Origin: Candidatus Hydrogenedentota bacterium
GTDB taxonomy: Bacteria > Hydrogenedentota > Hydrogenedentia > Hydrogenedentales > CAITNO01
Length of the DNA stretch: 32,759 nucleotides
Reading direction: 5' to 3'
NCBI GenBank assembly: GCA_029776995.1
Contig: JAKOTZ010000109.1
Span: 1 to 32,759 of the forward strand
Part shown: positions 1-32,759 of the stretch, one piece after another
Numbering within the stretch: position 1 is the first letter of the stretch
How the letters are laid out: each line of letters begins with the position of its first letter
Translations under genes and position numbers: made by a program
The notes under the pieces: model-generated
What the model saw: only the letters and a program-made list of their open reading frames with translations
Told to the model about the DNA's origin: nothing
The model's database searches: none

Positions 1-538
1 CGCCATACGCATCGAGAATGACCGGGATATGATGCCTGTGCGATTCCCGGATTACCTCGGCATACAGGTCGTCCAGGGTAGGGCATGGCGTGGAACCGTT
101 CAAGGTGACCACCCCGGCACTGCGGATCGCGCGCAGGGTAATCTGGATGGCCCTGCGCGCCTCCGCAGGGGTGACGGTCGGACCGGGTTCAAACAGGGCA
201 GTCTGGCGGTGACGCGAAGTCTCCAGAACAGTCGTGATGGTACGGGTCCAGTCCGCCACGCGTACAGGCACACACGGCACCCTGTCTTCGTCTTCAAGCA
301 TACGGAGCACATGGTCGCCCGTCAGGCCCCCGACTACCACCACCGCGCGGGTTTCCCCGCCCAGCGCGCGAACCGCGCGGGATACGTTGCAGCCTTTTCC
401 TCCGGCGACACAGGACCACCCGGAACCGCGAATCTTATGGCCGGGACGCAGGGGAACATCGATGCGCAGGGTCTTGTCCACACAGGGATTGGGCGTCACG
501 GTAACGATAGGCCCAGGCTTATGGCTTCGGCCGGCCAT
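1..538 (-). CDS. PfkB-family sugar-phosphate kinase (1-phosphofructokinase/tagatose-6-phosphate kinase type), C-terminus beyond left edge
   Basis: Only the first 179 residues are present; the frame is open to the left edge. The start is the ATG at 538, 14 bp after the stop of the gene at 553, with GGAAG as a Shine-Dalgarno (SD) element. Residues 15-24 read TPNPCVDKTL, and 45-60 carry the first PfkB signature (AGGKGCNVSRA, then LGG), the typical start of the 1-phosphofructokinase/tagatose-6-phosphate kinase branch. FEPGP (117-121) and LNGSTPCP (147-154) also fit that branch. The family phosphorylates a sugar phosphate with ATP in the cytoplasm. The catalytic Asp (GAGD-type motif) would lie outside the window, so activity cannot be judged. 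It follows two secreted carbohydrate-related genes on the same strand, so a role in sugar catabolism is likely; the exact substrate is unknown. Confidence 0.85.
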   Translation of the reverse strand, partial: MAGRSHKPGPIVTVTPNPCVDKTLRIDVPLRPGHKIRGSGWSCVAGGKGCNVSRAVRALGGETRAVVVVGGLTGDHVLRMLEDEDRVPCVPVRVADWTRTITTVLETSRHRQTALFEPGPTVTPAEARRAIQITLRAIRSAGVVTLNGSTPCPTLDDLYAEVIRESHRHHIPVILDAYG

Positions 539-552
539 GGTCAGTCTTCCGC

Positions 553-2790
553 TCAGGATCCCTGGCCGGCGGAACGGGGCGTGAAACGGACTTCAAATCC
601 GTTGCCGTTTTCCGCGGGAAAAGCCAGCCATTTCCCGTCCGATTCAAACTTGATCCGGGAACCGCCCCGTTTCACCCCGTCCACGGCCCAGCCCTGCCCC
701 AGCCGGACGTAAAGGCGGCTGTTCGGATTTGCGCCGTTCAGGGTGCCGGTCAGGGTGGCAGACGCGGCATCCCAATTAAGCCGGCTGAGCCGGTCCATGC
801 CAAATAACGCGTCCGGCTGAATACCAACCACCTGGGGCTCGGCGGACTCCGTCAAAATGCGCCACGAGGTCAGCGCGCCGGCGGCCGGAATGTCCGGCTG
901 GGCGACGTCAATTTTTCCTTCGGCGTTTACCCTGCACAGCAAGGCTTCGCCCTGCCCAATTCCCAGGATGCTGGGCCAGTTCCAGGCATCTGCACCGCTG
1001 AACATCAGTACAGCTTTCCCGAATTCCGCTCCCGAGGGAGAAGTCAGCCGCGCCAGCCACCGTAAAGGCGATGACACGCCCAGCGTAAGTGGCTGGGCGT
1101 GTACGATCGGCGCATTCAGCGCCGCGGCAACCCGGGCGGCCTGCTGATCCGGCACGCGGTCTGTCCAGAGCAGTTCCACGGGGCCTTGCCACAACCTGAG
1201 GGCAATGGCGGTTTCATCGTCCAGCCCTTTGGCCAGGGCGGAATAATTAATCCGGAGCGCGGCTAATCTGATCCGGTAGGTTCCCGGAATGGCTGCCAGC
1301 GCCGACGATTCCAGCAGCGCGTCCCGCTGGGGCTTAATCTCCGCTCCGGATTCGGGATAAACAGGTATATTCCCAGCGGCTGACTGGACCGCCCCCATCG
1401 CCCGCCACCAGGCCTCTTCCCGGGAGATGCCGAAATGGGCCAGCGCGGCGTCCGGAATTTGAGATCGGAATACGACCACAAAACCGAATCCCTGGCGTAT
1501 CAGTTTACCCATACGCTCCGCGATAAAGGCTGCCCCCTCGGGATGGGCAGGATTCGCCCAGCGCCGGCCGTCGTCGGTGCTGACGGCCCAGGTATCATTG
1601 CCCCCGCGGATCAGCAGGGGGTCCACGATGATTCCAGGGATAACGCCGGTTCCCGACAGCTCTTTCGCGATCCGCGCGACATCTTTAGGATAGCCGGGAG
1701 CTCCGCCCTCCAGACTGCCCGGTACGCCTTCCCAGTTCCACGGCACCAGCGCATACCAGATGCCCGCACCGGCAGCTGCCGCGGCTGCGGCTTTCAGGGT
1801 ATTAAAACCTTCCGTATCAGGAACCGTGATCCACGCCCGCGGATCTTTCTCGCCGGATTTCGGCCAGTTCAGTGTGCTGAGAAACCAGCCGTAATCCGAC
1901 ACGGCCCGCAGCGGGAGTTTACCGATGGCGATAAACAGGTCGTCGGATTCCAGGGTTTCGCCCTGCGCGATCCGGGATACCGGGGCATAATCCGTTTCAA
2001 TGCTGCCCTGCCATGCTCCCCCCGCGGGCTGGATATCCATTTTGCCAAGCCCCCGGCCGGTGGGGATCAGGCCGAAAACAAATCCACACCCCCGGGATGG
2101 CGACGCAAACTCCATAAAGGTAGATGCGCCCTTAGGATCCGAACGGAGCGCCCCGCCGGGGGCGGCAAACGACCGGGCTGCCGTGACCGTGTCATCGCCC
2201 AGGCCGGAGATCGAACCCGCGTTAAACCTGGCCAGGGTAATCCGCCGGATGCCCTGGGGCTGTTCACGGTCGTTGCGGATGCCAACCCGCATCAGCCAGA
2301 AGGGAAAATTCTGAAAAGATGAAAGGCGGTGCCAGACTACCAGTCCTTCGGACGGAGCAAAGGTAGTGGTGTAATGGGTTCCTCCGCCCAGAACGGGATG
2401 CGTAAACGATTCACGCTCGCACCGGGAACCGGTTCTGCCCAGGGCGTCGTGAGCCAACACCCGTCCGTCTTCCAGTTCCACTGAAAATCCCACATCCCGG
2501 AAGAGGGTTTCCAGGTTCATGCGCTCGTCCGTCGGGCTTTCCACGATGATCCGCCACTCGGCATCCTCTTCGGAGTAATCCAGGCAGAGCCCGCCGGAGG
2601 AGAGGGTGTAATGGTTTCGCAGGGACCAGGGTTTCCGCTCAGGGATGGGTTCAGGCGCTTTTTTTGCGCGGGAAGATGATTTTTTTGAAGACGTTTTGGC
2701 GGGCTCCGCGGCGGTTGCTGAAACGATCGGCCAGCACATCGCTGCCGTAATCAACATGGCAAAAGACACAATAAAAAATCTGCGGAACAT
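553..2790 (-). CDS. Secreted GH36/melibiase-like protein, apparently without catalytic acids
   Basis: The start is set at the ATG at 2790: AAGGAG lies 8 nt upstream, and the product (745 aa) then begins with a classical Sec signal peptide (MFRRFF, hydrophobic core, ATAAEPA). The upstream in-frame extension to 2916 has no signal sequence and overlaps a promoter. After a basic linker (KKSSSRAKK) comes a beta-rich region of about 270 residues, then a TIM-barrel-like region (WYALVPWNWEG, GVIPGIIVDPLL) and a C-terminal beta domain. This order resembles GH36/raffinose-synthase-like proteins. The strand expected to carry the nucleophile (usually KxD) reads VVVFRSQ, and the later region expected to hold the acid/base reads LAALRINY; neither has the expected Asp. 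It may be a binding protein or an enzyme with displaced catalytic residues. The family call comes from fold pattern only. It lies between the GH26 and PfkB genes. Confidence 0.6.
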   Translation of the reverse strand: MFRRFFIVSFAMLITAAMCWPIVSATAAEPAKTSSKKSSSRAKKAPEPIPERKPWSLRNHYTLSSGGLCLDYSEEDAEWRIIVESPTDERMNLETLFRDVGFSVELEDGRVLAHDALGRTGSRCERESFTHPVLGGGTHYTTTFAPSEGLVVWHRLSSFQNFPFWLMRVGIRNDREQPQGIRRITLARFNAGSISGLGDDTVTAARSFAAPGGALRSDPKGASTFMEFASPSRGCGFVFGLIPTGRGLGKMDIQPAGGAWQGSIETDYAPVSRIAQGETLESDDLFIAIGKLPLRAVSDYGWFLSTLNWPKSGEKDPRAWITVPDTEGFNTLKAAAAAAAGAGIWYALVPWNWEGVPGSLEGGAPGYPKDVARIAKELSGTGVIPGIIVDPLLIRGGNDTWAVSTDDGRRWANPAHPEGAAFIAERMGKLIRQGFGFVVVFRSQIPDAALAHFGISREEAWWRAMGAVQSAAGNIPVYPESGAEIKPQRDALLESSALAAIPGTYRIRLAALRINYSALAKGLDDETAIALRLWQGPVELLWTDRVPDQQAARVAAALNAPIVHAQPLTLGVSSPLRWLARLTSPSGAEFGKAVLMFSGADAWNWPSILGIGQGEALLCRVNAEGKIDVAQPDIPAAGALTSWRILTESAEPQVVGIQPDALFGMDRLSRLNWDAASATLTGTLNGANPNSRLYVRLGQGWAVDGVKRGGSRIKFESDGKWLAFPAENGNGFEVRFTPRSAGQGS

Positions 2791-2847
2791 CTCATACTCC
2801 TTGGGGTTGATGCCCCCCGTAAATCCCCCTTGTAATTTTTTTGGCGC

Positions 2848-2853
2848 ATTATA
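2848..2853 (-). promoter_or_regulatory. Possible -10 element for the GH36-like gene
   Basis: A perfect TATAAT on the minus strand about 50 nt before the chosen start at 2790. The matching -35 position is poor (GTCATT at 17 nt), so the promoter may be weak or need an activator. It also argues against translation from the ATG-like starts further upstream. Confidence 0.4.
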
Positions 2854-2958
2854 ACGGATTTCGGGACCGGAATGACGCATGTACGGCCTGGTCCCCGCAT
2901 TCAGCAGCCAGTGCAAAGTCGTGACTTGACCCGCTTGTTTCCGACAAAGATTAGGAGT

Positions 2959-4056
2959 CTACGGAATGGAGGTGTCCCACTTCAGCCGTATGCGGTCGCC
3001 CATGATGATCATGAGGTCCCGGCAGAATTTTCTGAAGTCATCAACGAAGCGGTCGTTCTGCGCGGGTACCCAGTAGTGGTCTTTGTTGGCATTCCGCCAG
3101 ACCAGCAGCCACACGATCCGCCGGGCGACAGGATCTGTCCTGAGAGGTGCCAGCAGCCCTTCGGTAAAAGGCGCGTCATGATGGCAGACACTCAGCCCCT
3201 TCGGCGGCCCGGTTTCGGTCAGAGCCGGTACTTTTTGTCGGTGTTCAGCTGTCTCCACCAGCGTCCTTATCTGGGGAAGCACAAATTTCAGGGAATGCGC
3301 GTAGGCGTCCAGTCCTAAAATATCCGCGTAGTCATCACCGGGGTATCCCGTGAAATAGTCTTCCATTTTTCCAGATGTTTTGTTGGGAGACCATGCGTAG
3401 AGCAGGTTGTGCACCGATTTTTTCCTGCGCAGGTAGTCGACAGTGAACCTCCACAATGCCGAAAAATCCTCCGGGGTACAAAAGTGAGGAGTTCCCCACC
3501 AGAACCAGTTCCCGTTCTGCTCGTGCCAGGGACGAAATATGACTGGAATAGCCTTTCCCTCTGCATCCCGGAGCGAGAGGAAAAAATCCGCCACGGTGTC
3601 TAGTGAATGGCAGAACCACGCGTGGCGATCTCCGCCGGGCAGCAGCGCGCGCACCGCGGGGGTGGTATCGTAAAAATTGCCTCCGGTGACCGGATTGGGG
3701 CAGTGCCAGCTGAAGGTATTGATGCCGCCCCGCTGATGGGCCGCAATGGCATGTTCCCGAATTGTTTCCAGCTCCGGATCAGACAGGGCGCCAAGATCCC
3801 ATCCATAAACTGCGGGATAGAGGCCGGTTACCTTTTTTACATCCGAATCTGCAGTGCCCTGGGCTGTCCATCCGACACCGTAGAGGGTGGTATTCTGATG
3901 CCCAAAGAGGACGTGCTCCCGCCTCACGGTGTCCAGAAATGTCAGTAAAGAACGGGTTTCCGGAAAAGCCTCCCGGTCAATAGGTTCCGGCCGCGCGAAG
4001 GCAGCCACGCACTCCAAAATGATCCACGCGGTAAAAACGGCTGCCCTCATCCGCAC
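2959..4056 (-). CDS. GH26 family beta-mannanase-like glycoside hydrolase
   Basis: This 365-residue protein is a single GH26 catalytic domain behind an N-terminal hydrophobic export signal (AAVFTAWIILECVAAFA). Diagnostic motifs are LFGHQN (50-55), RPWHEQNGNWFWWG (175-188; acid/base E179), AWSPN (221-225) and LTETG (279-283; nucleophile E281). These are the two catalytic glutamates of the family, so it should be active. GH26 enzymes mostly cut beta-1,4-mannans, some beta-1,3- or mixed-linkage glycans; substrate is not settled here. The start is GTG at 4056, with AAAGGG 8 nt upstream; the ATG two codons later (4050) is an alternative with poorer spacing. No carbohydrate-binding module or dockerin is present, and the length matches a lone catalytic domain. 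It is followed on the same strand by the GH36-like protein and the PfkB kinase. Confidence 0.9.
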   Translation of the reverse strand: MRMRAAVFTAWIILECVAAFARPEPIDREAFPETRSLLTFLDTVRREHVLFGHQNTTLYGVGWTAQGTADSDVKKVTGLYPAVYGWDLGALSDPELETIREHAIAAHQRGGINTFSWHCPNPVTGGNFYDTTPAVRALLPGGDRHAWFCHSLDTVADFFLSLRDAEGKAIPVIFRPWHEQNGNWFWWGTPHFCTPEDFSALWRFTVDYLRRKKSVHNLLYAWSPNKTSGKMEDYFTGYPGDDYADILGLDAYAHSLKFVLPQIRTLVETAEHRQKVPALTETGPPKGLSVCHHDAPFTEGLLAPLRTDPVARRIVWLLVWRNANKDHYWVPAQNDRFVDDFRKFCRDLMIIMGDRIRLKWDTSIP

Positions 4057-4132
4057 GCAACAGACCCTTTATTTGCTTCAGACAAAAGACTCAGCCTGAC
4101 CCCGGACAGTTTCGCAGACAGGAGAATGGCAA

Positions 4133-4492
4133 TCAGGTTTGCAGGTGGCCCCGGAAGACAAAATAGACGGCAGCAATCATGCAGAGAGCCGCCCATAGAT
4201 AGTCCAGTTTGAACGGCTGGCGGAAATAAAACACCATGAAAGGAATGAACACGGACAGCGTAATGACTTCCTGTAGGATTTTCAGTTGCCCAACGTTATA
4301 TGCCGTGAAGCCAATCCGGTTTGCCGGCACTTGGATCAGGTATTCAAACAACGCGATCCCCCAGCTTACTACGGCGGCAATGATCCACGGCTTGTTATTC
4401 AGCTCTTTCAGATGGGCGTACCACGCGAACGTCATAAAAACGTTTGACAGGGTTAACAGAACAACTGCCTGGACAATAACCGGGATGTTCAT
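4133..4492 (-). CDS. DMT-superfamily membrane protein of the DUF486 (COG3169) type
   Basis: A 119-residue, four-helix integral membrane protein with the pattern of DUF486: an N-terminal helix, then FAWYAHLK (about 23-30), FEYLIQVPANRIG (about 49-61), LKILQEVITL (about 70-79), and a last helix ending VYFVFRG. The family resembles small multidrug-resistance/DMT transporters in size and topology, but its substrate is unknown. The SD element before the ATG at 4492 is weak (TAGGT, too close). It is separated by 76 bp from the GH26 gene and is divergent from the EF-G-like gene across a 273-bp gap. Nothing nearby suggests a substrate. Confidence 0.85.
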   Translation of the reverse strand: MNIPVIVQAVVLLTLSNVFMTFAWYAHLKELNNKPWIIAAVVSWGIALFEYLIQVPANRIGFTAYNVGQLKILQEVITLSVFIPFMVFYFRQPFKLDYLWAALCMIAAVYFVFRGHLQT

Positions 4493-4631
4493 ACCTAGAT
4501 ACCATTACAAGGAAAATGGAAAGGATGCATGAATGAGAGAGAATGACCTACTGAACCATAAATCCCAAAAGAGATGATAATATTTTAAAGTAGTCATTAA
4601 GCGTGAAGCAAAACCTCGCACCAATTAATGC

Positions 4632-4661
4632 TTGCGGAGAAGGGCCGGATATCGATATACT
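4632..4661 (+). promoter_or_regulatory. Sigma-70-like promoter of the EF-G-like gene
   Basis: TTGCGG (4632-4637), an 18-bp spacer, then TATACT (4656-4661), about 105 bp before the start codon. The same hexamers with the same spacer occur upstream of hisF. The rest of the 4493-4765 gap is AT-richer, and no convincing promoter for the minus-strand DUF486 gene was seen. Confidence 0.55.
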
Positions 4662-4765
4662 ATATTCCCCTGTGGATAATCCGCGCGGATCCGCTTTTCC
4701 GGTATGGGGGAGCGTTTGCCATATCCGGCGGGTAAAAAACAGCAACGATTCGCGGAGGTTTTTTC

Positions 4766-6805
4766 ATGGCCAGTTTCAATCCGGACAAGGTACGCAACGT
4801 TGGTCTCGCCGGACATGGCGGCGTGGGCAAAACCATGCTGGTGGAACGGATTCTGAATAATCTGGGCATTACCAGCCGCCTGGGCAGCGTAGAAGACGGA
4901 AACACCGTCTGCGACTATCTGGAGGAAGAGGTCGACCGAAAATGTTCGATCGCCATGAAACTGGTCCACTTCGAATGGAAGGGCAGCCGCATCCACATGG
5001 TGGACCACCCGGGATACGTGGATTTCCTGGGTGAACTTGCCTCTTCCTCCCCGCTTTTGGACGGTCTGATCATAGTAGTGGATGCGGCCACGGGGGTACA
5101 GGTCGGCACGGACAACGCCATGAAGTACGCCGAGCGGTACGCGGTGCCCCGGGCGTTTTTCGTGAACAAGATGGACCGCGAGCACACTAACTTCGCGGAA
5201 GTAGTGAAAGGAATCCAGGAAAGTTACGGCAAGCATTGCGTACCCGTGATCGCGCCCGTAGGCAGCGGCGCGGGACTTAAAGGCGTAGTAAACCTGGCCA
5301 AGGGCGATGTTTCCGCGGTGGATAACGGGGACTCCCTGAAAGAAGCCCTGGTTGAGGCTGTCGCGGAAACGGATGAAGAACTGACGATGAAATACCTTGA
5401 AACCCTGGAGCTGTCCGAAGAGGAACTGATCCAGGGGCTGCAGGTTGGCATCACGACGGGAAAAATCGTGCCGATCATCGCCGGCAGCGTCTCCATGAAC
5501 ATCGGAATCACCGAACTGCTGGATCTGGTCGCGGAGTCTTTTCCCACACCGCTCAGCCGGAAGGTTATCGCCCGAAATTCCGCCGGTGAAGAGGTGGAAG
5601 TCAAAGTGGGCGTGGATGAACCGTTCTTTGCCCAGGTATTCCGTCAGGTAGTCGACCCCTACGTTGGGCATCTGACGCTGTTCCGCGTGCTGAGCGGCAC
5701 CCTGAAAACCGATTCCGAATTTTATAACGTCACAACCAATACCAAGGAACGTACGGGAAAAATCTTCCTGTTGCGGGGTAAAGAACAAATTCCCGTGGAT
5801 GAGGTGGTTCCCGGCGACCTGGCGGCCATGACCAAGCTGAAAAACACCCATTTTGGCGATACGCTTTCCGTGCCGGGATGCGATGTGGTCATGCCTTCGA
5901 TTGAGCTGCCTCCCGCCATGGTGAAGCTGGCCATCGTGCCGAAATCCCGGGCTGACGAGGACAAAATCGGGGAAGCTTTGAATCGCCTGGCGGAAGAGGA
6001 TCCCACGTTCTCCCACTACCGCGACACGGACACGAATGAGCATGTCATCCGCGGTATGGGCGATCTGCAGCTGGACATCCTGCTTAAACGCATGCAGCGG
6101 AAATATAAAGTCGAGGCCGAAACCCGCCTGCCCAAAGTGGCCTATCGTGAAACGATCCGGGCACAGGTGGAAGTACAGGGTAAACATAAGAAACAGACCG
6201 GCGGACACGGCCAGTACGGCGACGTGCACCTGCGGCTTAAACCCAACGAGCGGGGTGCCGGATATCAGTTCATCGACAGCATCGTCGGCGGCGTAGTGCC
6301 GCGGCAGTATATCCCACACGTGGACAAGGGGTGCCAGGAAACGCTGGCCCAGGGGGTCATCAGCGGCCATCCGGTGGTAGACATTATTGTGGAACTGTTC
6401 TACGGTTCATACCACGCGGTGGACTCCTCTGAACTGGCGTTCAAGCTGGCCGCGCGCAAGGCCATTATCAAGGGGGTAAAAGAGGCGCGGCCCTGCCTGC
6501 TGGAGCCCATCATGGAAATATCCGTAACCGTGCCGGCGGAGTTCATGGGAGATATCAGCGGCGATCTGAACAGCCGCCGGGGGAGATTGCTGGGCATGGA
6601 CGCCATCGGCGGCGGACGCCAGGTCATCCGCGCGCTGGTGCCTGAGGCCGAGATCCTGCGCTATTCCACGGACCTGCGCAGCATGACCCAGGGACGTGGC
6701 AGCTACGAACTGAAATTCAGCCACTACGAAGAAGTGCCCGAACACATCGCGAAAGAAATCATCGCCGCGTACGAAAAGACGAGGAGCGGCGAAGAGGAAG
6801 ACTGA
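4766..6805 (+). CDS. EF-G-like translational GTPase (EF-G-II/TM_1651-type paralogue)
   Basis: A 679-residue protein with the complete five-domain EF-G layout. GTPase motifs: P-loop GHGGVGKT (about 16-23), DHPGYVDF (G3), NKMD (G4). The switch I region reads GNTVCDYLEEEVDRKCSI instead of the usual D-x-M-x-x-E-x-x-R-G-I-T-I of elongating EF-G; that pattern belongs to the EF-G-like branch. Domain IV has KKQTGGHGQYGDV, and the C-terminus has the domain V pattern (MGDISGDLNSRRG). GGAGG at 4754-4758, 7 nt before the ATG, is a strong ribosome-binding site. There are no rpsL, rpsG or tuf genes beside it, so it is not the str-operon copy. Paralogues of this type have been linked to ribosome recycling, stress or unknown roles; the cell should have another, canonical EF-G. 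Confidence 0.9.
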   Translation: MASFNPDKVRNVGLAGHGGVGKTMLVERILNNLGITSRLGSVEDGNTVCDYLEEEVDRKCSIAMKLVHFEWKGSRIHMVDHPGYVDFLGELASSSPLLDGLIIVVDAATGVQVGTDNAMKYAERYAVPRAFFVNKMDREHTNFAEVVKGIQESYGKHCVPVIAPVGSGAGLKGVVNLAKGDVSAVDNGDSLKEALVEAVAETDEELTMKYLETLELSEEELIQGLQVGITTGKIVPIIAGSVSMNIGITELLDLVAESFPTPLSRKVIARNSAGEEVEVKVGVDEPFFAQVFRQVVDPYVGHLTLFRVLSGTLKTDSEFYNVTTNTKERTGKIFLLRGKEQIPVDEVVPGDLAAMTKLKNTHFGDTLSVPGCDVVMPSIELPPAMVKLAIVPKSRADEDKIGEALNRLAEEDPTFSHYRDTDTNEHVIRGMGDLQLDILLKRMQRKYKVEAETRLPKVAYRETIRAQVEVQGKHKKQTGGHGQYGDVHLRLKPNERGAGYQFIDSIVGGVVPRQYIPHVDKGCQETLAQGVISGHPVVDIIVELFYGSYHAVDSSELAFKLAARKAIIKGVKEARPCLLEPIMEISVTVPAEFMGDISGDLNSRRGRLLGMDAIGGGRQVIRALVPEAEILRYSTDLRSMTQGRGSYELKFSHYEEVPEHIAKEIIAAYEKTRSGEEED

Positions 6806-6838
6806 GCAAACGATTTTATCGGTTAGTGCACACAAAGT

Positions 6839-6869
6839 GCGCGACGCGGCCAGTCCGCCGCGCGCTTTT
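6839..6869 (+). terminator. Intrinsic terminator between the converging EF-G-like and GGDEF genes
   Basis: The stem is GCGCG/CGCGC (6839-6843 with 6861-6865), a 2x2 internal loop, then GCGG/CCGC (6846-6849 with 6855-6858) around a 5-nt loop, followed by TTTT. It lies 34 bp after the EF-G-like stop and before the end of the opposing gene. Confidence 0.7.
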
Positions 6870-6891
6870 CATTATCCTTCATAACACGCCG

Positions 6892-8844
6892 TCAACGGAC
6901 CACAACCTGATCCCGCCCATTTTTCTTGGCTTCGTACAGCGCCTCATCCGCCGCCATGAACAACATCCGGGTGTCTTTGTGCTCAAACGTCAACTGGGCA
7001 ATGCCAATGGACAGGGTCACCTTAAAGGTGGCTCCATTTTCCGCCGTGAACGTCATCTCTTTGATCCGGGAGCGGATACGTTCCACGCAGGTTGCCGCGC
7101 TGATGGACGGCGTATGGGGAAATCCTATGCACAGTTCGTCTCCCCCGTACCGTCCCGCGAAATCGTCCAGGCGGATGTCTTCCCGAATTACCCGGGCAAT
7201 GGCGGTCAGCACGGCATCCCCTCCCTGATGCCCATAGGTATCGTTGATCTGTTTGAAATAATCGATATCAATCATTGCCAGGGACAGGGCATGGCCGTAG
7301 CGGTGGGAAGAATGCACCTCCACGCTCAGACGTTCCTCGAATCTGCGGCGGTTGAGCAGCTGGGTCAATCCATCGTGCGTCGCCGCGTGGCGCAACAGCT
7401 CCTCGTTCCGTTTGTGTTCGGTAATATCGCGCACGATTCCGGCAAAAACCGGGGGCCGGCCGGGACGTTTCACTTCGCTGACCGCCAGGGTCATCGGGAA
7501 TACCGTTCCGTCCTTGCGACGTCCCAGCACTTCCCGGGTGCTGCCGAGAATTTGCGCCTCTCCGGTTTCCAGGTATCGCTGGATATACTGGTCATGCTGG
7601 CGGTTATGCGGTTCCGGCATCAGAATGCCAACGGACTGTCCTATCGCTTCCTCCGGGGCGTAACCGAAAATAACCGCCGCGGAACCGTTATATTCAATTA
7701 TTTTCCCTTTTTCATCGATCAGGATGATCCCATCCGCAGCCGTACGGAGAACGCCGGCAAACAAGGCTTCCTTTTCGCTGATCTTCAGCTCCTGAAGATA
7801 CAACTTTTCCATCATACGGTTGAATGCAGTCGTTAATTGGCCGATTTCATCATAGTGCTGGGGTTCCGGAGCGCGCATCGTGAAGTCTCCCGCGGCTTCA
7901 ATGCGCTGAATCGCGCCACCCAGGCGCTCCAGCTGGTTGATAATCCGCCGGCGCATGAAATAGGCGATCATGACCAGTACCAGCAGCGCGCTGGATCCGC
8001 TTACAGCCAGAAAACGCAGATAAAAGGAAATTCCCTGGCGGTACACGTCGCGCGGCAGGGTGAGGCGTATTACCAGATCGTTACGTTGTTCCATGTCCTC
8101 GAGGAGTGTTTCCCCGCAAACCTCTGAAAACGAAAGCGGCGTTACGCGGGGCCACGTTTCCGAACGCCCTGCCCCGCCGCCAGGAGTACCGGAAACCAAC
8201 CCTTCCCGCCTGTAAACAGAGAAAGGCAGTCCGGTTATCTCCCGAAGATGCTCTACCAAAGCGTCATCCAGCCACGCGCCAAACAGGAGCGCCCCCCTGG
8301 ATGGCCCTTCATAATCCGTCGTAACGATTGGGCGGGCAGATGCCAGCAGGACACGGTCCGGAAACAAGTAAATCCCGCTGATCTGGTCCCGTTCATCCTT
8401 AAAGTGATGAAAAGGTCCTCCCGGTTGAACCAGGGCCAGTACCTCCTGGGGAACTTCCATATCCTGTTCGGACTGCAGATCATAATTTCTGGCGAATTTA
8501 ACTGAACCTGCGGCATCAACAATCAGAAACAGATTAACCTTGATTCCTGCAAAAAGGTCTGCCGGAATATTGGTTTCTATATACTCGGGATAATTTCCCT
8601 CCACAAACCGAACGGTGTCATCCCAGGGCGCCCAGTCGGCTGTAAGGGATTCCAGTCGGGTAATTTCCCGATGCACCGCGGCGCAAACCTGCTCCAGATG
8701 CAACAGCATCCGGTCCTCTTCCAGGGCGCTGAAGCGCCGGTGCACCTCTATGCCCAGCAGCATGGTCATGACCAGGAACACCAGAACAATAGCGCAAACC
8801 AGGGTCATCAACTGGGTCCGGAGGGATACATTCAACCACTTCAT
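6892..8844 (-). CDS. Membrane sensor diguanylate cyclase: CHASE4-HAMP-PAS-GGDEF
   Basis: A 650-residue protein. Helix one (about 10-31) and helix two (about 273-293, before MRRRIINQLERLG) flank a periplasmic CHASE4-type sensor region (ADWAPWDDTVRFVEG, IPADLFAGIKVNLFLIVDA). A HAMP linker, a PAS domain (AADGIILIDEKGKIIEYN to FAGIVRDITEHKR) and a C-terminal GGDEF domain follow. The active-site loop reads RYGGDEL (567-571 GGDEL rather than GGDEF), a mild variant. RLDD at 558-561, five residues before it, is an intact RxxD inhibitory site, so product inhibition by c-di-GMP is expected. It probably makes c-di-GMP in response to a periplasmic signal. The start ATG has AAGGGG 8 nt upstream, and a good promoter lies in front. 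No EAL domain is present. Confidence 0.93.
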   Translation of the reverse strand: MKWLNVSLRTQLMTLVCAIVLVFLVMTMLLGIEVHRRFSALEEDRMLLHLEQVCAAVHREITRLESLTADWAPWDDTVRFVEGNYPEYIETNIPADLFAGIKVNLFLIVDAAGSVKFARNYDLQSEQDMEVPQEVLALVQPGGPFHHFKDERDQISGIYLFPDRVLLASARPIVTTDYEGPSRGALLFGAWLDDALVEHLREITGLPFSVYRREGLVSGTPGGGAGRSETWPRVTPLSFSEVCGETLLEDMEQRNDLVIRLTLPRDVYRQGISFYLRFLAVSGSSALLVLVMIAYFMRRRIINQLERLGGAIQRIEAAGDFTMRAPEPQHYDEIGQLTTAFNRMMEKLYLQELKISEKEALFAGVLRTAADGIILIDEKGKIIEYNGSAAVIFGYAPEEAIGQSVGILMPEPHNRQHDQYIQRYLETGEAQILGSTREVLGRRKDGTVFPMTLAVSEVKRPGRPPVFAGIVRDITEHKRNEELLRHAATHDGLTQLLNRRRFEERLSVEVHSSHRYGHALSLAMIDIDYFKQINDTYGHQGGDAVLTAIARVIREDIRLDDFAGRYGGDELCIGFPHTPSISAATCVERIRSRIKEMTFTAENGATFKVTLSIGIAQLTFEHKDTRMLFMAADEALYEAKKNGRDQVVVR

Positions 8845-8885
8845 GCCTGGCCCCTTAAATTTTTGAAAAATATGCGCCTGCCGGT

Positions 8886-8914
8886 ATGGTACCCCACCGT
8901 CTTGTTGATTTCAA
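8886..8914 (-). promoter_or_regulatory. Sigma-70-like promoter of the GGDEF sensor gene
   Basis: On the minus strand: TTGAAA (8909-8914), 17-bp spacer, TACCAT (8886-8891), about 42 bp before the start codon. It sits in the 104-bp gap after rex, so the sensor is probably transcribed separately. Confidence 0.6.
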
Positions 8915-8948
8915 GATTTTTCCCGGCTGGATGGCAACATTTTTATTG

Positions 8949-9623
8949 TTACTGGCTGTGCAGCGGATCCAGCACGGCATTCAGCCGCTGAAGCAGCACG
9001 CCGAGCGAGGAGTAGAGATCTTCGCGCTGCATGATTACCCCTTCCGGTACGTCCAGGGCGGCCGGCGCAAAATTCCAGATGGCGCGTATGCCTCCGGATA
9101 CCATCAGGTTGGCCACCTCCTGGGCGGCGTCCGCGGGAACCGTGATAATGCCGACGTGCACCCGCATTCTCCGGGCGAGATGCGGCAGTTTTGAAATATG
9201 AAGCACCTCGCGCCCGTGTATAACCCGCCCAATTACATCAGGGTGCTTATCAAAGGCAGCCACAATGTCCAAACCATAGCGGTGGAATCGGCTGTACCCC
9301 AGCAGCGCCGAACCCAGGTTGCCCGCGCCGACGAGAAAGCCTTTTCGGATATTATTCCACCCCAGAAAACTCTCCACCGCCTGGATCAGCGCGGCCAGAT
9401 CATACCCGACTTTCGGCCGGCCTTTTATGCCCGTTACCGCCAGGTCTTTCCGGATCTGCGTAGCATCCAGTTTCAGGGCCTCCGCTATCTGGCTGCAGGA
9501 TATGGTATCCATGCCGTCCGCCAGCCGCTGCAGCAGGAGGTGATGGTAAAGCGGCAAACGGCGCAGCGTCGGTTCCGGAATATTTTTCTTTTCCATTTCA
9601 TCCTTTTGCCGATCAGAAGTCAT
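8949..9623 (-). CDS. rex: Redox-sensing transcriptional repressor Rex
   Basis: A 224-residue protein, usual for Rex (about 210-225). The N-terminal winged helix carries LPLYHHLLLQRL and the recognition region DATQIRKDLAVTG. The C-terminal Rossmann fold has FLVGAGNLGSALLGY for NAD(H), then VAAFDKHPDVIG, VGIITVPA and IWNFAPAALDVP, all family hallmarks. Rex dimers bind DNA when NADH is low and release it when the NADH/NAD+ ratio rises, controlling fermentation and respiration genes. ATG at 9623 has AAAGGA about 8 nt upstream. It is transcribed from its own near-consensus promoter. I could not find a convincing TTGTGA...TCACAA operator nearby, so its targets are probably elsewhere. Confidence 0.95.
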   Translation of the reverse strand: MTSDRQKDEMEKKNIPEPTLRRLPLYHHLLLQRLADGMDTISCSQIAEALKLDATQIRKDLAVTGIKGRPKVGYDLAALIQAVESFLGWNNIRKGFLVGAGNLGSALLGYSRFHRYGLDIVAAFDKHPDVIGRVIHGREVLHISKLPHLARRMRVHVGIITVPADAAQEVANLMVSGGIRAIWNFAPAALDVPEGVIMQREDLYSSLGVLLQRLNAVLDPLHSQ

Positions 9624-9691
9624 TGCCGTTCCTTTCGCTCAGTTAGGCCGCCGGACCTTCAGACACGCTCCAAACTGTACGCTTCTTTATC

Positions 9692-9720
9692 AGCATAACG
9701 GGCATTAGGAGGGATGTCAA
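9692..9720 (-). promoter_or_regulatory. Near-consensus sigma-70 promoter of rex
   Basis: On the minus strand: a perfect TTGACA (9715-9720), exactly 17 bp, then TATGCT (9692-9697). It lies in the 118-bp gap between hisF and rex. It is the best promoter match in the window. Confidence 0.75.
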
Positions 9721-9741
9721 GTATTTTCTCCTTTCCGCGGT

Positions 9742-10509
9742 TCACAGACGCATGGGTATTCCGTGCCGGGCGCAATATTCTTTGGCTTCGCGAATGGTAT
9801 ATTCCTGGTAATGGAAAATCGAGGCTGCCAGCGCGGCATCCGCTCCACCTTCCTGTAGGGCGGCCCGGAGGTGGTCCAACGTTCCCGCGCCGCCGCTGGC
9901 GATCACCGGAATGCTGACAGCGTCTGCCACCGCCCGGGTCAGCGGAATGTCGTATCCGTCTTTGGTGCCGTCACAGTCCATGCAGGTCAGCAGGATCTCG
10001 CCGGCGCCGCGCTGTTCCACTTCACGGGCCCAGGCCACCGGTTCCAGCGGTGTCGGCCTTCCACCGTCCCGCCCTCCGTGGCTTTTAACCTGATAGGATC
10101 CGTCCGGCAGACGTTTGGCATCGATGGCCACCACGATGCACTGGGAGCCGAAACGCCTGGCTGCTTCGTTGACAAACTCCGGATTCTCAATGGCGGGCGT
10201 ATTGATGGATACCTTGTCCGCTCCGGCCTGAAGCATGCGCCGGATATCCTCAATGGTCCGGATTCCGCCGCCCACGCATAATGGCATATACACCTGTTCG
10301 GCGGTCCGGCGCACCACATCCACCATCGTTTCCCGGTTATCCGTAGACGCCCGGATATCCAGAAACACAATTTCATCGGCTCCTTCCTGGTCATACCGCC
10401 GGGCGATTTCCACCGGATCTCCCGCGTCCCGCAACCCGAGAAACTTTACGCCTTTTACGACGCGCCCATCAGCCACGTCCAGGCAGGGAATGATTCGTTT
10501 CGCTAACAT
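9742..10509 (-). CDS. hisF: Imidazole glycerol phosphate synthase cyclase subunit HisF
   Basis: A 255-residue (beta/alpha)8 barrel of normal length. It starts [11 protein letters not shown], with catalytic D11, and has the second catalytic Asp at D130 (VVAIDAKR), plus CVGGGIRT, the first half of the phosphate site, and IASGGAGT, the second. Working with the glutaminase HisH, it converts PRFAR and ammonia to IGP and AICAR in histidine synthesis. HisH and the other his genes are not in this window, so the operon is split in this genome. One oddity is arginine at residue 53 (FLDIRAS), where most family members have threonine (FLDITAS). ATG at 10509 has GGAG about 8 nt upstream. Its own promoter and a 5'-leader hairpin lie in front. 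Confidence 0.97.
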
Positions 10510-10531
10510 ATCAAAACTCCAGGGGATTAAA

Positions 10532-10565
10532 ATGCCGCGCAGCGCTTCCTTCGCGCGAGGGGCAT
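10532..10565 (-). promoter_or_regulatory. Hairpin in the hisF 5' leader
   Basis: Read on the minus strand, ATGC/GCAT (10562-10565 with 10532-10535) plus CGCGC/GCGCG form a bulged stem between the promoter and the SD element, followed by ATTTTAAT. It could attenuate hisF, but there is no histidine-rich leader peptide to support classical attenuation. Confidence 0.3.
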
Positions 10566-10599
10566 CTGTGCGTTCAATGGTCCTCCAAAGCCCTGTTAA

Positions 10600-10629
10600 A
10601 GTATAGATTTTCCACGCCGGTCACCGCAA
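10600..10629 (-). promoter_or_regulatory. Sigma-70-like promoter of hisF
   Basis: On the minus strand: TTGCGG (10624-10629), 18-bp spacer, TATACT (10600-10605). These are the same hexamers and spacing as the promoter at 4632-4661. The -35 overlaps the last codons of the upstream gene. Confidence 0.5.
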
Positions 10630-13257
10630 TCCCTTCTTCATGGAACCTTTTTCGGCGGCTGATGATGGCGCGAGATACAGCACCATACGCTGCGCCAGGG
10701 TGTCCGCGCGCAGCAGCATAATCTGCTGGTCGACATCTTCCGTGGAAAACACCCGCAGTGTGTCACTGAATAATGCACCCTCTGGGCATAGTTCCGTGAG
10801 TCGGTTGTTGCGGTTTTCCAGCCATGACATATCCAGGATGGTATCCGCGTGTTCCGGAAACAGCACCAGGTAGAGCATGTCCGCTTCTACCAGCTCACTG
10901 AAAAAATGGGTTCCCAGCGAAACCTCCGGAATCAGATCATCCCGCATGGCCACGATTTCACAGGTAACCGATACCCTGTCAATTTCCGAGAAGGTAACCG
11001 GCACGCCCAGATCAGGTGAGGACGTCCCCCACCGGCCGGGCCCCGCCAGAAAAATGTTCTTTTCCGACAAGAGCGGGTGATGCACGATTTGTCCGATCAG
11101 GCGCGCCACCCGGTAGCGGTCATTCAGCGGAAGCGCGCCATATCGTGCCGGATGGACCAGAATCATCCAGTCGACCTGTACCAGGCGGCTGGTGCCAATA
11201 ACCGGCCCGGACCCGGACATGATCATTTTTTCCGGCGCGACATCGGCATCCGGAATGGCTGCGGCATCCCGCCGCACCTGGAAAGGCCGGCACTGAACAA
11301 AATTTACCCGCCAGGTATCATCATCATTAAAGTTAACCGTGAACTCCGTGTCCACGGGGCAATTATAGATTTCTTCCAGCGTCCCCAGTGCTTCCCGCAT
11401 CTTGCGGATAAACAACTCATCCCGCAACACAGCATCGAGGGAAATAAAAGGAGGCGGCGCCGGCTGTTTCCGCTGGCGCGCTTCCCGTTCCGCGGCGGCA
11501 TCCCGGCCTTCGAAACGCCGTAATGCCTCCAGGTCGGAATCCGGAAGACGGCCTTTCAGTTCGTCGTAATCCAGCGAAATCAGCTGGTTGGCATCCAGGT
11601 CCAGGACATCCACGCGACGCTGGGTGTACTGGCGTCCTCCCTTTTCGGGACGCAGCAGCGGAGCGTTCAGGGCCACTATACGGGTATAATCGTCATCCCG
11701 CCGGTCAACGGCCCGCGTGCCCAGCCCCATGACCAGCCGCAGCAGCCCCGCCTGCGGGTCTATATCCTGATGCCAGACATAGGGATTATAAGAAAATCCC
11801 ACCCCCGCCAAATCCGGGAAAAACAGTTCCCCCCGCTGCGTGCCGGAGACCCGCTGCACCAGCAGGGCCATCTGTTCTTCCCTATCCAGCAGGCCGTATC
11901 GTTTTCGGTATGCCAGGGCCTGTGGACTGAGCGCGCTGGCATAAACCGTCCGAATGGCCGATTTAAAATCTTCCAGCCGTTTCTGGAAGGAACCTTGGTT
12001 GGCGCAAAAAACACTTTCATATTTTCCCGCGAAGGAATAACCGAAACTGTCCTCGAGCACCGAACTGGACCGCACAATGATCGGCGAGGTTCCGAAATAG
12101 TCCAGAACGCGGGCCATTTCCTCTTCGGCATCCCGGGGAAAGGTTCCCGTCAGGATACGACGGCGGATGAATTCCGCCCCTTCCAGGTAGTCGCCCTGGA
12201 TTTTGCGGCGCCGACGCAGCCACCAGCAGCCGTTCTGCACAAGGTAGGTATTAAACAAATCAGCCCCGATAAAGAAACTGTCGTGCAGTTCCAGCAGACC
12301 ATGCCAGGCAGGTGAAGCGCTCCGCAGGATAGCATGGGCCAGCAGCATGCCCACGGCTTTTCCGCCGATCTGTCCGGTGCCAATAATCCGCCTGCCGATA
12401 TCCAGCAGGTCCTCGAGCGAGAAGAAACGGCGGGTCAGCGCCAGCATCCGCTCATCCCGGGAAATAACCATATGCAGCAGGCGCTCCCGGACGATCTCGG
12501 CCTGTTCCGTTTGCCGGCGTTCCGCGGGGCCCGCCACGATTTCCTGGGCCAGCAGAAAGGTCCGGTTCCAATCATCCAGGGGCGGAACGGCGCATCCCAC
12601 GGCGGTGGGCGGCGTGGGCCGCAATACGGACGCCACCCGATGGCTCGACGTAATGGGAATCATCCCGCCCTGTTTCCACTCGTGCAGCAGATGCATTGTC
12701 GGGGAATGGCGGAACTGGGTCTTGATAGGACGCAGATAAATGTCATTCTCCTGACGGTACACGTCGATCATCACCTGGCAGGTTTCGCGGATCGGAAAAA
12801 CCGCCTCGTTTGAGTGCCGGTCACGGAGCAACGCGAAATAGGCCAGGTCACCCCGGTCATAAAGATAAGGACACGTGAGCATGAAGAAATTGCAGAGCAT
12901 CTGATCGCTGTGCCAGGCGGATGCCAGTTCGGACAGCACGTCAAAAACGTAACAGGCACCTTTCGGCGTCGACTCGATGGCATCGTGGACCGCGTCCAGA
13001 AAGGGTTCAAATCCCATGGCGGGATGCAGATTAACTGTCTGGACACCCGATGGTTTGCCTGTTATAAGCGCGGCATGCGCCGCGTAGCGGAAATACACGA
13101 CCGGCCGTTCAGATGCCAGGCTGTACCGAACATACGGGGTCACAAATTGTTCGTAGTCCGAGGTGCGGTCCACCCGCCAGACAATATTGTCCCCGGCCAG
13201 CACCCCCCGCAGCATCCGGTCGATTTCAGGCACCCCCGTGCTGAACCCTGGATTCAT
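10621..13257 (-). CDS. KaiC/RecA-like domain fused to a PEP-synthase/PPDK N-terminal ATP-grasp domain
   Basis: The start is the ATG at 13257, with AAGGAG 9 nt upstream, giving 878 aa; the in-frame extension to 13332 has no SD element and runs into the gdhA terminator hairpin. The first 230 or so residues begin FSTGVPEIDRMLRGVLAGDNI, the opening of a KaiC/RecA-like domain, but the Walker A GKT is absent. From about 290 comes the nucleotide-binding half of PEP synthase/pyruvate phosphate dikinase (GQIGGKAVGMLLA; IIVRSSSVLEDS at about 393-404; FAGKYESVF). The central phosphohistidine domain (T-x-H-x-x-x-R) and PEP-binding barrel are both missing; a conserved-looking C-terminal domain (FLAGPGRWGTSSPDLGVPV) takes their place. 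It therefore cannot carry out the full PEP-synthase reaction. A phosphotransfer or regulatory ATP-grasp role is inference. It lies downstream of gdhA behind a hairpin. Confidence 0.75.
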   Translation of the reverse strand: MNPGFSTGVPEIDRMLRGVLAGDNIVWRVDRTSDYEQFVTPYVRYSLASERPVVYFRYAAHAALITGKPSGVQTVNLHPAMGFEPFLDAVHDAIESTPKGACYVFDVLSELASAWHSDQMLCNFFMLTCPYLYDRGDLAYFALLRDRHSNEAVFPIRETCQVMIDVYRQENDIYLRPIKTQFRHSPTMHLLHEWKQGGMIPITSSHRVASVLRPTPPTAVGCAVPPLDDWNRTFLLAQEIVAGPAERRQTEQAEIVRERLLHMVISRDERMLALTRRFFSLEDLLDIGRRIIGTGQIGGKAVGMLLAHAILRSASPAWHGLLELHDSFFIGADLFNTYLVQNGCWWLRRRRKIQGDYLEGAEFIRRRILTGTFPRDAEEEMARVLDYFGTSPIIVRSSSVLEDSFGYSFAGKYESVFCANQGSFQKRLEDFKSAIRTVYASALSPQALAYRKRYGLLDREEQMALLVQRVSGTQRGELFFPDLAGVGFSYNPYVWHQDIDPQAGLLRLVMGLGTRAVDRRDDDYTRIVALNAPLLRPEKGGRQYTQRRVDVLDLDANQLISLDYDELKGRLPDSDLEALRRFEGRDAAAEREARQRKQPAPPPFISLDAVLRDELFIRKMREALGTLEEIYNCPVDTEFTVNFNDDDTWRVNFVQCRPFQVRRDAAAIPDADVAPEKMIMSGSGPVIGTSRLVQVDWMILVHPARYGALPLNDRYRVARLIGQIVHHPLLSEKNIFLAGPGRWGTSSPDLGVPVTFSEIDRVSVTCEIVAMRDDLIPEVSLGTHFFSELVEADMLYLVLFPEHADTILDMSWLENRNNRLTELCPEGALFSDTLRVFSTEDVDQQIMLLRADTLAQRMVLYLAPSSAAEKGSMKKGLR

Positions 13258-13309
13258 ACAGCATGACTCCTTGTAAGCGCCCCGCGGCGCATCCGACACA
13301 AGGCTTAAC

Positions 13310-13356
13310 AGCCAACGCGCCCGGCAACCCACGGTTTACCGGGCGCGCGACTGGCT
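13310..13356 (-). terminator. Long hairpin after gdhA, probable terminator without a U tract
   Basis: Nested perfect arms: AGCCA/TGGCT (13310-13314 with 13352-13356), CGCGCCCGG/CCGGGCGCG (13316-13324 with 13339-13347), and AACC/GGTT inside. On the minus strand it is followed by GTTAAGCC rather than a run of T, so it may be a factor-assisted terminator or a processing/stability element between gdhA and the next gene. Confidence 0.55.
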
Positions 13357-13377
13357 TGTTCTGTCATCCGATTTCCG

Positions 13378-14766
<1,389 letters not shown>

Positions 14767-14772
14767 TCATTT

Positions 14773-14788
14773 CGGAATTTAGATTCCG
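14773..14788. promoter_or_regulatory. Candidate NrpR-type operator, GGAA-N6-TTCC, in gdhA leader
   Basis: CGGAAT-TTAG-ATTCCG is a perfect 6+6 inverted repeat whose core is GGAA-N6-TTCC, the published operator pattern of archaeal NrpR. It begins about 10 bp downstream of the gdhA -10 box, where a bound repressor would block initiation or early elongation. It could instead act as a small RNA hairpin in the leader. Confidence 0.6.
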
Positions 14789-14798
14789 TAATGTGTCT

Positions 14799-14829
14799 AT
14801 TATAAAACCTGTAAAACGGTTATTTTCAA
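14799..14829 (-). promoter_or_regulatory. gdhA promoter
   Basis: On the minus strand: TTGAAA (14824-14829), 19-bp spacer, then a perfect TATAAT (14799-14804). The expected start lies near 14792, giving a leader of about 74 nt. The long spacer suggests a promoter open to regulation. Confidence 0.6.
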
Positions 14830-14854
14830 GGGTAAAACCAGAATATTTTATCAT

Positions 14855-14880
14855 TTTAACCGGCAAAAATGCCGTTTAAA
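14855..14880. promoter_or_regulatory. Palindrome CGGCA-N4-TGCCG, distal operator candidate
   Basis: A 26-bp palindrome with one mismatched pair: TTTAA, a mismatch, CGGCA-AAAA-TGCCG, a mismatch, TTAAA. The core (14861-14874) matches that at 14946-14959. Its centre is 85 bp from the second copy, close to eight helical turns, and it lies upstream of the gdhA -35. Confidence 0.55.
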
Positions 14881-14935
14881 GCAGCGCATATTTTGCCATT
14901 AAGCCCAAAAAATTTCCGATATCATGCTTTTTTTC

Positions 14936-14966
14936 TTGATTGATCCGGCAATATTGCCGGTATACT
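14936..14966 (+). promoter_or_regulatory. Promoter of the NrpR-type gene, with a palindromic operator in its spacer
   Basis: TATACT (14961-14966) is the -10; TTGATT (14936-14941, 19-bp spacer) is the best -35. The perfect 16-bp palindrome CCGGCAATATTGCCGG (14945-14960) fills the spacer completely. A protein bound there would exclude RNA polymerase, so autoregulation is likely. Confidence 0.6.
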
Positions 14967-14990
14967 GATGGAAAATGCCTGGAGCCGGAA

Positions 14991-16001
14991 GTGGACATTA
15001 AAACCCGACGCCGCATGATCGCCATTCTGGAGGCGCTGCGAAACAGCCCGAAAAGCCAGGGCAGCAAAGCGATCGCCGCCGCGCTGGCCCTCTCCGGCAT
15101 TGAAATGAGCGAACGGGCAGTACGCAATTATTTGGCCCAGGCGGACATTCTGGGCTGGACCGTAAACCTGGGGCGGCGGGGACGCCGGCTTACGCCGGAC
15201 GGCCTGCGGGAGATCGAAAGCGCCCTGGCGGTGGACAAAGTGGGGTTTGTCGCCGCCAAAGTGGACGCGCTGGCCTATCAGATGGATTTTGACCTCGCCC
15301 GCCGTAAAGGTCGGGTGGTTATGAATATCGCCACAGTGTCCCTGCGCGAGGCTTATCCCGCCCTGCAGATCATTCAGGATGTGTTTCGCGCGGGCCTGGG
15401 CATGGGTACCCTGGCTTGTGTCGCCTTCCCCGGGGAATCCATCGGCTCTTTCACCACCCCGCCTCACATGATGGCGATTGGAACCGTATGCAGCGTGACC
15501 ATCAATGGAATCCTGCTGAAGGCGGGCATTGTTGCCCACGCGAAGTTCGGCGGACTGCTGGAACTGGAATCCGGAAAACCCAAACGGTTCATTCAAATCA
15601 TCACCTATGAAGGCTCCACACTGGATCCGCTGGAAGTTTTTATCCGCAGCCATATGACCTCCGTGCTGCGCGCGGCGGAGAGCGGAAACGGGATCATTGG
15701 ATCGGGATTCAGGGAGATTCCGGCCGTTTCCCTGCCGGAAGCGAGGCGGATTGCCCGCCAGGCTGAACAGGCCGGCCTGGGGGGCGTGCTGGCTTTCGGC
15801 CATCCCAACCAGCCGCTGCTGGACGTGCCGGTCCCGAGCGGACGGGTGGGCATGGCGCTAACAGGCGGGCTGAATCCCATCGCGGCGGTGGCGGAGTCCG
15901 GGATCGCCATCACCGGTACCGCCATGAGCACCCTGGCGCCTTATGAACAGCTGACCGACTACCGAAACCTGATCACTGTCGCCGCGCGGCTCCCCCGCTA
16001 A
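14991..16001 (+). CDS. NrpR-type nitrogen regulator: winged-helix plus DUF128 domain
   Basis: The start is GTG at 14991, preceded by GGAG 6 nt upstream; a TTG at 14940 in the same frame lies inside the promoter palindrome and is rejected. The product is 336 aa. Residues about 1-65 form a winged helix (KTRRRMIAILEALRNSP, ERAVRNYLAQADILGWTVN). The rest is one DUF128 effector domain with MGTLACVAFPGESIGSF, GTVCSVTINGILLKAGI and VGMALTGGLNPIAAVAESGI. Archaeal NrpR uses this domain to sense 2-oxoglutarate and represses nif and glnA; archaeal forms often have two such domains, this one has one. It is divergent from gdhA, whose substrate is 2-oxoglutarate, so control of gdhA is a strong inference. 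It ends 5 bp from the convergent SAM-hydrolase gene. Confidence 0.88.
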   Translation: MDIKTRRRMIAILEALRNSPKSQGSKAIAAALALSGIEMSERAVRNYLAQADILGWTVNLGRRGRRLTPDGLREIESALAVDKVGFVAAKVDALAYQMDFDLARRKGRVVMNIATVSLREAYPALQIIQDVFRAGLGMGTLACVAFPGESIGSFTTPPHMMAIGTVCSVTINGILLKAGIVAHAKFGGLLELESGKPKRFIQIITYEGSTLDPLEVFIRSHMTSVLRAAESGNGIIGSGFREIPAVSLPEARRIARQAEQAGLGGVLAFGHPNQPLLDVPVPSGRVGMALTGGLNPIAAVAESGIAITGTAMSTLAPYEQLTDYRNLITVAARLPR

Positions 16002-16006
16002 GCCGG

Positions 16007-16843
16007 CTACGCCATGACAGCGCGGAGCGTTACCCGGGCCCCCGCCTGGATATTCCACACCCTCGCCGCGCTGTCCGCGCGGGTGGCCAGTTCCAGCCGG
16101 TCACCACTGTTAATCAGCGCGGCCAGTTCTCCCGGCTGGATGTCGCCGTAAGTCCGCACCATCCGGATTTCCATTTCTTTTTCGGGGGCGCGTTCCAGAC
16201 AAATCCGGACAGCCTCCGCCGCCGCTTCCGGTGGAAATAATTGTCGATCCAGGTTGGTCACGGCATTGCCAAAACGGTCCACATGTATAACTTGGCCGAC
16301 TACGATGCCGTCCTCCAATATCAGCGGCTCCGGAAACGGCAATCGAACCGGGTCAACCAACGGTGGACCGAGATGCTCCGGCCTTCCTCCCCGGGCGAGA
16401 AAGGCTGCCACCGGCGCAAACAGGTCACGGCCGTGAAAGGTAGCACTTAAAACATCCGGCACGCCGGGCACCGCGCAGGGCAACCCGATTTCATGGATGG
16501 GACCGGCCCCTTCGCGCCGCCAGAGCAGGGTAAGCAGGCCATTATCGGGGCATACGACCAGCCTATCCCGCCATGAGGCCACCATCGGCCTGCGTTGCGT
16601 GCCGACACCCGGGTCCACCACCACGACATGCACGCTTCCCGCAGGGTACCGGGGTATTGCCCCCTCCAAAAACAGCGCTCCGGCCCATACGTCATGGGCG
16701 GAAATATCGTGGGCCAGGTCGTCGATGACGGCTTCCGGAACCAGCCCGCGCAGTACGCCTTTCATCTGGGCCACATAGCCGTCCGCGGTGCCGAAATCCG
16801 TGGTCAGGGTAATCAGCGGCGGGCGCATGGTATCCGGGATCAC
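16007..16843 (-). CDS. SAM hydrolase (SAM hydroxide adenosyltransferase, DUF62/chlorinase-fluorinase superfamily)
   Basis: A 278-residue protein with the full DUF62 pattern: LTTDFGTADGYVAQMKG (13-29), VVVVDPGVGTQRR (73-85), CPDNGLLT (98-105), TFHGRDLFAPVAA (135-147) and HVDRFGNAVTNL. The Asp-Arg-His set that activates water in the archaeal homologues aligns with D77, R84 and H137, so it should split S-adenosylmethionine to adenosine and methionine rather than halogenate it. The start is GTG at 16843, overlapping the upstream stop by 4 bp (GTGA); ATG at 16828 is possible. It is the last gene of a three-gene overlapping run with two peptidase-fold proteins, and a functional link to them is not obvious. 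Confidence 0.9.
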   Translation of the reverse strand: MIPDTMRPPLITLTTDFGTADGYVAQMKGVLRGLVPEAVIDDLAHDISAHDVWAGALFLEGAIPRYPAGSVHVVVVDPGVGTQRRPMVASWRDRLVVCPDNGLLTLLWRREGAGPIHEIGLPCAVPGVPDVLSATFHGRDLFAPVAAFLARGGRPEHLGPPLVDPVRLPFPEPLILEDGIVVGQVIHVDRFGNAVTNLDRQLFPPEAAAEAVRICLERAPEKEMEIRMVRTYGDIQPGELAALINSGDRLELATRADSAARVWNIQAGARVTLRAVMA

Positions 16844-18087
16844 TCGGCCATAGCCGATTTAACCACGTCCACCGGCCGCCCCAGCACGGCTTCCAGATTG
16901 ACTGTCGGCAAAGCGGGTGTCCGCGAAACGATTTCCTTGGACCCGTCCGGCAGAAGCAGGAAGGTGTCTTCAGATTTTGCCCCGCCGCCGGAAGGATTCC
17001 ACGCGAACGCGCTTCCGAACGGGACGTCCAGCCCTGCCAGAAGGCGCAGCCTCTCCGGCCAGAAGGTGTCGAGCACGGGGAAAGATTCGCCCGGTTTACC
17101 CTTACAGGTGCGGCCGGCATATCCCGTGGATCCCCCCTGATGATGGTTGTGCCATTCGTTGGCAGCGAATCCAAGCTGGGCGTACGCGGCCGCCAGGTCG
17201 TCAAATACCTCGCCCAGGGTACGACCGGGACGGGTCGCCTCCTGGGCAATGGCATCGACCCCGCAGATCCGCGCGTACGCGTCCGCGACGCCTTCAGGCA
17301 GTTTCCCCACCCGTTTGAACCGGGTAAGCGAAACAACCAGCCCCTCTTTCAGAAAACACCCTACCACCATGACATAGCCCTGAACGCGGGTTATGCCGGC
17401 ATTCCCTCCCAGCAGCGAACCCTGAGATGGTAAGGGATGCCTGAAGCGGATCCGGTCATCCGCGGCAATCAGCGCTACGGGCACCTGACATTCCCGGCGC
17501 TGCCCTTCATATACCAGCCTGGCGGCAATATCGTTTTCCGGGTCGCCCGCCCGGATATCCAGGAGAGTAGCCGTCATCGCCTCGGCCGCGCGGCGCCCCA
17601 GTTCCCGGTATTTTTCCAGTTCCATCGGGGTGAGCAGGGCGCGCAATACTGCCAGATCCCCGTGCACGTTCGGGCCGATAGAACCGTCATCAGAGGCAAT
17701 TGCTCCGGGGAACGCTTTGCTGACGGCTTCAGCGGGACTGGACTCGAACCACAGATAATCCACGGAACCGCAGCCGAATCCGTCCAGTTCTTCCGCCATG
17801 ATCCGGGGCTTTTCGATGGTGTCGCCCACGAAAAATACCCGCCCGTCGCGATGCACAAACAGGGCATTCGCTCCCGCGTCTGCATAGGTCCAGATATAGT
17901 TGCGCCTGCCGCCGGTAGCCATGGCGAAGTTGTCCGCCCGGGTCAGCAGCACGCCATCCAGATTCTTTTCCGCCAAAAACGCCTGAATAAGGGCCGTTCT
18001 AATTTTGAAAAGTTCCAGGTCATTTCGGACGTCCGCGCTCATAGGTCTGTCTCCCGTCTCTGCCGCATCCGGCGCCTGCAACATCAT
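16840..18087 (-). CDS. M24 (pita-bread fold) protein lacking most metal ligands, creatinase/aminopeptidase P-like
   Basis: A 415-residue protein: a creatinase-type N-terminal domain (about 25-150) and a pita-bread domain (about 155-385). M24 metallopeptidases bind two metals with D, D, H, E, E. By eye the positions here read V242 (MVVGCF), S253 (VVSLTRF), H316/H317 (NHHQGGSTGY), N364 (FAWNPS) and E373 (KSEDTFLL), so three ligands are gone. Creatinase is a known metal-free member with the same fold, so a hydrolase of a small guanidino or amino compound is possible. The ATG at 18087 overlaps the M20 stop (ATGA). An internal ATG at 18042, with GGGAG 8 nt upstream, may be the true start, because the first 15 residues look non-homologous. 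Confidence 0.8.
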   Translation of the reverse strand: MMLQAPDAAETGDRPMSADVRNDLELFKIRTALIQAFLAEKNLDGVLLTRADNFAMATGGRRNYIWTYADAGANALFVHRDGRVFFVGDTIEKPRIMAEELDGFGCGSVDYLWFESSPAEAVSKAFPGAIASDDGSIGPNVHGDLAVLRALLTPMELEKYRELGRRAAEAMTATLLDIRAGDPENDIAARLVYEGQRRECQVPVALIAADDRIRFRHPLPSQGSLLGGNAGITRVQGYVMVVGCFLKEGLVVSLTRFKRVGKLPEGVADAYARICGVDAIAQEATRPGRTLGEVFDDLAAAYAQLGFAANEWHNHHQGGSTGYAGRTCKGKPGESFPVLDTFWPERLRLLAGLDVPFGSAFAWNPSGGGAKSEDTFLLLPDGSKEIVSRTPALPTVNLEAVLGRPVDVVKSAMAE

Positions 18088-19472
18088 TCCACGTTATCCA
18101 CGCCCAGTTTGCCAAGGAACGTTATGTAGGTTTCAATACCCCGGAACCAGGTGGGTAAATGCTGACGCTCATTGGGACCGTGAATGTTATCGTCTGGAAG
18201 CCCAAAACCAAGCATCACCGAATCCACTCCCAGTTTTTCTTTTAAAACCGCCACAACCGGCACGCTGCCGCCTTCCCGGACAAACAGCGGCGGCTTGCCG
18301 AAGACCGACTCCAGGGCGCCGGCGGCGGCCTTCATGAAGGGCGTGTCAATACGCATCACCGCGCCCGGCCCTTTCGAATGCACCGTAAGTTTCCAGGTTA
18401 CGTCGGAGGGCATGCGTTCCTCAATCACGCGGCGGACCAACTGCTCGATAGCATCCGGAGTCTGGTCTGGAACCAGACGGGTGGAGAATTTGCAGTGCGC
18501 CCGGGCCGGAAGCACGGTTTTTGCTCCTTCACCGGTAAAGCCGCCCCAGATACCGTTGACCTCCAGGGTTGGACGCGCGCCCACCCGCTCCAGCGTGGTA
18601 TATCCGGCCTCGCCATAAAGTCCCTTTGCCCCGGTCAGGGAAAGCCACTTTTCGTCGGAGTAGGGAATCCTGGCCATAAGTTCCCGTTCAGCCGGGGTCA
18701 GTTCGCGAACCGCGTCATAAAACCCGGGAATGTTCACCCGGCCTTCCGCGTCGTGCAACCCCGCCAGGAATTCAGTCAGCACGTGAATCGGATTGCGAAC
18801 CGTCCCGCCAAACATGCCGCTGTGGAGATCCTGACCGGGGCCCTGGACCTCCAGCTCGAAATACGCCAGCCCCCGCAATCCGTACACGATACTTGGCAGG
18901 TCCGGGCCCAAAATGCCTCCATCGCAGTTCAGTACGATGTCGCAGGCCAGTCGGTCGCGGTTCGCGTCTATTACCTCCTCGAGATGGACCGAACCGATTT
19001 CTTCCTCACCTTCGATCAGGAAGCGGAGATTCACCGGATAGGACGCTTCAGCGGTTTTCCAGGCTTCCAGCGCGCACAGCAGGGCAACCAGCTGCCCTTT
19101 CATGTCCGACGCGCCCCGCCCAAACAGCAGATCCCCCTGAACCTCGGCGCCGAAGGGGTTCACTTTCCACTCATTAAGGGGATCGACCGGCTGCACGTCA
19201 TAGTGGCCATATACCAGGACGGTGGGACGTCCCGGAGCGCCGAGCCACTCCGCAAAAAGCACCGGATGGCCGCCGGTTTCGATGAGATCCACCCGGGTCA
19301 TCCCAAGACGGCTCAGCCGGTCGGCCAGCCACGATGCCATCCGCCGGACGTCATCCTTGCGCTCACTGAGGGTGGATATGCTGGGGATGCGAACCGCCTC
19401 CTGAAACGCGGCAAGAAACTGCTTCTTGCCGGATGCGACTAATTCTCGAACTTTACCCACGTTACCGTTCAT
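18084..19472 (-). CDS. M20-family dipeptidase (CNDP-like zinc peptidase)
   Basis: A 462-residue cytoplasmic metallopeptidase. All ligands are visible: H90 and D92 (YGHYDVQP), bridging D123 (GRGASDMKG), base E157 and E158 (EGEEEIGS), D184 (NCDG), and the C-terminal His in DDNIHGPNER. The inserted dimerisation domain (about 210-380) includes VNGIWGGFTGEG. Members cut dipeptides or N-acyl amino acids. ATG at 19472 has AGGA about 8 nt upstream. It is the first gene of an overlapping run with the M24-fold protein and SAM hydrolase, and a strong terminator separates it from the gene before it. No promoter match was convincing in the 114-bp gap. Confidence 0.93.
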   Translation of the reverse strand: MNGNVGKVRELVASGKKQFLAAFQEAVRIPSISTLSERKDDVRRMASWLADRLSRLGMTRVDLIETGGHPVLFAEWLGAPGRPTVLVYGHYDVQPVDPLNEWKVNPFGAEVQGDLLFGRGASDMKGQLVALLCALEAWKTAEASYPVNLRFLIEGEEEIGSVHLEEVIDANRDRLACDIVLNCDGGILGPDLPSIVYGLRGLAYFELEVQGPGQDLHSGMFGGTVRNPIHVLTEFLAGLHDAEGRVNIPGFYDAVRELTPAERELMARIPYSDEKWLSLTGAKGLYGEAGYTTLERVGARPTLEVNGIWGGFTGEGAKTVLPARAHCKFSTRLVPDQTPDAIEQLVRRVIEERMPSDVTWKLTVHSKGPGAVMRIDTPFMKAAAGALESVFGKPPLFVREGGSVPVVAVLKEKLGVDSVMLGFGLPDDNIHGPNERQHLPTWFRGIETYITFLGKLGVDNVE

Positions 19473-19501
19473 AGGGCATTCCTGACCTTTTTTGAGTACT
19501 G

Positions 19502-19548
19502 CAAAAAGAACACCGGAACGGAACCTTTGGAAAGGTGCCCGTCCCGGT
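19502..19548 (-). terminator. Intrinsic terminator of the lipoprotein gene
   Basis: On the plus strand the arms are ACCGG-ACGG-ACCTTT (19512-19528) and AAAGGT-CCGT-CCGGT (19531-19548), with small bulges and a 2-nt turn. Read on the minus strand, the stem is followed by GTTCTTTTTG. It lies 38 bp after the stop at 19587. Confidence 0.75.
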
Positions 19549-19586
19549 TATTTTAGATCACTGGGACGCGAAACCGGAAACTGATC

Positions 19587-20015
19587 TCACAGTCCCGGCG
19601 CGCTCAGCCCGATTACTTTCCATCCATCCTTTTCGCGGACTACCGTAACGTCAAACGTGAGTGTTCCGAACGCGCCGGTGATGTCGATCGGATAGACCCG
19701 CGCGCGGTCCGTTCCATCCATCGTAATTTCCATGGTGTCAATGCCAATCTCGATATCTTCCAGCAATCCGGTGTCTTTCGCGTCCTGGATGAATTCCCGG
19801 GCGCCTTCCTTGTCTCCCCAGCTGTAGTTGGTGAACTGTTCAGAGAAATACTTCATGCATCCGTCCACATCCTGGGCTTTCAGGGTCGCTGTCCACTGCG
19901 CCACGGTCTCCCGGATCTGCTCTTCCGGAGATTTTTTTGACATGGACGCGCAGCCGGCCACCCCAAGCAGCGCCATCACCAGGACAAAAGACACCAACCA
20001 TTTTCCATGCTTCAT
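19587..20015 (-). CDS. Small lipoprotein with an NTF2/SnoaL-like domain
   Basis: The start is the ATG at 20015, with AGGAGG 7 nt upstream, giving 142 aa. The N-terminus is a lipoprotein signal (MKHGKWLVSFVLVMALLGVAGC, shown by the lipobox LGVAGC at about 17-22), so it is lipid-anchored in the envelope. Then comes EEQIRETVAQWTATLKAQDVDGCMKYF and a beta-rich half ending REKDGWKVIGL, the helix-then-strands pattern of NTF2-like (DUF4440/SnoaL) domains, which are often ligand-binding or non-catalytic. It has its own promoter and terminator and appears to be a single-gene unit. No function can be named. Confidence 0.75.
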   Translation of the reverse strand: MKHGKWLVSFVLVMALLGVAGCASMSKKSPEEQIRETVAQWTATLKAQDVDGCMKYFSEQFTNYSWGDKEGAREFIQDAKDTGLLEDIEIGIDTMEITMDGTDRARVYPIDITGAFGTLTFDVTVVREKDGWKVIGLSAPGL

Positions 20016-20057
20016 GACCGATCCTCCTATGTTGTGCGGTTTCTTACCGCTGTTCCA

Positions 20058-20087
20058 AGCATATTCCAAAGAGCCCTCTGCCGGCAA
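20058..20087 (-). promoter_or_regulatory. Promoter of the lipoprotein gene
   Basis: On the minus strand: TTGCCG (20082-20087), 18-bp spacer, TATGCT (20058-20063), about 43 bp before the start. A short GCGGT/ACCGC hairpin (20036-20050) lies in the leader. Confidence 0.5.
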
Positions 20088-20098
20088 TTCCGCTGGCT

Positions 20099-21607
20099 CT
20101 AGGGCTCCGCTGGCATTTTCTTTTGTTCCAGCGACACGCCAAACATACTTTCCATGACCAGGGAAAACCTTATCCCGGCATCGCCCCCGACAACTACTCT
20201 GTACGGTCGCCCGGGCACAGGCTGAAACCGGGACACATGCTGTTGACCCTGCACATAATCAAAAAGTTTCGCGCCCGATTCATCGTAGATCTGAAGCGAT
20301 GTATTCTTAGCCGGTTTTTCGCACAAAACGGTCAGGCGGACCTCGGGAGCGCGGCGGTCAAGCCATTCCGATCCGGTAGAGTCCCAGGTAACCTGTGACT
20401 CCAGTGGAGTCGTACCGGCCAGCGTATTGTACGCCGCGCCCTCCCGGGCATGCCGGACTATAGCTGCCGTTTCACGGTACGGGCTGAGCCACTCACCAAC
20501 CAGATAGGATTCTGCCAGGAAAAACGATCCCGCTCCCAGCAAAATCACCGGTATGATGTGGATTACCCACACGCCAAGCGCCGAAATCAGCGGCAGCTCC
20601 AGCAATAACACCACCCCCATCAGGGAAAATACCGCCGTAATCAGGCACCCCAGTAACAGCCCCGGTCCGGGAATGAAAGAAATAACGCAAAAAAGCTCTG
20701 CCAGCGCCACGCCCATCAAATAAACAATGCCCATCGGCAGAAAACGGGGGCGCTGGGAAAATACCTTCATCCCGGCCCGAAGCGCCAGAGGCCATCCTGC
20801 CAGCAGGGTAAGATACATCGCTATCCGACCGCCCTGAGACCTCCATTGAAACACCTCAGCCACGGACAGGGGTATCCACTGGGAGTCGTCGCGCCACCAC
20901 GGTCCAAACACCAGCACCACCAGGATCACGCATACCAGCGCCAACCCGCCGGACAGCAGCATCAGCATCGAACTGGCTATTTCTGGCGGAACCGCCCGGG
21001 AATCCGTAGAGCCCGGAAGCGGGGTTTCTTCCTCCGTGTCGGTGTCCGATCCGTCGCCGGGCGCCGGGGTGTGCAACCGGGCGCCGCACTGCCAGCAGCG
21101 CGCGGCAATCTCGGTGTTGATCACGCCGCATTGCGGGCAGTTCCGGGTCTCGAGGGTAGTGGTAAACAGCCGGCGGGAGCGTGAGGCTTTTTGCTTTTGG
21201 TCCTGGTCTAACTTTTTCTTCAGCCGCCGCACGGCCCGTTCACCCAGGGGATGGTCCGGCTGCCGCGCCATGATCTGCCGCCAGGTCTCCAGGGCCGCTT
21301 CATGAAATCCGGCTGCTTCCTGCACCCGTGAAAGCTGTTCGTACAGCTGAATCTCTTCAGGCCAGTGTCCGATAGCTTCCTTAAGCACCTGCTCGGCCTC
21401 AGAAAACCGCCCCAACCGGTAGAGTGTCGCTCCCAGGTAGCGCATCTCATTGATCCGAAGCGTACGCTGACGGCGAAGCGTCTCCAGATGGTCGAGTGCC
21501 TTGCGGTATTCCGCCGCCGCGAAATACCGTTTCGCAAGGCTCCACCGGGCCGCGTCATCTTCGGGATGCTCGGCCAGGTGCTCTTCAATATCCCAGATCT
21601 CTGCCAT
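20099..21607 (-). CDS. TPR, zinc-ribbon and multi-helix membrane protein, function unknown
   Basis: A 502-residue protein in four parts: three or so TPR repeats (about 10-125; e.g. YRLGRFSEAEQVLKEAIGHWP), a basic linker, a zinc ribbon with C157, C160, C171 and C174 (CPQC..CWQC), and four to five membrane helices between about 212 and 368. A C-terminal beta-rich domain of about 110 residues follows (VRLTVLCEKPAKNTSLQIYD, PYRVVVGGDAG), probably outside the membrane. The TPR and ribbon suggest cytoplasmic protein contacts. It is not a recognised family. It follows the small membrane protein by 17 bp, so it is co-transcribed with it and with the histidine kinase. The SD element before ATG 21607 is poor, which fits translational coupling. 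Confidence 0.7.
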   Translation of the reverse strand: MAEIWDIEEHLAEHPEDDAARWSLAKRYFAAAEYRKALDHLETLRRQRTLRINEMRYLGATLYRLGRFSEAEQVLKEAIGHWPEEIQLYEQLSRVQEAAGFHEAALETWRQIMARQPDHPLGERAVRRLKKKLDQDQKQKASRSRRLFTTTLETRNCPQCGVINTEIAARCWQCGARLHTPAPGDGSDTDTEEETPLPGSTDSRAVPPEIASSMLMLLSGGLALVCVILVVLVFGPWWRDDSQWIPLSVAEVFQWRSQGGRIAMYLTLLAGWPLALRAGMKVFSQRPRFLPMGIVYLMGVALAELFCVISFIPGPGLLLGCLITAVFSLMGVVLLLELPLISALGVWVIHIIPVILLGAGSFFLAESYLVGEWLSPYRETAAIVRHAREGAAYNTLAGTTPLESQVTWDSTGSEWLDRRAPEVRLTVLCEKPAKNTSLQIYDESGAKLFDYVQGQQHVSRFQPVPGRPYRVVVGGDAGIRFSLVMESMFGVSLEQKKMPAEP

Positions 21608-21624
21608 GCGGGCCTACCCCGGCG

Positions 21625-21906
21625 TTATCCCCGTTTGCGTTTTCTGCCTCCTTTATCCCGGTTTTTCCGGGCGGCGCGGCGCAGCTTAAGCCGATACCAG
21701 ACTTCATTCACGGCCCAGGTGACGATCCCGGAGCCAATAGCCGAAAGGAACAGCGCAATGAAAATTCGGGAGGCGATCGGCGTTGTGCTGTCATAGGTGA
21801 AGCGACGGATCAGCCACAACACCGGTCCGGTAGACACCAGGGTAAGCCCACCCCATAATACCCAGCCCACGACATCCGGGTTGGTCAGCCATTTCTTTAT
21901 TTTCAC
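21625..21906 (-). CDS. Small two-helix membrane protein, function unknown
   Basis: A 93-residue protein with two hydrophobic stretches (VVGWVLWGGLTLVSTGPVLW at about 12-31 and IFIALFLSAIGSGIVTWAV at about 48-66) and a strongly basic tail (RRAARKNRDKGGRKRKRG). The positive tail is probably cytoplasmic. Its ATG overlaps the histidine kinase stop (ATGA at 21903-21906), which supports real translation and coupling to the kinase. It could be a helper or membrane anchor for the soluble kinase, but that is inference from position only. Confidence 0.7.
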   Translation of the reverse strand: MKIKKWLTNPDVVGWVLWGGLTLVSTGPVLWLIRRFTYDSTTPIASRIFIALFLSAIGSGIVTWAVNEVWYRLKLRRAARKNRDKGGRKRKRG

Positions 21907-23204
21907 GTTTCATTCTCCCCCGCGGCCGCAGCAACAGAAACGGAACGGTCCGGCGGAATGGTAATCCGAAAACAGGCTCCGGGGGACTGTCGGACCAGCG
22001 CGATTTCTCCGCCGTGTTCCCGGATGATCTTGGCTGTCGTGGCCAGGCCCAGTCCGGTTCCGGCCCCGCCTTTCGTGGAAAAAAACGGTTCAAACAAATG
22101 GGGCTGCACCGTGTCCGGCACCCCGGCGCCATTATCGGACACTTCAAACACCACCGTACCGTCCGGCAGCGTTGCGGCAGAAACTTCGACTATGCCGGAT
22201 CCCGGGGGTACGGCATCCGCCGCGTTCTGCACCAGGTTAAGCAGACACTGGTACATTCCATCCACATCCAGCATAGCCAGTCCGCTGCAATTATCTGTAT
22301 TGGTCCTGATCTGGATATTACGTCCCGCCATCAATCCGGCCATGGTATCACACACATCCCGAACCAGGGCGGCCGGATCGCAGGGGCGCCGCACCGGCGC
22401 GCGATCCTTGGAGAAGGTAAGCAGGTCCTGGACCAGGCTGGCAACCCGCTGCACACTGCGCCGCAGCACCGGCCACGACTGTCGCGCCAGATCCGTATTC
22501 CCCTGTTCAAGCGCCATTCCGATAAGCTCGGAGCTGCTGGACAGCCCCGTAACGATATTTTTAATGTGGTGGGCCAGTCCGGCAATGGCTTTGCCGATGG
22601 CGGCCAACCGTTCCGTTTCAAACTGGCGTTCAATAAGCTGTGCGTTAATTACCGCCGCGGCCGCAACCCTGGAAAACATTTCAATCACATGGATGTCCAG
22701 GGGCGTGAAAGACTGCCCGCCCTGTTTGTTCACTACTTCCAGCACGCCGACCAGCCGCCCGCCGTCCCGCATGGGCACGGCCAGCACGTTCCGGGTCTGA
22801 AATGAGGTGATCGTATCCGCCACGCTGAAAAACCGCGGATCGGCCTGGGCGTTATTGGACACGACCGCCTGCAATCCGTCGGCCGCCGCCCACGCCAGCC
22901 CCTGGCCGCGGCGAAGGCGCACCATTTTTTTCAGCCGCTCCTGGTCTCCGCTGTCACCCATGGCCACCCGGAAATACAGTTCGTCGCTGCGGTCATCATA
23001 AAGCATGACGGAAGCGGCCTCGGCGCCTACCAGGTTTCTGCACTCCTGCCCGATACGTTCGAGCAGGATATCCAGATCGGAAAGGGCGCCCAACAGGCTG
23101 TGCACGCGGTAAAGGGCTTCCACGGCCCGGAGCATTTCTTCCCGGGATGCGGATTCCAGCCACGAAAACGGCTCAACTCCAGAATGACGCGCCAGATCGT
23201 TCAT
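21903..23204 (-). CDS. Soluble GAF-domain sensor histidine kinase
   Basis: The start is the ATG at 23204, with GGGG 6-7 nt upstream, giving 433 aa; in-frame starts at 23234 (ATG, no SD) and 23267 (TTG) are less likely. A GAF domain (about 50-200; RRGQGLAWAAADGLQ, VLAVPMRDGGRLVGVLEVVNK) is followed by the H box GLAHHIKNIVTGL, the N box NLVQNAADAV, then DNGAGVP, FEPFFSTK and GTGLGLAT. The ATP-binding site is therefore intact. No membrane helix is present, so it senses a cytoplasmic ligand or a partner. No response regulator gene is adjacent; its partner must be elsewhere, or it acts on the membrane proteins encoded just downstream. It runs into the next gene by an ATGA overlap. Confidence 0.9.
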   Translation of the reverse strand: MNDLARHSGVEPFSWLESASREEMLRAVEALYRVHSLLGALSDLDILLERIGQECRNLVGAEAASVMLYDDRSDELYFRVAMGDSGDQERLKKMVRLRRGQGLAWAAADGLQAVVSNNAQADPRFFSVADTITSFQTRNVLAVPMRDGGRLVGVLEVVNKQGGQSFTPLDIHVIEMFSRVAAAAVINAQLIERQFETERLAAIGKAIAGLAHHIKNIVTGLSSSSELIGMALEQGNTDLARQSWPVLRRSVQRVASLVQDLLTFSKDRAPVRRPCDPAALVRDVCDTMAGLMAGRNIQIRTNTDNCSGLAMLDVDGMYQCLLNLVQNAADAVPPGSGIVEVSAATLPDGTVVFEVSDNGAGVPDTVQPHLFEPFFSTKGGAGTGLGLATTAKIIREHGGEIALVRQSPGACFRITIPPDRSVSVAAAAGENET

Positions 23205-23272
23205 GCCTGACCCCGTAACATTAGGTGAACTCATGATAAATAACAGCCGTTTAAATCCGCAACACAAAAAAC

Positions 23273-24118
23273 TTATCCGGATCCGGCCATCCGCACCGTC
23301 ATGTCATACCCGAGGGTTACAAACAGATGGTAGAGCACATCACCCAGCATCTGCGCTGAATCCGAAGAAATCCCGGATTGGACATCTGTTTTTACCTGTA
23401 ATTTAAAAATGGCGGCAACGGGCGATTCCCCTGGAGAAATATCAGCTATACTCCTGTCCGGCAGCGGACGCGCAATACCCTGGTAGCCCGCGCGGCGTGA
23501 AGCCTGCAACAACACGTCCCACACGGTTTCAGACGTCCGCGGAGACCGGACAATCGCCGTCGCGGAGCCCGCCTGCCCCAGCAACAGCATAACATGAGGG
23601 GCCTGCCTGAATTTACCTGTCGCGGACAAAACCCCACTGACTAACGCCTGGAGATCAGACGTGTTATACCTCACGCGCGTCCACACCGCCACAAAACGGT
23701 GACGCATGCCGCGCGGCGGAATAACCCTGACCATTTCAGCCAAAACCGACCCACTTATCAAACCGTCTTCTCCGGATATCGGGACGGCAACTATTATTAC
23801 TGGGGCGTCCGGCCGGCTTTCTGTCGTAATCCAGACAACTTCAGGATCTTCCAGAGAACCCTGGATCCGGGGACGAAGTCCGGATTCTCTGAGCAAATCA
23901 AAAAGGCCACTCAACACCGTCCGCCCGGCCGGATTGCTGATCCGCCGGTAACACTCGGCTGCTTTCTGCCCCGAAAAGGGCGACGCGTTAGGGATAACCC
24001 GGTGCGTTTCTCCCCCGAATCCGCCTTTCCGCAGCAGTGCCGCTGAAGCGGCCAGAAACAGAAAGGTTCCGACCCCCATGATTATGATCCAGCGTATGGC
24101 GGTTCCCTGATAGGCCAT
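23273..24118 (-). CDS. Membrane-anchored protein of unknown function, faintly M28-peptidase-like
   Basis: A 281-residue protein with one N-terminal helix (IRWIIIMGVGTFLFLAASAALL) and the rest probably outside the membrane. The central part (VIIVAVPISGEDGLISGSVLAEMVRVI, then RHRFVAVWTR) resembles the strand-helix order of M28 peptidase-like folds, but the zinc-binding His, Asp and Glu are not there, and this likeness is weak. The C-terminus (SDSAQMLGDVLYHLFVTLGYD) is helical. It is 68 bp upstream of the histidine kinase on the same strand, so it may be the first gene of that operon. The SD element is weak. The start could be elsewhere only if the helix is lost, so 24118 is kept. Confidence 0.6.
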   Translation of the reverse strand: MAYQGTAIRWIIIMGVGTFLFLAASAALLRKGGFGGETHRVIPNASPFSGQKAAECYRRISNPAGRTVLSGLFDLLRESGLRPRIQGSLEDPEVVWITTESRPDAPVIIVAVPISGEDGLISGSVLAEMVRVIPPRGMRHRFVAVWTRVRYNTSDLQALVSGVLSATGKFRQAPHVMLLLGQAGSATAIVRSPRTSETVWDVLLQASRRAGYQGIARPLPDRSIADISPGESPVAAIFKLQVKTDVQSGISSDSAQMLGDVLYHLFVTLGYDMTVRMAGSG

Positions 24119-24227
24119 TTTAAATCCGATTTTTACCCGGATATGATTCCTTCACCCAATTTCCCGAAAAAAAGCCGTCTTACCGCCCTTTCACAGGCGT
24201 GTATACCGCTGAAACCGGTAAAAATGG

Positions 24228-24257
24228 TTGAACTTCTATTATAAGGAAGTGTATAAC
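24228..24257 (+). promoter_or_regulatory. Promoter of the Ser/Thr kinase gene
   Basis: TTGAAC (24228-24233), 18-bp spacer, TATAAC (24252-24257), 29 bp before the GTG start. It lies in the 168-bp divergent gap. No clear minus-strand promoter was seen there. Confidence 0.5.
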
Positions 24258-24286
24258 AGATTAGACAGGCAAGCGGGAGAATAAGC

Positions 24287-26131
24287 GTGAAACCCTGTCC
24301 GTACTGCGGCGCGGCGGTCGAAGAAGGCGCGGCTGTTTGCACGGCGTGCAATACGCCGCTGCCCAGCCACAGCACCCCCACGAAACTCGCGCGGCCCGGA
24401 GAAGCCCCCCTGGATACCGGACGCGTACTGGGCAACCGGTATGAAATACTCTCGTGCATTGGACAGGGCGGCATGGGGTTCATCTATCGGGTTCGGGACC
24501 GGGTCCTGAATGAAGACGTCGTGCTGAAAACCCTGCGGCCATCCCTTGCCAACGATGCGGAAATCGTAGAACGTTTCTTCAACGAGGCGCGGGTGGCGCG
24601 CAAGCTGACTCACGATAATATCATCCGGGTCCATGACATCGGCAGCACCGAGGGGGTGGTATACATCTCCATGGAATACCTGGAAGGAGTAACGCTGCGA
24701 GACTACCTGAAGTCCCTCCCACCGCCAGGACGCATGCCTCTGCTGGATGCCCTGATGGTCGTGCATGACCTGTGCCGCGCGCTGGAATACGCTCACCAGG
24801 TCACCGTGCACCGGGACATCAAGCCCGAAAACATCATGCTGACCAAAAACGGGCAGATCAAGCTGATGGACTTCGGCATTTCCAAGCTGGTGAACTCGCC
24901 CCAGGTAACCCAGGTGGCCGCCGTGATGGGCACGCCGTTCTACATGTCCCCCGAACAGTTGCGGGACAGCCACGACGTGGACGGCCGGGCGGATATTTTC
25001 AGCGTCGGCGTGATTTTATATGAAATGCTGACCGGAAACCGGCCCACCGGCATCCCCAAACCGGCGTCCGAGGTAGCCAAAGTCCCGCCGATGATCGATG
25101 AGATCATAGCAAAATGCGTGGATGAGGACCGGGAAAAACGGTATCCGTCCGCTCGAGCGTTGCGGGATGCCATACGGCCGATTATCGTGGCCCTGCGGGA
25201 AGAGAAAGACCTGTCCGTCCTTTCCACACCCAAACCCTCAGGCGCCGCAGTGAAAGATCACCCGTCAGGTCCATCGTCCGTACAGGCCGCAACACCGACA
25301 GCCCCAAAAAAATCCGATCCGGGCGTTTCCGTTCCGCCTGCTTCACAGCCTTCCAAACCTGCCGAATCCGGCACTAAACAACCCAGCTTCCCGGAGCTTG
25401 ATCCCAAGCTGCGGGAACTTTCTCTGATGCACCTTGAACTGCCCGACCCGGGGAAAACCAAAAAGAAAAAGAAATCATCCGGCCTGCCTTCCTTCGTGAT
25501 TTACGGCGCCATGGTGGTGGCAGCCGGCGTGTTGCTGTACTTTGGCGGCACTTTCGCGCTGGCCCGAATCCGCGAAATGCGCAACCGCAGCGATGTCACT
25601 GTTACTGTCCCCAACCGCGCGCTGGATATGCTGGCCCGAGGGGAATCCCCACTCCTGGCGCTGGATGAGGCCCTGCGGGCACAGCGGGAAAACAACTCCA
25701 GCGAAAACCAGCTGATTCTTCAGCAGGTACGGGCGCGGCTCAGCGAAGAAATCCAAAGCCGCCTGAACTGTATTCCCTACGACCCGGGCAAAGTGGCTGA
25801 AGCGTCCGAAATGGCCATGCGTTTCGTGGAAAAGGACGCCTGCCCCGAAGCGCAGACCCTGCTGAACAAAGTCAATGAAGACTTGTCACATTACAAGTTT
25901 GTCCTGGCAGAGGTAAATACCCAGACCGGAGCTGCCCGATTCCTGCTGAACAATCCCATGCGGTCCGAACGGGAACAGACGGTTACGGAGGGAGATTTAC
26001 TTCAGGACCGCTTCATCGTTAAGAAAATCGGCTCCAATTACGTGCTGCTGGATGATACCCGGGTAGGCTCAGAACAGACCGGCTTCCGTTCATTACGGTG
26101 CAGGCTGATGTCGCCGGTAACGGCTTTCTGA
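24287..26131 (+). CDS. Zinc-ribbon, membrane-spanning Ser/Thr protein kinase (PknB/Hanks type)
   Basis: A 614-residue protein that starts at GTG 24287, with GGGAG about 8 nt upstream. A zinc ribbon comes first (C4, C7, C18, C21). The kinase domain (about 52-305) is complete: IGQGGMG (59-64), K81, HRD with D177 (HRDIKPEN), DFG at 195-197, and GTPFYMSPEQL (216-225). A proline-rich linker and a run of lysines precede one membrane helix (about 402-425). The last 185 residues would be outside the membrane and are not a PASTA repeat; they contain helical segments and end in a small beta region. It should phosphorylate proteins in response to an envelope signal. The next gene starts 30 bp later, so read-through is possible. 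Confidence 0.92.
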   Translation: MKPCPYCGAAVEEGAAVCTACNTPLPSHSTPTKLARPGEAPLDTGRVLGNRYEILSCIGQGGMGFIYRVRDRVLNEDVVLKTLRPSLANDAEIVERFFNEARVARKLTHDNIIRVHDIGSTEGVVYISMEYLEGVTLRDYLKSLPPPGRMPLLDALMVVHDLCRALEYAHQVTVHRDIKPENIMLTKNGQIKLMDFGISKLVNSPQVTQVAAVMGTPFYMSPEQLRDSHDVDGRADIFSVGVILYEMLTGNRPTGIPKPASEVAKVPPMIDEIIAKCVDEDREKRYPSARALRDAIRPIIVALREEKDLSVLSTPKPSGAAVKDHPSGPSSVQAATPTAPKKSDPGVSVPPASQPSKPAESGTKQPSFPELDPKLRELSLMHLELPDPGKTKKKKKSSGLPSFVIYGAMVVAAGVLLYFGGTFALARIREMRNRSDVTVTVPNRALDMLARGESPLLALDEALRAQRENNSSENQLILQQVRARLSEEIQSRLNCIPYDPGKVAEASEMAMRFVEKDACPEAQTLLNKVNEDLSHYKFVLAEVNTQTGAARFLLNNPMRSEREQTVTEGDLLQDRFIVKKIGSNYVLLDDTRVGSEQTGFRSLRCRLMSPVTAF

Positions 26132-26160
26132 TCGGCATGGCAACCCTTGGAGAAAGAACG

Positions 26161-27495
26161 ATGCGCCCAGACTCTTTATCCTCCGTTTCCCGCCGCCAAT
26201 TTCTGACGACAGCCGCGCTGGGCATGGCGGCCGCGCCGATCGCACGGCGCGCGGCCGCCCAGCAGCAGCCCGACAAGGTCCCGCCCAGTGAAAAAATCCG
26301 GCTGGGGCTGATCGGCTGCGGAGGCATCGCGGAAGCGGACCTTTCATGCTTCCTGCTGAACCCGGAAGTGGACTGCCCGATTGTCTGCGATGTGGATGAC
26401 AGCCACGCGGCCCGCATGGCCGCGCTGGTGGAAGCTAAACGCAACAGGAAACCCGACATTGTCCGGGACTTCCGCCGCGTCATCGACCGGGATGATATCG
26501 ACGTGGTGCTGATCTGCACGCCGGACCACTGGCACGCGCTGCCCACAGTGATGGCCTGCCAGGCCGGAAAGGACGTGTACGTGGAAAAGCCCCTGGGACG
26601 CAGTATCCATGAGGGCAGGGCCATGCTCGAGGCCGCCAGCCGCCATAACCGGGTCGTTCAGATGGGTACCCAGTGGCGCAGCGGCGAACATTACCGGGAC
26701 GCCATCGAATACGTGCACTCCGGCCGGCTGGGCAAGATCCGGATGGTACGGGCCTGGGCCTATCTGGACTGGGTAGGCGGCATCGGGAATCCGCCGGACA
26801 GCGATCCGCCCGCCGGCGTGGATTATGATATGTGGCTGGGACCGGCACCGAAGCGTCCCTTCAATCCCAACCGGTTTCATTTTAATTTCCGGTGGTTCTG
26901 GGACTATGCCGGCGGCCTGATGACCGACTGGGGAGTGCACCTGCTGAACATCTGCCTGTGGGGCATGGGTCCTGAACCGCCCCGCCGGGTCAGCTCCATG
27001 GGCGGTCGGCATGTGGTACAGGATAACACGGAAACTCCCGACACGCAGATAACGGTTTTCGATTTTCCCTCTTACACCCTGATCTATGAGCACCAGATGG
27101 TCGGTGGAATCGGCCCGGGCAATAAACCTCACGGCATGCTGTTCTGCGGTTCGGAAGGCACGCTGAGCGTGGACGAAGGCGGATGGGAAGTCATCCCGGA
27201 ACCTAAGAAAAAGAGCATTGAACCGGTAAAGGCGCCCGCGGGAAAAGACGCGCGGCCGGCCCATGTCAGAAACTTCCTGGATTGCGTCAAAACCCGGGAA
27301 AATCCCGTGGAAAACCTGGAGGTGGGGCACTACGTCTCCAGCATAGCCCACCTGGGCAACCTGGCGTTCCGGTCCGGGGCAGAAGTCCACTGGGATGTGG
27401 AACAGGAGCGCGTAACCAATAATCCTGCCGCGGATCAGCTGGTAGCCTGTGAATACCGCGCGCCCTGGGTGCTGCCCTACGCGCCAAGGTCCTGA
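26161..27495 (+). CDS. Tat-exported Gfo/Idh/MocA family oxidoreductase
   Basis: The start is the ATG at 26161, with GGAG 10 nt upstream, giving 444 aa. An in-frame start at 26098 lies inside the kinase gene and hides the signal. The N-terminus is a twin-arginine signal (SRRQFLTTAALGMAAAP), so the folded, cofactor-loaded enzyme is exported. The NAD(P) fold shows LGLIGCGGIAEADL, CDVDDSHAARM, CTPDHWHALP and the conserved EKPLG; the second domain has GGLMTDWGVHLLNI. Such exported members are abundant in PVC and Bacteroidetes genomes and oxidise or rearrange sugars. It ends 23 bp before an exported GH29 protein, so the pair probably acts on the same fucose-type or related glycan. Confidence 0.92.
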   Translation: MRPDSLSSVSRRQFLTTAALGMAAAPIARRAAAQQQPDKVPPSEKIRLGLIGCGGIAEADLSCFLLNPEVDCPIVCDVDDSHAARMAALVEAKRNRKPDIVRDFRRVIDRDDIDVVLICTPDHWHALPTVMACQAGKDVYVEKPLGRSIHEGRAMLEAASRHNRVVQMGTQWRSGEHYRDAIEYVHSGRLGKIRMVRAWAYLDWVGGIGNPPDSDPPAGVDYDMWLGPAPKRPFNPNRFHFNFRWFWDYAGGLMTDWGVHLLNICLWGMGPEPPRRVSSMGGRHVVQDNTETPDTQITVFDFPSYTLIYEHQMVGGIGPGNKPHGMLFCGSEGTLSVDEGGWEVIPEPKKKSIEPVKAPAGKDARPAHVRNFLDCVKTRENPVENLEVGHYVSSIAHLGNLAFRSGAEVHWDVEQERVTNNPAADQLVACEYRAPWVLPYAPRS

Positions 27496-27518
27496 TCAGA
27501 CCGGACAGGAGAAATTCC

Positions 27519-28595
27519 ATGAAACCGAATTTTACCTGGACCCGCCGCCGCTTCCTGGGCGCTTCCGCGATCGCGGCCGCGGGGATCACCGCCCAGCCGC
27601 TGACGGGCGCGCAATCCGATACTGCGCCGGGCGCCGGCTCCGCGGCGGATGATGCCGACAGCCGGGGACATCAGCGGCTCCCCCTGGAAAAACTTCAGGC
27701 ATGGGAATCGCTGCAGTACGGCATGTTCATTCACTTTGGCATGAGCACCTTCGTGGGGCAGGAACTGCCTTCAGGCAATGATCCGCTCTCGGCCTACGCG
27801 CCGGAATCCCTGGACGTGGACCAGTGGGTTTCCGTGGCGCGGGACGCAGGCATGCGCTACGCCGTGCTCACGGCGAAACACGTCGCCGGGCACTGCCTGT
27901 GGCCGTCCCGGTTCACCGATTACACGGTTGCCAACAGTCCGGTCACCACGGACGTGGTTGAAGCGTTTGTCCGCGCCTGCGAAAAGCGGGGCGTCCTTCC
28001 CGGGCTCTACTACTGTTCGTGGGACAACCACAACCGTTTCGGGAGCAGAACCCCCTCGGACGGGGGACAGCCCTACACCACTTCTCTGTACCAGACCTTC
28101 CAGACGAACCAGATTACCGAGTTGCTGACACAGTATGGCCCTATAGCGGAGGTCTGGATCGATATCCCCTCCGTGCTGGGCAGAGGATACCGGACCTACC
28201 TGTACCAGCACATCGCGGCCCTGCAGCCCGACACGATCATCATGATGAACAGCGGCATTTCCGAACAGCGGGAATATAACGTCGAAGCCAACTGGCCCGC
28301 GGATATCATTGCGATCGAGCGGCGCCTTCCCGATCCGGGCGGTTTCAACAAATGGCGGACTATCGAGGGAAAACGGTACTACATGCCCGGCGAGGTGTGC
28401 GATCCTATCGGGCGGGAATGGTTCTGGGTTGAAGGAGACCTGCCCCGTCCGGATGAAGACCTGGCGGCACAGTTTAACGCCTGCCGCCAGCGGGGCGTCA
28501 ACCTGCTGCTGGATGTGCCGCCGGACCGCAGCGGGCGGATTCCTGATTACTCCGTAGCCGCTCTGGAGCGGCTCCGGCGGGCCGCAGGTCTGTAA
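27519..28595 (+). CDS. Tat-exported GH29 alpha-L-fucosidase-like enzyme
   Basis: A 358-residue protein with a Tat signal (TRRRFLGASAIAAAG, 8-22) followed by a GH29 barrel: QYGMFIHFGMSTF (67-78), AVLTAKHVAGHCLWP (115-129), GLYYCSWDNHN (162-172) and EVWID with nucleophile D215. Typical fucosidases have KHHDGF at the second motif; here it reads KHVAGH, so one of the two substrate-binding histidines is lost and the preference may differ from plain alpha-L-fucosides. There is no C-terminal beta-sandwich, making it shorter than the usual 450-500. AGGAG lies 7 nt before the ATG. It sits 23 bp after the Gfo/Idh/MocA gene. Confidence 0.85.
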   Translation: MKPNFTWTRRRFLGASAIAAAGITAQPLTGAQSDTAPGAGSAADDADSRGHQRLPLEKLQAWESLQYGMFIHFGMSTFVGQELPSGNDPLSAYAPESLDVDQWVSVARDAGMRYAVLTAKHVAGHCLWPSRFTDYTVANSPVTTDVVEAFVRACEKRGVLPGLYYCSWDNHNRFGSRTPSDGGQPYTTSLYQTFQTNQITELLTQYGPIAEVWIDIPSVLGRGYRTYLYQHIAALQPDTIIMMNSGISEQREYNVEANWPADIIAIERRLPDPGGFNKWRTIEGKRYYMPGEVCDPIGREWFWVEGDLPRPDEDLAAQFNACRQRGVNLLLDVPPDRSGRIPDYSVAALERLRRAAGL

Positions 28596-28617
28596 TAGGC
28601 GTCTCCCCCCCGTTGCG

Positions 28618-28647
28618 TTGGGTTGGTCTACCGTAATGGGATAAAAT
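28618..28647 (+). promoter_or_regulatory. Possible promoter of the J-like/lepB/lpxH run
   Basis: TTGGGT (28618-28623), 18-bp spacer, TAAAAT (28642-28647), in the 109-bp gap after the GH29 gene and 58 bp before the next start. Confidence 0.45.
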
Positions 28648-28704
28648 AACAGCTTGCGCCACTCGGGTGCGGTAATTTTGGGGAACCCGTAAGGAACACG
28701 GTTC

Positions 28705-29331
28705 ATGAGCGAAACCAACCGGGAAACCGGATATGTGGATTATGTCGCCCTGTTGGGGCTGCCCCCGGACTTTAAGCCGGGGGACGCGCGGCGGGTCTAC
28801 CGAAAAATGATGAAAGACCTCCTGGTGGAAATCAGCCGCACGGAAATCACGGAAGAACGCAAAAACCACTACCTGCTTGAGATCGCCCGGCTGAACGCCG
28901 CTTTCTATATCCTCCGCGACCGGGAACGGTGCGAAAAATACCTGGCGGACCGCCAGGAGGTTATGGCGCTGGAGGAAGAATGGCGCGCCCATGCCGATGC
29001 CCCCCAGCAGAGCGACCTGCTGCGTCGGAAGTTCGACCAGGCCCTGCGGCATTTCCTCTCCACTTACATGGAAGAACTGATGCTGGAGGCCGGGCGGGAT
29101 CCCGAATGCGTGGAATGCAGCAACTGGGATGCCGCCCATGAACGCCATGCCAGCCGGGTGCTCCGCCATTACCGGCAGCGCCTCTATCAGATCATTCACG
29201 AACGGCTGCTCTATTATGACATCACGGCGCCCCGAATAGACTGGGAAGAACGAAAAGAGACCGCGCGGGCAACCCTGGATGTTCTGTCTGCCGCCAGCGG
29301 CGCGCCGGCCAGCGAAAGGGGCGCCCTATGA
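28705..29331 (+). CDS. J-domain-like protein without the HPD motif
   Basis: A 208-residue soluble, helical protein. The first 85 residues follow a J-domain layout: DYVALLGLPPDFKPGDARRVYRKMMKDL, then LEIARLNAAFYILRDRERCEKYL, much like the helix I/II and helix III/IV of DnaJ. But the HPD tripeptide that stimulates Hsp70 is missing (KDLLVEI at that place), so it should not act as a standard co-chaperone. The remainder is helical with a few Cys (CVEC at about 137-140). AAGGA lies about 10 nt before the ATG. Its stop overlaps the next gene (ATGA), so the two are made together. Such J-like domains serve as protein-contact modules; the partner is unknown. Confidence 0.65.
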   Translation: MSETNRETGYVDYVALLGLPPDFKPGDARRVYRKMMKDLLVEISRTEITEERKNHYLLEIARLNAAFYILRDRERCEKYLADRQEVMALEEEWRAHADAPQQSDLLRRKFDQALRHFLSTYMEELMLEAGRDPECVECSNWDAAHERHASRVLRHYRQRLYQIIHERLLYYDITAPRIDWEERKETARATLDVLSAASGAPASERGAL

Positions 29332-30425
29332 GCCGCACGGATACCCCCCAGAAAAAACCGGTTACTCCCGAACAGGTAGCCGAAGTGATGGCCCACGCCG
29401 TGGCCACTGGCGACTTCGTAAATTTCAGATTCATTTTCGCGCCTTTTTCCCCGCTTCGGAACGACTCAACCGAATCGCTGGACCATCCGAAATACGCGTA
29501 CCTGCTGCCCGGCAGCGAAAAAAGCAGCGCCTTCGAACAGGCACTTGGGGTTGTATCTTCACCGGAAGTGCTGAACCACGTTATGGCGCAGCTTGAAAAA
29601 AAAGGCCCTGCCCAGTATCCCTGGCAGCCGCTGCTGCTGCTGGCGGACAACGCGGTGCGCCTGGGGAAGTTCACTATGGCCTCCCAGGCCTATGAACTGC
29701 TCCGGATCCGCCGCCGGATGCAGGAACTGTACCTGGAAATGGGGGACGAGGCCATCCGCCAGGGTAATGTTTCCCGGGGCGTGCTCGCCTACCGGGTTGC
29801 CTGCGGCCTGGATTACGACTACGCCGCGTTTCCGGAACCCCTTCCGGCCGTGCCGAACTACCAGCATACCGCGCTGATTCTGCACGGCGATTTTCCTGAA
29901 AACCCTGAACAGGCACTGCCGCTTCGGCCAGAAACGGAACTGGTACGCACGGGGCTGGTATACCTTTCCGGAAACGCGGAAATTGCCGGGAGGCTGGACG
30001 CATTTGACCATGAAATCCGCAGAGCGGTCCTGGCCGAGTGGATCCGAACGGCGGATGGAACCTGGTCTGACTTTGCCGCCCGGTACCGCGAGGCCATACG
30101 GATGGTGGATGCCTACAACCAGCGGGTTCGGGAAATCGTAGAAAATGTTGGGCCGCACGCCGTGGAAATGGCGCTGGATCCGGAGACGGCCCGACTGCCG
30201 ATCCAGGCGCAAGTGCTCCTTTCCGGCAGGACGGATGAACATCAGGAATGGTGGCAGTGCCTGAAGGAACTGGCCGCCTCACACCCGGGCGGGGCGCTTT
30301 TCGTCACCCGGGCCGTGGTGGCCGGAAATCGGGAGGTCCTGTTACCGTGTTATCGTAGCGACAGCCCGCTGGCTGAAATGGTAGGGCTTGCCGACACGAA
30401 AGCGGAAACGCGCGCTGTTGTATAA
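29328..30425 (+). CDS. Conserved-looking helical protein of unknown function, coupled to the J-like gene
   Basis: A 365-residue soluble protein with no signal or membrane helix. I do not recognise the family. The middle (about 95-165: LLLLADNAVRLGKFTMASQAYELLRIRRRMQELYLEMGDEAIRQGN) has the rhythm of TPR-like helical pairs; the rest is mixed. Its ATG overlaps the preceding stop by 4 bp, and codon use resembles its neighbours, so it is a real gene. It lies before lepB and the LpxH-like gene, and a contribution to envelope or protein-quality functions would only be a guess. It ends 34 bp before the lepB start, with an isolated TATAAT at 30421-30426 overlapping its stop. Confidence 0.7.
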   Translation: MSRTDTPQKKPVTPEQVAEVMAHAVATGDFVNFRFIFAPFSPLRNDSTESLDHPKYAYLLPGSEKSSAFEQALGVVSSPEVLNHVMAQLEKKGPAQYPWQPLLLLADNAVRLGKFTMASQAYELLRIRRRMQELYLEMGDEAIRQGNVSRGVLAYRVACGLDYDYAAFPEPLPAVPNYQHTALILHGDFPENPEQALPLRPETELVRTGLVYLSGNAEIAGRLDAFDHEIRRAVLAEWIRTADGTWSDFAARYREAIRMVDAYNQRVREIVENVGPHAVEMALDPETARLPIQAQVLLSGRTDEHQEWWQCLKELAASHPGGALFVTRAVVAGNREVLLPCYRSDSPLAEMVGLADTKAETRAVV

Positions 30426-30459
30426 TGCAATGGCAGGCTTTTGAGAAAGGATATTGACC

Positions 30460-31131
30460 GTGGAAGGTCCCTGGTCACAGGAAAACGCGGAAACGATCGG
30501 AACGCAGGAGGATTCTGTCTCCCAGGCCGAAGAGCGTAACGCGTTCCGCGATTTTCTGGATCTGCTGCGGGCCGTACTGATCTTTCTGGTGCTGTTCTGG
30601 GGGCTCAAAACCTTTGTGGCGGAGGGCTACGAAGTGCAGGGGGATTCCATGGCGCCCACCCTGCTGGACGGCGAGCGGATCCTTGTCTTCAAACTGCCTA
30701 TGCAGTTGAGCCGGATGTCCCTGTTTTCCGAAATTATTCCCTTCCGGGAAGGCGATATCATTGTTTTTGACGGCGCCGACAATAAACGGTATGTCAAGCG
30801 GGTCGTTGCCGCCCATCCGGAACGGCGGGCCAATACGGTAAATGCGCGTACCCGGGACGATTCGTCGGACAATGTGGTTAAAGTGGAATACGACCATGGC
30901 GTCCTGCGGGTCAATAACTGGCTGGTGGATGAGCCCTATCTGACCGACCGGGAGCGGGAATCGCCGGACTGGGATCTGTGCCTGCTTAAGCCCGGAGAAT
31001 GTTATGTGCTCGGGGATCATCGAAGCATGAGCAAGGACAGCCGCAGTTTCAGGGCCGTGCCGGACGACCGCATCGTCGGCAAAGCGGTCTTCCGCTTTTG
31101 GCCGCTGTCCCGCTTCGGATGGGTAAAATGA
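30460..31131 (+). CDS. lepB: Signal peptidase I
   Basis: The start is GTG at 30460, 9 nt after AAAGG; a TTG at 30454 in frame is too close to that SD element. The product is 223 aa. One membrane helix (about 34-51: LRAVLIFLVLFWGLKTFV) is followed directly by the catalytic domain: the nucleophile S63 in GDSMAPTL, the general-base lysine K113 in KRYVKRVVA, and the C-terminal LGDHRSMSKDSRSF box. It cleaves signal peptides from exported proteins at the outer face of the inner membrane; the exported hydrolases in this window are candidate substrates. One N-terminal helix instead of two differs from E. coli LepB. The gene overlaps the next by ATGA. Confidence 0.95.
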   Translation: MEGPWSQENAETIGTQEDSVSQAEERNAFRDFLDLLRAVLIFLVLFWGLKTFVAEGYEVQGDSMAPTLLDGERILVFKLPMQLSRMSLFSEIIPFREGDIIVFDGADNKRYVKRVVAAHPERRANTVNARTRDDSSDNVVKVEYDHGVLRVNNWLVDEPYLTDRERESPDWDLCLLKPGECYVLGDHRSMSKDSRSFRAVPDDRIVGKAVFRFWPLSRFGWVK

Positions 31132-31901
31132 CCCTTCTGTTCTCTGACGCCCACCTGAAACCGGGAGAAGAGGGAAAAGCTCACCGCGAACAGCTGATTC
31201 GCTTTCTTCATCAGACCCGGACGCGCTACGGATGGACTCGCCTGGTGTGCCTCGGGGACCTGTTTGATTTCTGGTTCGAGTACCGCCACGCCTGTTTTTC
31301 GGGCTATTTCGACGTGTTACGCGCCTTCGCCAACCTCCGGGACGATGGCGTGGAATTGCACCTGGCGTGTGGCAACCATGATTTCTGGGCGGGATCCTTC
31401 CTGGAAGAGGAAATCGGTTTCACCGCGCGAAGCGAGCCTTTTTTGCTGCCTTTCGGGTCCCGCAGGGCCATGCTTTTCCACGGCGATGGCATAGATCCGG
31501 CCGACCGGGCTTACCGCTTTTACCGGCGTATCGCCCGGCACCCGGCATCATCAGCCCTGTTCCGTCTGTTACACCCCGATCTGGCCATGGCCCTGGCCCG
31601 AGCGGTCAGCGGAGGCAGTCGAAAGCTTTTCAGTGACGAAGACCCGGCCGCGGGACGCCAGGCCCGCGTGCTGCGGGAACACGCGCACAGCCTGCTGGGC
31701 AGCGGCCAGGCGGACCTGGTCGCCTGCGGCCACGCCCACGCGCCGACCCTCGAAACCTGGCCTACTCCCGACGGGACAGGGGTGTATCTGAATACGGGTG
31801 ACTGGATACGGCAGCATACCGCCGCGGTATGGACCGGAACCCGGCTGATACTGCTGCGGCAGGAAGATGAGGTGCATGCCGTTCCGTTTCCCGGGGATTA
31901 A
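31128..31901 (+). CDS. LpxH-like metallophosphatase (UDP-2,3-diacylglucosamine hydrolase family, COG2908)
   Basis: The start is the ATG at 31128 (257 aa), overlapping the lepB stop (ATGA); the longer frame back to 30999 is entirely within lepB. All five calcineurin-type motifs are visible: FSDAHL (D7, H9), GDLFDFW (D44), GNHDFW (N83, H84), FHGDGID (H118) and GHAHAP. GDLFDFWFEY and the helix after HGDGID (RAYRFYRRIARHP) are typical of the LpxH branch, which hydrolyses UDP-2,3-diacylglucosamine to lipid X during lipid A synthesis. No other lpx gene is present, so the exact substrate is inferred. A weak hairpin follows the stop. Confidence 0.85.
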   Translation: MTLLFSDAHLKPGEEGKAHREQLIRFLHQTRTRYGWTRLVCLGDLFDFWFEYRHACFSGYFDVLRAFANLRDDGVELHLACGNHDFWAGSFLEEEIGFTARSEPFLLPFGSRRAMLFHGDGIDPADRAYRFYRRIARHPASSALFRLLHPDLAMALARAVSGGSRKLFSDEDPAAGRQARVLREHAHSLLGSGQADLVACGHAHAPTLETWPTPDGTGVYLNTGDWIRQHTAAVWTGTRLILLRQEDEVHAVPFPGD

Positions 31902-31917
31902 CGGGAACTAAATTTTC
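31888..31917 (+). terminator. Weak possible terminator after the LpxH-like gene
   Basis: TTCCCG (31888-31893) pairs with CGGGAA (31902-31907), and TTTT follows shortly after. The 5' arm overlaps the end of the coding sequence and the stem is short. Confidence 0.35.
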
Positions 31918-32037
31918 CTGGAACACAACTACATTCTCCCCGACATGTTCAGTTTTTTCGTGTTTTTTCCGATAGAATTTAGGAAAATGCCATCTTTCGC
32001 GCTGACAAGGCGTTAAAATATCAACAAAAGGAACGGT

Positions 32038-32079
32038 ATGCCATCGGCCAGGCGGAAGCATATCAGCTATGGCACCTGA
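32038..32079 (+). CDS. Possible 13-codon leader ORF overlapping the right-edge gene start
   Basis: The ATG at 32038 has AAGGA about 6 nt upstream, a better SD than that of the following gene. It encodes MPSARRKHISYGT and stops at 32079, 11 bp inside the next gene in another frame. It may couple translation, or a misread base may have split one gene from its true start. It is below the size at which coding can be judged. Confidence 0.3.
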   Translation: MPSARRKHISYGT

Positions 32080-32759
32080 CGGAAGACCAGACAATTACCC
32101 CGCGCCGGAAGACAGTACAGCCGAACCACAGCTGTCTGACGATGCGGCTGTCGCGCGCCTGCCGCTTTCGGACAATACCCTGACCGGCGAAGACCCTGTC
32201 TCCGCGCCGGAACCGGTCGCCAGCCCCGCCCGCACGGCCGCGCCGGAATTGCCTGTCGGCGAAAATATACCGGCGCCGGGAGATCCGCCGGCGGCGCCGT
32301 GGGAAACCCTGCCGGGAGGCGCCCCGGAAGAACCGCCGCTTACCGACGAATATCTGGCCGGCCTGCGGGTGCTGGATGCCGTGGCCGCCAGCCCGATCGC
32401 CCGGAATATGCCCCGTACCCAGCCATCCCAGGGGGGATACCAGGAAATCGTGCCGGTCCCTCCGGCGGATTCGCCGCTGGTCACCCAGGAAGAACTGGAC
32501 GCGTATCTCTCCGGCGTGCCAGTTACCCAGCGTGCTCATGATGCGCCGTCAGAAACTGACTCCGGTGACAGCATTGCGTTAAGCCAGGAAGAACTGGACG
32601 CGCTGATCGCGTCTGCCCCCCCGCCAACATCGCTGACTGCCGGTCTGGCGGAAAAGTTTGAAACAGCTTCCCACGAACCGGTCCCCGGGAACATCAGCCT
32701 GGAACAGGCGGACATTGACCGGCTGATTCAGGAAGCCGGAGCGCAAACCGCAGAAGCCC
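32069..32759 (+). CDS. Acidic, proline-rich protein with repeated FliM-N-terminus-like motifs, truncated by the right edge
   Basis: The frame starts at ATG 32069, the only in-frame start before an upstream stop, and stays open to the edge (230 codons seen). The sequence is rich in P, A, E and D, with no signal peptide, and looks disordered. It contains three spaced short motifs: TQEELDAYLSG, SQEELDALIAS and EQADIDRLIQEA. They closely resemble LSQDEIDALL at the N-terminus of the flagellar switch protein FliM, which binds CheY. The DNA of the first two shares a 19-bp exact repeat (32485-32503 and 32584-32602), 99 bp or 33 codons apart. The visible part does not reveal whether a FliM, FliY or other domain follows. 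No chemotaxis or flagellar gene is in the window. Confidence 0.6.
   Translation, partial: MAPDGRPDNYPAPEDSTAEPQLSDDAAVARLPLSDNTLTGEDPVSAPEPVASPARTAAPELPVGENIPAPGDPPAAPWETLPGGAPEEPPLTDEYLAGLRVLDAVAASPIARNMPRTQPSQGGYQEIVPVPPADSPLVTQEELDAYLSGVPVTQRAHDAPSETDSGDSIALSQEELDALIASAPPPTSLTAGLAEKFETASHEPVPGNISLEQADIDRLIQEAGAQTAEA

Follow-up and report, generated by a model that had tools for sequence, protein, structure and literature searches.

What might a protein do that carries, several times over, a segment resembling the N-terminal tail of FliM? The question is raised by the last open reading frame (ORF) of a 32,759-nucleotide stretch of DNA (the window) from a Candidatus Hydrogenedentota bacterium. 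The ORF encodes 230 amino acids, starts with an ATG at position 32069 of the forward strand and has no stop before the contig end; since the window takes in contig G000:C208 from end to end, the ORF runs off it. We read nucleotides 32069 to 32759 (+) as the first 230 codons, the 5′ part, of a gene whose product is a membrane TPR protein bearing an array of FliM motifs; the remainder of the gene is on contig G000:C179. Three motif copies lie in this part, all on the forward strand. Copy 1, VTQEELDAYL (32480 to 32509), was recognized by the motif expression and falls on a helix predicted by AlphaFold2; copy 2, LSQEELDALI (32579 to 32608), was recognized in the same two ways and by a profile of the array (E 4.2e-5, with a near-identical sister-species copy among the profile rows); and copy 3, LEQADIDRLI (32699 to 32728), is divergent (profile E 1.9), falls on a predicted helix as well, and was missed by the motif expression because it has E at a disallowed position. 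The first two copies share an exact 19-bp repeat in frame (32485 to 32503 and 32584 to 32602, +), as the preliminary description had pointed out.

The regular expression found 2 copies in the ORF, whereas 2,000 shuffles gave 0.006 copies on average and never more than 1. Modeled alone with AlphaFold2, the ORF had a mean pLDDT of 55.8 and short helices at residues 140 to 148, 173 to 182, and 213 to 229, which are the three motifs, and at residues 93 to 112 and 189 to 198. This predicted model fits a disordered protein with short helices, and the initial reading of repeated FliM-like motifs in such a protein was thus borne out. A predicted helix that is not of the FliM type covers residues 93 to 107 within TDEYLAGLRVLDAVAASPIA (32345 to 32389, +; pLDDT block means of 80 and 74); this tail helix, TDEYLAGLRVLDAVA, has a prediction confidence close to that of the motifs and recurs in the same-genus ortholog of G001. 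Pfam assigned no family to the ORF, and a single-protein scan of named genomes with the ORF as query returned no relative, the ORF being too divergent. The genes upstream of it in the window encode a signal peptidase and a metallophosphatase, so that any flagellar link is invisible in the window itself. The window also encodes a Ser/Thr protein kinase that bears a zinc ribbon at its N-terminus (24287 to 26131).

The rest of the protein, which the preliminary description had proposed to seek to the right of the window, was found through a relative. Besides the own genome, the ORF matched one ortholog among 60 genomes, in G001 of the same genus (62% identity). This ortholog is complete at 1,082 amino acids: its acidic, disordered tail carries five motifs, and a single transmembrane helix leads on to a TPR solenoid of ∼680 amino acids. 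A stretch on contig G000:C179 is 88% identical to the corresponding part of the G001 protein and has two more motifs, and the gene order after the TPR gene is the same in the own genome and the sister species (a ∼160-amino-acid protein, then a CoA-binding-like protein, read by eye). The C208 ORF and the C179 part are therefore probably one split gene with five recognizable motif copies, three of them in the window. What follows the array is a transmembrane helix and a TPR part in a family that carries the motif, and not an unrelated enzyme from a motif-free family, the outcome that was to speak against the FliM reading. On the full ortholog, Pfam gave only TPR-type hits and a few others, to repeats or weak; neither in it nor in the window ORF did Pfam detect the FliM middle domain or the SpoA (FliMN_C) domain. 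As the genome also has an ordinary FliM and FliN, the suggestion of a new kind of switch protein is unsupported in the form given.

The N-terminal tail is acidic. Around the membrane helix, the mean net charge is +3.6 in the 20 residues before it versus −1.5 after it, and of 36 proteins, 34 carry the higher charge on the N side, 2 have equal charges, and none shows the opposite pattern (counted without G059, without the second G044 copy, and without G027, in which the segment called transmembrane is probably wrong). The positive-inside rule therefore predicts that the tail lies in the cytoplasm and the TPR part in the periplasm. AlphaFold2 modeled the TPR part with a mean pLDDT of 88.1, the last 14 residues with low confidence, and DSSP assigned helices only. 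With this model, the best solved-structure matches in Foldseek were generic TPR proteins, many of them eukaryotic. A chain of the Campylobacter jejuni periplasmic scaffold (9hmf_K) ranked 9th (E 7.8e-11, TM 0.25) among many unrelated TPR proteins; it matched no better than many of the eukaryotic ones, and the fold is therefore no proof of kinship. PflB was not among the VIA-align matches listed, which excludes nothing. Alignment A1 was made without L030 (G027), and alignment A2 holds 16 of 30 sequences.

Motif numbers vary widely among the orthologs, from 0 to 19 copies each, compared with shuffled means of at most 0.03; the counts for G017, G018, G027, G040, and G057 are lower bounds, since contig ends cut these N-termini. 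With a widened expression, 184 copies were collected from the N-termini, with the columns [LIMV]-[SDT]-Q-x-[DE]-[LI]-D-[ASR]-L-[IL], in which the Q is fixed by the expression used. Column counts, the profile search, and the AlphaFold2 helices all agree with the FliM/FliY motif, a helical L-[ST]-Q-x-[DE]-[IL]-D-x-L-[LI], and the FliM N-terminus of the own genome begins MAEILNQEEVDLLL (MAEILNQEEVDLLLSAVT). The preliminary description had called for a profile search of the motif. A profile built from 38 array copies, with no FliM included, was searched against 177,635 PDB sequences. FliM took the first two ranks, with the protein of 8umd (residues 4 to 17, E 0.035) at rank 1 and the peptide cocrystallized with CheY in 4iga (E 0.05) at rank 2, followed at rank 3 by an unrelated leucine-rich protein (E 0.075); taken singly, these E values are marginal. 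The 8umd protein is that of Salmonella and the 4iga peptide that of Thermotoga. In eight genomes, most hits of the same profile were to the array protein; one was to an ORF that contains FliM (G022), and others were to unrelated ORFs, two of which, on inspection, resemble an EF-hand protein and a secreted one. The family Phage_TAC_6 was hit in two N-termini (L065 and L068), but only weakly as a sum of repeats; as no single stretch passes, the hit was taken as chance.

Named records gave 24 loci for the family, most of them titled Candidatus Hydrogenedentota and two "uncultured bacterium." Among 68 Candidatus Hydrogenedentota genomes, 46 encode the protein and 49 the FliM/FliN C-terminal (SpoA) domain: 45 have both, 4 the SpoA domain only, 1 the protein only, and 18 neither. 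The protein is thus present in 45 of the 49 SpoA-positive genomes versus 1 of the 19 SpoA-negative ones (Fisher P = 1e-11, a value that ignores relatedness). The four genomes with SpoA only are 66 to 84% complete, and the one with the protein only is 60% complete. In the own family, both are present in the own genus only, and the other 15 genomes have neither. G038 (100% complete) and G039 have neither in families where others have both; G021, the sole member of its family (63% complete), also has neither. That no flagellar genes lie nearby, as had been said, is right for the window, but the implied absence of flagella is wrong: other contigs of the own genome carry fliM, fliN, motB-like, sigma-28-like, and cheA genes (SpoA and CheW by Pfam, the rest read by eye from the sequences). 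Sequence comparison supports the view that this predicted inner-membrane protein is tied to flagella and common among the flagellated members of the phylum. In many genomes, FliM and a short FliN are joined by a third SpoA protein of ∼300 to 350 amino acids, encoded directly after fliM (e.g., L084, 6417 to 8347). At L044, a SpoA-locus ORF has the internal motif SISQDELDSIL, and such motifs occur in some relatives.

At the 23 named loci with the protein, the genes often found 3′ of it encode a ∼145-amino-acid protein (cluster 3), a PAS histidine kinase (cluster 1), and an NtrC-type regulator (cluster 2), with 12, 14, and 13 of 23 loci, respectively; some of these occurrences are nonadjacent and some loci are cut. 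In G044, this operon adjoins flagellar genes: it is followed by fliE, fliF, fliG, a fliH-like gene, and fliI and, further on, by flgE-type, motA, and motB genes, all confirmed by Pfam except the fliH-like one. The same genome has two close copies of the array/TPR gene, L095 (G044:C116:1-20000) and L116 (G044:C138), with 9 and 8 motifs, which may be true paralogues or an assembly duplicate. The ∼145-amino-acid downstream protein is weakly FlgN-like (E 0.015 to 0.03 in 2 of 4 tested, below the cutoff). The downstream protein of the own genus matched the cluster model weakly in a three-sequence search with filters off (E 4.8e-5 for G001 and 0.017 for the own genome).

CheW matches, which are counts of domains and not of proteins, were present in 33 of 60 genomes. 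The number of motif copies rises with the number of CheW matches (rho 0.57, n = 37, P = 0.00026), a post hoc correlation, sought after the family was known; it was computed over the 37 genomes left without the second G044 copy, G059 (truncated gene), and G000, which is absent because its gene is split. For the 29 genomes that are at least 90% complete, rho is 0.62, and independent contrasts gave r values of 0.65 for raw and 0.52 for log counts. Genome size also correlates with motif copy number; given genome size, the partial r of the contrasts is 0.63 for raw and 0.47 for log counts. At the upper extreme are G048 (19 copies and 13 CheW matches) and G035 (14 and 8). Several CheW-positive genomes have 0 to 2 copies, e.g., a single copy in G019, with its 5 CheW matches, and none by the expression in G052 or G055. 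G018, G026, and G030 have FliM/FliN-type genes and no CheW match, yet show 68 to 92 receiver-domain matches.

These last three genomes, 95 to 96% complete and with SpoA present, are also where the CheY reading meets its main competitor. They keep 2 (a lower bound), 2, and 3 copies, respectively, such as LSQADLDALI (G026) and ISQDMIDALI (G030), so that chemotaxis alone cannot account for the motif. There may thus be another ligand, and the copies suggest either an older one or a CheW-independent receiver. More generally, the helices might dock another flagellar or regulatory partner (the C-ring, an export component, or the NtrC-type receiver), with CheY as a secondary ligand or none, for example as an assembly checkpoint for a sigma-54 flagellar program; the shared operon with the weakly FlgN-like protein, the PAS kinase, and the NtrC-type regulator in many relatives would agree with this. 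We consider it rather unlikely, given that, among solved sequences, the motif comes closest to the segment by which FliM binds CheY, that copy number follows CheW, and that no kinase or regulator adjoins the array gene in the own genus. The receivers point the same way. In CheY, K119 is a FliM contact. Near cheA, the sister species encodes two receivers of the CheY type, of which the first is close to Escherichia coli CheY (E 8e-29) and keeps the equivalents of Y106, K109, F111, and K119, and the second has V at position 119; the co-operonic NtrC-type receivers have A at the K119-equivalent position in 8 of 8 compared. As Y106, K109, and F111 are kept in all receivers compared, K119 alone separates them, with Lys in one of the two sister-species CheYs.

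The same evidence that speaks for docking CheY~P would serve a protein that withholds it: an acidic, low-affinity decoy, with many copies per molecule competing with FliM, could act as a CheY~P sink that keeps the signal from the motor or damps noise. A membrane anchor and a flagellar TPR part, however, suggest a location at the motor, where a sink is less useful, and we regard this alternative as improbable. A very remote one, by now largely refuted, holds that the copies have nothing to do with FliM and derive from calcium loops of the EF-hand or dockerin kind that have degenerated, or are repeats that arose by chance in a low-complexity tail. It could draw on an EF-hand-like protein of the sister species that contains LSQAELDAF and on a weak hit of the calcium-binding family XopAW to the window ORF (E 0.023). 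But the loop D-x-[DNS]-x-[DNSG]-G-x-L-x-x-x-[ED] fits none of 175 copies, none of which has all five tested EF-hand positions (the second G044 copy and copies at most 7 residues from the N-terminus being left aside); six N-termini gave no EF-hand or dockerin hit in Pfam; and shuffling does not yield motif copies.

On balance, then, the protein is probably a flagellar membrane scaffold whose cytoplasmic tail forms a multivalent docking array for CheY~P. The flagellar link, the inward orientation of the tail, and the identity of the motif are supported by the comparisons above. Docking on a CheY-like receiver, one of the two roles first imagined for the motifs, is the best-supported reading in view of the FliM-first profile, the flagella, the CheW correlation, and the CheY residues, the binding itself being inferred. 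The TPR part would form a periplasmic scaffold within the motor or around it, much as C. jejuni PflB does. Each helix would dock on phosphorylated CheY like the N-terminus of FliM, which binds in the groove between helices alpha4 and alpha5 of CheY; the tail could in this way gather many CheY~P molecules beside the C-ring. As a tethered antenna or buffer, it would determine how much CheY~P is locally available to FliM. Duplication would tune the copy number to the size of the chemotaxis system. It is conceivable, and we put it forward tentatively, that flagellated Hydrogenedentota have such a dedicated, membrane-anchored CheY~P antenna, with a number of docking helices that evolves with the size of the chemotaxis network. 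In the usual picture, each FliM subunit at the motor offers one docking peptide for CheY~P. The array protein suggests an unrecognized way to gather the CheY signal there and, if the antenna is real, it would stand for a class of chemotactic motor-control components that sit beside the switch itself. With a natural series of 0 to 19 copies tethered by a membrane scaffold, the effects of docking valency and of the local CheY~P concentration could be put to a direct test.

The ingredients of this protein are familiar; their combination is not. We found no description of FliM-like motif arrays in the literature and no publication on the flagellar motor of Hydrogenedentes/Hydrogenedentota, in a coverage made up mostly of titles and abstract openings, with subscription journals largely outside it. 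The segment with which FliM and FliY bind CheY~P, at their N-termini, is described as the "EIDALL" motif (PMC9126983); the likeness lies in the pattern L-S-Q-x-E-[IL]-D-A-L-L, its predicted helicity, and its place on a flagellar protein. In FliM, a C-ring protein, a single copy stands at the very N-terminus, beside the switch domain (PMC9126983), whereas the array protein has 0 to 19 within the disordered tail of a membrane TPR protein that lacks a switch domain. The Campylobacter flagellar rim protein PflB likewise has an N-terminal cytoplasmic part, one transmembrane segment, and a periplasmic TPR solenoid (predicted in our case), and removal of its cytoplasmic part is reported to reduce motility to 50% (PMC11870540 and PMC12222027). 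The antiparallel beta-strand pair that has been described as defining for the PflB solenoid is, however, absent from the predicted model of the array protein. An array would hint at a role for the cytoplasmic part, so far unexplained, of scaffolds such as PflB. The spirochete collar protein BB0058 is also a periplasmic TPR protein required for flagellar function, but it has a signal peptide where the array protein has a large cytoplasmic tail, and the accessible part of its description makes no mention of a FliM-type motif (PMC8609358). Finally, Caulobacter CleD, a CheY homologue that binds FliM, shows that the FliM motif can also recruit CheY-like proteins that are not CheY itself (PMC7534056); there, the variety is on the receiver side, whereas in the array protein it is on the docking side.
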